The notes beneath the pieces are model-generated. The model was given only the letters and a program-made list of their open reading frames with translations. It did not search any database and was not told the origin of the DNA. 64,000 bases of DNA from Pseudomonas graminis (lineage in GTDB: Bacteria > Pseudomonadota > Gammaproteobacteria > Pseudomonadales > Pseudomonadaceae): contig NZ_MTSB01000013.1 in NCBI RefSeq assembly GCF_002093745.1, positions 140,271 to 204,270 on the forward strand, read 5' to 3'. Shown in pieces: positions 1 through 64,000 of the stretch. Made by a program: the position numbers and the translations under genes. The first letter of the stretch is position 1, and each line of letters begins with the position of its first letter.

Positions 1-45
1 ACCGCCGTGAAAGGGCGGTGTCCTAGGCCACTAGACGAAGGGGAC
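1..45 (-). tRNA. tRNA-Glu (TTC), 3' part cut by window edge
   Basis: Read on the minus strand, the gene begins GTCCCCTTCG at position 45. It continues through a D-arm and an anticodon stem-loop whose loop is CTTTCAC, giving anticodon TTC (glutamate). The T-arm and acceptor 3' end lie beyond the left edge. A good sigma-70 promoter lies 64 bases upstream. The identity is clear from the acceptor, D and anticodon arms; only the 3' third is unseen. Confidence 0.93.
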
Positions 46-108
46 ACACGTACAACATTCACTACTTATTTGCGCTACGCTGTGTGCTTTACGCTGTAAG
101 TGGCGCGC

Positions 109-137
109 ATTCTATGGATGGTTTGGGGGGTCGTCAA
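109..137 (-). promoter_or_regulatory. sigma-70 promoter for tRNA-Glu
   Basis: On the minus strand there is a -35 hexamer TTGACG (137-132), a 17-base spacer and a -10 hexamer TAGAAT (114-109), both close to consensus. Transcription would start near 102, giving a leader of about 55 bases before the tRNA. Seen directly in sequence; the start point is inferred. Confidence 0.7.
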
Positions 138-349
138 CCCCAATCTGAAAATTTATTGAAATCAATAACTTCGATGCCGTTCAGACGCTGACCGATGGTC
201 ACCGAGGGTTCGGCAGCCTGACCTATATCGTTCACCTGCCTAATCTATATAGAAGAGATGCCGACAAACTCCCAAAGGGACATCTATGCGCAGTAGTGCT
301 TAGCCACTACACTCGCACTAAAACTAATTGCACAAATGAGGTTTGCACA

Positions 350-1120
350 GTGACTCCACTCATGATCACGCTGATGGTAGTAGCAGGCATCGCACTGCTG
401 ATCGCGATCGGCTACCTGAATCACGTCGCTGAAAACGGCAAACTGGAAAAAGCCCGTACCAAGGTCGAACTCGGTGATCGTCTGCGTCGTTGCAGCGAAA
501 TCACAGAGGTATTCCCCGGCCAGTTGATGTCCCCCGCATTGAAGCTGCTGCTGGCACGACTGGAACTCAATGTCGTGCAGCGCATGCTTAATATGGAAAA
601 AGGCAACGCTCAGCTCAAGCACCGCATCGGAGAACTGGAAGGGCAGATTGCGAAGGGGGAAGGCATTGAAATACCCAACCCGGTCACGCCGATCCAGACC
701 GAAGCCAAGGCCAAGGACGTCCGCTTTCTGCTGGAGGCCCTGCATGGCCAGGTGACGCGGGCGGCGCATGACGGTTTTCTGCAGACCAGCGAAGCCAAAC
801 ACTGGATCCGTGAAATACGCACCATTCTGGTGACGCTGCACATCGAGTTTTTCAACAACCTTGGTCAGACCGCCCTCTCGCAGGACCAGCCAGGTCAGGC
901 ACGCCTGGCCTTTGAGCGTGGCGTGCAGTATTTGCGCAATCAGCCGGACCCGGTGACCTATCAGCAGCAACTGCTGGCAATGGAAAAACAATTGGCCCGC
1001 GCCAATTCGATGGTTCTGACCAACACGGCGCCAACCGAAGACGACGATAACGCACTCACCGAAGGCCTCAAGCAGGACGACACCGAATCGGAATGGAAGA
1101 AGAAAGTCATCTACGATTGA
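350..1120 (+). CDS. Membrane-anchored protein of unknown function
   Basis: This is a 256-residue protein. Residues 4-22 form one hydrophobic segment (ITLMVVAGIALLIAIGYL), followed by a long soluble helical part rich in Lys, Glu and Gln. It therefore looks like a bitopic inner-membrane protein with most of the chain on one side. I chose the GTG start at 350 because a GAGG ribosome-binding sequence sits 8 bases upstream. The longer reading frame from 296 has no such site and would put polar residues ahead of the anchor. The acidic C-terminus (EDDDN, KQDDTES) is notable. I recognise no catalytic motif. It stands alone between tRNA-Glu and the convergent GAF gene. Confidence 0.75.
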   Translation: MTPLMITLMVVAGIALLIAIGYLNHVAENGKLEKARTKVELGDRLRRCSEITEVFPGQLMSPALKLLLARLELNVVQRMLNMEKGNAQLKHRIGELEGQIAKGEGIEIPNPVTPIQTEAKAKDVRFLLEALHGQVTRAAHDGFLQTSEAKHWIREIRTILVTLHIEFFNNLGQTALSQDQPGQARLAFERGVQYLRNQPDPVTYQQQLLAMEKQLARANSMVLTNTAPTEDDDNALTEGLKQDDTESEWKKKVIYD

Positions 1121-1174
1121 TGACTGCCTCGCCGCCGCTGGAGCCTGACTCCAGACGGCGGCCGGTCGACCGGC

Positions 1175-1657
1175 TCAGCAGTCGGTCGATGCCAGAAAGA
1201 TCGCCGCCAGACGCTCGATACCTGCCTGATCCTCTTCCTTGAAACGCCCCACACTCGGACTGTCCAGGTCCAGCACGCCAATCAGACGCCCTTCTTTGAC
1301 CAACGGCACGACCAGTTCGCTGTTCGACGCGCTGTCGCAGGCGATGTGTCCGGGAAACGCGTGTACGTCCTGAACACGTTGAGTTTGCCGGGTGTGCGCT
1401 GCCGCACCGCAGACCCCGCGACCGAAGGGGATGCGCACGCAGGCGATCTGCCCCTGAAACGGCCCAAGCACCAACTCTTCGTCACGGTTGAGGTAGAAAC
1501 CGGCCCAGTTCAAATCCTCGATCTGGGTATAGAGAAACGCCGAGAACTGCGCCGCGTTGGCAATGAAATCCCGCTCATCGGCCAACAACGCCTCAAGCTG
1601 CGCGGCCAGTAGACCATAGCCTTCCTGCCCTGCTCCGGTGTTTTGCAAATCAATCAT
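1175..1657 (-). CDS. msrC: GAF-domain free methionine-(R)-sulfoxide reductase
   Basis: The 160-residue protein is essentially one GAF domain. It matches the fRMsr family, which reduces free methionine-R-sulfoxide in the cytosol using thioredoxin. The three cysteines expected for that family are visible: IACVRIPFG, GRGVCGAA and HIACDSASN. The SELVVPL and GVLDLDS strands are also typical. Its ATG overlaps the stop of the upstream ATPase gene by four bases (ATGA), so the pair is probably translationally coupled. MsrB and glutathione peroxidase nearby fit a shared oxidative-repair theme. A generic GAF protein is the alternative, but the cysteine pattern argues for the reductase. Confidence 0.85.
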   Translation of the reverse strand: MIDLQNTGAGQEGYGLLAAQLEALLADERDFIANAAQFSAFLYTQIEDLNWAGFYLNRDEELVLGPFQGQIACVRIPFGRGVCGAAAHTRQTQRVQDVHAFPGHIACDSASNSELVVPLVKEGRLIGVLDLDSPSVGRFKEEDQAGIERLAAIFLASTDC

Positions 1658-2544
1658 GTCTGTAGCTCCAACAATTCAAGTCCTACCCAATAACGCGCAA
1701 ACTGATAAGCGCAGCGGCCATTGCGATTGCCCCGGGCGGTTGCCCAGCGGATCGCCGCCTTGTCCAGATGTTCATCGCGCTGCCAGTGCAACCCGGCCTT
1801 TTGGGCCAGTTGCGTGATCCAGTGCTCGACCACGTTCAGGTAATGCTCCTGGGTGAACGGATAGAACGACAGCCACAGCCCGAACCGGTCAGACAAGGCA
1901 ATCTTGTCTTCCACGGCCTCACTGGGGTGCAACTCCCCGTCAACGTGCTGCCAATTGGCGTTGTCGCTCTCTTTTTCCGGCACCAGGTGCCGGCGATTGG
2001 AGGTGGCGTAGAGCAGCACGTTATCCGGCGCCTGCTCCAGCGAACCGTCAAGCACGCTTTTCAGCACTCGGTAATCGCCCTCCCCCGACTCGAACGACAA
2101 GTCATCGCAGAACAGCACAAAACGCTGCGGCAGTTTTTGCAGTTGCTCGACCACGCGGGGCAGATCCCCCAAATGGTCACGTTCGATTTCGATCAGGCGC
2201 AAGCCTGCCGACGCGTACTCGGCCAGTAGCGCCCGGATCAGCGACGATTTGCCGGTGCCACGCGACCCCCACAGCAAGGCGTGGTTGGCGGGCAACCGCT
2301 CAATGAACTGACGCGTATTGCGCCCTAGCTGATCACGCTGCCGGTCAACGCCGACCAGGTCGGTCAGGCGCGTCTCCAGACTCACCTGCAACGGCATCAG
2401 GTAGCCACTGCGCCCCTCGCGCACCCAACGGGCTGCCAGTGTTGCGGCCCAGTCGACCGGTTCACGCAGGGCGGGCAACAAGGGCTCCAGACGGGCCAGC
2501 ACCGCATCTGCGCGTTGCAGAAAAGCATCCAAACGAGAATCCAC
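1654..2544 (-). CDS. DUF815-type AAA-like ATP-binding protein
   Basis: The protein has 296 residues. A Walker A motif GSRGTGKSS lies near residue 94 and a Walker B-like strand FVLFCDDLSFE follows around residue 144. The region LLYATSNRRHLVP near 180 looks like sensor-1. These fit the DUF815 family of P-loop ATPases, small cytosolic proteins whose substrate is unknown. It is the first gene of a two-gene unit with the GAF reductase. The start ATG at 2544 follows GAGGAGATC on the minus strand. I cannot assign a process beyond ATP binding. Confidence 0.85.
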   Translation of the reverse strand: MDSRLDAFLQRADAVLARLEPLLPALREPVDWAATLAARWVREGRSGYLMPLQVSLETRLTDLVGVDRQRDQLGRNTRQFIERLPANHALLWGSRGTGKSSLIRALLAEYASAGLRLIEIERDHLGDLPRVVEQLQKLPQRFVLFCDDLSFESGEGDYRVLKSVLDGSLEQAPDNVLLYATSNRRHLVPEKESDNANWQHVDGELHPSEAVEDKIALSDRFGLWLSFYPFTQEHYLNVVEHWITQLAQKAGLHWQRDEHLDKAAIRWATARGNRNGRCAYQFARYWVGLELLELQT

Positions 2545-2634
2545 GGGATCTCCTCACTATTTAACTGATTGGTCACGGGTGCCGATCAGCTATGCTTGAC
2601 CCGCACCGGGCACCAGAAGTGACAGTTATTACTC

Positions 2635-4974
2635 ATGGATATATCGCTCAAAAACAGGCTTTCATTCAAACAGGCGCGTCTTGCCGTTCTGATCGGCTTT
2701 GCGCTTGGAACCCTGTTGAGCGTGGCGCAGATTGCGATTGATTATGCCAGCGAAGATGCGTCCATCAATCGGGAAATCAAATCACTGCTGGAAATCATCC
2801 AGAATCCTGCATCGCGTATTGCCTATAACATCGATGCCGAACTGGCTCAGGAGCTCACCCTCGGGCTGCTGCACTCCCCTGCGGTGGTCAGTGCCAGGCT
2901 GACCGACAACAATGACACCGTGCTCGCCAGCGTCGAGCGACCGACGGCCACAGGCCGTTACCGGGTACTCAGCGACTGGCTGTTCGGCGAAAGCCGGCAG
3001 TTTCAAGAGAAGCTGCACCTCGATCACCTGCCAAGCGAAACCATCGGCACACTGTACCTCACCGTCGACACCTTCGCGTTTGGCAGTCACTTCCTGCAAC
3101 GTGCCGAAATCACCCTGCTCAACGGGTTCGTGCGCAGCCTGGCGCTGGCCGGCATCCTGACCATTCTGTTTTACGCCACCCTGACCAAACCACTGGTAAG
3201 GGTCATACGCGAATTGAGCAGCCGCGACCCGCGCAGCCCTGATCAGGCGCAAATCACCTGCCCGCCGCACCACGAGCAAGATGAAATCGGCGTCCTGGTC
3301 GCGACGTTCAATCGCCAGTTCGAAACCGTGAGCACCGAATTCTCCAGACGGCGCGCGGCCGAAGACCGACTTAACGACCACCTCAACGAGCTGGAAAACA
3401 TCGTTTCGGCGCGCACCACCGAGCTCAAGGCCAGCAACATGCGCCTGCGCGAATCCAACGAAGAGCTGCAAATAGCGCGCAGCACTGCACTCGACATGGC
3501 CCACGCGCGCGCCGCCTTTCTGGCACACATGAGCCACGAAATCCGCACACCGCTCAACGGTTTGCTGGGCATGCTGGCGTTGTCGCTGGACAGCCCGCTC
3601 GGCGCCGAACAGCGTCAGCAGCTGATGATTGCCCACGACTCGGGCAAGGTTCTGGTGGAGTTGCTCAACGATATTCTCGACATGTCCAAATTCGACGCCG
3701 GCCATCTGGAGATCGAGCGCATTCCTTTCGATCTGGGCGCCTTGATCGAGGACACCGCCAACCTGCTGTCGCAGAACGCGGCGCCCAGTGTCGAACTGAC
3801 CTGCCTGATCGCGCCGGACTTCCCGGCCATGATCACCGGCGACCCGACCCGGGTGCGGCAAATCGTCAGCAATTTGCTGTCCAACGCCCTCAAGTTCACC
3901 CGGTTTGGGCGCGTAGATGTGCGCCTTTCACACCACCTGGACGCTGCCTCCGGAGAGAATCGCATCCGTATCGAAGTGCGCGACACCGGCATAGGGATCG
4001 CGCAGGATGCCCAGACCAGAATCTTCCAGCCGTTTACTCAGGCAGAAACCGCCATCACCCGCCAGTACGGCGGCACCGGACTGGGTCTGGCACTGACCAA
4101 TAACTTGTGCGAAGCCATGAATGGCACGCTGAGCATTCAGTCGCTGTCCGGTTTCGGCAGTCAGTTCTGTGCCGAATTGCCATTACCGGTTCACGTGCCC
4201 GCCGTCGCCCAGACCCCGCTCACAGGACGCGTCACCGTGATCAGCTCGGCGGGCAGCGGCCTGGTCGAGCTGCTCGGCAATCTGCTGCCGTACTGGGGCG
4301 TGGACCTCAAGCGACGCAGCGCGGATAACCTTGACCCGGACGACACTCCGGACCTGGTGATCACCGATTGCCCGGAGTGCCTGTTCGCGATCCGCCCGAT
4401 GACGCCCGTGCCGATATTACTGGTCACCGCCTACGGCAACTTCATGCCAGGTGAACAGGTGGCCGCCCTCGCCCCGCTTCAACAGCAGGCACGCCCCTTG
4501 GCCCGCAACGCGCTTTACCACACGTTGCGGCGAATCCTGAACCATGAAGAAACGAGCGCCAAAGACGCAACAGCGCGGGAAAAGACAACGCAGCGCCTGG
4601 CGCGCGTGCTGCTGGTGGAGGACAACCCGGTCAATCAACTGGTTGCCAAAAGCATACTGGCCAAACTGGGCTGCGAAGTGGTCATCAGCAGTCATGGTGG
4701 CGAAGCGCTGGAACAATTGGAGAAAGGCCATTTCGACCTGGTTTTGATGGACTGCAATATGCCGGTCATGGACGGCTATGAGGCGAGCCGCCAGATCCGC
4801 AGCAGCGGCCGCTGGCCCAACCTGCCGATTGTCGCCCTGACCGCCAACGCCATGCCCGACGAACGCGAGCGCTGCAAGGCGGCAGGCATGAACGACTATC
4901 TGGCCAAGCCGTTCAGACGTGCCGAACTGATCGGCATTCTGGACCAATGGATACCGCTTGCCGAGAACAGCTGA
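2635..4974 (+). CDS. sagS: Hybrid sensor histidine kinase/response regulator, SagS-like
   Basis: The 779-residue protein has a first membrane helix at about 14-32, a periplasmic part to about 165 and a second helix at about 166-184. A HAMP-like linker and a coiled coil (240-285) follow. The dimerisation domain carries the phospho-accepting His301 in SHEIRTPLNG. The ATP-binding domain shows LLSNALKFT, DTGIGI and GGTGLGL (to about 485). A receiver domain (657-770) carries the phospho-acceptor Asp706 in LMDCNMP. There is no Hpt domain, so phosphate is likely passed to a separate Hpt protein. The neighbours gpx, msrB, alaA and htpX match my memory of the P. aeruginosa PA2824 (SagS) locus. SagS controls attachment and the motile-to-biofilm switch, but orthology here rests on context and architecture. 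Confidence 0.8.
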   Translation: MDISLKNRLSFKQARLAVLIGFALGTLLSVAQIAIDYASEDASINREIKSLLEIIQNPASRIAYNIDAELAQELTLGLLHSPAVVSARLTDNNDTVLASVERPTATGRYRVLSDWLFGESRQFQEKLHLDHLPSETIGTLYLTVDTFAFGSHFLQRAEITLLNGFVRSLALAGILTILFYATLTKPLVRVIRELSSRDPRSPDQAQITCPPHHEQDEIGVLVATFNRQFETVSTEFSRRRAAEDRLNDHLNELENIVSARTTELKASNMRLRESNEELQIARSTALDMAHARAAFLAHMSHEIRTPLNGLLGMLALSLDSPLGAEQRQQLMIAHDSGKVLVELLNDILDMSKFDAGHLEIERIPFDLGALIEDTANLLSQNAAPSVELTCLIAPDFPAMITGDPTRVRQIVSNLLSNALKFTRFGRVDVRLSHHLDAASGENRIRIEVRDTGIGIAQDAQTRIFQPFTQAETAITRQYGGTGLGLALTNNLCEAMNGTLSIQSLSGFGSQFCAELPLPVHVPAVAQTPLTGRVTVISSAGSGLVELLGNLLPYWGVDLKRRSADNLDPDDTPDLVITDCPECLFAIRPMTPVPILLVTAYGNFMPGEQVAALAPLQQQARPLARNALYHTLRRILNHEETSAKDATAREKTTQRLARVLLVEDNPVNQLVAKSILAKLGCEVVISSHGGEALEQLEKGHFDLVLMDCNMPVMDGYEASRQIRSSGRWPNLPIVALTANAMPDERERCKAAGMNDYLAKPFRRAELIGILDQWIPLAENS

Positions 4975-4980
4975 ACACGC

Positions 4981-5466
4981 TTAACGCAACAGCGCCTCGA
5001 TTTCACCCTTCAACTCTTCGGGCTTGGTCAAGGGCGCGAAACGCTTGACCTGCTTACCGTCCTTGCCAATCAGGAATTTGGTGAAGTTCCACTTGATACG
5101 CTCGGTGCCCAATACACCGGGCGCCTGCTGCTTGAGCTCTACGAACAAGGGATGAGCCTGCGCGCCATTCACCTCCACCTTTTTGAACAGGGGGAAGCTG
5201 ACCCCGTAGTTCAGCTCGCAAAAACCGGAAATAGCCCCTTCATCGCCCGGCTCCTGTTTACCGAACTGGTTACAAGGAAAGCCGAGCACCACCAGCCCCC
5301 GGTCCTTATAGTCTTGCCAGAGTTTTTCCAGCCCCTGATATTGAGGCGTAAAGCCGCACTTGCTGGCCGTATTGACCACCAGCACTGCCTTGCCGGCGAA
5401 ATCAGCGAGGGTTTTCTGTTCTCCCTTGATCGTGGTGACCGGGATGTTCAGCAGGTTTTCACTCAT
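4981..5466 (-). CDS. gpx: Glutathione peroxidase family thiol peroxidase
   Basis: At 161 residues this has normal length for bacterial enzymes of this family, which reduce peroxides using thioredoxin or glutathione in the cytosol. The active-site loop NTASKCGFTPQ places a peroxidatic cysteine at Cys37, so this is a Cys rather than a Sec enzyme. The motifs LGFPCNQFGKQEPG and IKWNFTKFLI supply the Gln and Trp/Asn of the catalytic tetrad. The gene is convergent with the kinase gene, only 6 bases apart, and is followed in the same direction upstream by msrB. Exact reductant is not readable from sequence. Confidence 0.93.
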   Translation of the reverse strand: MSENLLNIPVTTIKGEQKTLADFAGKAVLVVNTASKCGFTPQYQGLEKLWQDYKDRGLVVLGFPCNQFGKQEPGDEGAISGFCELNYGVSFPLFKKVEVNGAQAHPLFVELKQQAPGVLGTERIKWNFTKFLIGKDGKQVKRFAPLTKPEELKGEIEALLR

Positions 5467-5582
5467 GAAAAAGAGGCCTCGGCGCTAGGGTTGGGTCAAA
5501 CGTAAGCGTTGACGTTAGCGTGCTATTGAACAGCACGCACGCCAATTTCCGGGATTGATGCAGGTCAATAAACGCACACGCG

Positions 5583-5978
5583 CTATTGGCGAGGTTCCAG
5601 CGTCAGGCACACCGAGTTGATGCAGTAACGCAACCCGGTCGGCGGTGGGCCATCGGGAAACACATGACCCAGATGAGCATCGCATTTGGCGCAGACGACT
5701 TCCGTACGAATCATGCCATGGCTGATATCGCGCACTTCGACCACCGCACTGCCTTCCAGCGGCGCGTAAAAACTCGGCCAGCCGCAGCCCGAATCGAACT
5801 TGGTTTGCGAGTCGAACAGCGCCTCATTGCAACAGATGCAGTGGTAGACGCCTGCTGTTTTCGTGTCGTTGTATTGGCCGGAAAACGGCCGCTCGGTGCC
5901 TTTCAGGCGACACACGTTGTATTGCTCCGGGTCGAGCATCTGCTTCCACTCTTCAAGCGTTTTCTGCAACTTGTCCAC
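5583..5978 (-). CDS. msrB: Peptide methionine-(R)-sulfoxide reductase MsrB
   Basis: The enzyme repairs protein-bound methionine-R-sulfoxide. The 131-residue protein has two zinc-binding CxxC pairs (YHCICCNEA and VVCAKCDAH), the GCGWPSFY motif and the catalytic cysteine in RYCINSVC. I chose the GTG start at 5978: it has GGAGG seven bases upstream and gives the normal family length. The open frame continues to 6191, but that part resembles no MsrB leader and runs into the promoter of the divergent aminotransferase. It lies close to glutathione peroxidase on the same strand. Confidence 0.93.
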
Positions 5979-6168
5979 AGGTACACCTCCAAACTCGAAA
6001 AAGCCCGATCTGTACCTTTTCCGCAGATCAGGTGGCACGTATGATTGCGCCCATTCAGACCCCAGTCTGTCACCCGTGTTTGTCGCATACAAACCCATTT
6101 TCATGGCGAACGTGCAGCAACCTTCATTGCAGGCCGGTAACACCTCGTCCATTTTCGGGATCATCACC

Positions 6169-7380
6169 ATGCAGTTCAACAAATCGAACAAGCTCGCAAA
6201 CGTCTGCTACGACATTCGCGGGCCAGTGCTCAAGCACGCCAAACGCCTGGAAGAGGAAGGTCATCGCATCCTCAAGCTGAACATCGGCAACCCGGCACCG
6301 TTTGGTTTCGAGGCGCCGGACGAAATCCTGCAGGACGTGATCCGCAACCTGCCGACCGCTCAGGGCTACAGTGACTCCAAAGGTCTGTTCAGCGCCCGCA
6401 AGGCGGTCATGCAGTACTACCAGCAAAAGCAGGTAGAAGGTGTCGGTATCGAGGACATCTACCTGGGCAACGGCGTTTCCGAACTGATCGTGATGTCGAT
6501 GCAGGCGTTGCTCAACAATGGCGACGAAGTGCTGGTTCCTGCCCCCGACTATCCCTTGTGGACAGCAGCCGTTGCCCTGTCCGGTGGCAGCCCGGTGCAT
6601 TACCTGTGCGACGAGCAGGCCAACTGGTGGCCGGACCTTGAAGACATCAAGGCCAAGATCACCCCGAACACCAAGGCCATGGTCATCATCAACCCGAACA
6701 ACCCGACCGGGGCCGTGTATTCCCGCGAGGTGCTGCTGGGGATGCTGGAACTGGCTCGCCAGCACAATCTGGTGGTGTTCTCCGATGAAATCTACGACAA
6801 GATCCTCTACGACGACGCCGTACACATCTGCACCGCCTCGCTGGCTCCGGACCTGCTGTGCCTGACGTTCAACGGCCTGTCCAAGTCCTACCGGGTGGCG
6901 GGCTTCCGGTCCGGCTGGATTGCCATTTCCGGGCCGAAACACAATGCGCAGAGCTATATCGAAGGCATCGATATCCTGGCCAACATGCGCCTGTGCGCCA
7001 ACGTGCCCAGCCAGCATGCGATCCAGACCGCTTTGGGTGGCTACCAGAGCATCAACGACCTGATTCTGCCACCCGGCCGCCTGCTGGAGCAGCGCAACCG
7101 TACGTGGGAACTGCTCAACGACATTCCCGGCGTCAGTTGCGTGAAGCCGATGGGGGCGTTGTATGCGTTCCCGCGCATCGACCCTAAGGTCTGCCCGATC
7201 TTTAACGACGAAAAGTTCGTCCTCGACCTGCTGCTGTCGGAAAAACTGCTGGTGGTTCAGGGCACTGCGTTCAACTGGCCGTACCCTGATCACTTCCGCG
7301 TCGTGACCCTGCCGCGGGTCGACGAACTGGAGCAGGCCATTGGCCGTATCGGTAACTTCCTGAAAGGTTATCGCCAGTAA
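6169..7380 (+). CDS. alaA: PLP-dependent alanine-type aminotransferase (AlaA-like)
   Basis: This is a 403-residue fold-type I aminotransferase, the length of AlaA (glutamate-pyruvate aminotransferase). The PLP-binding lysine is Lys239 in [16 protein letters not shown]. Other landmarks are [10 protein letters not shown] near the N-terminus, [12 protein letters not shown] near 174 and [12 protein letters not shown] near 205, all placed as in the AlaA/AspC family. The ATG at 6169 is preferred over the open frame reaching back to 5863, because that extension is the antisense of msrB. It is probably transcribed alone from the 190-bp divergent region shared with msrB. Confidence 0.9.
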
Positions 7381-7410
7381 CCCAGCGCCTCGCTATCGTT
7401 ACTCCTGACT

Positions 7411-7437
7411 GCCCCGACCCGTTCGGGGCCGTTTATT
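7411..7437 (+). terminator. Hairpin terminator after the aminotransferase gene
   Basis: A perfect 7-bp stem GCCCCGA (7411-7417) / TCGGGGC (7423-7429), loop CCCGT, is followed by CGTTTATTT. It lies 31 bases after the stop codon. The U-tract is interrupted, so strength is uncertain. Confidence 0.6.
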
Positions 7438-7645
7438 TCCACCCCGCCAAAATAGCCGCCAGGCACTGCGTCAAACCCTTCAGGCATCGAATGCTCTGGC
7501 TCAGGCGCCGTTCAGCTTCCCGGGATTACCATCGATTGTGACCAGAGGACACAGTTTGAAATAGTCCCTGTGTTGAATAGCGACGGGCATCACCTTATAT
7601 ACCCGGCATCGAGTTACATATTTACCTGAGGAGTACGTTTCGACC

Positions 7646-8512
7646 ATGATGCGCATTTTGCTGTTTTTGGCCACTAACCTTGCGGTCGTGCTGATTGCCA
7701 GCATCACCTTGAGCCTTTTTGGCTTCAACGGGTTCATGGCGGCCAACGGGGTTGATCTGAACCTCAATCAGCTGCTGGTTTTCTGCGCTGTGTTCGGTTT
7801 CGCGGGCTCACTGTTTTCGCTGTTCATCTCCAAGTGGATGGCGAAAATGAGCACCGGCACTCAGATCATTACCCAGCCTCGCACTCGCCATGAGCAATGG
7901 TTGCTGCAGACCGTTGAACAACTGTCACGCGACGCGGGCATCAAGATGCCGGAAGTCGGTATCTTCCCGGCCTATGAGGCCAACGCGTTCGCCACGGGCT
8001 GGAACAAGAACGATGCACTGGTAGCGGTAAGCCAGGGCTTGCTCGAGCGCTTTTCGCCGGATGAGGTGAAAGCCGTACTGGCGCACGAAATCGGCCACGT
8101 TGCCAATGGCGACATGGTCACCCTGGCGCTGGTGCAGGGTGTAGTGAACACCTTTGTGATGTTCTTCGCCCGCATCATCGGCAATTTCGTCGACAAGGTG
8201 ATCTTCAAGAGCGAGAACGGTCAGGGCATTGCCTATTACATCACGACGATCTTTGCCGAGCTGGTACTGGGTTTTCTGGCAAGCGCCATCGTCATGTGGT
8301 TCTCGCGCAAGCGTGAATTCCGCGCTGACGACGCCGGTGCCCGCCTGGCCGGCACGGACGCGATGATCGGGGCACTGCAACGCCTGCGCTCCGAACAAGG
8401 CGTGCCGGTGAACATGCCTGACAGCCTGACCGCGTTCGGTATCAACGCCGGCCTGTTCATGAGCCACCCGCCGCTGGAACAACGCATCGAGGCCCTGCGC
8501 CGCCGCGGTTGA
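7646..8512 (+). CDS. htpX: Membrane zinc protease HtpX
   Basis: HtpX is an inner-membrane M48 metalloprotease that degrades misfolded membrane proteins. The 288-residue chain has two N-terminal membrane helices (4-26 and 42-62). The zinc motif HEIGH is at 147-151, with two further hydrophobic stretches around 158-170 and 195-215. A downstream Glu in [10 protein letters not shown] supplies the third zinc ligand. The first ATG of the ATGATG pair at 7646 is used, with GAGGAG 11 bases upstream. A heat-shock type of control is expected from the family, but I saw no clear sigma-32 promoter. Confidence 0.95.
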
Positions 8513-8539
8513 TGGCACCCGCCACCCGCCGTTGATTAT

Positions 8540-8563
8540 CGTCCCCACGTTCGCGTGGGGACG
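8540..8563. repeat. Perfect hairpin with UUCG loop, REP-like
   Basis: CGTCCCCACG (8540-8549) and CGTGGGGACG (8554-8563) are exact reverse complements around a TTCG loop. It sits 28 bases after htpX without a U-tract. It looks like one of the short dispersed hairpin repeats found between Pseudomonas genes. It could also act as a processing or mRNA-stability stem. Confidence 0.6.
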
Positions 8564-8692
8564 TCGTAGGCGGCACCGGCAAATCAAGACACAGAGCATC
8601 ACGACCTGAAGGCCAACGCTGAGCATTGGCAAGAACGTTAAAACATCTGAAAACCCGATCAAAAAGCGCCAGAACTTATATTAGATTCAGAT

Positions 8693-8725
8693 CATGAGAA
8701 TGATCGACTATGGATCATTCTCATG
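8693..8725. promoter_or_regulatory. 13-bp perfect inverted repeat, possible operator
   Basis: The arms CATGAGAATGATC (8693-8705) and GATCATTCTCATG (8713-8725) are exact reverse complements with 7 bases between them. The site ends 15 bases before the dioxygenase start codon, so a bound repressor would block the promoter or the ribosome site. The half sites resemble Fur-box hexamers (GAGAAT, ATGATC), but the spacing is not that of a standard 19-bp Fur box. The regulator is unknown. Confidence 0.55.
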
Positions 8726-8740
8726 TTCTGGAGCTTCGGA

Positions 8741-9508
8741 ATGTTTCCCAGCCTGTTTATTTCCCACGGCTCTCCCATGCTGGCACTGGAGCCGGGCGAG
8801 AGCGGCCCTGCCCTGGCGCAGTTGGCAGCCAGCATGCCCAGGCCTCGCGCCATCGTCATGGTATCGGCCCACTGGGAAAGCCATGAGCTTACCGTAAACG
8901 GCAACCCTCAGCCGGAGACATGGCATGACTTCGGCGGCTTTCCAGCCGAATTGTTTGCAGTGCAGTACCCGGCGCAAGGGCTGCCGGAATTGACGCGCAC
9001 GATGGTTGATCTGCTTGCCGCCAGCGACCTGCCCGCACGCATCGACAGCAGACGTCCGTTCGACCACGGCGTATGGGTGCCGTTGTCGCTGATGTACCCG
9101 GACGCCGATATTCCGGTGGTGCAGGTTTCGCTGCCCAGCCGCCAGGGACCGGAATTACAGACTCGTGTGGGCCGGGCACTGGCCAGCTTGCGCGAACAGG
9201 GCGTACTGATCATTGGCTCAGGCAGCATCACGCATAACCTGCGCGATCTGGACTGGAACGCAGGGCCAGAAAAGTCCGAGCCTTGGGCCGAGCGCTTTCG
9301 CAGCTGGATGATCGACGCACTGCAGCGCGACGATGAAGACGCCCTGCACCACTACCGCAGCCTCGCTCCCCACGCCGCACACGCCCACCCGAGCGACGAA
9401 CACCTGCTGCCACTGTACTTTGCTCGTGGCGCAGGCGGCGTGTTCAGCATTGCCTATCAGGGCTTCACGATGGGCGCACTCGGGATGGACATCTATCGGT
9501 TCGACTGA
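8741..9508 (+). CDS. ygiD: LigB-family extradiol ring-cleavage dioxygenase (YgiD-like)
   Basis: The 255-residue protein has the class III extradiol dioxygenase pattern: FISHGSPML near the N-terminus and VSAHWES near residue 40. RPFDHGVWVPL lies near 107 and GSGSITHNLRDLDW near 161; the histidines are the expected metal ligands. Homologues open DOPA-like catechols in the 4,5 position, and YgiD in E. coli is a zinc enzyme. The true substrate here is not known. I chose ATG 8741, which has GGAG 8 bases upstream, over the ATG at 8723 that lies inside the palindrome. The gene is convergent with deaD, sharing a two-way terminator. Confidence 0.85.
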   Translation: MFPSLFISHGSPMLALEPGESGPALAQLAASMPRPRAIVMVSAHWESHELTVNGNPQPETWHDFGGFPAELFAVQYPAQGLPELTRTMVDLLAASDLPARIDSRRPFDHGVWVPLSLMYPDADIPVVQVSLPSRQGPELQTRVGRALASLREQGVLIIGSGSITHNLRDLDWNAGPEKSEPWAERFRSWMIDALQRDDEDALHHYRSLAPHAAHAHPSDEHLLPLYFARGAGGVFSIAYQGFTMGALGMDIYRFD

Positions 9509-9545
9509 CCCCGACAAGGGCCGCCGCCCTGAATCCGGAACAAAA

Positions 9546-9570
9546 AAATCCCCGAACCAGTCGGGGATTT
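9546..9570. terminator. Bidirectional terminator between ygiD and deaD
   Basis: A 10-bp perfect stem AAATCCCCGA (9546-9555) / TCGGGGATTT (9561-9570) with loop ACCAG has A-runs on one side and T-runs on the other. It can therefore stop transcription from both directions. It sits between two convergent genes. Confidence 0.9.
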
Positions 9571-9598
9571 TTTATTGGCCGATCAGCTCAAGAGCCGA

Positions 9599-11275
9599 TC
9601 AGTCTTCGCGATAGCGACGCAGCTTGAGCTGCTTGCCGGCAACGCGGGTGTCCTTGAGCTTGGTCAACAGACGCTCAAGACCATCTTCCGGCAGCTCGAC
9701 CAGGCTGAAGCTGTCACGGACCTGGATACGGCCGATGGCTTCGCGGGCCAGGCCGCCTTCGTTGAGGATGGCACCCAGCAGGTTCTTGGCGGCGATACCG
9801 TCACGCGCACCCAGCGCGGTACGGCAACGGGCACGACCTTCGGCCAACGGAACCGGCGCACGACGCTCACGCTCAGGACGGTCACCACGATCACTGCTGC
9901 TGCGCTCTGGACGATCACCACGAGGGGCGTTGTTCGGAACCAGTGGACGCTCGCGTTCGATGGCTGCCAGGGTCAGTGCCTGACCGTTGGTAGCCTTGCG
10001 CAGCAGTGCGGCAGCAAGGGCGCGAGGGCTGCAACCGATGTCGGCAGTCAGGCGATCCAGCAGATCACCATGAGTCGACTCGGCGTCAGCAACCAGCGGC
10101 GACAGGCTGTTGGTCAGTTTCTTGATGCGGGCATCCAGAACGGCCTGGGCATCCGGCAGGCGGACTTCCGCAACCTTCTGACCGGTGACACGCTCGATCA
10201 CTTGCAGCATGCGGCGCTCGCGAGGCGTTACCAGCAGCAATGCACGACCTTCGCGACCTGCACGGCCGGTACGGCCGATACGGTGAACGTAGGATTCCGG
10301 ATCGTAAGGCATGTCCACGTTGAAAACGTGGGTGATACGCGGAACGTCAAGACCACGGGCAGCAACGTCAGTCGCCACAACGATGTCCAGACGGCCATCC
10401 TTGAGGGATTCGATGACGCGCTCACGCTGGTTCTGGGCGATGTCGCCGTTCAGTGCAGCAGCCTTGTAGCCTTTGGCTTCAAGGGCGCTGGCCAGATCAA
10501 GGGTCGCCTGCTTGGTGCGGACGAACATGATCAGCGCGTCGAAATCTTCGACTTCCAGCAGGCTCAATACAGCCGAGGTCTTCTGGTCAGCGTGAACCAG
10601 CAGGTGAGCCTGCTCGATCGCGGTAACGGTCTGGGTCTTGGTCTGGATCTTGACGTGCTTCGGATCGCGCAGGTGGCGTTCGGCGATGGCACGGATCGAC
10701 TGTGGCAAGGTGGCCGAGAACAGTACGGTCTGGCGGGTTTCAGGCATGGCCTTGAAGATGACTTCGAGGTCGTCCATGAAGCCCAGTTTGAGCATTTCGT
10801 CCGCTTCGTCGAGAACCAGATGGTTCACGGTCGCCAGGACTTTCTCGTCGCGACGCAGGTGGTCGCAGAGACGGCCCGGGGTGGCGACAACGATCTGTGC
10901 GCCATTGCGGATGGCCTTGAGCTGAGGGCCCATTGGCGCGCCGCCGTAGACCGCTACAACGGTCACGCCCGGCATTTGTTTTGCGTAGGTCTCGAACGCG
11001 GTGGCAACCTGAAGTGCCAGCTCGCGGGTCGGGGCCAGGATAAGTGCTTGCGGCTCGCGCTTGCTCGGGTCAATACGATGCAGGATAGGCAGTGCGAACG
11101 CGGCGGTTTTACCCGTACCGGTTTGCGCCTGACCAATCATGTCGTGACCGGCGAGAATAATCGGGATCGACTGCTGCTGAATGGCCGAAGGCTCTTCGTA
11201 GCCAGTGGCGACGACAGCTGCAACGATATTGGGATGAAGTTCGAGAGCGGCGAAGCCGCCGATTTCCTGGGTCAT
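9599..11275 (-). CDS. deaD: DEAD-box ATP-dependent RNA helicase DeaD/CsdA
   Basis: This 558-residue helicase unwinds RNA duplexes during ribosome assembly and mRNA decay, mainly in the cold. Motifs appear in order: Q motif (GYEEPSAIQQQSIP), Walker A AQTGTGKT, PTRELA, TPGR, DEAD in VLDEADEML, SAT, then ARGLD and HRIGRTGRAG. After the core comes a linker, then an Arg/Asp/Glu-rich stretch (RGDRPERSSSDRGDRPERER). A DbpA-type RNA-binding fold around ALGARDGIAAKNLLGAI completes the protein. I chose ATG 11275 because AGAGG lies 7 bases upstream. An in-frame ATG at 11308 is also possible. The start codon is in a 9-bp hairpin (11273-11309). Confidence 0.95.
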   Translation of the reverse strand: MTQEIGGFAALELHPNIVAAVVATGYEEPSAIQQQSIPIILAGHDMIGQAQTGTGKTAAFALPILHRIDPSKREPQALILAPTRELALQVATAFETYAKQMPGVTVVAVYGGAPMGPQLKAIRNGAQIVVATPGRLCDHLRRDEKVLATVNHLVLDEADEMLKLGFMDDLEVIFKAMPETRQTVLFSATLPQSIRAIAERHLRDPKHVKIQTKTQTVTAIEQAHLLVHADQKTSAVLSLLEVEDFDALIMFVRTKQATLDLASALEAKGYKAAALNGDIAQNQRERVIESLKDGRLDIVVATDVAARGLDVPRITHVFNVDMPYDPESYVHRIGRTGRAGREGRALLLVTPRERRMLQVIERVTGQKVAEVRLPDAQAVLDARIKKLTNSLSPLVADAESTHGDLLDRLTADIGCSPRALAAALLRKATNGQALTLAAIERERPLVPNNAPRGDRPERSSSDRGDRPERERRAPVPLAEGRARCRTALGARDGIAAKNLLGAILNEGGLAREAIGRIQVRDSFSLVELPEDGLERLLTKLKDTRVAGKQLKLRRYRED

Positions 11276-11309
11276 GGGTCTGCCTCTAGTGCATCCGCAA
11301 AGACCCATG
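11273..11309 (-). promoter_or_regulatory. Hairpin over the deaD translation start
   Basis: On the minus strand CATGGGTCT (11309-11301) pairs perfectly with AGACCCATG (11281-11273). The last ATG is the chosen deaD start codon, and the AGAGG ribosome site (11287-11283) is in the 19-base loop. The start codon is therefore base-paired while the ribosome site is exposed. The rest of the 453-bp gap to 11728 holds the deaD leader and promoter region; I see no gene in it. Confidence 0.55.
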
Positions 11310-11728
11310 CTTCAAAGCTGCGCGTGCCGTGTACGACCTTGAGGTCACCCTGGCTGCTTTGTCGGCGGGGATTTGCGAAAACGTTTGATGAATGGATCGT
11401 CCAGGCTAGTCCGCTATGCGAACAAGCGACCGAAGCTGGCTTCGGGGAACTGCAATACCTCGACGAGGGCCGTGTTAAGGCCGGCGCGCACTATACCGGA
11501 AATACGCACCTGAGTGAGTCTTTTTTTATGAAACATCGCACTCTGCCGGCGTAAAAGCAGGCATCAGACATCGCCGGAACACGACTTGGCCAGGGCGCGG
11601 TCCCGAGATTACGGGCATTACCGCTTAAACGTTTAATCTATTCCTGCAGATGACCGGTATCGCGCCCTGCGAGGTGTGGCGAATTGTCTCACCCTGATTT
11701 CGGCCTGACTCACGCATGCCCTGCCCGC

Positions 11729-12490
11729 TCAGGTCGCCGAACGAACCGCCCGGATCAACGGCGCCAGCGAGTACCCCAGACGTGGCGCAAGGGCTTCGGC
11801 GCGCACGCTCAGCGCTTCGATATCAAGCGTCTGATCCAGATCGGCGGGCACAATCAGAATGACGTTGCCCTCCTTCACCGGCAGCTCCCAGTAATGGCGG
11901 TGGTACAGGCCGCGCAGCAGCGCAGCGCCTAGCGGTTTGCCATCGTCGGTCGCCCACTGATTGATGATCAGCCAGCCGCCGGGTGTGAGGCGTTGCTGAC
12001 AGCCTTGCAGGAAATTCCAGGCCAGATGCCCCACGCCAGGCCCGACGTCGGTGTAGAGGTCGACAAAAATCAGGTCGGCAGGCTCGGCGCTGCCCAGCAG
12101 GTCCAGCGCATCGCCGATCCGGATGTAAAGACGCGGGTCATCATCAAGCCCCATGAATTCCATTGCGAGCCGTGGCACATCCGGACGCAGCTCGATGACC
12201 TCCACGTCTTCCAGCGGCAGAAACTTCATGCAGGCCTGGGTCAGCGTCCCGGCTCCCAGCCCCAGAAACAACGCGCTTTCAGGCGCGTCGTGGCACAAGG
12301 CGCCGATCAACATCGCTCGGGTGTAGTCGTACTCCAGCCAGCTCGGGTCAGCAGTAAAAGTGCAACTCTGTTCAATCGCATCGCCGAACTCGAGGAAGCG
12401 GTAATCCTCCACTTCCAGCACGCGGATCATGCCGAAGTCGTCGTGGACCTCGGCCAGCAGTCGTTCTACGCGCTCACGCTCTTCCGTCAT
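11729..12490 (-). CDS. Spermidine synthase-like methyltransferase-fold protein
   Basis: The 253-residue protein has a Rossmann-type fold with the nucleotide-binding turn [12 protein letters not shown] near residue 75. It also has [11 protein letters not shown] near 95 and [11 protein letters not shown] near 138, the pattern of polyamine aminopropyltransferases (SpeE). The length is close to that family, but the gatekeeping aspartates are only partly recognisable, so the substrate is uncertain. I chose ATG 12490 with AGGA just upstream. The frame extends to 12613 without a better site, and a GTG lies directly before the ATG. The gene is divergent from the DAHP synthase gene, 170 bp apart. Confidence 0.75.
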
Positions 12491-12660
12491 CACCGTTCCT
12501 GGTCCTGGCTGCGCCGAGCGCAAAACGCGAATTGTCGGGCAAGCGCGCTGTTTTGTCACACTTTGCAAGCCGCAACTCCCGTCCGGTGGTCTGCGCCACG
12601 CTGGCAGCGCCACAACGAACTGCTAACATGCCGGTCCGATTGCGCAATCAAGAGCCAATA

Positions 12661-14007
12661 ATGAGCCAACCCTGGAGCCCCGACAGCTGGCGGGCAATGC
12701 CGATTCAGCAGCAACCTCACTACCCTGACACCGCGCATCTGTTGAAGGTCGAGCAGACGCTGGCCAGCTACCCGCCGCTGGTGTTCGCAGGCGAAGCCCG
12801 AGAGTTGCGCCGCCAGTTTGCCGAGGTCACTCAAGGCCGGGCGTTCCTGTTGCAGGGCGGCGATTGCGCAGAAAGTTTCATGGAGTTCTCTGCGGCCAAG
12901 ATTCGCGACACCTTCAAGGTGCTGCTGCAGATGGCAATCGTCATGACCTTCGCCGCAGGCTGCCCGGTGGTCAAGGTCGGGCGCATGGCCGGGCAATTCG
13001 CCAAACCGCGTTCAGCCAACGATGAAACCATCGACGGCGTGACCTTCCCGGCGTATAGGGGCGACATCGTCAACGGCATCGGTTTCGACGAAAAAAGCCG
13101 TGTCCCGGACCCGGAACGTCTGCTCCAGGCCTATAACCAGTCCACTGCGACCCTGAACCTGCTGCGCGCCTTCGCTCAGGGCGGGTTCGCCGACCTGCAT
13201 CAGGTGCATAAGTGGAACCTGGACTTCATCGCCAACTCGGCACTGGCCGACAAGTACAGCCAGTTGGCGGATCGTATCGACGAAACCCTGGCGTTCATGC
13301 GCGCGTGTGGAATGGACAGTTCACCGCAACTGCGCGAAACCAGCTTTTTCACCGCTCACGAGGCGTTGCTGCTCAATTACGAAGAAGCCTTCGTGCGGCG
13401 CGACAGCCTGACCAATGATTATTACGACTGCTCGGCGCACATGCTGTGGATCGGCGACCGCACCCGGCAACTGGACGGCGCACACGTTGAGTTCTTGCGT
13501 GGGGTGAACAACCCGATTGGCGTGAAAGTCGGCCCAAGCATGAACACGGACGACCTGATCCGTCTGATCGACATCCTCAACCCGGATAACGACCCGGGAC
13601 GGTTGAACCTGATTGCGCGCATGGGCGCCAACAAGGTCGGCGATCACCTGCCGCAACTGATTCGCGCCGTCGAACGCGAGGGTCGCAAGGTGCTGTGGAG
13701 CTCCGACCCGATGCACGGCAACACCATCAAGGCCAGCAGCGGCTACAAGACCCGCGACTTTGCGCAGATCCTCGGCGAAGTGAAGCAGTTCTTTCAGGTG
13801 CATGAGGCCGAAGGCACCTACGCTGGCGGCATCCACATCGAGATGACCGGCCAGAACGTCACCGAATGCATCGGCGGCGCTCGCCCGATCACTGAAGATG
13901 GCCTGTCGGATCGCTATCACACGCATTGCGACCCCCGCATGAACGCCGACCAGTCACTGGAGCTGGCGTTTCTGATTGCCGAAACCCTGAAACAGGTCAG
14001 GCGCTAA
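12661..14007 (+). CDS. Type II (plant-like) DAHP synthase
   Basis: It condenses phosphoenolpyruvate and erythrose-4-phosphate, the first step of the shikimate pathway. The 448 residues are typical for the type II family. Recognisable blocks are [26 protein letters not shown] and [12 protein letters not shown]; the last is followed by [21 protein letters not shown] with the metal-binding His, and [18 protein letters not shown] near the C-terminus, complete the set. This class is not related in sequence to AroF/G/H. Feedback control cannot be read here. Its 3' end overlaps the convergent DUF1127 gene by four bases. It bears on the broken EPSP-synthase domain found at 32854-34458. Confidence 0.93.
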
Positions 14008-14258
14008 TCAGAGCAGACCGCTTCAACAGCCCGCTCAGCGCTTGAGCGGGTCGTCCCAGAAAGGCCCTGCTGAATGTCGGCCCGACTCAAGCCCAGATCC
14101 TTCAGCATCCCGTCGCTCATCTGTGCCAGAAAGCGGCGTTGGCGATGCAGCTCCCACCAACGCTGAATAGGCCGTTTGAACGCGATCAGCGATTTGGCAA
14201 TCCGCGAATGCCCGGCAGGCCTTGCAACCAGTACACAACTTTCCTGACCTTTCATCAT
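14004..14258 (-). CDS. DUF1127 small basic protein (YjiS-like)
   Basis: The 84-residue protein ends in a DUF1127 motif: [29 protein letters not shown]. Short members of this family are linked to RNA binding and phosphate or carbon metabolism in other proteobacteria, but the role here is unknown. I use the first ATG of the ATGATG pair at 14258, with GGAGG 6 bases upstream; a TTG at 14270 is an upstream alternative. Its stop codon overlaps the stop of the DAHP synthase gene. Confidence 0.85.
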
Positions 14259-14316
14259 CTTGCCCTCCAAGTGGGATGACTAAAGTCTCGCGCCAAGAGT
14301 AGGATCAATCCAACGA

Positions 14317-15207
14317 ATGTTTCTTATGCAGTCCATCTGGGAGATTGATGTATTGGCCAACTATCCGGGCATCGATACCGAGCTGCTGCGCACGTTCGTG
14401 GCAATTGCCGATCACGGCGGATTCACCCGCGCAGGCGAAGCGGTCAATCGCACGCAGTCGGCGGTCAGCATGCAGATGAAGCGTCTGGAAGAAGATGTCG
14501 TGCAACGCCAGTTGTTCCAGCGTGATGGCCGTACACTGAACCTGACGGCCGAGGGTCAAGTATTGCTCGGCTACGCACGGCGCATCCTCAAGCTGCACAG
14601 CGAAGTGTTCAACACGCTGCGCGAGCCGCACATGGTGGGCGTGGTGAAAATCGGCTCACCCGACGATTACGTGATGCGCTTTCTGCCCGGCATTCTGTCG
14701 CAGTTCGCTCAGGCTTACCCGCTGGTGCAGGTGGAGGTGCATTGCGAGCCTTCGGACCTGCTGTTGCAGCGTCACGACCTGGACCTGACCATCGTGACGC
14801 GCAAGCCCGGCACCGAAATCGGCACACTGTTGCGCCAGGAACGTCTGGTCTGGATAGAAGCTGTCGGCTTTGCCCCTCACGAGCAGAATCCGATACCGCT
14901 GGCGATGTTCAATACCCATTGTTTTTGTCGTGACTGGGCCTGTAACGCGCTGGACAGCGTGGAGCGCGATTACCGCATCGCCTACAGCAGCTCCAGCATG
15001 GCGGCCATCACCGCAGTGGTGAGCGCCGGTCTGGCCGTCACCGCGCAGTTGCAAAGTCTGGTGACGCCAGATTTGCGCATCCTGGGTGAGGCCGAACAAT
15101 TGCCGCAACTGCCCACCGCCAGCATCGTGCTGCTGCGCAATCCGAAAACGCCCTCGCCCATTACCGAATGCATGGCCGACTACATCGTCGACGGGTTCAG
15201 ACTTTGA
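14317..15207 (+). CDS. LysR-family transcriptional regulator
   Basis: The 296-residue protein has an N-terminal winged helix (TELLRTFVAIADHGGFTRAGEAVNRTQSAVSMQMKRLEE in shortened view, about residues 20-60). A two-lobed effector domain follows from about 100 (VGVVKIGSPDDYVMRFLPG). The family binds DNA as tetramers and responds to a small molecule. The start is uncertain: ATG 14317 lacks a clear ribosome site, whereas TTG at 14353 follows GGGAG by 9 bases and gives 284 residues. It is convergent with the TauE-like exporter gene and overlaps it by 11 bases. Regulation of that gene is possible but not shown. Confidence 0.9.
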   Translation: MFLMQSIWEIDVLANYPGIDTELLRTFVAIADHGGFTRAGEAVNRTQSAVSMQMKRLEEDVVQRQLFQRDGRTLNLTAEGQVLLGYARRILKLHSEVFNTLREPHMVGVVKIGSPDDYVMRFLPGILSQFAQAYPLVQVEVHCEPSDLLLQRHDLDLTIVTRKPGTEIGTLLRQERLVWIEAVGFAPHEQNPIPLAMFNTHCFCRDWACNALDSVERDYRIAYSSSSMAAITAVVSAGLAVTAQLQSLVTPDLRILGEAEQLPQLPTASIVLLRNPKTPSPITECMADYIVDGFRL

Positions 15208-15943
15208 GCGCGAGAATCACCGCACACAGCACCAGAAACACGCAGAACATCAGCCGCAGCGTTCGCTCCGGCAAGGCGTGCGCCAGCTTGACGCCCCAAC
15301 TGATACTGGCCAGGCCGCCAATGGCCAGCGGAATGCCCATCGACCAGTTGACGTGATCGTGCAGCGCGTAGGTGACCAGCGTGATCCCGGTGCTCGGGGC
15401 TGCAAGCGACAGCGCCAGTCCTTGCGCCACCACCTGCGTTGCGCCGAACACACTGGTCAGAACGGGGGTCGCTACCACACCTCCGCCCACACCGAACAAG
15501 CCGCCGGTTATACCGGAGCCGACGCCCAGCAACCACAACCACTTTTCATGACGCAGCCCGGTGCCGGCCTGATTGCTGCGCCAGTACATCTGCGCGACGT
15601 TGAACACTGTCAGGACCACCAGAAACGCGATAAAACCCAGGCGCATGCCTTGAGGGTCTATCCGCACGGCCAGCAGCGACGTGAGCCAAGCCAGAAAGAA
15701 ACTGGGGATAATCAGCATCAGCGCATTGCGCAGCAAGATCCGGTTACGCTGGTTGTAGCGCCACAACGCGAGCAACACATTGGGCAGCACCATCAACAGT
15801 GCGGTGCCCTGAGCCAGTTGCTGATCCAGCCCGAACAGCACCCCCAATGCCGGAATCGCCACCAGACCGCCGCCAATCCCGAACAAGCCACCCAGGGTGC
15901 CCATTGCAGCACCCAACAACACGAACATCACAATTTCAATCAC
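15197..15943 (-). CDS. TauE/SafE-family membrane exporter
   Basis: The 248-residue protein has about eight hydrophobic segments. It carries the two internal glycine-rich repeats of this family, GTLGGLFGIGGGLVAIP near residue 15 and GGLFGVGGGVVATPVL near 150. Members export sulfite, sulfoacetate or other organic anions. The substrate here is unknown. I chose GTG 15943, which has GGGGA 6 bases upstream; an in-frame ATG at 15964 is the alternative. The gene overlaps the convergent LysR gene by 11 bases. Confidence 0.88.
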   Translation of the reverse strand: MIEIVMFVLLGAAMGTLGGLFGIGGGLVAIPALGVLFGLDQQLAQGTALLMVLPNVLLALWRYNQRNRILLRNALMLIIPSFFLAWLTSLLAVRIDPQGMRLGFIAFLVVLTVFNVAQMYWRSNQAGTGLRHEKWLWLLGVGSGITGGLFGVGGGVVATPVLTSVFGATQVVAQGLALSLAAPSTGITLVTYALHDHVNWSMGIPLAIGGLASISWGVKLAHALPERTLRLMFCVFLVLCAVILALKV

Positions 15944-16132
15944 ACTGCATCCCCAACCATCCAATGGCCAAATGCTACGCAGTCCTGCCCGCGATCAACA
16001 GCCGGTAATGTCTGTTTTTTCACATGCAGCGCATGATGGCATTGCCGCCAGCCTTGCAGGCATGGAAATTATCCGTCGCGTTAACAGCGCAACACTGAGT
16101 TAAACTCGTTTCACCGAGTACGAGGATCCGAC

Positions 16133-16606
16133 ATGAGTGCAGACAAGAGCCCGACCCACCTTGAATCCGCGGATTGCGACTCGTTGCTGCTGGATAACCA
16201 ATTGTGTTTCGCCCTCTACTCCACCTCGCTGATGATGACCAAGGTCTACAAACCCTTGCTTCAGGCATTGGGCCTCACTTATCCGCAATACCTCGCCATG
16301 ATGGTGCTGTGGGAAAAAGATGGCTTGACCGTAGGCGATGTCAGCACACGCCTGCTGACCGATCCTGGCTCGCTGACACCGTTGCTCAAGCGCCTGGAAG
16401 GCGAAGGCTTCATCAGCCGCACCCGCAGCAAGGAAGACGAGCGTGTGGTGTTGCTGCACCTGACCGAACAAGGTCGAGCATTACAGCACAAGGCACTGAC
16501 CGTGCCCGGCTGCATCCTCTCGACCAGCGGCCTGACCATGGACAAGCTTCGCGAGCTGCAAGATCAACTGCTGGACTTGCGTGGCCACCTGCACCAAAGC
16601 CTGTAA
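16133..16606 (+). CDS. ohrR: Organic-peroxide-sensing MarR repressor OhrR
   Basis: The 157-residue MarR-type protein has the reactive cysteine Cys25 in LLLDNQLCFALYS. This matches the OhrR sensor cysteine that is oxidised by organic hydroperoxides, releasing DNA. The winged-helix region spans about 55-115 (LTYPQYLAMMVLWEKDGLTVGD, LLKRLEGEGFISR). A second cysteine, in VPGCILST near residue 126, can form the inter-subunit disulfide of 2-Cys members. It is followed by ohr on the same strand, with a 138-bp gap holding the likely operators. Confidence 0.92.
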   Translation: MSADKSPTHLESADCDSLLLDNQLCFALYSTSLMMTKVYKPLLQALGLTYPQYLAMMVLWEKDGLTVGDVSTRLLTDPGSLTPLLKRLEGEGFISRTRSKEDERVVLLHLTEQGRALQHKALTVPGCILSTSGLTMDKLRELQDQLLDLRGHLHQSL

Positions 16607-16647
16607 ACCGGGCCGACCCCAGCGCCTCACCTCTCGTGAAATTTAAC

Positions 16648-16708
16648 TTGCGCGCTAAGCAATTGAAGATTACCTTTGCCGTGTAATTAGTTTGCGCGCA
16701 AGTATATT
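16648..16708 (+). promoter_or_regulatory. Paired OhrR-type operator motifs upstream of ohr
   Basis: TTGCGCGC occurs at 16648-16655 and again at 16692-16699, exactly 44 bp apart (about four helical turns). Each is followed by A/T-rich sequence ending in ATTG. A TATATT -10-like hexamer lies at 16703-16708. The location between the repressor gene and its expected target supports binding by OhrR. The exact start point is not determined. Confidence 0.55.
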
Positions 16709-16744
16709 GCATACAAAAACCATTTCATGAGCCGAGGAAATACT

Positions 16745-17164
16745 ATGGACACGCTTTACACCGCAGTTGCAACCGCCACCGGCGGCCGTGATGGTCGTGC
16801 TGTTTCCAGCGACAAGATTCTGGACGTGAAGCTGGCGACCCCGAAGGCACTCGGCGGCGCAGGCGGCGAAGCCACCAACCCTGAACAGCTGTTCGCTGCG
16901 GGCTACTCCGCCTGTTTCATCGGCGCACTCAAATTCGTGGCGGGTCAGAACAAGCGCAGCATCCCGGCAGACACCGCGATCACCGCTCACGTGGGCATCG
17001 GTCAGATCCCCGGCGGTTTCGGTCTGGACATCGACCTGCATGTCAGCCTGCCAGGTCTGGAACAGGCCGACGCTCAGCAACTGGTCGAAGCAGCGCATCA
17101 GGTCTGCCCTTACTCCAACGCCACCCGTGGCAACGTTGACGTACGCCTGCATGTAACGGTGTGA
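16745..17164 (+). CDS. ohr: Organic hydroperoxide resistance peroxidase Ohr
   Basis: The 139-residue OsmC/Ohr-fold enzyme reduces organic and fatty-acid hydroperoxides in the cytosol with lipoyl-dependent electrons. The two catalytic cysteines are Cys57 (AAGYSACFIGAL) and Cys121 (HQVCPYSNATRGN), the signature spacing of Ohr rather than OsmC. Arg15 in TGGRDGRA matches the active-site arginine region. The start ATG 16745 has GAGGA 6 bases upstream; an ATG at 16727 is less likely. OhrR very probably represses it. Confidence 0.95.
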   Translation: MDTLYTAVATATGGRDGRAVSSDKILDVKLATPKALGGAGGEATNPEQLFAAGYSACFIGALKFVAGQNKRSIPADTAITAHVGIGQIPGGFGLDIDLHVSLPGLEQADAQQLVEAAHQVCPYSNATRGNVDVRLHVTV

Positions 17165-17212
17165 ATCTGTTCGAAGCCTGAGTACAAACGATCCGTCTGG
17201 ATTCCAGGCATA

Positions 17213-17240
17213 AAAAAACCCGCAGCGATGCGGGTTTTTT
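17213..17240. terminator. Bidirectional terminator between ohr and efp
   Basis: The arms AAAAAACCCGCA (17213-17224) and TGCGGGTTTTTT (17229-17240) are perfect reverse complements around GCGA. The A-run and T-run make it usable for both convergent genes. Confidence 0.92.
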
Positions 17241-17265
17241 GCGTAACGGGGTTACAAAAGCATGC

Positions 17266-17835
17266 TTATTTTGCACGGCCTTTGTAGGAACCGCCTTCAC
17301 GGGTATCGATTTCGATCATGTCGCCGATCTCGATGAAATCAGCAACGCTCAGCTCGGTACCGTTTTTCAGTTTGGCAGGTTTCATGACCTTGCCCGAGGT
17401 GTCGCCGCGCGCAGAACCTTCGGTGTAGTCAACCTGACGCACGATGGTGGTCGGCAGCTCTACGGAAACCAGACGCTCTTCGAAGAACACGGCTTCGCAG
17501 ACGTCGGTCATGCCTTCTTCAACGAATGGCAGAACGCTTTCAAGGTCTTCAGCGTTCAGCTCGTACATGGTGTAGTCAGTGGTGTCCATGAACGTGTAGG
17601 TGTCACCGCTGATGAACGACAGCGTGGCTTCCTTGCGATCCAGGATCACGTCGTCCAGTTTGTCGTCAGCGCTGTAAACGATCTCGGTCTTGTAACCGGT
17701 CAGCAGGTTTTTCAGCTTGGTTTTCATGATCGCGCTGTTACGACCAGACTTGGTGAATTCAGCTTTCTGAACCAGCCAAGGATCGTTTTCGAGACGGATC
17801 ACAGTACCGGGTTTCAGCTCTTTACCAGTTTTCAT
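17266..17835 (-). CDS. efp: Elongation factor P
   Basis: EF-P relieves ribosomes stalled at proline runs. The 189-residue protein has the three beta-barrel domains of the family. The tip residue of domain I is Arg32 in TKSGRNSA, not lysine. An arginine at this place is the substrate of EarP rhamnosylation, and earP is the next gene upstream on the same strand. The C-terminal [23 protein letters not shown] region is standard. The gap to earP holds a large stem-loop at 17869-17915. Confidence 0.97.
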
Positions 17836-17868
17836 TGCATATATCCGAATTTGGATGAATTAACCAAA

Positions 17869-17915
17869 GGCTCTGTACGAGAAATAGCCTGCACAGGCAC
17901 TTTTCGTACAGAGCC
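17869..17915. promoter_or_regulatory. Large nested stem-loop between earP and efp
   Basis: GGCTCTGTACG (17869-17879) pairs with CGTACAGAGCC (17905-17915). The stem continues loosely through an A/T step and closes on an inner GCCTG-CA-CAGGC hairpin (17887-17898). No T-run follows on the minus strand, so it does not look like a simple terminator. It could be a processing site, an attenuator or an inverted operator. The 14-base piece CACTTTTCGTACAG recurs at 19169-19182 upstream of earP. Confidence 0.6.
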
Positions 17916-17933
17916 TGATATCAAGGCCGCGTA

Positions 17934-19064
17934 TCATAGCGAATTTCCATAAAACTGCACCAGCGCCGTGGCAAGATCAGTCCGTGCGGCGTGTTGCAGG
18001 CACCAGCGTTCGGCGTGCCTTTCGATTTCCGGCCAATGCATCATCAATGCTTTCCAGTCCTCGGCAATATTCCCGCCGACGCTCCAACCCTGCCAAAGCC
18101 GGCTTAAAGCTTGCCCGGCAGGCGGTGTAAGCCCATCCACATAGAGCGCCAGAAAAGCCTCAAGCTTGGGCAGATGCGCATCGTCCTCCTGCTGATAGAT
18201 GTGCCAGAGCATCGGGCGCCCCGCCCATTGCGCACGCACGAACGAGTCCTCGCCACGCACGACGTTGAAATCGCAGCTCCATAACAGCAGGTCATACTGC
18301 GCCTGACTGACGAACGGCAAGACCTGCACCGTCAACGCGCCTCTTGTCCGGGTCATGCCGACCGACAATTCACTGCCCAGCCAACGCTGCAAGTCCCCGA
18401 GGATGCGCCCGTCCGGCACCAGCATGTGTGTAGGCCGCTCGTCGTTGGCCAGCACGTCAAGCCAACTGCCCAACCCCGGGTTTTCATAGGCAAACACCGA
18501 CACCAGCCGGGCATCGTCCAGTGGCTCGATGCCCAATCCCCGAAGAAACACTCGTTGTGCGACCTCATCACACTGAAAGGCCTGACGCCTTTCGACAAGA
18601 CCCCGTTCGCGCAGCAAACCGCCTGTGGCATCGGAAAAACCAGGAAAGAAAAAGAACTTCTTCAGCCCGTTCGATTGCGGTGACGGCAGGCCATGACACC
18701 CGGACACCCATTCTTCGGCACTCAGGTAATCAAGGTTCACCCACAGCGGCCTTGGCGAGCGTTGCAGCATCGCTTCGGTGTACAACGGCGGCAATCGACA
18801 GGCGAAGGCTTCGATCACAGCGTCAGGAACGACGGTGTCTGTCCATTGCACCGGCCACTGACAGACGCTGACACCCTCGTGCCGTTGCTGTACAGCAGCC
18901 GGATCGGCATCCGGGCACAGACGAGCGAACGCCGACAGATCATCCGTCCATAAACGAACCTGCAACCCATGTTCGGCAACCAATTGACGCGCCAGACGCC
19001 AGGTCACGCCTGCGTCACCGTAGTTGTCGACTACGCTGCAGAAAATGTCCCAAGAGGCTTTCAT
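17934..19064 (-). CDS. earP: EF-P arginine rhamnosyltransferase EarP
   Basis: This GT-B glycosyltransferase transfers rhamnose from dTDP-rhamnose to Arg32 of EF-P. The 376-residue protein keeps the catalytic Asp13 and Asp17 in VVDNYGDAG at exactly those positions. It also keeps the RGEDSFVRAQWAGRP motif (Glu272) that binds the nucleotide sugar. I use ATG 19064, which has GGAG upstream and gives family length; the frame runs on to 19232 without support. The neighbouring efp encodes its only known substrate, with the needed arginine. Confidence 0.94.
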   Translation of the reverse strand: MKASWDIFCSVVDNYGDAGVTWRLARQLVAEHGLQVRLWTDDLSAFARLCPDADPAAVQQRHEGVSVCQWPVQWTDTVVPDAVIEAFACRLPPLYTEAMLQRSPRPLWVNLDYLSAEEWVSGCHGLPSPQSNGLKKFFFFPGFSDATGGLLRERGLVERRQAFQCDEVAQRVFLRGLGIEPLDDARLVSVFAYENPGLGSWLDVLANDERPTHMLVPDGRILGDLQRWLGSELSVGMTRTRGALTVQVLPFVSQAQYDLLLWSCDFNVVRGEDSFVRAQWAGRPMLWHIYQQEDDAHLPKLEAFLALYVDGLTPPAGQALSRLWQGWSVGGNIAEDWKALMMHWPEIERHAERWCLQHAARTDLATALVQFYGNSL

Positions 19065-19265
19065 CCTGCTCCCTGAAGCTGGAGGGTAAAAAGCTGATTG
19101 TCGTTCAGAACGGCCTGTTGCGACCAGCCTGGCAACCAGGCTCTGCAAGAAAAACCGGCGAGCGCAGCCACTTTTCGTACAGTCCAGGGAACGCACAGCA
19201 CGATGTTCATGCACCGCCGTCAGGCGTGGCACAATTGCACCTGTTGCCCTGAAAGGAGTTCAGCC

Positions 19266-19658
19266 ATGCCAGCCACACCCCGCCGTCGCGACCTGTACGT
19301 GTCGTTGAAGTTGATTGTCTGTATTGCGCTGGGCATCTGGCTGGGTGCAATGGCCGTGTTCCTCACGGGCCTGCTGTACGTCAAGAGCTTGCCGCCCGCG
19401 CAAAGCCAGGCACTGGAAAATGCCGCCACACAGCTCTCCAGGCCGCCAGCGAAAGCAACGGTGTCCGAGCCCGACACTGAAATGTTTCGCAAGTACGAGC
19501 AAAGCCTGCGCGAAAGCGAGGCCCGACAGGCCCGAGAGCAGGCCCAGGAACAACAGCAGCGTACGTTCAGCCGCTCCAAATGCGATTTCTGGTTACAGCA
19601 GGATCGCACGGCGCCCAGTGAGAAAAGTCGGGCGAGCATCAATCAATACTGTGGATAA
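19266..19658 (+). CDS. Small membrane-anchored protein, unknown function
   Basis: The 130-residue protein has one strong hydrophobic segment at about 15-42. A Pro/Ala-rich stretch and a charged Gln/Glu/Arg coiled-coil-like region (70-98) follow. The C-terminal part has two cysteines in RSKCDFWLQQ and NQYCG, which could pair in the periplasm. ATG 19266 has AAAGGAG 7 bases upstream. It is followed after 3 bases by the GreA-like gene, so the two form one unit. I do not recognise a named family. Confidence 0.75.
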   Translation: MPATPRRRDLYVSLKLIVCIALGIWLGAMAVFLTGLLYVKSLPPAQSQALENAATQLSRPPAKATVSEPDTEMFRKYEQSLRESEARQAREQAQEQQQRTFSRSKCDFWLQQDRTAPSEKSRASINQYCG

Positions 19659-19661
19659 ATC

Positions 19662-20144
19662 ATGAACAAGCAGGACGTGTTGCAACTGATCATCGATAAA
19701 CTGGAAATCGATCTGGATGTTGCACAGCGGGCGGCCCAGACCGCTTACGAAACGGCCACTCACGAAGAAAACATCGCCGAAAACAAATACGACACGCTGG
19801 GGCTGGAGGCTTCTTATCTGGCAGCAGGCCAGGCGCGACGGGTCGAGGAAATACGCCAGTCGCTGGCGCTCTATCGAAACTGGTCGCTCAAACCGTTCGA
19901 TGAATCACGGGGCATTCAGACCGGTGATCTGGTGATTGTCGAAGCTCAGGGTGGACAGACCCAGGCGCTTTTCCTGGGGCCTGATGCGGCGGGCCTGAAG
20001 GTCAGCGCGGGCGACCAATTGATCACGGTGATTACCGCACGGGCGCCGCTTGGGCAAAGCCTGCTGGGCAGATTCGAAGAAGATGCCGTACAGATTGTCA
20101 TCAATGGCAGCGGACAATCTTACGAGATCACACAAACGTTGTGA
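19662..20144 (+). CDS. GreA/GreB-family-like protein with degenerate coiled coil
   Basis: The 160-residue protein has an N-terminal helical region (1-75) without the standard acidic GreA tip. A C-terminal FKBP-like domain follows (GDLVIVEAQGG, LFLGPDAAGLKV, LITVITARAPLGQSLLG), as in GreA/GreB. It probably binds the RNA polymerase secondary channel or its rim, but cleavage-factor activity is doubtful without the tip acids. The gene follows the small membrane protein gene by three bases. Known Gre factors usually have a more conserved coiled-coil tip, so it may be a regulatory paralogue. Confidence 0.8.
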   Translation: MNKQDVLQLIIDKLEIDLDVAQRAAQTAYETATHEENIAENKYDTLGLEASYLAAGQARRVEEIRQSLALYRNWSLKPFDESRGIQTGDLVIVEAQGGQTQALFLGPDAAGLKVSAGDQLITVITARAPLGQSLLGRFEEDAVQIVINGSGQSYEITQTL

Positions 20145-20267
20145 CACAGCCGCCATCTACAGGGTTGATCACGCCGACTTTTTATGGGTAAGGTGACCCG
20201 TCGCTACAACCACCGCAACCGGGGCTACATCAAAGCAAACAAGGACTAAAACCCAAGGAGATTTTTC

Positions 20268-20474
20268 ATGACGAACGTCATCGCTTTTCCTGACGCCCAT
20301 GAACGTGATCGCCTGAAGTCCAGTCAAGATCCGGCGTTGAGATACCTGAACAAGAAAGAGCGACAACTGATCGACCAACTGCGTTCGACCAGTCATGCGG
20401 GACGGCAGTACGTTTACGACTACGCAAGCATCATGCACCTGTCCAGGCCGTTGTACCCTGAACCGGTGGATTGA
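20268..20474 (+). CDS. Small conserved-looking protein, unknown function
   Basis: The 68-residue protein starts MTNVIAFPDAHE, has a charged middle and ends PLYPEPVD. AAGGAG lies 7 bases before the ATG, a strong ribosome site. No known motif is seen. A 21-codon basic open frame (20184-20249) lies just upstream but has no ribosome site, so I do not call it. A strong stem-loop (20495-20530) follows. Confidence 0.7.
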   Translation: MTNVIAFPDAHERDRLKSSQDPALRYLNKKERQLIDQLRSTSHAGRQYVYDYASIMHLSRPLYPEPVD

Positions 20475-20494
20475 CTGCACACCGTAAAGCCTGA

Positions 20495-20530
20495 CTGTGA
20501 GCTGCACCGGCACACCGGCGCAGCTCACAG
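20495..20530. terminator. Stem-loop between convergent genes
   Basis: CTGTGAGCTG (20495-20504) pairs perfectly with CAGCTCACAG (20521-20530), with an inner CCGG/CCGG pairing. No T-run follows. Convergent placement suggests termination or mRNA 3' protection for both neighbours. Confidence 0.55.
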
Positions 20531-20533
20531 GGG

Positions 20534-21811
20534 TCAGCGTGTCAGCGAAAAGATCAACGCTGAGATAGCCACCAGACCGGCGCCAATCACAAAGTAGTTG
20601 GACCACGCGCCTGCATATTTGCGCATGGCTGGTACTTTGTAGATCGCATACATCGGCATCAGGAACAGCAACGCTGAAATGACCGGCCCACCCAGGGTTT
20701 CGATCATCCCCAGAATGCTCGGATTGAGCGTTGCCACCAGCCAGCACACCACCAGCATGAATACCGCTGTCATCCGGTCCAGCACCTTCGGTGCAGGACG
20801 ACGGCCGGCTTTCACGACCAGCCCCTTCAGGCCTTCGCTGGCTCCGATGTAATGCCCGAGGAACGACTTGGAGATGGCCACGAACGCAATCAGCGGCGCG
20901 ACAAAGGCGATGGTCGGATTATTGAAGTGATTGGCCAGGTAGGACAGGATCGAAATGTTCTGTGCCTTGGCTTCAGCGAGTTGAGCTGGCGAAAGCGTCA
21001 GCACGCAACTGAACACGAAGAACAGCACCATCACCACCATCAAACCATGCGCGCGGGCCAGAATCTGCGAACTGCGCACCTCGGCGTTCTCGCCGTACTG
21101 ACGCTTCTGGTCTACCGCAAAAGCGGAGATGATCGGCGTGTGGTTGAAGGAAAACACCATCACCGGAATCGCCAGCCATAAGGTAGGCAGAAATGCCGAC
21201 GGCTCAGGCAAGGTGGTTGCGGTGCTCAGGATGCCGCCGGTCCAGTGCGGAATCAGGAATACCGCAAGGAACAGCAAGGCGACAATGAACGGATAGACCA
21301 TCAGGCTCATGGCCTTGACGATGAATCGCTCGCCACACCGCACCACTGCCAGCAAGCCCATGATCAGCACAAAGGCCAGCACAGCGCGTGGGGGCGGCGC
21401 TATGTGCAACTGGTGCTCGAGAAAACTGCCTACCGTGTTGGTGAGCGCAACGCTGTAGATCAGCAGAATCGGAAAGATTGCAAAGAAGTACAGCAAGGTG
21501 ATCATCGCCCCGGCGCTTTTGCCGAAATGTTGCTCGACCACCTCGGTGATATCAGCGCCTTCGCGACCGGACAGCACGAAACGGGTCAGGCCTCGGTGCG
21601 CGTAGAAGGTCATCGGAAACGCCAGCAGCGCCAACGCCATCAGAGGCCAGAAACCGCCAATGCCTGCGTTGATGGGCAAGAACAGCGTACCGGCGCCAAT
21701 CGCGGTGCCGAACAATCCGAGCATCCAGGTGGTGTCATTGCGATTCCAAGCGGCGATGCTCTCGGGAGCTACATCCAGACGTTCTACGACGCCATTTGCC
21801 TGATCATTCAT
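20534..21811 (-). CDS. HAAAP-family amino-acid/proton symporter (SdaC/TdcC-like)
   Basis: The 425-residue protein has about eleven hydrophobic segments and begins with NRNDTTWMLGLFGTAIGAGTLFLPI, the first-helix signature of hydroxy/aromatic amino-acid permeases. FSFNHTPIISAFA near residue 225 is a conserved re-entrant part in serine/threonine members. These transporters import serine or threonine with protons. The specific substrate is inferred only. The ATG at 21811 has GGAGAG 10 bases before it; an upstream ATG at 21841 has none. The 379-bp gap to the TetR gene shows no gene. Confidence 0.88.
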   Translation of the reverse strand: MNDQANGVVERLDVAPESIAAWNRNDTTWMLGLFGTAIGAGTLFLPINAGIGGFWPLMALALLAFPMTFYAHRGLTRFVLSGREGADITEVVEQHFGKSAGAMITLLYFFAIFPILLIYSVALTNTVGSFLEHQLHIAPPPRAVLAFVLIMGLLAVVRCGERFIVKAMSLMVYPFIVALLFLAVFLIPHWTGGILSTATTLPEPSAFLPTLWLAIPVMVFSFNHTPIISAFAVDQKRQYGENAEVRSSQILARAHGLMVVMVLFFVFSCVLTLSPAQLAEAKAQNISILSYLANHFNNPTIAFVAPLIAFVAISKSFLGHYIGASEGLKGLVVKAGRRPAPKVLDRMTAVFMLVVCWLVATLNPSILGMIETLGGPVISALLFLMPMYAIYKVPAMRKYAGAWSNYFVIGAGLVAISALIFSLTR

Positions 21812-22190
21812 CCGGTCGACTCTCCGTGGCCGGTTTATCAAAAAGGGAAACGCGTCGAAAAAGCGGGCAGTTCAGCGTCTCCCTCGAAAACAGCGGGGCA
21901 GATTCTCCGGGATTGCCGACAGAAGTCAAAGACTTGTAGGACAGTTCTCATGACAAAGGGGGGTCAACGGGCTCCTAATAGATTGTTTTTCATACAGAAA
22001 AAGCTATCGTCCAGCAGGCCGACACGCGAGGTTTGCCGGGCCGGGACTGACCCTCACTGCCCTGCAAAGACGGGTACCAGTTCGCATAACCATGATCCGG
22101 GCACGCACAACCCGCGAAAGCCTGCTGCATCGATTCACCTATCCATGTATAAATGCCCTGACACATTGGTCATCTTTGGAGACTCAGCGC

Positions 22191-22754
22191 ATGCGTTACG
22201 CGCTCGATCATAAGGCCCAAACCCACCAACGCATCGTCAAGGAAGCGTCCATGCGCTTTCGACGCGACGGCATTGGTGCTACGGGCTTACAACCTTTGAT
22301 GAAAGCACTAGGCTTGACCCATGGCGGTTTTTACGCGCATTTCAAATCCAAGGATGATCTGGTCGAACAGGCATTGAATCACGCCCTCGACGAGGTAAAG
22401 GGAATCACCAGCGAAGTTTTCGCCAGGCAGGACTCGCTCAGTGAATTCATTGATCTCTACCTTTCCCTAGATAGTCGCGACGCGCCGGATGGCGGATGCC
22501 CGCTACCGAGCATGTGTCTGGAACTGGGGCATCGCGACCAACCCAGCGAGGTGACAGACAAGATCATTCTTCATCTGCTGGAGCTGTTCGACAAAGCGCC
22601 CTCCGGCCACGAATCCAGAAGCCTGCCGATATTGTCTACTCTGGTAGGTGGCCTGGTGCTGGCACGCAGCGCTTTCAACGACGAGTTGTCGAAACGCATC
22701 CTTGACGAGACACGGGACTTTCTCAAACAGGAGATAAGAAAAACCGCAAATTGA
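22191..22754 (+). CDS. TetR-family transcriptional regulator
   Basis: The 187-residue protein has a TetR DNA-binding helix-turn-helix around 10-55 (EASMRFRRDGIGATGLQPLMK, ALGLTHGGFYAHFKSKDDL). A helical ligand domain follows with GGCPLPSMCLELG near residue 100. That last block is common in the AcrR/TetR_C_16-like subgroup next to oxidoreductases. The ATG 22191 has GGAG 9 bases upstream. The gene is divergent from the HAAAP transporter, but any regulation of it is unproven. The target ligand is unknown. Confidence 0.92.
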   Translation: MRYALDHKAQTHQRIVKEASMRFRRDGIGATGLQPLMKALGLTHGGFYAHFKSKDDLVEQALNHALDEVKGITSEVFARQDSLSEFIDLYLSLDSRDAPDGGCPLPSMCLELGHRDQPSEVTDKIILHLLELFDKAPSGHESRSLPILSTLVGGLVLARSAFNDELSKRILDETRDFLKQEIRKTAN

Positions 22755-22811
22755 TACGCTGAAGAAAGGAGGTTTTCTCTGGATTACATTTCCCTTTGAA
22801 CGCTGTATTAA

Positions 22812-22843
22812 AAACAGGCCGATCAGTGATCGGCCTGTTTCTT
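22812..22843. terminator. Bidirectional terminator between TetR and comEA-like genes
   Basis: AAACAGGCCGATC (22812-22824) pairs perfectly with GATCGGCCTGTTT (22828-22840) around AGT. A-rich sequence precedes it and T-rich sequence follows, serving both convergent genes. Confidence 0.92.
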
Positions 22844-22860
22844 TTCAACGTTGCCATTCC

Positions 22861-23190
22861 TCAGTCAATGGACAACTTGTCGCGGTTCTTGTCCAGCAGG
22901 GCTTTGCCAATGCCTTTCACTTCAATCAGTTCATCAACCGACGTGAATGCGCCGTTAGCGTCTCTGTAAGCCACTATGGCATCGGCCTTGTTCTTGCCAA
23001 TACCTGCCAGTTGCTTTTGGAGGGTTTCGGCGTCAGCCGTGTTGAGATTGACCCGGTCGCTACGTGGCTCATGGACGACAGCTGGCGCTGCGCTTTGAGT
23101 GGGCGGCGGGGACACCTGTGCAGCGTTGACCGCAACCGAGGTAGTGGTCAACAAGGCAAAGACCAGAGCGCTGAAAAGAGTGGTTCGCAT
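22861..23190 (-). CDS. ComEA-like helix-hairpin-helix protein
   Basis: The 109-residue protein begins with a signal peptide (residues 1-24, cut near VNAAQ) and a Pro/Ala-rich linker. A double helix-hairpin-helix follows: VNLNTADAETLQKQLAGIGKNKADAIVAYR, then VDELIEVKGIGKALLDKNRDKL. ComEA binds incoming DNA in the periplasm during transformation. Pseudomonas copies near wbpM are conserved, but competence is not shown. ATG 23190 is chosen over 23214 because it opens the signal sequence and has GGAG upstream. It is downstream of wbpM on the same strand. Confidence 0.85.
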   Translation of the reverse strand: MRTTLFSALVFALLTTTSVAVNAAQVSPPPTQSAAPAVVHEPRSDRVNLNTADAETLQKQLAGIGKNKADAIVAYRDANGAFTSVDELIEVKGIGKALLDKNRDKLSID

Positions 23191-23348
23191 AGATAAAGCT
23201 CCATAGCAGTTCAAGGCAGCATTCCAAATGCTGTACCTGAAACTTAAACCACGGTTTCTCCCGAGAGAAGAAACGGAGCGTTGCGGCCTGTTTCCACATC
23301 AAACAGCGTGTGTCTGCGCGTGATCAGCCTCAATAAAAACAGCGGCCA

Positions 23349-25343
23349 TCAGGTTTCACCGCTGCGTTCCTGATACATCCAGTCAACGATCTCACCTTCC
23401 GGCGTATACCCGTTGACGGTCTCACGCAGCAACTGACGAACCGTGTTGTAATCGTCCCGATCAACAGCATCCAGCAGTTTTGTAAGACGCCCCTTCAGCA
23501 CATCCCATTGCAGGTAGTCTTCATTCGCACTCATGATCATCGGGTGTTCGGTGGCCACGACGTTGTCGCCGATCAGCAGTTCTTCATAGAGTTTCTCGCC
23601 TGGACGCAACCCGGTGAACTCGATGGAGATGTCGCCGTGGGGGTTTTTCTCGGACCGAATGGCCAGACCGGAGAGGTGAATCATCTTCTCCGCCAGCTCG
23701 ATGATCCTGACCGGCTCGCCCATGTCCAGAACGAATACGTCACCGCCATGGCCCATTGATCCGGCCTGAATGACCAGTTGAGCGGCCTCCGGGATGGTCA
23801 TGAAATAGCGGGTAATCTTGGGATGAGTAACCGTCACCGGTCCGCCTGACTGAATCTGTTTGTGAAACAGCGGGATCACCGACCCCGAAGAGCCAAGCAC
23901 ATTGCCGAAGCGAACCATCGTGAAGCGGGTCTTGTTGACCTGATACACATTGGCCTTGTCCCCGAAAATCACCGGTGCCGTTTCGCGGCTCAACGCTTGC
24001 AGTATCAGCTCGGCGAGACGCTTGGTACTGCCCATCACATTGGTCGGCCTGACCGCCTTGTCGGTGGAGATCAGGACAAAGTTGGAAACCCCCGCCTGCA
24101 AGGCCGCCTGGGCAGTATTGAGCGTACCGACAACGTTATTGATCACGCCCTCGGCAATGTTGTGTTCGACCATCGGCACATGCTTGTAGGCAGCCGCATG
24201 GTAAACCGTGTCGACCTTCCAGGTTTTCATGATCGACAGCAGTTTCGGATGGTTGCGCACCGAACCGAGAATAGGCAGCAATTTGACCGAAAGCGATTCG
24301 CGGGCCGAACGCTGCTCCAGCTCGGAGAGGATGCTGTAAAGATTGAACTCACTGTGGTCCAGCAACAGCAGTTGCGTTGGCTGCAGCAGCAATATTTGCC
24401 GACACAACTCGGAACCGATCGAACCACCGGCCCCCGTAACCAGAACCGTCTTGCCCTTGATGCAATGCTCCAGCAGATTTTCCCGGGCAGGCACCGAATC
24501 GCGCCCCAGAAGGTCAGCGATATCGACTTCCTGAAGGTCGTCCACCTTCACCCTTCCGGCCGCCAGGTCCATGAAACCGGGAACGCTTCGTACGTGGAGC
24601 GGGAAGCCTTCCAGAAAGCCGAGAATTTCCCGACGGCGCCCACGCGACGACGACGGAATCGCCAGAAGGATCTCCTGAGCGCCGGTTGAATCGATCATTC
24701 GCTGGATGTTTCGTGGCTTGTAGACCTGAAGACCTGAAATCACCCGGTTGGAGATCGACTCGTCATCATCGATGAACGCCACGGGGTGCATCAGGCGCCC
24801 CATGCGCAAGGCAGCGACCAACTGGTTGCCAGCAGCGCCAGCACCGTAGATGGCCACTTTTTGCAGGCCATTGTCGCTTTTGGCAAAGGGCACATGCTGC
24901 GCTGCCGCAAACCAGTCACCGAGAAAATATTGACGCATGGCCAGACGCAGACCGCCGATCATGACCAGACTCAACCACCAATAGTTGAAGATGACCGAGC
25001 GCGGGACCAGTTGCTGATGATTGCTGTAGACGTAAACCATGCACCCCAGGATCAGGGATGACATCGTGACAGCCTTGATGATCGCGATCAGGGCGTCGTT
25101 GCCGAAATACCGCATGACCGCACGGTACATGCCAAAACGGATGAACAACGGGATAGCGGCAAGCGGCGCGCTGATGAACAGCCAGGTGTGTTTCTCCAGC
25201 GGATTGATCAGCTCGTCGATACCCAGTCGCACGACAAACGCCATCCACAGGGCCAGCCAGACGAGAAGCACATCGGCAGCCACCTGAATTATCCGTTTTT
25301 TACGGCGGGGTAACGCCAGCAAACTGGACCGCAACCTGCTCAT
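23349..25343 (-). CDS. wbpM: UDP-GlcNAc 4,6-dehydratase WbpM (nucleotide-sugar dehydratase)
   Basis: This enzyme of the FlaA1/CapD group makes a 4-keto-6-deoxy sugar for O-antigen. The 664-residue protein has four N-terminal membrane helices (about 20-140) and a CoA-binding-like Rossmann domain (KVAIYGAGAAGNQL). The C-terminal SDR domain has TGAGGSIGSELCRQI near residue 303 and VYHAAAYKHVPMVE near 380. It has an altered catalytic triad, with STDKAVRPTNVMGSTKR near 440 replacing YxxxK. The first SDR motif here is intact. I use ATG 25343 (a TTG directly before it is the alternative). It belongs to the epimerase-wbpL-wbpM run. Confidence 0.92.
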   Translation of the reverse strand: MSRLRSSLLALPRRKKRIIQVAADVLLVWLALWMAFVVRLGIDELINPLEKHTWLFISAPLAAIPLFIRFGMYRAVMRYFGNDALIAIIKAVTMSSLILGCMVYVYSNHQQLVPRSVIFNYWWLSLVMIGGLRLAMRQYFLGDWFAAAQHVPFAKSDNGLQKVAIYGAGAAGNQLVAALRMGRLMHPVAFIDDDESISNRVISGLQVYKPRNIQRMIDSTGAQEILLAIPSSSRGRRREILGFLEGFPLHVRSVPGFMDLAAGRVKVDDLQEVDIADLLGRDSVPARENLLEHCIKGKTVLVTGAGGSIGSELCRQILLLQPTQLLLLDHSEFNLYSILSELEQRSARESLSVKLLPILGSVRNHPKLLSIMKTWKVDTVYHAAAYKHVPMVEHNIAEGVINNVVGTLNTAQAALQAGVSNFVLISTDKAVRPTNVMGSTKRLAELILQALSRETAPVIFGDKANVYQVNKTRFTMVRFGNVLGSSGSVIPLFHKQIQSGGPVTVTHPKITRYFMTIPEAAQLVIQAGSMGHGGDVFVLDMGEPVRIIELAEKMIHLSGLAIRSEKNPHGDISIEFTGLRPGEKLYEELLIGDNVVATEHPMIMSANEDYLQWDVLKGRLTKLLDAVDRDDYNTVRQLLRETVNGYTPEGEIVDWMYQERSGET

Positions 25344-25441
25344 CAATTATTTAATGCTCCGTTATGCTACCGGTTGAACATCGCTGGAAACCGGCATCTG
25401 AAAACCCACTACGTTTCTGAGACAGCCGGAAAACCGCTTCG

Positions 25442-26458
25442 TTACATCCTTTCCGCCTCACCCGCCCTGAACCTGAGGGCCAGGATAATCAGCGGTACGT
25501 AGGCAATTGCCGTCCATGTCAGCCCGTCTCCTCCCATCAGCGCCACCCACATTGCAACAGGCAGGAGCCAGAACAGATTGATCGCTCCGACGGCCAGGGT
25601 GACGGGCGAGTGCCTGCCATAATCCCGTGAAGCGAACTGATAAGCGTGACTCCGATGGGCTTCATAGACCTTCTCTCCACGCAGCAGTCGGCGTATCAGC
25701 GTCAGGGTCGCATCGACGATAAAGACCCCCAGCAGGATCAGCCAGCACCAGAATAGCTGAGGTGACGCCCAGGAACCCTGAATGGATAGCAATCCGAGGA
25801 CGATGCCCAGAAAGCCACTGCCGGCATCACCCATGAATATTTTTGCCGGAGGGAAGTTCCAGCAGAGAAAACCGGCGGCAGCGGCGGCCAGCAGCAGCGA
25901 TTCCCAGGACAATCCGATATGACCGCTTAACGCATAGATGACGCTCATGCCCAGGCACACGGTCACAGCCTCTACGCCCGCTATTCCGTCGATGCCATCC
26001 ATGAAGTTGTAGAGGTTCAACATCCACACCAGATAGAACGCGGCAAGCACCTGACCGATTGGCCCCGGGTTGAAGCTCCAGCCCATGATAGTGAGCGGAG
26101 CAAGCCCGTCCAGCCAGAACAAGGCCCAGCCGGCAGCCAAAAAATGGCCCAGAAGGCGCCAGCGTGCAGCGATATGCCCATGATCGTCCATGAAACCGAC
26201 CACTGCGACCAAGCCTCCCGAGCCAATGATGGCAATCAGGGACGCCGCCGACAGATGCCCGACCCATGCCAGTATCGACACGGCCACGAGAAAGGCGATG
26301 ACAATGGCAACGCCTCCCCCACGGGGGGTGGGAATGGAATGCGAACTGCGTGCATTGGGCACATCCATCAAGCTTCTGGCCAGGGCGTACTTGCGCAGCA
26401 ACGCCGTCAGGACCAGAGAAAGGAGCACAATGACAATGACTGACAACCCTTCAATCAT
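25442..26458 (-). CDS. wbpL: Glycosyl-1-phosphate transferase WbpL (O-antigen initiation)
   Basis: It starts O-antigen by moving a sugar-1-phosphate to undecaprenyl phosphate in the inner membrane (MraY/WecA family). The 338-residue protein has about ten membrane helices. The family motifs are visible: SSHSIPTPRGGG near residue 40, FMDDHG near 90, NLYNFMDGIDG near 150 and FMGDAGSGFLG near 210, with catalytic Asp residues present. ATG 26458 has GGA about 11 bases before it and overlaps the stop of the upstream epimerase gene by eight bases; ATG 26467 would add three residues. It pairs with WbpM downstream. Confidence 0.9.
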   Translation of the reverse strand: MIEGLSVIVIVLLSLVLTALLRKYALARSLMDVPNARSSHSIPTPRGGGVAIVIAFLVAVSILAWVGHLSAASLIAIIGSGGLVAVVGFMDDHGHIAARWRLLGHFLAAGWALFWLDGLAPLTIMGWSFNPGPIGQVLAAFYLVWMLNLYNFMDGIDGIAGVEAVTVCLGMSVIYALSGHIGLSWESLLLAAAAAGFLCWNFPPAKIFMGDAGSGFLGIVLGLLSIQGSWASPQLFWCWLILLGVFIVDATLTLIRRLLRGEKVYEAHRSHAYQFASRDYGRHSPVTLAVGAINLFWLLPVAMWVALMGGDGLTWTAIAYVPLIILALRFRAGEAERM

Positions 26459-27437
26459 GCTTGTCATGTTCCAGATAATAGCGAGCCGTGTCGTGCATGG
26501 CGTGTTCAACACTCACAGGTGGATGCCAATCCAGCATCGTACAGGTTTTACGGATGTCGACCTGCAATGAGCTGCATAAACGTCGTGAAAACGCACGCTT
26601 GCCAAGCAATGCCGCCGCCCCTTTCAATACGCTGACGGGAACAGGCAACAAGCGGGCCGGCTTTCCGAGGGCCTTGGCCATCTCGCGCAAGAGCCGACTG
26701 GTGGACAGATCGTCACCGTCACTCACCAGGAATGTTTGCCCCGCCGCCGCAGGGTGATCGACACAACGCGTCACCAGATCAGCCAGATTTTCCACGGCCA
26801 CCAGGCTGCGGCGATTATCAATGGCGCCGAGCGGCAACGGTAAACCCTTGTCGAGCCATCGCATCATGCTCTTGAAGTTGGCCTTGACCCCGGGGCCATA
26901 GACCAGAACCGGACGAATGATCACAACTTCCATGCCGGTACGGTCAGACAACGCCCGCAGCCCTTCCTCGGCTTTTTGCTTGGAAACGCCATAGGCATCC
27001 AGCGGATTGCAAGCGTCGTCGGCCCTGAACGGCGCATGCGCAAGTGTCATCTCACCATTGGCCTTGATGGAGCTGAGGAAGATGAACCGCTTCACTCCCG
27101 CCGCTGCAGCTTGCTCCGCCAGATTCAAGGTGGCGGTAACATTGGCACGAAAGTACTCTTGGTCTGCCTCGGAGGCGGTTTCATTGAGCACATGAACGCG
27201 AGCGGCACAATGAATGACAACCTGCGCACCCCTGACAAAGTCCGTCCATTGATTATCCGGCGCCAGAGACGCCACCTGGACGACGTCAATACGCTGCGCA
27301 GGGCGTTCATATACGCTTGCACGCCGCACGGCGACCCTCATCAGATAATCGGTACGCTCAATCAATTGACGAACCACCGCGCTGCCCACGAAACCCGTCG
27401 CACCTGTTATTGCAACCAATGCAACATTACCGCTCAT
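26451..27437 (-). CDS. wbpV: NAD-dependent sugar epimerase, WbpV-like
   Basis: This extended SDR protein has 328 residues. The NAD-binding motif TGATGFVGSAVV lies near residue 10, and SSIKANGE, around the catalytic serine, lies near 114. The YGVSKQKAE motif near 140 gives Tyr and Lys. VIIRPVLVYGPG and a substrate domain follow. It likely makes a UDP-N-acetyl sugar with altered stereochemistry for O-antigen (UDP-GlcNAc 4-epimerase-like). ATG 27437 is used; the frame goes on to 27464 without a site. Its 3' end overlaps wbpL, supporting one transcript. Confidence 0.85.
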   Translation of the reverse strand: MSGNVALVAITGATGFVGSAVVRQLIERTDYLMRVAVRRASVYERPAQRIDVVQVASLAPDNQWTDFVRGAQVVIHCAARVHVLNETASEADQEYFRANVTATLNLAEQAAAAGVKRFIFLSSIKANGEMTLAHAPFRADDACNPLDAYGVSKQKAEEGLRALSDRTGMEVVIIRPVLVYGPGVKANFKSMMRWLDKGLPLPLGAIDNRRSLVAVENLADLVTRCVDHPAAAGQTFLVSDGDDLSTSRLLREMAKALGKPARLLPVPVSVLKGAAALLGKRAFSRRLCSSLQVDIRKTCTMLDWHPPVSVEHAMHDTARYYLEHDKHD

Positions 27438-27625
27438 GCAAGAACGCCTTTCCAAATCGGGCAAATATTCCTTATGCGACGCTTTTTGACAACTAAAATA
27501 TTTTCAACCTGTTTGAGTACTTCTCTCGCTGCATGTTTCACAACACCGCTGCACAGGCACTGAACGATTAAACCCCTCGGCATGCTCACTCAATAACCAA
27601 GTACGCCAGACTATAAAGAAACCTG

Positions 27626-29068
27626 TCAGGGGATGATGAGTTCCACGGTTTGTTTTTCAAGGGCGTATTTGCGAGCCAGAATATTCCCCAGCACCTTTTT
27701 GGCACTGGCTTCGCCATGCACCAGACGGAGCTGCGCGGGCCACTCTTTCATGCCCGTGACAAACTCGACAAGCTCGGCCTGATCAGCATGAGCTGAATAA
27801 CCTTTGGCAGTATGAATGCCGGCACGAATATCAAAACGCTCGCGATCCAGTTCGACATACCCCCCCAGCGGACCGTGCGCCTGAATGGCCGCGCCTGGCG
27901 TCCCCTTGCTCTGGTAACCGACGAACACCACATTATGCCGACGGTCGCCCAGCATGGCTTTCAGGTAATTGACGATCCGGCCTCCTGCACACATACCGTT
28001 GCCGGCAATGACGATAGCGGGACGTGCCGTGCTGGCGAGGTAATTGACGGTGCGCAGGTGCTGTTCATGGGTATCGATACCGATCAACTGGTCGAAGCCC
28101 AGCGGTTTTCTTCCGACGCCAGACCGAAGCCGGGCATCGTCGTCCCAATAGTCTTCAAATGCCTGGTAGACCTTCGTGAAACGACTGGCCAGCGGTGAAT
28201 CGAGAATGATCGGCAACCGCGACCAGTCCCCAGGCAGAACGTCGCCACCGTCAGGGCCTGCAGAACCCTCGTCAGCATGATTCAGCAGCATCTTGCGGCG
28301 CAGAATGTCCTCCAGCTCATAGAGCAATTCCTGGGTGCGACCGATGCTGAACGCCGGAATCAGAACCGTGCCATTGTCTTCCAGCGCCTTGTCTATGATG
28401 CGCTCGAGCCCTTGCTGGCGGGTGCTGCGATCTTCATGGAGACGATCGCCATACGTGCTTTCCAGAACCAGGATGTCCGCGCGCTCGGGAGGCTTTGGCG
28501 CAGGCAGGAATGGCGTATGACTGGCGCCCAGATCTCCGGAAAAAACCACGCGTGTGGAACGCCCCTCCAGCGGGTAATGCAGATCGCATTCCACGTACGC
28601 AGAACCCAGAATGTGCCCCGCCCGCTGCAAGCGAACCTTGCAATGCAGCGATTCGCGGTCGATCAGGCTGAACCAGTTATCGAACGGCAGCGCAATGATC
28701 CGCTTGTTGATGATGTCCAGGTAACGCCCGATCCGTTCGGGATCATGAGCGAAACCGATTTTCAGCATGTCTTCCATGACCAACGGCAGCAGATGAGCAC
28801 TGGGCTCGCTGCACAGTATCGGCCCCTTGTAACCCGATGCCAGCAACTCGGGAATGCGCCCGACATGATCGACGCGTACATGTGTCACCAGAAGCGCCCT
28901 GATGACCTCTGGATCGAATGCAAACGACACTGCCTCACCACGCCCTCCACGCTCCTGAACCGCGCCGCAGTCGATCAACAGACTGCTCGACACATCCATC
29001 CGCAGTTGATGACACGAACCCGTGACCGTATCGATGGCGCCGTGGTGAATGATTTCAGGATAAGACAT
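27626..29068 (-). CDS. Beta-CASP metallo-beta-lactamase RNase-like protein with altered zinc motif
   Basis: The 480-residue protein has a metallo-beta-lactamase domain and a beta-CASP insert, as in RNase J/CPSF73-like exonucleases. The normal zinc motif HxHxDH appears as THVRVDHVG (63-68): the second His is Arg65, codon CGC. Other expected motifs remain: the His of RAGHILGSA, the Asp of FSGDLG, STYGDRLH, IPAFSIGRTQELLYEL, GNGMCAGGR and the His of GYSAHADQ. So only one metal ligand is changed. The ATG at 29068 has AAAGG 8 bases upstream. The gene sits in the small O-antigen locus upstream of the epimerase. A weakened or altered enzyme is likely but not shown. Confidence 0.85.
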   Translation of the reverse strand: MSYPEIIHHGAIDTVTGSCHQLRMDVSSSLLIDCGAVQERGGRGEAVSFAFDPEVIRALLVTHVRVDHVGRIPELLASGYKGPILCSEPSAHLLPLVMEDMLKIGFAHDPERIGRYLDIINKRIIALPFDNWFSLIDRESLHCKVRLQRAGHILGSAYVECDLHYPLEGRSTRVVFSGDLGASHTPFLPAPKPPERADILVLESTYGDRLHEDRSTRQQGLERIIDKALEDNGTVLIPAFSIGRTQELLYELEDILRRKMLLNHADEGSAGPDGGDVLPGDWSRLPIILDSPLASRFTKVYQAFEDYWDDDARLRSGVGRKPLGFDQLIGIDTHEQHLRTVNYLASTARPAIVIAGNGMCAGGRIVNYLKAMLGDRRHNVVFVGYQSKGTPGAAIQAHGPLGGYVELDRERFDIRAGIHTAKGYSAHADQAELVEFVTGMKEWPAQLRLVHGEASAKKVLGNILARKYALEKQTVELIIP

Positions 29069-29484
29069 GCAAGTACCTTTTGTTGCCATCCTGAATCGGG
29101 TGATTGCCACAATCCGGCATCAGGTCTGGACCGTAAATTTCGGCGCATTCTGAACGCGAACAACTTATTTTCAAGACTTGACACAGCGCTGTTACAGCAA
29201 CTGAAATTGTGGCCGAGCATCAATATAACCGGATACGCCTTTAGAACGGGCACCCTGCTTTAGAAAGGGAATATTCCTACACATCACAGTAAAATCTACC
29301 CATCTAACATAGGAATAGACCTACAGTATTATAAGTAAGATTTTGGAATAAACAGGAGACGATATTGTTGGAAAGCAGCCTGACACGAAAGTGCCACATG
29401 CCGTTCTATCGAGAGGAGGAGAAATCGAAAAGATGCAAGATCACGTCGTCAGGTCTGCAACCGACGACGCCTGACCGGCTCGGC
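29069..29484. other. A/T-rich gap upstream of the metallohydrolase
   Basis: No convincing gene lies in these 416 bases. The part 29160-29360 is clearly richer in A and T than its neighbours. Two similar 13-mers, GGAATATTCCTAC (29268-29280) and GGAATAGACCTAC (29312-29324), lie 44 bp apart; this could be a protein-binding pair for the metallohydrolase promoter. In P. aeruginosa this side of the locus carries the O-antigen genes, so the gap may be a deletion scar. That reading is inference. Confidence 0.4.
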
Positions 29485-29727
29485 TCAGATGGAACGAGCG
29501 GAAGACGTACGTTTTTTACGAAAGCTTGCGATCCACGCCAAAAACGGACCGATAAGCATGCCCAAGAGCAGCGCAAGCACCACGGGCAAAGCCAAAGGGA
29601 GCTCGGGCGCCGACCAGCCAAACAGGTTCACGGCAACAGATTGCCGGTTTTCAAGTACAAACACGGTTGTTGCCAAAGCAACGAACAAAACGGCGACGAT
29701 CAAAATGACTCGTTTGAAGATACGCAT
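29485..29727 (-). CDS. lapA: LapA-domain (YciS-like) small inner-membrane protein
   Basis: The 80-residue protein has two hydrophobic segments (6-25 and 43-66) and the LapA pattern MRIFKRVILIVAV, VFVLENRQSVAVNLFGW, LLGMLIG and ASFRKKR. In enterobacteria LapA/YciS works with LapB at the site of lipopolysaccharide export and its quality control. LapB is not in the window. It sits 24 bases after ihfB on the same strand, so it is probably its downstream partner in one transcript. Confidence 0.88.
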   Translation of the reverse strand: MRIFKRVILIVAVLFVALATTVFVLENRQSVAVNLFGWSAPELPLALPVVLALLLGMLIGPFLAWIASFRKKRTSSARSI

Positions 29728-29751
29728 CTGATAACCCTTTGGTGGACGGCT

Positions 29752-30048
29752 TTAAAAGCCCTCTTCTTCGTCTTCGTTAACCCGGTCTCGCAGCTCTTTG
29801 CCCGGCTTGAAATGCGGGACAAACTTGCCGTCAAGGCTGACTGACTGCCCGGTCTTCGGGTTACGCCCTACCCGCGGTGCGCGGTAATGCAGAGAGAAGC
29901 TGCCGAAACCCCGAATCTCGATTCGGTCACCGGTTGCAAGGCACTGAGACATTTGTTCAAGCATGGTCTTGATAGCCAGCTCTACATCCTTGGATGAGAG
30001 CAGCCCTTGATGGGTGACAATTCGTTCGATCAACTCCGACTTCGTCAT
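29752..30048 (-). CDS. ihfB: Integration host factor subunit beta
   Basis: IHF bends DNA as an alpha/beta dimer and serves in recombination, replication and transcription. The 98-residue protein has the HU/IHF fold with [14 protein letters not shown] near residue 44 and the DNA-inserting RVGRNPKTG motif near 60. The final tail NEDEEEGF is acidic. It lies between rpsA and lapA, as in P. aeruginosa (himD). The 306-bp gap to rpsA contains the rpsA terminator at 30312-30339 and no gene; promoter sequences for ihfB are likely there. Confidence 0.96.
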
Positions 30049-30311
30049 ATTTTTCCCTTCTTTTTCAAGCAGCTAGATCAGCGCTCCGAAGGTTTTAGCA
30101 TGACCGGATGAATTTGAACAGCCCATGTATTGACTTATGTTCAGAGGTCCCAACCAGGCACAAAGCGTTTACAGCCATGTTACAGCCAAGAAACGCCTGA
30201 CCCTGCAATGAACTGACAAGGCCTGAGAGGCTGCTGGAGGGGTTTTACAACCAAAGTGGTAGGCGACAAAGCGGCGAGATTGAAGACCGCGAGGCGTGAA
30301 GGACGGGCATA

Positions 30312-30339
30312 AAAAAGGGCGACCGAAGTCGCCCTTTTT
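30312..30339 (-). terminator. Rho-independent terminator of rpsA
   Basis: AAAAAGGGCGAC (30312-30323) pairs perfectly with GTCGCCCTTTTT (30328-30339) around CGAA. On the minus strand the T-run follows the stem, 16 bases past the rpsA stop. Confidence 0.93.
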
Positions 30340-30354
30340 GTGGTCAAGCAGAAC

Positions 30355-32046
30355 TTAGTTCTGTTTTTCCATTTGCGCGCGCAGCAGGTCACCAATGGTG
30401 GTTGGACCAGTGCTTTCAGCAACTTCAGGCTTGCTACGCAGGCTCTGGATTGCTTCTTTCTCGTCTTCAACGTCTTTCGACTTGATGGACAAGCTGATTA
30501 CGCGGCTCTTGCGGTCAACGCTGATGATCTTGGCTTCGATCTCTTCGCCTTCTTTCAGAACGTTACGCGCGTCTTCAACGCGGTCACGGCTGATTTCGGA
30601 GGCTTTGAGGGTCGCTTCGATGTCGTCGGCCAGGGTGATGATGGCGCCTTTGGCGTCAACTTCTTTAACGATACCGCGAACGATAGCGCCCTTGTCATTG
30701 ACAGTGACGTACTCGGAGAACGGATCGCTTTCCAGCTGCTTGATACCCAGCGAGATACGCTCACGCTCAGGATCAACCGACAGGATCACAGTGTCGAGCT
30801 CGTCGCCCTTCTTGAAGCGACGTACGGCTTCTTCGCCCACTTCGTTCCAGGAGATGTCGGACAGGTGAACCAGACCGTCGATGCCGCCGTCCAGACCAAT
30901 GAAGATACCGAAATCGGTGATCGACTTGATGGTGCCGGAGATTTTATCGCCCTTGTTGAACTGGCCAGAGAAATCTTCCCATGGGTTGGATTTGCACTGT
31001 TTGATGCCGAGGGAGATACGACGACGCTCTTCGTCGATGTCCAGAACCATGACTTCCACTTCGTCGCCAACCTGAACGACTTTCGAAGGGTGGATGTTCT
31101 TGTTGGTCCAGTCCATTTCGGAAACGTGTACCAGGCCTTCCACGCCTTCTTCCAGCTCTGCGAAGCAGCCGTAGTCGGTCAAGTTGGTTACACGCGCGGT
31201 GACGCGAGTGCTTTCCGGGTAACGAGCCTTGATAGCGACCCACGGGTCTTCACCCAGTTGCTTCAGACCCAGGGAAACACGATTGCGCTCGCGATCGTAC
31301 TTCAGGACCTTTACATCGATCTCATCGCCAACGTTGACGATTTCCGATGGATGCTTGATACGCTTCCAGGCCATGTCGGTGATGTGCAGCAGGCCATCGA
31401 CGCCACCCAGATCGACGAATGCGCCGTAATCGGTGAGGTTCTTGACGATACCTTTGACTTGCTGGCCTTCCTGCAGGGACTCGAGCAGAGCTTCGCGCTC
31501 GGCACTGTTCTCGGCTTCCAGGACGCTGCGACGGGAAACGACAACGTTGTTGCGCTTCTGGTCCAGCTTGATGACCTTGAACTCGAGCTCTTTGCCTTCC
31601 AGGTGAGTCGTGTCACGCACAGGGCGGACGTCAACCAGAGAACCAGGCAAGAACGCACGGATGCCGTTAACGTCGACAGTGAAGCCGCCTTTAACCTTAC
31701 CGTTGATAACGCCCTTGACCACTTCTTCAGCTGCGAAAGCCGCTTCCAGAACGATCCAGCACTCGGCACGCTTGGCTTTTTCGCGGGACAGCTTGGTTTC
31801 GCCAAAGCCATCTTCGACCGCGTCCAGCGCAACGTGAACTTCATCGCCGATCTTGATGGTCAGCTCGCCAGCGTCGTTGTGGAACTGTTCCAGCGGGATG
31901 AGGCCTTCAGATTTCAGACCGGCGTGAACCGTAACCCAACCAGCCTGGTAGTCGATATCCACGATGATAGCGGTGATGATCGAACCGGCCTGAAGGTTGA
32001 GGGTCTTTAGGCTTTCTTCAAAAAGTTCTGCAAAGCTTTCGCTCAT
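30355..32046 (-). CDS. rpsA: 30S ribosomal protein S1
   Basis: S1 is the ribosome-bound RNA chaperone that recruits mRNAs. The 563-residue protein has six S1/OB-fold repeats; typical pieces are [42 protein letters not shown] and [22 protein letters not shown]. The number and spacing match normal bacterial S1. The order cmk-rpsA-ihfB is the conserved gammaproteobacterial arrangement. Autogenous control by the rpsA leader is known for the family. Nothing in the leader here was decisive. No oddities. Confidence 0.98.
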
Positions 32047-32167
32047 TTTAATTCCTGTTGATCAAGGGCGAAGAATACGCCCATCTGCCACGCTCCAGAC
32101 AACGTGGGTTTCGTTCAAGTAAAAGAAAGCCTGCGGGACTATGACTGGTCTCCCACATGCTTCTTCG

Positions 32168-32857
32168 TCACCCGGCAATATCGCGGAGTGCGATTTCGCT
32201 CAGAATGCGTTCAAGCACCTGCTCGATGGACAACTCGGTGGAATCCAGCTGTATGGCGTCATGCGCCGGCTTCAGCGGTGCTACCGCTCGCTGGGTGTCG
32301 CGCTCGTCGCGCGCACATATCTCATCTAGCAGACTCGACAGACTAACATCATCACCCTTGGCCTTCAACTGCAAGTAACGTCGACGCGCACGTTCCTCGG
32401 CACTCGCGGTGAGGAATACCTTCAGCGGTGCGTCCGGAAACACGACCGTTCCCATGTCGCGACCGTCGGCGACAAGGCCGGGCTCTTCCTGAAAAGCGCG
32501 CTGGCGCAACAGCAGGGCATCGCGTACAGCCGGCAATGAAGCCACTTGCGAAGCGCCGCTGCCGATCAGTTCATTGCGAATGGCCTGAGTGACGTCTTCA
32601 CCCTCAAGGATGATGCGCTGCCCCTGCCCTTCTTTAGTCGCCTCGAACTGAACATCCAGATGAGCGGCAAGGAGCTTGAGTGCTTCCTCGTTGGTCAGGT
32701 CCACACCGTGATTGCGCGCGGCGAAGGCCAGCAAGCGATAAAGGGCACCGGAATCAAGCAGGCACCAACCAAGCTTTCTGGCCAGCAATCCGGCAACGGT
32801 GCCTTTTCCCGAACCGCTAGGTCCGTCGATGGTAATAACCGGGGGTTTGATCTTCAC
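32168..32857 (-). CDS. cmk: Cytidylate kinase
   Basis: CMP/dCMP kinase of the nucleotide salvage pathway, cytosolic. The 229-residue protein has the P-loop [15 protein letters not shown] near residue 10. Gate-like parts are [12 protein letters not shown] near 33, [24 protein letters not shown] near 125 and a lid region [11 protein letters not shown] 32857 is chosen because GAGGA lies 6 bases upstream and because it overlaps the stop of tyrA (GTGA, four bases), pointing to translational coupling; the frame continues to 32899. It is followed by rpsA. Confidence 0.95.
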
Positions 32858-34458
32858 TTTTTGTCCTCTTGCGCTACACGCATGCCGACTTGAGCGCACA
32901 GCGCCAGAAAATGGGGAAACACTGTGGCGGCATCCGCACCGTTCTGAATACGGATGGGCGCCGAAGCCCGCAACGATGCAACACGAAACGCCATGACGAT
33001 ACGCTGATCACCGCGAGCATCAACCTCGCCGCCACCGGGCATACCGCCTTCGATAATAATGCCATCCAGCACCGGCTCGACCTCCAGGCCGAGGGCCAGC
33101 AACCCGTCGGCCATGAGCCTGATGCATTCTGTCTCACCAGCTTGCAGCGCCTGTGCGCCGCGCAGAATGGTACGCCCTTCCGCGCACGCTGCGGCAACCA
33201 TAAGCACAGGAAACGTGTCGATCGCCAGCGGCACCAGCGCTTCCGGCACATCGACACCTTTCAGCCTGGCCGAACGCACATGCAGGTCCGCAACCGTTTC
33301 GCCCGCCAGGACACGAACATTTTGCAGGACGATGTCCCCGCCCATCAGGCGCAGGATATCAATGGCACCCTCACACGCAGCGCTGACGCCGACATCCTCC
33401 AGCAACAAGTCACACCCTTCGCTGATCGACGTGGCGACCAGAAACAGTACCGCGGACGTAACATCGACCGGGCCTTTTATACGGTGACTGACGCCATCCC
33501 CGGACCTGATGCGGACATCCTGCTGATCGCCAGGCACGGTATCTACGCGAGCCCGGTTGGCGAGAATCCTGCCGAAATGCTCGCGAGCCGCACGGGCACG
33601 CGTGAAGACGTCCAGCAACTGCGGACCATCGCCTGCATCCACCGCATCGCGCAGGGCATCAAGGTCACTGCGAAAGGTGTCCAGCGTGCGCAGTACCGCC
33701 TCGCGGTTGGCCATGAAGATGTCATGCCACATGGTCGGATCACTGCCTGCAATCCGTGTGAAGTCACGAAAGCCGCCCGCAGCGTACCTGAATATATCGA
33801 GGTTTTCGTTACGCTTTGCCAGCGACTCCACCAGACCGAACGCCAGCAGGTGCGGGAGATGGCTGGTCGCAGCCAGCACTTCGTCGTGACGCTCGACCTG
33901 CATGTGCTCAACGTCGGCGCCCAGCACGGACCACAACTGATCGACGACGGCCACCGCGTGCGGATCGGTTTCAGCCAACGGGGTCAGAATGACCTTGTGC
34001 CGCCGGAACAAGGCAGCATTGGAGGCTTCGACACCGCTCTGCTCGGACCCGGCTATCGGATGCCCCGGCACAAAGCGCGACGGCATCCGACCGAACGCCT
34101 GGCGCGCAGCGCGGACCACATTGCCCTTGGCGCTGCCGACATCGGTCAGGATGGCGCTGCCCAGGTCCAGTGGCGCGAGCAGTGCGAGCAACTTTTCCAT
34201 CGCCAGAATCGGCACGGCCAGCTGAATCACGTCAGCACCGCAACAGGCCACCGCCAGATCGGCCTCGCAGCGATCTACAACACCCAGTTCGACTGCCAGC
34301 CTGCGCGACTGCGGATCAAGGTCAACGCCGACCACTTCACGGCACAGACCACTCTCGCGCACGCCTTTGGCAAAGGAGCCGCCGATCAACCCGAGACCTA
34401 CCACCACCAGCCGACCGATCACCGGCCGGGCAGGCTGTTCTGAAATCACATCAACCAC
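32854..34458 (-). CDS. tyrA: Prephenate dehydrogenase fused to a truncated, degenerate EPSP synthase domain
   Basis: The 534-residue protein starts with an intact TyrA domain (about 14-305): GLGLIGGSF at 21-29, [11 protein letters not shown] at 132-142 and [10 protein letters not shown] at 197-206. In Pseudomonas this is normally followed by a full EPSP synthase (AroA), giving about 740 residues. Here only the C-terminal half remains (about 328-534). The joint lies at SGDGVSHR (319-326), which resembles the GDKSISHR motif. The next residues, [16 protein letters not shown], align with the mid-domain GDISSSAFFLVA region. The remaining half also lost Lys340 and Arg344 equivalents (KESDR reads GETEC, 441-445) and His385 (DHR reads DQR, 484-486). 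EPSP synthase activity is therefore very unlikely. GTG 34458 has AGGTG about 8 bases upstream. Confidence 0.88.
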
Positions 34459-34515
34459 GCGAACACACCTGACAGCCCGGCTGGGCAGAAAACGAACGGA
34501 TCATGTGCCACACCC

Positions 34516-35610
34516 TCAAAGCACCGCTTTCGGGTAAGAACCCAGCACCTTCAAGGCCACGGCTTCACTGCTGATTTTCTCCAGCACGGCCTTGACCAGC
34601 GGATCCTGGTGATGCCCTACAAAGTCGATGAAGAACACGTAGGTCCACTTGCCACTGCGCGACGGGCGGGTTTCGATACGGGTCAGGTCCAGACCGCTTT
34701 CGTGGAACGGCACCAGTAATTCATGCAGCGCGCCCGGCTTGTTGCTCATCGAGACAATGATCGAGGTCTTGTCATCGCCGGTAGGCGGGACTTCCTGATT
34801 ACCGATGATGAGGAAGCGCGTGGAGTTGTCCGGGCGGTCTTCGATTTTTTCCGCCAGCCGGGTCAGACCATACAGACCTGCGGCCATGTCGCCGGCGATA
34901 GCCGCCGAGTTCCACTCGCCCTTTACCCGCTTGGCCGCCTCGGCATTGCTGGCAACGGCAACCCGCTCGACGTTCGGATAGTGAGCATCCAGCCATTTGC
35001 GGCACTGGGCCAACGACTGGGCATGGGAGTAGATACGCGAGATGCTTTGCGTCTTGGTGCTCTCGCCCACCAGCAAGTGGTGGTGAATGCGCAGCTCGAC
35101 TTCGCCACAGATGACCATGTCGTGCTCAAGAAAGCTGTCCAGCGTGTGGTTGACTGCGCCTTCGGTGGAGTTTTCCACCGGGACCACGCCAAAATTCACG
35201 GCACCGGCGACCACTTCGCGGAACACTTCGTCGATGGCCGCCATCGGCAGACTGATGACCGCATGCCCGAAGTGCTTCATGGCCGCAGCCTGAGTAAACG
35301 TGCCTTCCGGGCCGAGGTAAGCCACTTTCAGCGGCTGCTCAAGAGCCAGACAGGAAGACATGATCTCGCGGAACAGACGCGCCATTTCCTCGTTGCTCAA
35401 CGGCCCACGGTTACGCTCCATGACGCGTTTGAGGACCGCTGCCTCACGCTCCGGACGATAGAACACCGGCACTTCGCCCTCGGCCAGCGAGGACATTTTC
35501 ACCCTGGCCACTTCCTGGGCGCAGCGGGCACGCTCGCTGATCAGTTCCAGGACCTTTTCATCGAGGCTGTCGATACGGACGCGAAGCGCCTTGAGTTCTT
35601 GCTCGGACAT
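34516..35610 (-). CDS. pheA: P-protein: chorismate mutase/prephenate dehydratase
   Basis: This bifunctional cytosolic enzyme turns chorismate to phenylpyruvate. The 364-residue chain has an AroQ chorismate mutase (1-95, RVRIDSLDEKVLELISERARCAQEVARVK). A dehydratase domain follows (98-275), with VAYLGPEGTFTQAA near 98, VPVENSTEGAVNHTLD near 152 and RFLIIGNQ near 250. A regulatory ACT domain ends the chain (282-364), with SNKPGALHELL and LTRIETRPSR that bind phenylalanine. ATG 35610 overlaps the serC stop by one base (TGATG). In P. aeruginosa hisC2 lies between pheA and tyrA; here only 57 bases separate them. Confidence 0.95.
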   Translation of the reverse strand: MSEQELKALRVRIDSLDEKVLELISERARCAQEVARVKMSSLAEGEVPVFYRPEREAAVLKRVMERNRGPLSNEEMARLFREIMSSCLALEQPLKVAYLGPEGTFTQAAAMKHFGHAVISLPMAAIDEVFREVVAGAVNFGVVPVENSTEGAVNHTLDSFLEHDMVICGEVELRIHHHLLVGESTKTQSISRIYSHAQSLAQCRKWLDAHYPNVERVAVASNAEAAKRVKGEWNSAAIAGDMAAGLYGLTRLAEKIEDRPDNSTRFLIIGNQEVPPTGDDKTSIIVSMSNKPGALHELLVPFHESGLDLTRIETRPSRSGKWTYVFFIDFVGHHQDPLVKAVLEKISSEAVALKVLGSYPKAVL

Positions 35611-36695
35611 CAGCCGTGCTCCTTCTCGAAGTCTTTCATGTAGGCCACCAATGCATTGACCGCATTGATATCGACCGCGTTGTAGATGGAGGCGCGCATG
35701 CCACCGACCGAACGATGGCCTTTCAGGTTGAGCAGGCCATTCGCGTCGGCGCCCGCCAGGAAAGGCTTGTCGAGGCGGTCGTCGGCCAGGCGGAACGGCA
35801 CGTTCATCCACGAACGGTCCGGCTTGTTGATCGGGTTGCTGTACAGCCCGCTGGCGTCGATGAAGTCATACAGCGTGCGCTGCTTGATGTCATTGAGCTT
35901 GCCAATCGCCTCGACGCCGCCCTGCTCCTTCAGCCATTCGAAGACCAGCCCTGACAGGTACCAGGCCAGGGTTGGCGGCGTGTTGTACATCGAGCCGTTG
36001 TCGGCAGCGACCTTGTAGTTGAGCATGGTCGGGCACAACGATCGCGCACGACCCAGCAGGTCCTCGCGAATGATCACGACCACAATACCGCTCGGCCCGA
36101 TGTTTTTCTGGGCACCGGCGTAGATCATGCCGAAGCGTGAAATGTCCACTGGACGCGAGAGGATGTCCGAAGACATGTCGGCGACCAGCGGCACGTCACC
36201 GGTTTCCGGAATCCAGTTGAATTCCAGGCCACCGATGGTCTCGTTCGGCGCGTAGTGAACGTAGGCCGCGTCTTTGGACAGCTTCCATTCGTTCTGGCCG
36301 GGGATGGCGAAGTAATCATAGGCCTTGGCGCTGGCGGCAACGTTGACTGCGCCATAACGCGACGCTTCTTCAATAGCCTTCTGCGACCAGATACCGGTGT
36401 CGATGTAGTCGGCCTTGCCGCCTTCGGGCAGCAGGTTCAAGGCAATCTGTGCGAACTGCTGGCTGGCGCCGCCTTGCAGGAACAACACCTTGTAATTAGA
36501 AGGAATGGACAGCAGGTCGCGCAGATCCTGCTCGGCCTTGGTGGCGATGGAGACGAACTCGTCACTGCGGTGACTCATCTCCATGACAGACAGGCCTTTG
36601 CCGTGCCAGTCGAGGAGCTCCGCCTGGGCACGCAGCAGAACAGCTTCAGGAAGCGCAGCAGGACCTGCGCAGAAGTTAAAGGCTCGCTTGCTCAT
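35610..36695 (-). CDS. serC: Phosphoserine aminotransferase
   Basis: The PLP enzyme makes phosphoserine for serine and also 3-hydroxy-4-phosphothreonine for pyridoxal phosphate. The 361-residue protein begins FNFCAGPAALP, with LFLQGGASQQFA near 76. The PLP lysine is in YAGAQKNIGPSG near 198, and the C-terminal motif GHRSVGGMRASIYNA near 332. The length matches the family. ATG 36695 is used; a GTG or ATG at 36710 is unsupported. Its stop overlaps pheA by one base, so the two are co-translated. Confidence 0.96.
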   Translation of the reverse strand: MSKRAFNFCAGPAALPEAVLLRAQAELLDWHGKGLSVMEMSHRSDEFVSIATKAEQDLRDLLSIPSNYKVLFLQGGASQQFAQIALNLLPEGGKADYIDTGIWSQKAIEEASRYGAVNVAASAKAYDYFAIPGQNEWKLSKDAAYVHYAPNETIGGLEFNWIPETGDVPLVADMSSDILSRPVDISRFGMIYAGAQKNIGPSGIVVVIIREDLLGRARSLCPTMLNYKVAADNGSMYNTPPTLAWYLSGLVFEWLKEQGGVEAIGKLNDIKQRTLYDFIDASGLYSNPINKPDRSWMNVPFRLADDRLDKPFLAGADANGLLNLKGHRSVGGMRASIYNAVDINAVNALVAYMKDFEKEHG

Positions 36696-36879
36696 ATCCA
36701 CTCTCGTCAAATACGTTGGGTCTGTACGCGCTTGTTTCTGGATGCTGCATCACGGGCTGAGCGCCCGTGACAGGAATTCCGATCCGACTCAGGCGGGCCG
36801 AATGCCGCAAGGGCTGGACTTGCCGGCGATGCAGATGCAATCACAGACGAGCCAGCCCTTACCTGATTGACGTTACCAC

Positions 36880-39666
<2,787 letters not shown>

Positions 39667-39969
39667 GAGAAGCCTGATTCCTTTTTCTGGTGAAACCTCG
39701 TAAACCCATTCGGGGTGTACGAAGCTCGCCGCTGCCAGCATTTGCAGGGCAGCGACTTACGACAAATCAACGAGTTATGCCATGAATCTACGCAGCGTGG
39801 GCGACCACTGTCAGTGTCCCCGGAAACCGCCGGATGTTACCACAATCGCCGAGGCGCTCACATCCTTTGCAGGCGCTGAAAGCGAGCCACCGACGCATAA
39901 GTCGCCTGAGAGACGCTTACAGGCCCGCGCAGCCGCTTTGGCCACACGGCGGCGCACACGGTGCGTTGA

Positions 39970-41046
39970 TCAATGAAGGTGTTTGCGGCTCATCAATTGC
40001 GCCATGCGCGCCGTGTCAGGTCGCTCGACAATGCCTTTTTCGGTCACGATGGCGTCGATCAGGTCTGCCGGCGTCACATCGAATACCGGATTGAAGGCCT
40101 CGACTTCGGCACCGACACGCTGACCGCCGACCTCAAGCAGTTCGCGACCGTCGCGCTCTTCAATGATGATGTCATCGCCACTGGCCATTTCCATGTCGAT
40201 GGTCGAACTCGGCGCCACCACCATGAAACGTACGCCGTGATGCATGGCGGCCACGGCGAGCTGATACGTGCCGATCTTGTTCGCCACGTCGCCATTGGCG
40301 GTGATGCGATCCGCGCCGACGATCACCCAGGTGATGCCTTTGGTGCGCATCAGGTGCGCGGCGGCGGAGTCTGCATTAAGGGTGACGGGAATGCCTTCAT
40401 TGGCCAGCTCCCAGGCCGTGAGCCGCGAACCCTGTAGCCAGGGCCGGGTTTCATCGGCGTAGACCCGCTCGATCATGCCTTCAAGGTGCGCAGCGCGGAT
40501 CACGCCCAGCGCCGTGCCGAAGCCGCCTGTGGCCAGTGCCCCGGTATTGCAGTGGGTCAGCACGGTCTGAAGGTTGCCCTGATGCCTGCGAATCAGGTCA
40601 GCACCCAATTGCGCCATGGTCAGGTTGGCTTCGCGGTCGCTCAAATGAATGGCCACGGCCTCGGCCTCCAGCGCCACCAGAGGGTTGTCCCCGTCCTTGA
40701 CCCGCATCAGCCGGTCCCGCATCCGGTTCAATGCCCAGAACAGGTTGACCGCAGTCGGCCGCGAATCGGCCAGCAATTGCAGGTCTTCTTCCAGCGCCGG
40801 GTACCAGTCGCCACCTTCTTCAATACGCGCGCGGGCACCCAGTACAGCGCCATAGGCGGCACTGATACCGATAGCCGGCGCACCCCGCACCACCATCGTG
40901 CGGATCGCTTCGGCGACCCCGGCAGCGGTGGTGTAACGGTGCCAGACTTCCTCGAACGGCAGCACCCGCTGATCCAGCAGGTACAGAGCGTCGTCCCGCC
41001 AATCGATGGCCTTCACTTTCTCCGCAGCCAACAGTCGATCGCGCAT
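39970..41046 (-). CDS. mtnA: Methylthioribose-1-phosphate isomerase
   Basis: MtnA isomerises 5-methylthioribose-1-phosphate to the ribulose form in methionine salvage. The 358-residue protein has [13 protein letters not shown] near 53, [17 protein letters not shown] near 157 (catalytic Cys) and [18 protein letters not shown] near 237 (catalytic Asp), the standard family motifs. ATG 41046 gives normal length; an ATG at 41067 is an alternative. The gene is divergent from mtaD, which deaminates methylthioadenosine, across a 120-bp shared promoter region. Confidence 0.95.
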
Positions 41047-41166
41047 CGCCAACTCCATCTTGAACATCCGAAACCCAGCATCAAAAGCTGCTGATTATAG
41101 CGAGCCGTCTGCGAAGACGCTCGGGTATACTTCGTCATCAACGTAATAAGCTCTGGAAACCTTCTC

Positions 41167-42498
41167 ATGCCGAACGCCACGCCACCGCTCGACCTGTTGC
41201 TCCTGCCCACCTGGCTGGTGCCGGTCGAGCCCGCAGGCGTGGTACTCAAGGACCACGGCATCGGCATTCGCGACGGCTGCATCGCCTACATCGGCCCGCG
41301 GGCCGAGGCATTGCGCCACGAAGCCTTGCAGGTGCAAGAGCTGCCCGGCATGTTGCTCAGCCCCGGCCTGATCAACGCCCACGGCCACGCCGCAATGACG
41401 CTGTTTCGCGGGCTGGCCGACGATCTGCCGCTGATGACCTGGCTGCAGGGTCACATCTGGCCCGCCGAAGGCAAATGGGTCGATGCCGACTTCGTGCGCG
41501 ACGGCACCGATCTGGCCATCGCCGAGCAGCTCAAGGGCGGCATTACCTGTTTCTCCGACATGTATTTCTACCCGAAGGTCGCCGCGGACCGCGTCCACCT
41601 CAGCGGCATGCGCGCGCAAATCACCGTACCTGTGCTGGACTTTCCGATTCCGGGCGCCCGAACCGCCGATGAAGCGCTGCATAACGGTATCGAACTGTTC
41701 AACGACCTGGCCCATCATCCGCGTATCAAGATTGCCTTCGGCCCCCATGCCCCCTACACCGTAGGCGATGAAAACCTGGAAAAGATCCGGGTCATCGCCG
41801 ACGAACTGGACGCCATGATCCAGATGCATGTCCACGAAACGGCCTTTGAGGTCGAACAAGCCGTCGAGCAGCATCAGGAACGCCCCCTCGCCCGGCTCAA
41901 TCGCCTGGGCATGCTTGGCCCGCGCTTTCAGGCCGTACACATGACGCAGATCAGCGATGACGACCTGGAACTGCTGGTGGAAAGCAACTCCAGCGTCATT
42001 CATTGCCCCGAATCCAACCTCAAGCTGGCCAGCGGCTTCTGCCCGGTGGAACGACTCTGGCAGGCCGGTGTGAACGTTGCAGTGGGCACCGATGGCGCGG
42101 CCAGCAACAACGACCTGGATCTGCTCGGCGAAACCCGTACGGCGGCGCTGCTGGCCAAAGCGGTCGCCGGGTCGGCCACCGCACTGGATGCCCACAGGGC
42201 CTTGCGCATGGCCACCCTGAACGGCGCCCGCGCGCTGGGCTTGCAGGACGAGACCGGCTCGCTGGAACTCGGCAAGGCGGCGGACATGGTCGCCTTCGAC
42301 TTGTCCAGGCTGGCCCAGCAACCGATCTATGACCCGGTGTCACAGCTTATATATGCCACTGGCCGCGATTGCGTGAGCCATGTCTGGGTGGCGGGCAAAC
42401 CATTGCTCGACAACGGCCGCCTGACCCGAATGGACGAGCACGCGCTGCGCGATACCGCCATTGCTTGGGGTCAGCGTATTTCCGGTAAGGCCGAATAA
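41167..42498 (+). CDS. mtaD: 5'-methylthioadenosine/S-adenosylhomocysteine deaminase
   Basis: This amidohydrolase (TRZ/ATZ family) deaminates methylthioadenosine to methylthioinosine. The 443-residue protein has the metal motif [15 protein letters not shown] near residue 71. Further metal and substrate residues lie in [12 protein letters not shown] near 195 and MQIHVHE-like MHVHETAFE near 220. [19 protein letters not shown] near 277 and [17 protein letters not shown] near 306 complete the set. P. aeruginosa uses this route for methylthioadenosine, and mtnA is divergent next door. It heads the run with ubiG, mupP and yciK. Confidence 0.92.
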
Positions 42499-42582
42499 TT
42501 CAATCCGGACCGAACACATGCCGGTCTGGTTTATCTATAACCAGACTGATGAAAACGAATATTGAGTTCAAGAGGGACATCC

Positions 42583-43281
42583 ATGAGCAACGTCGACCGT
42601 GCAGAAATCGCCAAATTCGAGGCCCTTGCCCATCGCTGGTGGGACCGCGAAAGCGAATTCAAGCCGCTGCATGACATCAACCCGTTGCGCGTCAACTGGA
42701 TTGACGAGCGTGCCAGCCTGGCGGGCAAGAAGGTGCTGGACGTCGGTTGCGGCGGCGGCATTCTGAGCGAGGCGATGGCGCTGCGCGGGGCTACGGTCAC
42801 CGGCATCGACATGGGCGAAGCGCCCCTGGCTGTGGCGCAGTTGCACCAACTGGAGTCAGGCGTCAGCGTCGAGTATCGACAGATCACCGCCGAAGACATG
42901 GCCGAAGAAATGCCCGAGCAGTTCGATGTCGTGACCTGCCTTGAAATGCTTGAGCACGTGCCGGACCCTTCCTCGGTCATTCGTGCCTGCTACCGCATGG
43001 TCAAGCCGGGTGGTCAGGTGTTTTTCTCGACCATCAACCGCAACCCGAAAGCCTACCTGTTCGCCGTGATCGGTGCCGAATACATTCTCGGCCTGCTGCC
43101 GCGCGGCACCCACGACTTCAAGAAATTCATCCGCCCTTCCGAGCTGGGCGCCTGGAGCCGTGACGCAGGTCTGCAGGTCAAGGACATCATCGGCCTGACC
43201 TACAACCCGCTGACCAAGCATTACAAACTGGCCTCCGATGTCGACGTCAACTACATGATCCACACCCTGCGGGAGGCATAA
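42583..43281 (+). CDS. ubiG: Ubiquinone O-methyltransferase UbiG
   Basis: UbiG performs both O-methylations in ubiquinone synthesis, using SAM. The 232-residue protein starts [20 protein letters not shown] and has SAM motif [15 protein letters not shown] near residue 51. Motifs II/III are in [15 protein letters not shown] near 112 and [16 protein letters not shown] near 146. Its C-terminus [17 protein letters not shown] is a family signature. The ATG 42583 has AGAGGGA 6 bases upstream. It is followed 3 bases later by mupP. Confidence 0.96.
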
Positions 43282-43284
43282 AAC

Positions 43285-43956
43285 ATGCGCTTGAGAGCAG
43301 TTTTGTTCGACATGGATGGCACCCTGCTCGACACCGCGCCGGATTTCATCGCCATTGCCCAGGCGATGCTGGCAGACCGCGACCTGCCTGCCGTGCCGGA
43401 CAAACTGATCCGCGATGAAATCTCGGGCGGCGCCAGAGCGATGGTCGCAGCGGCCTTCGCCCTGTCGCCCGACGCCCCGCCATTCGAAGCGTTGCGCGTG
43501 GAGTTTCTGGAGCGTTATCAGCGCGACTGCGCGACCCACAGCAAGCTGTTCGACGGCATGGACGAGTTACTGGCCGACATCGAGAAAGCCGGCCTGATCT
43601 GGGGCGTGGTGACCAACAAGCCGGTTCGCTTCGCAGAACCGATCATGCAACAGCTCGGACTGGCCGAACGCTCGGCCGTGCTGATCTGCCCGGACCACGT
43701 CACGCACAGCAAGCCGCACCCGGAACCGATGATTCTGGCCTGCAAGATGCTGGACCTGGACCCGGCCAGCGTCCTGTTCGTGGGTGACGACCTGCGCGAT
43801 ATCGAGTCCGGACGGGACGCAGGCACCAAAACCGCCGCCGTTCGCTACGGCTACATCCACCCCGACGACAACCCCGATCACTGGGGCGCCGACGTTGTGG
43901 TCGATCACCCGCTGGAGTTGCGCAAGGTGCTGGACAGCGCCTTGTGCAGTTGCTGA
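43285..43956 (+). CDS. mupP: N-acetylmuramic acid 6-phosphate phosphatase MupP
   Basis: This HAD-family phosphatase acts in the peptidoglycan recycling pathway that bypasses de novo MurA, and so gives intrinsic fosfomycin tolerance in pseudomonads. The 223-residue protein has the HAD motif [11 protein letters not shown] (Asp9, Asp11), motif II VVTNKP near 107 and motif III/IV KPHPEPM and [11 protein letters not shown] near 167. It resembles phosphoglycolate phosphatase Gph, so older annotation may say gph. The placement after ubiG is that of PA3172. Other recycling genes are not in the window. Confidence 0.92.
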
Positions 43957-43983
43957 CCCCACCACCGCTGAAAGAGGCCCTTC

Positions 43984-44724
43984 ATGTTTGATTATTCCGC
44001 TCGCCCGGATCTGCTCAAAGGCCGGATCGTCCTGGTTACCGGCGCCGGTCGCGGCATTGGCGCGGCGGCTGCCAGAAGCTACGCCGCTCATGGGGCGACT
44101 GTCCTGCTGCTGGGCAGGACCGAAACCAGCCTTTCCGAGGTGTACGACCAGATCGAAGCGGCGGGCCAGCCAAAACCGGTGGTCATACCGTTCGATCTGG
44201 AAATCGCCGGCCCCCGTCATTATCAGGAGCTGGCGAACATGATCGAGAACGAGTTCGGTCGTCTCGACGGCCTGCTGCACAACGCATCGATCATCGGTCC
44301 TCGTACACCGCTTGAGCAGCTGTCCGGCAAAGACTTCATGCAGGTCATGCACGTCAACGTCAACGCCACCTTCATGCTGACCCATGCAATGCTGCCGCTG
44401 CTCAAACGCTCGGAAGACGCCTCGGTGGCCTTCACCTCCAGCAGCGTCGGTCGCAAGGGGCGCGCGCAATGGGGCGCCTACGGTGTATCGAAATTCGCCA
44501 CCGAAGGCCTGATGCAAACCCTGGCAGATGAACTTGAAGGTGTGACGGCCGTGCGCGCCAACAGCATCAACCCCGGCGCCACGCGCACCGGCATGCGCGC
44601 CCAGGCGTACCCCGCCGAAAACCCTCTGGACAACCCCACGCCCGAGGACATCATGCCGGTCTACCTGTATCTCATGGGGGCTGACAGCAAGGGCATCAAT
44701 GGCCAGGCACTGAACGCCCAATGA
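43984..44724 (+). CDS. yciK: Short-chain dehydrogenase YciK
   Basis: The 246-residue SDR enzyme has the NAD(P) motif VTGAGRGIGAAAARS near residue 18, LHNASIIGP near 97 and a catalytic Ser in FTSSSVGRKG near 152. The catalytic Tyr/Lys are in YGVSKFATEG near 167. Its function in metabolism is unknown though YciK is conserved in gammaproteobacteria. It follows mupP by 27 bases, probably the last gene of the mtaD-ubiG-mupP-yciK run. The stem-loop at 44745-44766 would end this transcript. Confidence 0.92.
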   Translation: MFDYSARPDLLKGRIVLVTGAGRGIGAAAARSYAAHGATVLLLGRTETSLSEVYDQIEAAGQPKPVVIPFDLEIAGPRHYQELANMIENEFGRLDGLLHNASIIGPRTPLEQLSGKDFMQVMHVNVNATFMLTHAMLPLLKRSEDASVAFTSSSVGRKGRAQWGAYGVSKFATEGLMQTLADELEGVTAVRANSINPGATRTGMRAQAYPAENPLDNPTPEDIMPVYLYLMGADSKGINGQALNAQ

Positions 44725-44744
44725 GCTGAAACCTTCCGGTGCTT

Positions 44745-44766
44745 TCGTGACAGAAAACTGTCACGA
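44745..44766 (+). terminator. Stem-loop after yciK
   Basis: TCGTGACAG (44745-44753) pairs perfectly with CTGTCACGA (44758-44766) around AAAA, 21 bases after the stop. A weak T-stretch (GCATCGTTTT) follows, so it may be a terminator with partial strength. Confidence 0.6.
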
Positions 44767-44938
44767 GCATCGTTTTCGGCCCCTCTTAAAGCCAAGTATT
44801 TGCCGAAAATTCATCACTGTCAGAGAGCTGACGTCAGCTAAACCACTGATTTTAATATGTCTGGTCAAAAATGAACCGAATGGCAACACGTCCCCTCTAA
44901 CCCAGCCAAGCCAGCAATATGTGCTGAGGAGCGAAGAG

Positions 44939-45865
44939 ATGAATTTTCCTACCCAGACCCATGCAATCGATTTCGATACGGCTGAATTGCAACGCCTTGG
45001 CTTTCGAAATCGACCCGACGCTGTACTTCCACCCCCGTCACTGCCCGAGCTGGTTTATCAGCTTGGGCGTCAACTGCAGACCAGCCTGGAAGCAGAGCGG
45101 ATACTGACCCTGTTCTTTCAGGGCGTGCAGCGGTTCCTGCCATTGAGCGGTCTGATTTATCGGCACGTCGAGAGTGACTTGCACCTGCGACTGGGCGAAA
45201 TGTCATCCAACAGCGCCAGTTTCCACCTGCGCCACGAAGGCACATTCATCGGCGAGCTGGAGTTTCAATGCGCCCGGCCTTTCGACACCCGGCAGCTGAG
45301 CGACCTTGAATCCTTGCTGGTCTGCCTGCTGTACCCGCTGCTCAATGCATTGCTGTACCGCATCGCCACTCAAAGCGCACTTCGCGACTCGTTGACCAAT
45401 ACCGGCAACCGTATCGCGATGGATCAGAGTCTGGCCCGGGAAATAGAAGTCTCGCGGCGCCACAAACAGCCGCTTTCGCTGCTCATGCTGGACATCGATC
45501 ACTTCAAGAAAGTGAATGATGAATACGGGCATTACACTGGCGATGACGTGCTGAAAACCGTCGCACAGAGCCTGAAAGTGCAATTGCGCAATATTGACCG
45601 GGTGTTCCGCTACGGCGGGGAAGAGTTCGTCGTGATTCTTTCGAATACCGGCGCCGATGCCGCTGAGCTGATCGGCGAGCGCTTGCGTCAAGCGGTACGG
45701 AATCTTGAGTTCCAGGAACTCGATCCAACGCTGACCATGACCGTCAGCCTGGGCTGTTCGACGCTGCTGTCGACAGAAACCGCCGACAGCCTGCTGCGCC
45801 GGGCTGACAATGCGCTATACGTCGCAAAGCGCCAAGGCCGTAATCGCCTCGCCATGGCCAGCTAG
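44939..45865 (+). CDS. GGDEF diguanylate cyclase with N-terminal sensory region
   Basis: The 308-residue protein has an N-terminal GAF-like region (1-140, no membrane helix seen) and a GGDEF domain from about residue 150. The active-site loop is RYGGEEFVVIL near 222; GGEEF is an active form. The metal-site Asp is in LLMLDIDHFKKVNDEYGHYTGDDVL near 184. It should make cyclic-di-GMP from GTP in the cytosol. The RxxD inhibitory site is not seen in the expected place. It corresponds in place and type to PA3177 of P. aeruginosa. The ATG at 44939 follows GAGGAGCGAAGAG. Confidence 0.9.
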   Translation: MNFPTQTHAIDFDTAELQRLGFRNRPDAVLPPPSLPELVYQLGRQLQTSLEAERILTLFFQGVQRFLPLSGLIYRHVESDLHLRLGEMSSNSASFHLRHEGTFIGELEFQCARPFDTRQLSDLESLLVCLLYPLLNALLYRIATQSALRDSLTNTGNRIAMDQSLAREIEVSRRHKQPLSLLMLDIDHFKKVNDEYGHYTGDDVLKTVAQSLKVQLRNIDRVFRYGGEEFVVILSNTGADAAELIGERLRQAVRNLEFQELDPTLTMTVSLGCSTLLSTETADSLLRRADNALYVAKRQGRNRLAMAS

Positions 45866-45886
45866 CTGCCCGACTCCCCTGCCTTC

Positions 45887-46672
45887 CTAAGCTTCCAGTG
45901 CCGCAACCCGCTCGCGCGGAGCCTTGGCCTTGTCGAGCTGCATGCAGCGCTCCAGGAAAAGGTACATGTAGTCATAGCTTTTGGTAACGGCCTGACGCAG
46001 CTCAGCCTGCAACTGTAGGCTCGGCTTGTTACCCACCAGCGTACAAATGATCTCCAGCGCCTCCCAAGGGTGCGCATCATCGTACTGTGCGTGCATTTTG
46101 AGCCACTTCATGGCTTTCTTGCGGGTCTCTTCAGGGAACGCTTCAGCGTACGCACCGGACGAACAGACCACCGCCGACCACTCTCCTGTTGCGCCTTCGA
46201 TGGCATAGTTGGTAGCCGCCATCGCCACCGCCAGCGAATCCGAAGAACTGGTCTGCCAGCACCAGTGGCTCAGGGCGTGCAACTCGGGGGCTACCCGCTG
46301 ATCATGAAGATCTTCAAGCGCGACGCCATGAGCGGCACACCAGTTCACCCAGTAATCGGCGTGGTTGAGTTCGACGCGAATATTGCGCATGAGCCAACGG
46401 CGCGCCATGTCTTCGCCAGGATGACGGCCAAAGCGGGTCTTGGTCAGGTTTTTGGCCATGTACACCGCGAACTGCTCAACGACGGGCCAGCCACCGATCA
46501 GATAATGGCGCATGATCTGCGGGCTAAGCCTGGCATCACGCATCTGCTGATACAACTCGTGTTCGACGACCCGCGCTTTTGCAGCGCTGCAATCCTTGAT
46601 CAACTGTTGCGCCCAGGCCGGGTAGCTGCTGGCTTCCATGAGCGGACCGGTTCTCTCGAAAGTGTCGATCAC
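45887..46672 (-). CDS. TenA/PqqC-like heme-oxygenase-fold protein
   Basis: The 261-residue protein is all-helical, with HELYQQMRDARLSPQIMRHYLIGGWPVVEQFA near residue 36 and NIRVELNHADYWVNWCAAHG near 97. It also has AATNYAIEGATGEWSAVV near 150 and HAQYDDAHPWEALEI near 210. The conserved Glu and His fit the PqqC/TenA iron-containing redox enzyme group, but substrate and metal are unknown. Many database entries call such proteins TenA regulators, for which I see no support. The GTG start at 46672 has AAGGAGA 7 bases upstream. It follows the diguanylate cyclase convergently and sits after the GGDEF-EAL gene. Confidence 0.8.
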   Translation of the reverse strand: MIDTFERTGPLMEASSYPAWAQQLIKDCSAAKARVVEHELYQQMRDARLSPQIMRHYLIGGWPVVEQFAVYMAKNLTKTRFGRHPGEDMARRWLMRNIRVELNHADYWVNWCAAHGVALEDLHDQRVAPELHALSHWCWQTSSSDSLAVAMAATNYAIEGATGEWSAVVCSSGAYAEAFPEETRKKAMKWLKMHAQYDDAHPWEALEIICTLVGNKPSLQLQAELRQAVTKSYDYMYLFLERCMQLDKAKAPRERVAALEA

Positions 46673-46701
46673 TGGGTATCTCCTTATAAGGTTTCGACTG
46701 A

Positions 46702-49164
46702 TTACCGTAGCGTTCCTGGCGCGCCGAACATCAGGGGGTCAGGCCGTACGGGCTGAATGTACAGACTCTCACAAGTGAACAATTCAGGACGAGAAATCAG
46801 ATAGCCTTGTGCAAAATCCACGCCCATTTCCTGCAGTGCAGACTCAATCTGCGGCGTCTCGACGAACTCGGCGATGGTGCGCTTGCCCATCACATGGCCG
46901 ATGTTATTGATGACTTCGACCATGGCCTTGTTGATCGGATTGTCGAGCATGTCCTTTACAAAACTGCCATCAATTTTCAAAAAGTCTACCGGCAAATGCT
47001 TCAGGTACGCAAAAGACGACATACCGGAACAGAAGTCATCGAGGGAAAACCGGCACCCCAGCGCCTTCAATTCGTTGATGAACCTGATGGCACTTTCCAG
47101 ATCGGCAATAGCGCTGGTTTCAGTGATCTCGAAGCAGATCATCTCAGGCGCCACATCGAAAGCCGTGAACTGCTGCTTCAGGTACTCGAGAAACGTGTCG
47201 TCTCCGATACTGGAACCCGACAAATTTATAGCACATAGCGCCTGAGGCGTTTGATGCCTGTCATCACTCTGGCATTGCGCGATGACTTTGAACACGTTCT
47301 GCACCACCCAGCGATCCAGCGTGGTCATCAGCCCGTACCGCTCGGCGGCCGGAATGAAATTGTCCGGGACCACCATGCGCCCGGACTCGTCTCGCAGGCG
47401 CAGGAGGATCTCGATGTGCCGCACCTCGTTACCCTCCCCGTTCATCGCGGCGATTTCCTGCGCATAAAGACAGAACCGGTTTTCATCCATCGCCATGTGC
47501 AATCGCTGAATCCAGGCCATCTCACCGAAACGCACCGACAAGGTCAGGTCGTCGGCACTGTAGACCTGAACCCGGTTGCGGCCCTTTTCCTTGGCCATGT
47601 AACAGGCCATATCGGCGGAAGACAGTGACGCTTCCAGCGTCGCAGGCGCATCACCCAGAAGCACCAGACCAATACTGACGGTGGTCATGAATGGCCGGCC
47701 TTTCCACATGAAATGCAGGCTCTGCACGATTGCGCGCAAGGCCTCGGCAATATCGTGAGCGGTGTCGGGAGAGCAGTCGACCAGCAGAACGCCGAACTCG
47801 TCACCGCCCAGCCGTGCCAGCGTGTCACCGTCGCGCAAGCCCCGCGGCAACGCCCGGCACAACTGGCGCAACAGCTCATCGCCCGCTGCATGGCCACCGG
47901 TGTCGTTGACCAGTTTGAACTGGTCGAGGTCGAGGAACATCAGGCAATGGGTGCCCGGACTGTCACCGCTCGCATCGAGCACGTGTTGCAGGCGTCGCTC
48001 GAACTCACTGCGATTGACCAGCCCGGTCAGCGGGTCGTGAGCAGCCTGCCACGACAGGTCGGCAATGTACTGGCGCTCCTGAGTCATGTCATGCAGCACC
48101 AGGACTGCACCACTCACCACGCCTGCGGTGTGGATCGGCGTCCCGACCAGCGCGACCGAAACCGTGCTGCCATCAAGGCGCTGGATCAGCTTGCTGCTGG
48201 CACTGCCACCCTTGAGTTGGCCGCTGGCGATCTGGTCGATCAACGTCGAGTTGTCCTTCTGGTCGTTTTCATCCAGCAGGTTGAACAGCGCGGCCAGAGG
48301 AAGCCCGCTGGCCTGCGCGCTCTTCCAGTGGGTCAGCCCTTCGGCTGCGGGATTCATGTACACAATGGTGCCAGCAACATCAATGGTGATCACCCCGTCG
48401 CCGATCGACTCCAGGGTAATTTGCGCACGTTCTTTTTCCAGCTGCAGGGCATCGGCAAACAGCCGCCGCTGAACAATCAGGCGGCGCACGCGCAGCAACG
48501 CCAGGGCAATCAGCACAACGGCAGTGACCAGATTGACCGCTATCAACAGGTTGAGAATGAACCTGGAGCCTTCGCCCAGGGCATCACTGAACGCCTTGGC
48601 CGCCGGCGTTACACCTTCATTGATGAAGTTGATCTGCACCCGCCACCGCTCGACGTCGGCAGGGGTTACGTCACCCTGAATGACACGCTCGTGGATGTGC
48701 TGCGCAAGCTCATTGAGCTGCATCAGGTAGCCGTCACCGACTTCCCAGAAATGAATGGCCTGCTTCATGAAGCTGAAGTTATGGAAGTTCAGATACATCC
48801 AGATGATGCCATTGGCATCGTCAGGGTGATTGCCACCCTGGATGATGCCGGCCCGGGCATCCGACAACGACGGAATAGGCTCGTCAAGCGCCTTGCGCAA
48901 AGCGTGACCGCCCTGCGGCACGGCGAAGGCGCGCTGATACTTCAAGTAATCGCTTTCATCGTGCGTATTGGCGTACAGACTCAGGTAATGGATAGCGTCC
49001 TTCTGTCCCTTTGACCAGAGACTCTCGCCCGCAACGTAACTGCGCACGGCAGACATGGTGTAAAGACTGACGCACCCCAACAGAGCCTGAAACAGCGCGA
49101 CGGCAATAAAAGGCCATACGATGCCCAGCAGACGGGGCTTGGAGAAGGTCCATGGTTGCTTCAT
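46702..49164 (-). CDS. Membrane PAS-GGDEF-EAL protein
   Basis: The 820-residue protein has a membrane helix near 15-37, an extracytoplasmic sensor part to about 205 and a second helix near 205-228. A PAS domain (about 245-365, TLESIGDGVITIDVAGTIVYMNPAAE) follows. The GGDEF domain spans about 375-540, with RLGGDEFGVLLV intact. The EAL domain (555-805) has its key acids: EILLRL, EITETSA, SLDDFCSG, FLKIDGSF and AEFVE. Both halves look competent, so it may make or break cyclic-di-GMP depending on input. The ATG at 49164 has GGTGA 10 bases upstream; a GTG at 49173 is the alternative. It is near, but opposite to, the cytosolic diguanylate cyclase. Confidence 0.88.
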   Translation of the reverse strand: MKQPWTFSKPRLLGIVWPFIAVALFQALLGCVSLYTMSAVRSYVAGESLWSKGQKDAIHYLSLYANTHDESDYLKYQRAFAVPQGGHALRKALDEPIPSLSDARAGIIQGGNHPDDANGIIWMYLNFHNFSFMKQAIHFWEVGDGYLMQLNELAQHIHERVIQGDVTPADVERWRVQINFINEGVTPAAKAFSDALGEGSRFILNLLIAVNLVTAVVLIALALLRVRRLIVQRRLFADALQLEKERAQITLESIGDGVITIDVAGTIVYMNPAAEGLTHWKSAQASGLPLAALFNLLDENDQKDNSTLIDQIASGQLKGGSASSKLIQRLDGSTVSVALVGTPIHTAGVVSGAVLVLHDMTQERQYIADLSWQAAHDPLTGLVNRSEFERRLQHVLDASGDSPGTHCLMFLDLDQFKLVNDTGGHAAGDELLRQLCRALPRGLRDGDTLARLGGDEFGVLLVDCSPDTAHDIAEALRAIVQSLHFMWKGRPFMTTVSIGLVLLGDAPATLEASLSSADMACYMAKEKGRNRVQVYSADDLTLSVRFGEMAWIQRLHMAMDENRFCLYAQEIAAMNGEGNEVRHIEILLRLRDESGRMVVPDNFIPAAERYGLMTTLDRWVVQNVFKVIAQCQSDDRHQTPQALCAINLSGSSIGDDTFLEYLKQQFTAFDVAPEMICFEITETSAIADLESAIRFINELKALGCRFSLDDFCSGMSSFAYLKHLPVDFLKIDGSFVKDMLDNPINKAMVEVINNIGHVMGKRTIAEFVETPQIESALQEMGVDFAQGYLISRPELFTCESLYIQPVRPDPLMFGAPGTLR

Positions 49165-49287
49165 GGGTTTCACGTCACCACATGCCTGAATAAACGTCTA
49201 GCGCAGAGACTAGGCTAAATTCGGCCATGATGGCAGTTGATTCTCCCGGAATCGAGCCAACCTGTGCGCTGATAGAGACAAAGCACC

Positions 49288-51123
49288 TCAAATTTGCTGT
49301 AAATGCCCGTACAGTTTCGCGTACAGACCTCCATCGGCAATCAGCTGTTGATGGTCACCGTCTTCCACGATTCGCCCGCCGTCAAACACCAGCACCCGGT
49401 CAGCCTGCTTAACGGCTGACAGACGATGCGCGATGATCAGTGTCGTGCGGCTGCGCAGAAACCTCGCCAGCGCCTGATGGAGGTTGTATTCGGTGGCGGC
49501 ATCCAGCGCGGAGGTCGCCTCATCGAGAATCACCACTTTCGGATCGGACAACACCATGCGTGCGATAGCCAGGCGCTGGCGCTGACCGCCCGACAGGCGC
49601 ACGCCCGAACGACCCAATACGCTGTCCAGGCCCTTGGGCATGTCGCGAATGGCAGATTCCAGCTGCGCCACTGCCAGCGCACGCCAGCAGGCCTCATCGC
49701 TGCAGTGACGGCCCATCGTCAGGTTGGCGCGTACCGTATCGTTGAACAAGGCCGGATGCTGCAGAACCACGGCGACATTCTCGCGCACCGTTTCCAGGCC
49801 GATGTCCTGCTGGCTGACGCCGCCAAAGCGAATGACTCCGGTCCGGGCCGTGTACAGGCCCAACAGCAATTGCACCAAGGTACTCTTGCCGCCGCCGCTT
49901 GCGCCAACAACCGCGACTTTCTCTCCCGGCGCGATGTTCAGGTTCAACTGGTCCAGCACCAGCTCATCGCCATAGCCGAAGCTCAGGCCGCGCACTTCGA
50001 TGCCCACGGTTTCCTGCCCCTCGAAAGGGTCTGTGCCCCCGGGATACTGTGGCTCGTCGGCGCGTGCCAGCAGCTCGTTGATTCGCGTCAGGGCACCACC
50101 CGCGGCGTAGTAGGCATATTGCAGGTTCAGCAGTTGCTCCACCGGCGTCATCATGAACCACAGGTAACTGAAGACCGCGAGCATCTGCCCGATGGACAGG
50201 TCCGAGAACAGCACGGTCAACATGGCCGCCGCGCGAAAGATATCGATACCGAACTGAAACAACAGCCCGCTGGCACGCCCCGAGGCGTCGCTTTTCCATT
50301 GCGAATTGACAGCGTAATCGCGGACTTCCTGCGCTTTCGCTCCAAGACGCCCCAGAAAGAACCCCTGACGGTTACCGGCCCGCACTTCCTGAATCGAATC
50401 CAGGGTTTCGCTCAACGCCTGGGTAAAGCGCGAAGTGCTGTCGTTCTCCAGCTTCTTGAGGTGTTTGACGCGCTTGCCGAGCTTTACCGTGAGCAGAATC
50501 ACCAACGGGTTGAACAGCATGATGAGCAGCGCCAGCTTCCAGTGCATCCACATCAGGATGCCGGCTGTGCCCGCCAGTGTCAGGGTCGCCACCAGCAGGC
50601 GACTGAGGGTTTCGCCGACAAACTTGTCCAGCGTGTCCAGGTCGGTCACCAGGTGCGTGGTCACGGTTCCGCTGCCAAGGCTTTCGTATTCGCGCAGGGA
50701 AATACGCTTGAGGCGCTCGATCAGGCGCAGCCGGATACGGTAGACGATGTCCTTGGCCAGCCCGGCAAACAACCGCGCCTGCAACACGTTGAAAACCAGC
50801 GCCCCCACGCGCAGCACCAAGGTCAGCAACAGCATCAGGCCGATATAGCCCACCGCCTTCTGCAGGCTGTCAGGCAGCAGGTGATTCATCACCTTCAGCG
50901 CCGCGTCGCCCCGGCCCAGCAGCACTTCGTCGACCAGCAATGGCAGCAGTAACGGGATGGGCACGCTGCACAGGGTCGCCAGAACCGCGACACCGTTGGC
51001 CAGCCACAAGGCTTTTTTGTGGCGCAGCGCGAGACGACGGATTTCGGCCCAACTCAACGCATCGCCCAGACCGGCCTGTGCCTGTCGGGGAGCGTCGGGC
51101 GAATCGTCACGCACTGACTGCAC
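49288..51123 (-). CDS. ABC transporter half-size exporter (permease fused to ATPase)
   Basis: This 611-residue protein has six membrane helices in about 38-330. The C-terminal nucleotide domain has Walker A VVGASGGGKSTLVQLL near residue 404, the ABC signature VRLSGGQRQRLAIARM and Walker B VVILDEATSALDA. The H-loop is IIAHRLSAVK. It belongs to the MsbA-like exporters acting as homodimers; the cargo is not known. The GTG at 51123 overlaps the DsbA-like gene by 17 bases, and a GTG at 51114 has a better-placed GGAG, so the exact start is open. The gene probably follows the DsbA-like gene on one transcript. Confidence 0.9.
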   Translation of the reverse strand: MQSVRDDSPDAPRQAQAGLGDALSWAEIRRLALRHKKALWLANGVAVLATLCSVPIPLLLPLLVDEVLLGRGDAALKVMNHLLPDSLQKAVGYIGLMLLLTLVLRVGALVFNVLQARLFAGLAKDIVYRIRLRLIERLKRISLREYESLGSGTVTTHLVTDLDTLDKFVGETLSRLLVATLTLAGTAGILMWMHWKLALLIMLFNPLVILLTVKLGKRVKHLKKLENDSTSRFTQALSETLDSIQEVRAGNRQGFFLGRLGAKAQEVRDYAVNSQWKSDASGRASGLLFQFGIDIFRAAAMLTVLFSDLSIGQMLAVFSYLWFMMTPVEQLLNLQYAYYAAGGALTRINELLARADEPQYPGGTDPFEGQETVGIEVRGLSFGYGDELVLDQLNLNIAPGEKVAVVGASGGGKSTLVQLLLGLYTARTGVIRFGGVSQQDIGLETVRENVAVVLQHPALFNDTVRANLTMGRHCSDEACWRALAVAQLESAIRDMPKGLDSVLGRSGVRLSGGQRQRLAIARMVLSDPKVVILDEATSALDAATEYNLHQALARFLRSRTTLIIAHRLSAVKQADRVLVFDGGRIVEDGDHQQLIADGGLYAKLYGHLQQI

Positions 51124-51739
51124 GCTCCAGCCATCGACCCAATAGCGGTGAAAGACTGCTCAGCGGCTGGTAACCGTTGGTCAGCAACGCCAGTTGGCCG
51201 TTGCGTTCGGCAAGCAGGGTCGGAAACCCGGCGATGCCCAGGTCCTGCGCCCACGCGAAATCAGCAGCCGTGGCCGCCTGTCGCTCGGGGCTGTCAAACT
51301 CATCGGCGAATGCCTGACGCGTCAGACCGGCTTGCCCGGCCAGTTCAGCCAGCACCGAAGGACGCGTCACATCGCGGCCCTCGGTGTAAAACGCCTGCTG
51401 GATCAACCCCACCAGCACCCAGGCCCGCTCCGGGTCAAGATGCCGTGCAGCGGCCACCGCCAGACAGGCTGGCGTGGTGTCGTAGACAAAACCTTCCGGC
51501 AGCGCATCTTCATGATTAAACGCCTGCCCGGTGGCCTCTTCGACCGCCTGCCAATGTTCGAGGATGTAACGGCGCTTGGCCGGTTCCAGTGCGGTACGCT
51601 CGGAACGCAGACCGCCCATGACCAGGTGCAACGGCACGCCCGCCTCTTGGGCCTGCTTTACCAGCGCATCGGCAACCGGGGCAAAACCCCAGCACCACGA
51701 ACACATAGGGTCCATGACATAGATCAGGCGGGCGGACAT
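51107..51739 (-). CDS. DsbA-family (FrnE-like) thioredoxin-fold protein
   Basis: The 210-residue protein has the active-site motif PMCSWCWGF near residue 11 (CSWC) and a cis-proline motif AGFPTLL near 170. A helical insertion lies between them (about 60-150). No signal peptide is seen, so it likely acts in the cytosol as an oxidoreductase or isomerase of the FrnE type. The gene overlaps the ABC exporter gene by 17 bases and starts 3 bases before trhO ends; all three share one strand. Confidence 0.85.
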   Translation of the reverse strand: MSARLIYVMDPMCSWCWGFAPVADALVKQAQEAGVPLHLVMGGLRSERTALEPAKRRYILEHWQAVEEATGQAFNHEDALPEGFVYDTTPACLAVAAARHLDPERAWVLVGLIQQAFYTEGRDVTRPSVLAELAGQAGLTRQAFADEFDSPERQAATAADFAWAQDLGIAGFPTLLAERNGQLALLTNGYQPLSSLSPLLGRWLERAVSA

Positions 51740-51742
51740 GGT

Positions 51743-52696
51743 TCAGGCCTCGGAGGGTGAACGATAGTTACGACCGATTGGATGAGGCTGGTTACGCGCC
51801 TTGGCCAATTCGATCTGTTTTTGCCGGTCGATGGCGCTGCGACGGGTTTTCTCGCTCAGCGAATCCCAGCAATGCGGACAACTGACACCCGGCGAATAAT
51901 GCTCGCTGGCGCGGTCCTCGGCACTGATCGGCGTGCGACAGGCGTGGCACTGATCGTAATCGCCTTCAGTCAGGTCATGGCGCACCGTAACCCGGTTGTC
52001 GAAGACGAAGCACTCACCGCGCCATTGGCTTTGCTGCTCGGGAACCTCTTCCAGGTATTTGAGAATACCGCCCTTGAGGTGATAAACCTCTTCGAACCCC
52101 TCGCCCAGCATATAGCTCGACGCTTTTTCGCAACGAATGCCGCCTGTGCAGAACATGGCGACCTTCTTGTGAACGGCCGGGTCGAAATGCGCCTTGATGT
52201 AATCCGGAAACTCACGAAACGATGTGGTCTTGGGATCGATGGCGCCTTCGAAAGTGCCAATCGATACTTCGTAATCGTTGCGGGTGTCGATCAACAGCAC
52301 TTCAGGGTCGGTGATCAGGTCGTTCCAGTCTTTTGGCTCGACGTACGTTCCTACGCTCTTGTTGGGGTCCACGCCCTCCACGCCCAGGGTCACGATCTCT
52401 TTCTTGAGCTTGACCTTGGTGCGGTAGAACGGCTGCTCGTCGCAGTAGGATTCCTTGTGATCGATATCGATCAGGCGCGAATCGCTCTTCAGCCAGGCCA
52501 TCAGGCCGTCGATGCCTTCGCGGCTGCCCGACACCGTGCCGTTAATGCCTTCATCGGCGATCAACAACGTGCCCTTGATGCCGTTATCGATCATCGCTTG
52601 CAACAGCGGTTCGCGCAGTGCCACGTAATCGCTGAGGGTCACGAATTTGTATAGCGCAGCCACGACGATCGGCTGAGTCATCGGCTCTTGAGTCAT
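51743..52696 (-). CDS. trhO: tRNA uridine(34) hydroxylase TrhO (rhodanese domain)
   Basis: TrhO installs 5-hydroxyuridine at the wobble position of several tRNAs. The 317-residue protein has an N-terminal acylphosphatase-like region and [17 protein letters not shown] near 43. A rhodanese domain has the cysteine loop [17 protein letters not shown] near 183. A C-terminal cysteine-rich zinc-type part ([18 protein letters not shown]) is also typical. ATG 52696 has GGAGAG 5 bases upstream; 52681 is the second ATG. The terminator of the bolA gene lies just before it. Confidence 0.93.
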
Positions 52697-52751
52697 GCAT
52701 CTCTCCAGTGGCGACCCTCGCAAAGGGCCTACCGGGTAAAAAATTCCGGAC

Positions 52752-52783
52752 AAAAAAACGCACCGGCCAGGCGGCGCGGTGCG
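52752..52783 (-). terminator. Rho-independent terminator after the BolA gene
   Basis: On the minus strand CGCACCG (52783-52777) pairs with CGGTGCG (52765-52759). A run of seven T residues (52758-52752) follows. It ends the BolA transcript before trhO begins at 52696. Confidence 0.88.
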
Positions 52784-52866
52784 GATTCTAGCAAAAGCCG
52801 GCGTACAGCAGGTCGCTGGCGGATCATTTGCCCCGGTAAAAAGGCAAGATCAGCCGGACAATCCGG

Positions 52867-53160
52867 TCAATGACCGCCGGCACAGGTCGGTGAAGCAGGC
52901 GCGGCACCGGTCTTCGCCCATTCTTCAGGCGTGTAGGTGTGCAGCGCCAGCGCATGGAACTCACCCATCAGGGCACCCAGCGTGGCGTAGACCTTCTGGT
53001 GCCGCTTGACCTGGCTCAAGCCCTGAAACTGATCACTGACCAGCACGGCCTTGTAATGCGTCTGCTGGCCACGACTGTGCATGTGGCTCTCATCGAGCAC
53101 TTGCTGATGGTGCGGTTGCAGCAGCGCAAGCGCCGACTCGATTCGTTGTTGCATGGTCAT
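52867..53160 (-). CDS. BolA-family protein
   Basis: The 97-residue protein shows the class II KH-like BolA fold with [24 protein letters not shown] near residue 22 and [15 protein letters not shown] near 48. The His and the following region allow cluster binding with a monothiol glutaredoxin. BolA proteins shape cell form and iron-sulfur handling. It could be BolA or IbaG; the length (97) is in the BolA range. It is preceded on the same strand by the DUF2059 gene, 15 bases away, and ends in a clear terminator. The second ATG at 53154 is an alternative start. Confidence 0.85.
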
Positions 53161-53175
53161 GGCATGACTCGCCGA

Positions 53176-53709
53176 TCAGGGCTTTTTGGCCGGAGCTGCT
53201 GCGGGTGCGGCGGCTTTGGCAGGTTCCAGCTCGGCAGTCATGTCAGCCAGCAGCTTGTTGACGACCGGCACAGCGCTTTCCAGTTTGCTCTGGGTCAGTT
53301 GCGCGGATTGCTGGGCCAGTTCAGGCATCTTGGTCATCACTTTCTTGCCCAGTGGAGACTGGTAGAACGCAACCAGGTCTTTCAACTCGCTTTCAGTGAA
53401 GTTGGCGGTGTAGAGCTTGACCATTTCAGGCTTGAGCTTGTTCCAGCCAATGGCCTGATCAAGCGCGGTGTTGGCTTTGGCCTGATAGGTTTCAAGCAGG
53501 GCCTTTTTCGAGGCAGGTGCCTTGGTCTCGGCGAAGCGCTGGGCAAACATCTGCTGAACCTGCGCATAGACCGGAGCGCCCAGACGATCGGCGTTGGCAA
53601 GCTTCAGGAATGTTTCGGCGCTCGCATTGTGACTGGCGGTGTCGGCAAAGACCTGACCACTGGCACACACCAGTGCTACCGCGGTACAAATGGCACGAAG
53701 ACGGGTCAT
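53176..53709 (-). CDS. DUF2059 periplasmic protein
   Basis: The 177-residue protein has a signal peptide (1-22, cut after VFA) and a helical domain of the DUF2059 type (YTANFTESELKDLVAFYQSPLGKKVMTKMPEL near 100, in shortened form). An Ala/Pro-rich tail ends with AKKP. The function of DUF2059 is unknown. It lies upstream of the BolA gene on the same strand and is divergent from fumC across 169 bp. Confidence 0.88.
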   Translation of the reverse strand: MTRLRAICTAVALVCASGQVFADTASHNASAETFLKLANADRLGAPVYAQVQQMFAQRFAETKAPASKKALLETYQAKANTALDQAIGWNKLKPEMVKLYTANFTESELKDLVAFYQSPLGKKVMTKMPELAQQSAQLTQSKLESAVPVVNKLLADMTAELEPAKAAAPAAAPAKKP

Positions 53710-53878
53710 CGAGTTTCCTTATCTAGCAAACGAGGCATTACCCCAGGGCCGACCATTCTGCGCTTATGTGGGCTTTTGTCTCAACCCCCGGTTCACCGAG
53801 CGGTTAAAAACCAGTACTCGGGAACCCTGTCTGCTTATGGCGACCTAACCCTGCAACGTACTTAAAGGAGTAAGACCT

Positions 53879-55273
53879 GTGAGCCGTACCGAAACCGACA
53901 GCATCGGCCCGATCGAAGTCCCCGAAGAAGCCTACTGGGGGGCGCAGACCCAACGCTCACTGATCAACTTCGCGATTGGCGACCAGCGTATGCCGCTGCC
54001 CGTCCTGCACGCCCTGACACTGATCAAAAAAGCCGCTGCACGCGTCAACAGCCGCAACGGCGACTTGCCTGCCGACATTGCGCGCCTGATCGAACAGGCC
54101 GCCGATGAAGTGCTCGACGGCCAGCATGATGCGCAGTTTCCGCTGGTGGTCTGGCAGACCGGCAGCGGCACGCAAAGCAACATGAACGTCAACGAGGTGA
54201 TCGCCGGTCGCGCCAATGAACTCGCTGGCCAGGGCCGTGGCGGCAAATCGCCAGTCCACCCCAACGATCACGTCAATCGCTCGCAAAGCTCCAACGACTG
54301 CTTCCCCACAGCCATGCACATCGCCACGGCTCAAGCGGTCAAGGAGCATCTGCTGCCGGCCGTTGCCGAGCTGTCTGCCGGACTGGCCGAGCAGGCTGCG
54401 CGCCACATGAAACTGGTCAAGACCGGACGCACGCACATGATGGACGCGACGCCGATCACCTTTGGTCAGGAGCTTTCAGGTTTCGTCGCGCAACTGGATT
54501 ACGCCGAAAAAGCTATTCGCGCCGCCCTGCCCGCCGTCTATGAACTGGCGCAAGGCGGTACGGCAGTCGGCACCGGCCTCAACTCGCCAAAAGGTTTCGC
54601 CGAGGCCATTGCCGCAGAACTGGCCGCGCTGTCCGGCCTGCCATTTGTCACCGCGCCAAACAAATTTGCGGCGCTGGCGGGTCACGAACCCTTGGCAGCC
54701 CTGTCTGGCGCGCTGAAGACGCTGGCCGGAACACTGATGAAGATCGCCAACGACCTGCGCCTGCTGGGTTCCGGCCCGCGTGCCGGGCTGGCGGAAGTCA
54801 GGTTGCCGGCCAATGAACCCGGCAGTTCGATCATGCCTGGCAAGGTCAACCCGACTCAATGCGAGGCGCTGTCCATGCTGGCCTGCCAGGTCATGGGCAA
54901 CGATGTAACCATCGGCTTCGCCGCCAGCCAGGGTCACCTGCAGTTGAACGTTTACAAGCCAGTGATCATTCACAATGTGCTGCAATCGATTCGCCTGCTG
55001 GCCGACGGCTGCAGCAACTTCAATGAACACTGCATCGCCGGCATGGAGCCGGATGCCGAGAAAATGGCCGAACATCTGGAACGCGGCCTGATGCTGGTCA
55101 CCGCGCTCAACCCGCATATCGGCTACGACAAGTCCGCGCAGATTGCCAAGAAAGCCTACACCGAGGGCTTGACCCTGCGTGAAGCGGCGCTTGCGCTGGG
55201 TTATCTGACCGATGAAGAGTTCGACGCCTGGGTGCGCCCGGACAAAATGCTGGAGGCGGGCAGCAATGGCTGA
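53879..55273 (+). CDS. fumC: Class II fumarate hydratase FumC
   Basis: FumC interconverts fumarate and malate without an iron-sulfur cluster. The 464-residue protein has [16 protein letters not shown] near residue 97 and [14 protein letters not shown] near 186 (catalytic His). The signature [16 protein letters not shown] near 315 carries the catalytic Ser loop. The GTG start 53879 has AAAGGAG 9 bases upstream. Its 3' end overlaps the next gene by eight bases. An iron-independent fumarase is typically induced under oxidative or low-iron conditions, but I saw no decisive operator. Confidence 0.95.
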
Positions 55274-55880
55274 CGCCAGAACCGGCGCAACACCACTGGA
55301 AGGCAACGGCAAGCGAATCCTGATGGTTTACGGCACGCCGAAAACCATCAGCCTTTGCCACGCGTTGGGTAATGCCTACGCCCAGGCCGCACGAAGTGAA
55401 GGCCACGTGGTGCGCATCCTCAAGCTGGGCGAGCTGGATTTCGATCCGGTGTTGCACAGTGGCTACGACCAGACTCAGACGCTGGAGCCTGACCTGCTCG
55501 AAGCCCAGCGCCAGATTCACTGGGCCGAGCACCTGGTGTTCGTTTACCCCGTCTGGTGGGGCGGCCTGCCGGCCCTGCTGACGGGATTCTTTGACCGGGT
55601 GTTGATGCCGGGCTTTGCCTTCAAGGCTCACGGCCGCAAACACCGCGCCAACGAGCTGCTCAAAGGCCGCACGGCAGAACTGCTGGTCACGATGGACACC
55701 CCGCCGCGCTACTTTCACTGGATCTACGGCGCACCGGCCCACCGACAGATGGTCCGCACCATCCTGGGTTTTTGCGGGATCAAAACGAAGCGCCTGAGCG
55801 AATTTGCACCCGTACACAGTGCCACCGAGCAACAGCGGCAGGAATGGATTCTTCAGGCCCAGGCGCTGGGCAAGCGTTGA
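55266..55880 (+). CDS. Flavodoxin-fold NAD(P)H dehydrogenase (quinone)
   Basis: The 204-residue protein has the flavodoxin-like fold of the DT-diaphorase group: [22 protein letters not shown] near residue 16 and [34 protein letters not shown] near 83. It binds FAD and reduces quinones by two electrons in the cytosol. The ATG 55266 lies inside fumC, with eight bases of overlap, so the two are coupled. A second role as regulator of a membrane system is known for relatives (KefF type), but no Kef gene is near. Confidence 0.85.
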
Positions 55881-55908
55881 ACGGTAACGCGCTCCGTTCA
55901 AAACACCT

Positions 55909-56868
55909 TCAGGCCTGCGCCAGCCGTGCCTTTCTCGCCCTCAGACCGGCGATCAGTGAAGGGCCGAGCGCGGTCAACGCCGACCCCGAAACCACCAGCA
56001 ACGCGCCGCCATAGCCCAACAGGTTCAGTTCTTCAGCCTGCACGTAATCCGGCCACAACCACGCAGCGCCAGCCACGGCCGCTAGTGTGACAAGCGGCGT
56101 CAGCGCGAGGGTCGCACTCACGCGCGACGCCTCCCAGTGCGCCAGCGCTTCGGCGAACGCGCCGTACGCCACCAGCGTATTCAGGCAGCAGGCAAGCAGC
56201 AGCCAGCCTTGCAACGGGCTCAACAGCAACGCTTCGGCAGGATGCGCCCAAGGCGTGAGCAACAACGCGCAGAACAGATAGATCACCATCATGACCTGCA
56301 GCGAATTCCACACCGTCAGCAACTGCTTCTGGCTCAGCCCGTAAAAGGTCCAGACCGTCGAAGCCAGCAGCACGATCAGCACGCCAGTGGTGTAATCACC
56401 CAGCGAAGTGAACAGTTCCACCAGACGCTGATTGAAGAAAAAGCCAAAGCCGATCAACAGCACCAGCAAGCCGATGCCCTGCCCCACGCTGAAACGCTCC
56501 TTGAACAGAAAAATACTGCTGATCAACAGAAAGATCGGACCGACCTGAACCAGCAGTTGCGTGGTGCCGGGGCTTAGCAAGCGCAAGCCGATCAGGTAGA
56601 GCACGTAATTGCCGACCAGCCCGAACACGGCCAGCAGCACCAGCACCTTGCCCTTGCGCCCCAGCCTCTTGAAGCTGGGCAGGCGCTTGACCGACGCCAG
56701 CCAGATGAACAGCAGTACACCGGAAACAAACAGCCGAAACCAGGTCACGGTGACCGGGTCCATGACCTGCAGGACTTGTTTGAGCTTGATCGGCAGAATG
56801 CCCCAGAGCAGCGCAGTCAACAGTGACAGACAGAGGCCATAGACCCAGCGACCAGACGAGATGTGCAT
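55909..56868 (-). CDS. EamA/DMT-family membrane transporter
   Basis: The 319-residue protein has ten hydrophobic segments made of two EamA repeats (about 8-145 and 165-305), the usual drug/metabolite transporter build. SRLTWFRL-like VTWFRLFVSG near residue 42 and STVWTFYGLSQKQ near 170 are family patterns. Substrates range from amino acids to sugars; none can be chosen here. ATG 56868 begins just before the first helix. It ends 28 bases after the convergent reductase gene. Confidence 0.88.
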   Translation of the reverse strand: MHISSGRWVYGLCLSLLTALLWGILPIKLKQVLQVMDPVTVTWFRLFVSGVLLFIWLASVKRLPSFKRLGRKGKVLVLLAVFGLVGNYVLYLIGLRLLSPGTTQLLVQVGPIFLLISSIFLFKERFSVGQGIGLLVLLIGFGFFFNQRLVELFTSLGDYTTGVLIVLLASTVWTFYGLSQKQLLTVWNSLQVMMVIYLFCALLLTPWAHPAEALLLSPLQGWLLLACCLNTLVAYGAFAEALAHWEASRVSATLALTPLVTLAAVAGAAWLWPDYVQAEELNLLGYGGALLVVSGSALTALGPSLIAGLRARKARLAQA

Positions 56869-56963
56869 GGCAATTCCGCGAAAGATGGAACAAGCCACTC
56901 ATTCTAGGCGCTGTCCTGAAAAGCAACAGCTACAGCTGGCTGCGCTTATGGGTGCAAAGTGTT

Positions 56964-57566
56964 TTATGGCACTTGGCCGCCGTGATTACGCTGGTATGTT
57001 TCGCTGCCCATTGCCTGAATCTGACCGTCAATCAGTGCATCGAAAGGTTTGAGCAACGCCTCGAACGAGCGAGGTGCTTCCAGCGCCTGCAAACTGTGGA
57101 CAATGGCTTCCAGCGTCGATAAAGCCTCGGGGCCTGGTGCCTTGCGCAGGCGGTAACGCGACTCGGGCACCGCACCCAGGCTGACGCGTGGCAAAGCCGC
57201 CAGCAAGGGATTGAGGTGCAGCAGCTTGCGCGCCTTGCGCCAGGTGCCGTCCGGCACGACCAGCAGCAGGGGCAACGAATCCGCACTGTAAGGGTTCAAG
57301 ACCTCGGCGTCTTCACCAGGAAACAGCAGCCGCGCCTGGTAGCCGGGCGGGTTCAACAGTGTTTGCAGATCCTCGAACACCTCCCCGACGCGCAACTGCG
57401 CATTGACCAGCCCCAACGCTGCCAGTCGCGCGGTATTCAGTGCATGACTGACTTCATCAGGGTGCTGAAGGATCAGCACGCGTGTACGACTGTCGACCTG
57501 CGGGATCAAGGCGCAGAGACAATGCGCGGCAGGACGCAGGCAACGTTTACAACGGGCGCGGGGCAT
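56964..57566 (-). CDS. tapT: DTW-domain tRNA-uridine aminocarboxypropyltransferase
   Basis: DTW proteins add the aminocarboxypropyl group of SAM to uridine in tRNA (acp3U). The 200-residue protein begins with a Cys-rich segment CKRCLRPAAHCLC, which could bind zinc. It has ILQHPDEVSHALNTARL near 32 and the DTW-type motif VVPDGTWRKARKLL near 103, with a final domain PEALSTLEAIVHSL near 145. I infer TapT-type chemistry from family knowledge. It is transcribed away from the acyl-carrier-like gene. Confidence 0.87.
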   Translation of the reverse strand: MPRARCKRCLRPAAHCLCALIPQVDSRTRVLILQHPDEVSHALNTARLAALGLVNAQLRVGEVFEDLQTLLNPPGYQARLLFPGEDAEVLNPYSADSLPLLLVVPDGTWRKARKLLHLNPLLAALPRVSLGAVPESRYRLRKAPGPEALSTLEAIVHSLQALEAPRSFEALLKPFDALIDGQIQAMGSETYQRNHGGQVP

Positions 57567-57808
57567 CGATTCTCACTCGGGTGGCGTCCTGCCGTGAAAC
57601 CGAAACGGCACGTCGACACGGCAGCAGAGACAGTGGCCCGGTCATGTCCCGCGCCGCCTGTCGAACAATCGCGCAGTTTAAACAACTTCTCACCCTCGCG
57701 CCGGGGCAATGCGCAGCCAGGCAGACTATTTGAGCTAGCCTTTATAGTCCGAGCTGGTGACATGAAGTACGCCTGCCCATCCTGACAAGATCAACATCAG
57801 GAGTACTC

Positions 57809-58123
57809 ATGAATCGCGAGGCAATCACACAGATCGTGTTCAACGAGCTGGGGATCATTCTGGTCGACAAAAGCGGAATTCACGAAGACGCCACGTTCAG
57901 TGAGCTGAGGCTGGATGATGTCGACATTCAGACGCTGTTCGGCAGGCTGGAAGAAGCATTCAACTTCACCGTTCCGCGCTTCATGCACATCCACGCCATA
58001 CAAAGGCCGGAGGGCCTTGCCTTGAAAATGGTGGTTGAACTGATTGTGCTGATGGGACAGGAGACAGTGCCGGACGACGGCAAAAAAAGCGGATCAGGCA
58101 ACGAGCCTGGACATCATCGCTGA
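57809..58123 (+). CDS. Acyl-carrier-protein-like protein lacking the carrier serine
   Basis: The 104-residue protein matches the ACP helical layout: HEDATFSELRLDDVDIQTL (25-43) and RLEEAFNFTVPRF (46-58) align with the DSLDTVEL and EEEFDIEIP elements of ACP. The serine that takes phosphopantetheine (in DSL) is replaced by Asp37 in the DDVD motif. It therefore cannot be a normal carrier; it may act as a scaffold or regulator. The chain extends past the fold with a Gly/Ser/Lys-rich tail. A GGAG site lies 7 bases before ATG 57809. No other fatty-acid gene is near. Confidence 0.7.
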   Translation: MNREAITQIVFNELGIILVDKSGIHEDATFSELRLDDVDIQTLFGRLEEAFNFTVPRFMHIHAIQRPEGLALKMVVELIVLMGQETVPDDGKKSGSGNEPGHHR

Positions 58124-58222
58124 AAAACGCGAGCACCTTGCGTCGGGACGACCTTTACGCCCCGATGTGATGGCTGGGTGGTTAAGCACCTGCTTCCCTG
58201 CCAACAGGGTCAAGCGTCAGGC

Positions 58223-58345
58223 TTACCGGCGTGGACGACGACGATCATCGTTGGCACGAACCGGGATGGGCTGCAGCTTTGGTCGTTCGATAAGACCCAG
58301 TGCAACGCCTAGATCATGGAGCCATTCTTGCAACTTGCTATTCAT
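58223..58345 (-). CDS. PA1414-type 40-residue microprotein
   Basis: A 40-codon frame on the minus strand starts MNSKLQEWLHDLGVALGLIE and ends in a basic tail (DDRRRPRR). GGGGG sits 5 bases before the ATG. The N-terminal helix is amphipathic with WLHDLGVALGLIE. I recall similar very short Pseudomonas proteins named for PA1414, of unknown role. It is too short for most gene finders. The start, ribosome site and composition make it believable. Confidence 0.7.
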   Translation of the reverse strand: MNSKLQEWLHDLGVALGLIERPKLQPIPVRANDDRRRPRR

Positions 58346-58537
58346 AGAGCCCCCTTGAGGGAAAAACCCGATCTGTACTCATCACTCACTAACGATCATA
58401 GAAGCAAATGAACGTTTAGCCGAGTGCTACGGAAACAATTTTTTCCGATGCAACCAATGTGACAGTTGTGCAGGCTTGCTTCTAGTCTTTACGACGGACG
58501 GCCTGTTACTGAACGTTGCCTAAATGCCAAAGAAGAA

Positions 58538-60016
58538 TCAGTCAGGCTGACGAATCAACCCCTCAGTGTCGGTCATGGCCCTTTCCAGCAGGTCGGCAGG
58601 CAGGCTTTTGCTGGCACGCGCGCCCAGCAACTTGAGCTGCTCGCTGCGACTGATCAGGTTGCCGCGTCCTTCGGTCAGTTTGTTGCGTGCTGCCGAATAA
58701 GCCTTGTCCAGTTGCTGCAAGCGGTTGCCAACTTCGTCCAGATCCTGAATGAACAGCACGAACTTGTCGTACAGCCAACCCGCCCGCTCGGCAATTTCCC
58801 GAGCGTTCTGGCTCTGACGCTCTTGCTTCCACAGACTGTCGATCACACGCAATGTCGCGAGCAGCGTTGTCGGGCTGACAATCACGATGTTGCGATCGAA
58901 CGCCTCCTGAAACAGATTGGGCTCAGCCTGCAACGCAGCTGAAAACGCAGCCTCGATGGGCACGAACAACAGAACGAAATCCAGGCTGTGCAGACCTTCA
59001 AGGCGTTTGTAATCCTTGCCGGAAAGGCCTTTGACGTGATTGCGCAGCGATAGCACGTGCTGCTTGAGCGCCGCCTGACCGATGACATCGTCGTCGGCAG
59101 ACACGTATTGCTGATAGGCCGTCAGACTGACCTTGGCATCGACCACCACCTGCTTGTCACCCGGCAACATGATCAATACGTCAGGCTGGAAGCGCTCACC
59201 ATCCGGCCCCTTGAGATTGACCTGAGTCTGATACTCACGGCCTTTTTCCAGCCCGGCATGTTCAAGCACACGCTCAAGGATCAGCTCGCCCCAGTTGCCC
59301 TGGGTTTTCTGCCCTTTCAAAGCGCGCGTCAGGTTGGTGGCCTCATCACTCAAGCGCTGGTTCAACTGCTGCAGACGCTCAAGCTCCTTGGCCAGCGAAA
59401 AACGCTCACGGGCTTCGTTCTGGTAGCTTTCTTCGACGCGCTTCTCGAACGACTGAATACGTTCCTTGAGTGGCGTGAGCAATTGCCCCAGTTGCTGCTG
59501 GCTGGTTTCGGCAAAACGCTGCTCACGCTCGTCGAAAATCTTGCCCGCCAGCTCGGCGAACTGCGCCCGCAGCTCATCTCGGGAGCCCTGCAGATCATCG
59601 AGGCGCTGCTGATGGCTGTCCTGCTGCTCGCGAAGCTCGGCGCTCAACGCGGCGCACTGAGCATCCAGACGGCGCAGCTCGGCTTCTCGGCCTGCACGCT
59701 CGACATTCCAGCCCTGCGCCATTTCGCGGGCGTTGTCACTTTCCTCCCGCAGCAATTCGACTTCACGACGCAGCGCTGCGAGATCAGCCTGCTTGGCGGA
59801 GTTGGCCTGCCCCAGATCGCTGACTTCATCACGGCAGGCGTCCAGCTGGGCGTTAAGGCCTTCCTGGGCCATTTGCGCCATGCTCAGCCGCTCATCCAGC
59901 AACGCACTTTCAGCCTGGCGCAAGGCCAGACGACGCTGCATCTGCCAGAGCATTGCCAACAATGGCAATGCGGCTGCAGCAAGCCCCAATAACAGGCTGT
60001 TCAGGTCCAGTGCCAT
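58538..60016 (-). CDS. rmuC: DNA recombination protein RmuC
   Basis: RmuC limits inversions and other rearrangements; it is a nuclease-like membrane-anchored protein. The 492-residue protein has an N-terminal membrane helix (about 7-26) and a long coiled coil (30-215). The RmuC domain has GNWGELILERVLEHAGLEKGREY near 245, a PD-(D/E)XK-like core around FQPDVLIMLPGDKQVVVDAKVSL near 281, and IVIVSPTTLLATLRVI near 380. The length and order are typical. It is divergent from the small membrane protein gene across 633 bp. Confidence 0.94.
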   Translation of the reverse strand: MALDLNSLLLGLAAAALPLLAMLWQMQRRLALRQAESALLDERLSMAQMAQEGLNAQLDACRDEVSDLGQANSAKQADLAALRREVELLREESDNAREMAQGWNVERAGREAELRRLDAQCAALSAELREQQDSHQQRLDDLQGSRDELRAQFAELAGKIFDEREQRFAETSQQQLGQLLTPLKERIQSFEKRVEESYQNEARERFSLAKELERLQQLNQRLSDEATNLTRALKGQKTQGNWGELILERVLEHAGLEKGREYQTQVNLKGPDGERFQPDVLIMLPGDKQVVVDAKVSLTAYQQYVSADDDVIGQAALKQHVLSLRNHVKGLSGKDYKRLEGLHSLDFVLLFVPIEAAFSAALQAEPNLFQEAFDRNIVIVSPTTLLATLRVIDSLWKQERQSQNAREIAERAGWLYDKFVLFIQDLDEVGNRLQQLDKAYSAARNKLTEGRGNLISRSEQLKLLGARASKSLPADLLERAMTDTEGLIRQPD

Positions 60017-60649
60017 AAAGACTCCATGCAGGCTGAATCATCGCCAGCGGCAGTGTGGGTAGAAACGTGAATAGTGCAGCAGAAACGGCGTCTCTAGCGA
60101 GGCGATATCAACAGGCGGGGGCAAATCGGGGGGACGGATTCTACGCACTTTTACACGTTCGCACAGCCCCCATTACCGGGACATCTCAGACGGGACAATC
60201 CACAGAAGCTGTGGATAACTCAGTGGACAACCCTCCTTTAACTTCCGCAAACGTAGACAGGATGGGGCCTGCACTCAAACTGACGATTTTTTCACCAGCA
60301 AAAAAAAGCGATGTTTTTCATTGACTTAATAATTCACCATCATAAATCAAACCCTTAGCAACACTTGTGACAGTGATCTGACAGCTTGTGACGCTAATGT
60401 GTACAACGTGTGCGCCGGTTTTTTTTCGAGCGTTTCAAACATCATATAATCCTTGCCTGATTGCACTGGATTCTCAATGAACACGGGCCTGCGGCGGTTT
60501 TTTCCTCTGAGAAAAGCCGTGCGCAAACGGCTTTTTCTGCACTGCACTGTCCCTGAAAATCGTGCCAGACGATAAACTGCGCCCGCTGCGGCAAGAGCCG
60601 CCTCGAAAATCGACTGTCGCCAGCCCAAAATGAGTCAGTGAAGGAATCC
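60017..60649. other. Long intergenic region with possible small RNA
   Basis: The 633 bases between rmuC and the 60650 gene hold no protein gene I can support. A consensus TATAAT lies at 60445-60450, and a hairpin with a T-run is at 60512-60536. Together they could bound a short RNA of about 80 bases. A DnaA-box-like TGTGGATAA is at 60210-60218 (see findings). An A-run at 60301-60307 and a TTGACT at 60321-60326 may be part of a further promoter. Confidence 0.45.
60512..60536 (+). terminator. Hairpin terminator, possible 3' end of a small RNA
   Basis: AAAAGCCGT (60512-60520) pairs with ACGGCTTTT (60527-60535) around GCGCAA, and a further T follows. It has the form of a Rho-independent terminator without a gene just upstream. 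Confidence 0.6.
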
Positions 60650-60952
60650 ATGAGGGAGATACTGAAGTTCTTCGTGCTGTTGATCGCCGTTTGCGTCATC
60701 GCGCTCGCGACCAGCCTGTGGCTGCCTTCACCGGACGGTGTGGTGTTCGCGTGCAGCGTGCTGCTGTCGGCCATCGCCGTGAACCTGATCATCTGCAGAG
60801 ACCTGAGCAAGGGCCGCATCAACCAGACGGGCGACATCATGCGCGCCATCGAACGGCGTGACTCGCTTCGCCTGACCGTCGCCGCTTATCTGCTGGGGTG
60901 TTCGATGGTCGCCTCGACGACGGTGCTGCTCTACCGGCTGATCACACACTGA
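60650..60952 (+). CDS. Small two-helix membrane protein, unknown function
   Basis: The 100-residue protein has hydrophobic segments at about 4-24 and 32-50, and a third near 75-95 (VAAYLLGCSMVASTTVLLYRL). The loop between has CRDLSKGRINQTGDIMRAIERRDS. ATG 60650 has AAGGA 5 bases upstream; a GTG at 60638 is an alternative. I do not recognise a family. The gene is alone between the rmuC gap and a 474-bp gap in which I see no gene. Confidence 0.7.
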   Translation: MREILKFFVLLIAVCVIALATSLWLPSPDGVVFACSVLLSAIAVNLIICRDLSKGRINQTGDIMRAIERRDSLRLTVAAYLLGCSMVASTTVLLYRLITH

Positions 60953-61426
60953 ACATTATTTTCGGCGACCTGTTGCATTACTCATTCCTCATCGGTAGTA
61001 TTGCCGCCGTTAGTACCAAGCTGAAAATCAATTCCGGTCGACAAGTCCCCCGACAGACACTCCTCCATGCGACGAGAATGTTGGCAACAAGGGATCGACC
61101 ACCTCGATGGTTTCCAGACATGAACCTTCTCGCTGAAGCACCATAGAGGTGTCAGTGCAGTAACGGCTCTCATGGTCTGCCTCAACCAGCCTGCAATTGA
61201 TCAGGATCTTCACCCGGAGCGTAGAACCTTTGCTCCTGTTGTGTTGCCTGCCCTCCTAAGTACCTACCGGTCAGCTAGAGCGCCATACGATAAAGCGCGC
61301 TTCAACTGCCTGTCTTGTTCCAGTCAGGTTCTCCGCCCAGCCAGGCTTTTTTATCAAATGTCGGCCCGCGTTTACTGGAATCTTTATTTATGCACGGTAT
61401 TGTTCCGTGTTGCTTCAGGAAACACC

Positions 61427-61651
61427 TTGAATATGAATACTCAAACTCAGCACGCGATTCACACGCTTACCCACGCTTTTGCCCCAATGAACTGCCTGAT
61501 CATGGCCGCTCGCAAAGGCTGCTTCAGCTTTACCATCGTCAACGAACATGGCATCGCCCGTCACAGCGAACGCCTGTACCCCGATCAGTACGCCAGCGCT
61601 GAACCGCTGCAGGCCGTGATCGAGCGTACCCGTCAGGCCCTCATCGCCTGA
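61427..61651 (+). CDS. Small protein, unknown function
   Basis: The 74-residue protein (from TTG 61427; 72 residues from ATG 61433) runs NTQTQHAIHTLTHAFAPMNC, then FSFTIVNEHGIARHSERLYP and ends AVIERTRQALIA. It looks like a short mixed alpha/beta fold. AGGA lies 7 bases before TTG 61427, a better ribosome site than for the ATG. No motif identifies a role. A clear terminator follows at 61676-61705. The preceding 474 bases (60953-61426) show no gene. Confidence 0.65.
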   Translation: MNMNTQTQHAIHTLTHAFAPMNCLIMAARKGCFSFTIVNEHGIARHSERLYPDQYASAEPLQAVIERTRQALIA

Positions 61652-61675
61652 CGATAACGATAGACCGCAAGCCCG

Positions 61676-61705
61676 AAGCCCTGCCCTACACGGCGGGGCT
61701 TTTTA
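61676..61705 (+). terminator. Terminator after the 61427 gene
   Basis: AAGCCC plus TGCC (61676-61685) pairs with GGCG plus GGGCTT (61092-style right arm at 61692-61701), with one G-U step, around CTACAC. TTTT follows directly. Confidence 0.8.
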
Positions 61706-61890
61706 ATGCGCGTCATAAAATGACAAGCCTGACCGGCAAGTGCGACACCGGAACTTCGTAAAAAGTGCAGCTCCTACTACTTTTTCAGGATTGTCCTACA
61801 AGAATAGCTCTAAATCGGGCTCTTCAGGCTATAGCGCGCCGTCCAAAATGTTGGTAATTTCCGACCGGTGAACAACAAGGAGTTCTAATA

Positions 61891-63174
61891 ATGAAAATAA
61901 TGACAAAAGCACTGAACCGGACAACGCTCGGACTCGCTCTGGGTCTGGCTTCTACTCAATTGCTCGCTGCCGGCTTCGCCCTTAATGAACAAAGCATCAG
62001 CGGCATGGGCACCGGTTTCGCAGGTCGCTCCTCCTCTGCAGATGATGCAAGTACCGTTTTCGGCAACCCTGCCGGCATGTCCCGCCTCAAACGCGAAGAA
62101 ATCAGCGTAGGCGCGGCCGCCGTCATCGCCAAGACCGACATCGATAACGGTCGTGGCACCTTTGGCGGCAGCAACGACGGTGACATGGTTCCCGTGGTCG
62201 GCGTGCCAATGGGCTACTACGTCAAACCGATCGATGATCACTGGGCATTCGGTCTGGGCGTGTACGTACCGTTCGGCCTGGTCACGGATTACGAAAAAGG
62301 CTTCGCCGGCCGTTACTGGGGTGACAAGAGTCACGTCCAGGTCGTGACCTTCCAGCCGACAGTCAGCTATGCCTTCAATGACAAGGTTTCGATTGGTTTC
62401 GGTCCGACCCTCAACCGCATTGACGGTGAACTGACCTCCGCCACGCTGAATGCCGCCACGCCGGGCCGTAACGACGGCAAGGTGAAGATCGAAGGGGATG
62501 ACACCGCAATCGGCTTCAATGCGGGCATTTTGGTGCAGGCTACCGACACCACTCGTCTGGGCCTGACCTATCATTCCAAAGTCGATTACAAGCTCAAAGG
62601 CAAGACCAAGATCGAAGGGTCTGGTTTCGGGCCGTTTGGCGGTCAGAAGTATGACGCCTCGCTGGATATTTCCACGCCGGAGTCGGTGGACTTCTCCATC
62701 ACCCAGCAAATCGATGAAAACTGGACCGTTTACGCAGGCAGCACCTGGACTCGCTGGAGCCGTCTGCAGGACATCACCGTCAACAACGACGGCGTTCCAG
62801 CCCTTCTGGGCGGCTCTGCCGGCCCTATCGGCACCATTTCCGAAGAGCAGAACTGGCACGACACTTGGGCACACGCCATCGGTGCATCGTACAAGGTCAA
62901 CAAAGAGTGGACGTTGCGTACCGGTTTCTCCGTTGACCAGTCGCCAACCAACAACACCAACCGCTCTCCGCGCATCCCGACGGGCGATCGCAAGATCATC
63001 AGCTTCGGTGCAGGCTGGAGCCCGACCGACGACCTGACCATCGACGTGGCGTATTCGTATCTGCGTGAAGACGAAACCAAGATCCGCGACAGCAGCGCGA
63101 CCAAGGGTTCTTACAGCGCCGACTACCGCAACACCGCTCACGGCCTGGGCACTTCGGTTACCTATCGCTTCTGA
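61891..63174 (+). CDS. FadL-type outer-membrane transport protein
   Basis: The 427-residue protein has a signal peptide (1-26; the mature chain begins GFALNEQS, the normal FadL hatch start). NPAGMSRLKREEISVGAA near 58 and VGVPMGYYVKPIDDHWAFGLG near 103 are typical. The chain then alternates as a beta-barrel and ends TSVTYRF with a terminal Phe. FadL pores take up long-chain fatty acids and other hydrophobic compounds across the outer membrane. It may be regulated by fatty acids, but no operator is seen. A Rho-independent terminator follows at 63195-63229. Confidence 0.92.
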   Translation: MKIMTKALNRTTLGLALGLASTQLLAAGFALNEQSISGMGTGFAGRSSSADDASTVFGNPAGMSRLKREEISVGAAAVIAKTDIDNGRGTFGGSNDGDMVPVVGVPMGYYVKPIDDHWAFGLGVYVPFGLVTDYEKGFAGRYWGDKSHVQVVTFQPTVSYAFNDKVSIGFGPTLNRIDGELTSATLNAATPGRNDGKVKIEGDDTAIGFNAGILVQATDTTRLGLTYHSKVDYKLKGKTKIEGSGFGPFGGQKYDASLDISTPESVDFSITQQIDENWTVYAGSTWTRWSRLQDITVNNDGVPALLGGSAGPIGTISEEQNWHDTWAHAIGASYKVNKEWTLRTGFSVDQSPTNNTNRSPRIPTGDRKIISFGAGWSPTDDLTIDVAYSYLREDETKIRDSSATKGSYSADYRNTAHGLGTSVTYRF

Positions 63175-63194
63175 TAAGTCACTGCCAAGCTGAA

Positions 63195-63229
63195 AAAAAG
63201 CCCGCACCTTCACAGGTTGCGGGCTTTTT
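63195..63229 (+). terminator. Terminator after the FadL gene
   Basis: AAAAAGCCCGCA (63195-63206) pairs perfectly with TGCGGGCTTTTT (63218-63229), with an inner CCT/AGG step. It ends in a T-run, 20 bases after the stop codon. Confidence 0.9.
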
Positions 63230-63264
63230 ATTGCGCGTTATTGCGCGCGTGGTGCGCTTATCGT

Positions 63265-63634
63265 TATGACCATCGTGCCGACGCTCCGCGTCGGCATGCA
63301 GTTCTGGACGCTCTGCGTCCTCTTTGTGGCGCTCCGCGTCACACAAGGGTTGCGATGTCAGTGATGTCTGTTTACGGCTCAGGTCACCTTTGCGCCCTTA
63401 CGGCGCCTCACTTTGAAGGATCAAAGTAAGCAAAATCCTGGCTCCGTTTCCGGCCCGACTTCGTCGGGTTCCTTCGCCCTGTCACTGATCCGGGGGTCGC
63501 CGCAACGGGCCATCCTTGGCCCGGTGCGGCTTGCTCGGCGTCCTGCCTCGCATCCCCCGGATCAGCGCCAGGACTCAGCCGTCACTTACGTCGCACTCTG
63601 CGTCGTCAGCGCCATCGCGATAAAAAAGCTTTTT
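63265..63634. repeat. 370-bp tandem repeat, unit 1
   Basis: The unit is almost identical to the next 366 bases; I saw one mismatch (C or T at 63295/63665) plus a differing first base or two. It is built of hairpins: GCCGACGC-TCC-GCGTCGGC (63277-63295), GGACGC-TCT-GCGTCC (63306-63320), GTGGCGC-TCC-GCGTCAC (63326-63342), and ACTTTG-AAGGAT-CAAAGT. CCCGAC-TTC-GTCGGG and GGGCC-ATCCTT-GGCCC then follow. No protein or transposase is convincing in it. Confidence 0.9.
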
Positions 63635-64000
63635 TATGACCATCGTGCCGACGCTCCGCGTCGGTATGCAGTTCTGGACGCTCTGCGTCCTCTTTGTGGC
63701 GCTCCGCGTCACACAAGGGTTGCGATGTCAGTGATGTCTGTTTACGGCTCAGGTCACCTTTGCGCCCTTACGGCGCCTCACTTTGAAGGATCAAAGTAAG
63801 CAAAATCCTGGCTCCGTTTCCGGCCCGACTTCGTCGGGTTCCTTCGCCCTGTCACTGATCCGGGGGTCGCCGCAACGGGCCATCCTTGGCCCGGTGCGGC
63901 TTGCTCGGCGTCCTGCCTCGCATCCCCCGGATCAGCGCCAGGACTCAGCCGTCACTTACGTCGCACTCTGCGTCGTCAGCGCCATCGCGATAAAAAAGCT
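63635..64000. repeat. 370-bp tandem repeat, unit 2 (cut by window edge)
   Basis: This is the second copy at a 370-bp offset. It reaches the window end at the same point where unit 1 reads GCGATAAAAAAGCT, so only the last bases are missing and more units may follow outside. The open frames seen across both units (for example 63217-63429 and 63413-63799) are artefacts of the repeat. Confidence 0.88.

Follow-up and report, generated by a model that had tools for sequence, protein, structure and literature searches.

The tyrA-aroA fusion gene described here encodes a prephenate dehydrogenase (TyrA) followed by only the terminal domain of EPSP synthase, and this catalytically eroded half domain has been kept in frame and under purifying selection throughout a clade of Pseudomonas whose 12 members in a genus sample also carry a stand-alone EPSP synthase gene. 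The gene lies in a stretch of 64,000 nucleotides, the window, from contig NZ_MTSB01000013.1 of Pseudomonas graminis. Judging from sequence comparisons, we favour with moderate confidence the reading that the half domain is a displaced, non-catalytic segment which must be translated through and must fold, situated as it is between TyrA and the coupled cmk-rpsA genes.

The fused gene and the extent of its deletion

By NCBIfam names the locus has the order gyrA, serC, pheA, tyrA-aroA', cmk, rpsA, ihfB. The genes serC (35610..36710), pheA (34516..35610), tyrA-aroA' (32854..34458), cmk (32168..32857; (d)CMP kinase, TIGR00017) and rpsA (30355..32046; ribosomal protein S1) all lie on the minus strand. 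The pheA product is of the chorismate mutase/prephenate dehydratase type, with the general prephenate dehydratase model (NF008865) above its cut-off and the bifunctional model (NF007910) below. The fused gene has a GTG start and a TGA stop (32856-32854) and encodes 534 amino acids. Residues 1-298 (33565..34458) form the prephenate/cyclohexadienyl dehydrogenase part, whose presence is indicated by the Pfam matches PDH_N (123.2 bits) and PDH_C (99.3 bits), both above their cut-offs. The SHLPH motif, whose histidine has a catalytic role, is invariant across 49 aligned sequences. A linker with the remains of the first EPSP synthase strand follows (residues 299-325, 33484..33564), and then the retained C-terminal half of EPSP synthase (residues 326-534, 32857..33483). 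The Pfam family EPSP_synthase (PF00275) is matched only over profile positions 227-414 of 417, by residues 322-518; of the two globular domains of an EPSP synthase, the central one is deleted.

Full-length relatives of 747 amino acids, such as that of genome G018 (loci L018/L084), exceed the protein by 213 codons. The alignment to the long form is colinear through S324, and R326 corresponds to R539 of the long form; H325 can be assigned to either side. The joint lies at about 33483-33486, at the 3' end of the linker segment. In E. coli numbering, residues about 14-235 are absent. According to PMC8983318, the central domain of the E. coli enzyme spans residues 21-241 and the terminal domain comprises residues 1-20 and 242-427, so that the deletion corresponds almost exactly to the central domain and leaves the terminal domain in place. 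Compared with the full-length Pseudomonas fusion (NF011381, bifunctional TyrA/AroA), the short form has the same TyrA part, linker, terminal EPSP synthase half and GTGA or ATGA overlap with cmk, but it is 213 codons shorter, scores 715.1 bits against a cut-off of 902 and has changed catalytic residues. An initial annotation of the window, made from the sequence alone, had described an open frame of 534 residues with half of the EPSP synthase domain deleted. The reading frame, the Pfam matches and the 747-residue relatives bear this out, and the substrate-binding residues that it named as lost are indeed missing where they belong to the central domain.

The active site of the retained half is eroded, as the same annotation had proposed for the equivalents of Lys340, Arg344 and His385. 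KESDR reads GETEC and DHR reads DQR; the equivalents of K340, D343, R344 and H385 are changed, and those of D242, D313, E341 and R386 are kept. Among the half-domain genomes of the genus sample, K340 and H385 are changed in 12/12 and R344 in 11/12, with E341 kept in 11/12 and R386 in 12/12; the residue set K340, E341, R344, H385 and R386 of an EPSP synthase active site is thus broken in all of them. Position 340 is occupied by D, E, T, G, A or S in different species.

The 534-residue protein is matched end to end in 12 of 398 Pseudomonas genomes, as read from the listed matches together with per-genome match counts. In a TyrA-core tree of 68 loci the half-domain loci are monophyletic (12/12, support 100), so the trait is fixed in a clade and is not peculiar to one genome. 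Eight named genomes, two of them complete chromosomes, carry it as well: P. tremae, congelans, caricapapayae, cerasi, avellanae, amygdali, P. syringae pv. cilantro and strain KUIN-1, and in five of them the gene is the same, letter for letter, as in one of the genus-sample genomes. Together the 20 genomes hold 15 distinct sequences of 531-538 amino acids. The closest matches to the window across 8-10 kb are P. tremae and pv. cilantro (90.3%). The genome G020 (locus L086) is labelled as the same species as the window's genome, yet its gyrA is only 89% identical, and the gyrA genes of four half-domain genomes are closer (92-95%); the label looks wrong.

An assembly or annotation artefact, which the initial annotation had named as one way its account might fail, is hardly conceivable: no point in its favour was found, and the same deletion joint recurs in all 12 genus genomes and the eight named ones, across the 15 distinct sequences and both complete chromosomes. 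Full-length relatives with KESDR intact, which that annotation had also set against its own reading, do exist just outside the clade (G018, G370 and P. capsici); they date the loss and leave the reading standing. The sister pair of the clade, G018 and G370, combines a full-length fusion and KESDR with a stand-alone gene. Synonymous divergence is not lowered at the joint (0.58-0.70 over codons 281-360, like the rest of the gene), and the deletion is therefore old within the clade, in agreement with the first suggestion of an older loss. The same gene-typical divergence rules out a recent deletion or spread by recombination.

The stand-alone enzyme and the fate of the fused domain

Matches to PF00275 in the window's genome are MurA, the half domain and a stand-alone AroA (P0002, 418 aa, C40:46741-47994) outside the window's locus. 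The last confirms the expectation of a second EPSP synthase elsewhere in the genome: it scores 351.6 bits with TIGR01356 against a cut-off of 287.25 and is complete, covering profile positions 1-413 of 415. It agrees with the E. coli enzyme at K22, S23, R27, R124, S169, S170, Q171, D313, K340, E341, R344, H385, R386 and K411; at the positions checked it differs by Ala at 197 and by changes at 101 and 337. The PGSKS, KECDR and DHR motifs are present in 41/41 stand-alone genes checked. The nearest solved relatives of P0002 are enzymes of the V. cholerae/E. coli type, whereas the fused half domain is nearest to the Acinetobacter, Coxiella and CP4 enzymes. If the names class I and class II apply to the stand-alone and fused enzymes as we take them to, the guess that the replacement was a class II enzyme is probably reversed; a class II nature of the stand-alone AroA is not supported by its nearest relatives, class being judged here by similarity alone.

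With presence defined as E <= 1e-60 to P0002, relatives of the stand-alone gene occur in 117 of the 398 genomes, including all 12 with the half domain. Partial matches account for three of the 117, namely those in G235, in G359, which has a stop, and in G020, where the start of the record cuts the gene. The neighbours of the gene are common to G000, G066, G018, G026 and G149 and to two plasmids; in the other genomes compared the gene itself is the only match. By these shared flanks the stand-alone gene predates the deletion. The pattern suggests that the gene was acquired once in this lineage, earlier than the deletion, and that elsewhere it was inserted or moved independently. The second aroA looks acquired, as the initial annotation had thought possible. 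The two plasmid copies (L144, P. asturiensis plasmid, 8001-9257; L145, Pseudomonas sp. plasmid, 8001-9263) share upstream response-regulator and PAS genes that match the flanks in the window's genome. A plasmid of Erwinia persicina typed as conjugative (L146, NZ_CP146503.1, 3927-13502) carries a stand-alone aroA 69.7% identical to P0002, adjoining a class 1 integron integrase gene and Tn402-like tni genes. In the AroA tree the grouping of the half-domain clade is weak (63, with the P. asturiensis plasmid copy inside; superclade 37). G022, which has an intact fusion and no stand-alone gene, nests among genomes that have the gene, and this suggests that it lost its copy.

Fusion states were assigned from listed match rows, a follow-up look at the loci and per-genome match counts. 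The 117 genomes that carry the stand-alone gene divide into 12 with the half domain, 15 with TyrA only and 89 with a full-length fusion; one (G080, frame-broken) is unclassed. Of the 281 genomes without it, 148 were examined and 147 of these are full length, the other (G076) having a frame-broken full-length gene; the remaining 133, read by match counts only, include two with no TyrA match (G284 and G366), the others having at least two matches. Genomes with a single match in the per-genome table number 27 and are exactly the 12 half-domain and 15 TyrA-only ones. The association of loss with the stand-alone gene gives a Fisher p of 4e-11, a value that ignores shared ancestry. The frame-broken genes of G076 (L161) and G080 (L162) come from less well assembled genomes, and their breaks are probably sequence errors.

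The TyrA-core tree implies at least four losses of the fused domain. TyrA-only forms (L089-L103, in 15/398 genomes, 309-323 aa) are spread over no fewer than three other parts of the tree: ten form one clade, G023 sits next to a full-length relative, and three make up a group; another, G336, lies near the root without a resolved placement. They resemble the half-domain form in having lost the fused EPSP synthase function where a stand-alone AroA is present, and differ in that the entire EPSP synthase part is gone. An obligatory role in stabilising TyrA, for which the initial annotation had thought the half domain might be kept, does not accord with these 15 genomes. Full-length fusions are affected too: one or more of 17 active-site positions are altered in 0/45 without the stand-alone gene, in 6/51 with it (L086, L087, L105, L108, L116 and L122) and in 12/12 half domains, the frame-broken L117 (G080) having been dropped from this alignment and count.

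Selection on the half domain and the overlap with cmk

Omega was estimated with a codon-model script of our own rather than a standard package, on a set of 20 half-domain sequences that includes five duplicates. A pairwise comparison used pairs with dS from 0.05 to 1.5, which were 170 and 185 of the 190 half-clade pairs. For the terminal domain, omega is 0.027-0.040 in fusions without a stand-alone gene, 0.051-0.083 in fusions with intact motifs alongside that gene, and 0.080-0.155 once the fusion is eroded; the half domain reaches 0.161 (0.132-0.197). TyrA shows 0.019-0.053 across the sets and 0.042 in the half-domain clade, so that the half domain evolves with an omega roughly four times the TyrA value for these genes. 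The value omega = 1 is rejected for the half domain (2dlnL 533), and about 39 nonsense hits would be expected under neutrality where none is present in the 20 sequences; the stops, frameshifts and omega near 1 of a pseudogene are not seen. The claim that the half domain is kept in frame, for which a dN/dS estimate had been proposed as a check, is upheld by these values.

Constraint is spread over all segments of the half domain. By site class, hydrophobic positions are slowest (0.10), polar ones intermediate (about 0.22) and the eight active-site residues fastest (0.40); the scale of the tree was fixed, so the ratios between classes alone are used, and eight eroded or repeat loci were left out of the consensus. 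On the sequences compared, this pattern of selection is consistent with a domain still required to fold but no longer active in catalysis. Full-length sets with a stand-alone AroA show no extra constraint on the terminal half, as a partner of TyrA, before the deletion: in them the terminal domain is roughly as unconstrained as the central domain, or more so, with the exception of G149/G181 (0.128 central, 0.080 terminal).

The stop codon of tyrA-aroA' overlaps the GTG start of cmk in the sequence GTGA (32854..32857, minus strand), and the last codons contain AAGAGGA (32864..32870, minus strand), a probable Shine-Dalgarno sequence of cmk. The overlap noted at the outset is confirmed across the clade, in 12/12 half-domain loci and 8/8 named genomes. 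TyrA-only loci share it in 11/15 cases, and full-length loci in 50/51 and 37/45; the nine exceptions among the latter end in ATGA. AGAGG or AGGAG is present in 12/12, 8/8, 11/15 and, among full-length loci, 50/51 and 45/45. Eleven of the 15 TyrA-only loci have the end of the deletion placed so that the cmk overlap survives; the other four (L100-L103) are without it. Synonymous sites hardly vary over the last 14 codons (32854-32895, minus strand), pS being 0.09-0.16 for codons 521-534 and 0.40-0.70 for most of the remaining codon windows, consistent with an embedded ribosome-binding site of cmk. Translational coupling as the sole cause of conservation was rejected: it leaves the amino-acid constraint unexplained, and the 11 TyrA-only loci keep the overlap without the domain.

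Persistence of the half domain

Comparisons among genomes show that the ancestor of the P. syringae group had a normal TyrA-EPSP synthase fusion together with a stand-alone EPSP synthase gene, whose presence made the fused domain dispensable. A single in-frame deletion took away the central domain and left the terminal domain behind TyrA, after which the remnant lost catalytic residues and nevertheless stayed open and conserved as the group radiated. Chorismate would now be made via the complete stand-alone AroA, P0002 and its relatives presumably having taken over the reaction; TyrA would still work, and the remnant would be a folded, non-catalytic C-terminal module. Because translation of cmk-rpsA would be coupled through the last codons of the gene, stops and frameshifts in the remnant would uncouple these genes and be selected against, and the remnant could leave by exact in-frame deletion alone, as it did in other lineages such as the TyrA-only clade. 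As long as it is translated, it would have to fold so that TyrA is not harmed. Three observations weigh against this account: the four TyrA-only loci that lost the overlap indicate that coupling is not indispensable everywhere, the constraint on polar sites exceeds what bare maintenance of a fold would demand, and the AroA tree supports the half-domain clade weakly.

The last but one of these would suit a positive new function, with the half domain kept by selection as a regulatory or structural part of TyrA or as a scaffold. Such a function may also fit the selection data, since constraint extends over the whole half domain, polar sites included, no stops occur in 20 sequences, and the remnant persisted as the group diversified, whereas elsewhere in the genus the whole domain was removed. 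We regard it as possible but distinctly the less probable course, as omega is relaxed relative to TyrA, the former substrate-binding residues vary freely among species (position 340 being the clearest case), 15 genomes do without the half domain and no conserved new motif was identified. We are similarly tentative about the more specific proposal that a horizontally acquired AroA displaced the fused enzyme and that the P. syringae ancestor exapted the terminal domain as a non-catalytic part of TyrA. Plain decay of a neutral relic on its way out would explain the loss of catalytic residues in 12/12 genomes and the graded relaxation across lineages; it is very unlikely, and is rejected by the test against omega = 1 and by the absence of nonsense codons after an old deletion. 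That the half domain still contributes to making EPSP, perhaps as a partner of the stand-alone AroA, is more doubtful still. Although the D242, E341 and R386 equivalents largely remain, the central domain is gone, key active-site residues are changed and the stand-alone AroA is complete, all of which disfavours residual catalysis. Preferring the displaced, non-catalytic half domain, we retain from the initial interpretation the old loss, the erosion, the second, acquired-looking aroA and the cmk overlap, and set aside the class II replacement and the stabilising of TyrA as an obligatory role.

The core observation is already known. In Song et al. 2005 (BMC Biol 3:13; PMC1173090), a deletion of about 200 residues is described in the P. 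syringae TyrA-AroF protein (AroF being EPSP synthase) together with an acquired stand-alone gene linked to Agrobacterium, and the remnant is proposed to become, perhaps, a regulatory domain. The deleted domain and the idea of a new regulatory role are thus the same as here. The differences are that the paper treats one P. syringae genome, where we find a single clade-wide event; that it calls the event recent and in one place a C-terminal truncation, where we find an old loss of the central domain; and that it has the stand-alone gene absent from other clade members, where we find it in 117/398 genomes of the genus. PMC3097199 reports a P. putida strain with two aroA genes, one of them foreign. 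No later paper on the remnant was recognised in a literature search that took in a minority of the subscription journals. Added here are the borders of the deletion at the structural central domain, its timing after the stand-alone gene, the measured selection and the parallel losses. The regulatory-domain speculation of 2005 is now testable because the remnant is under purifying selection. For this protein in the P. syringae group the annotation as bifunctional is wrong. Among the genomes examined, loss or erosion of the fused domain is confined to those with the stand-alone gene and came about by half deletion, clean loss or active-site erosion, and the locus provides a dated and replicated example of a second gene displacing one domain of a fusion enzyme.
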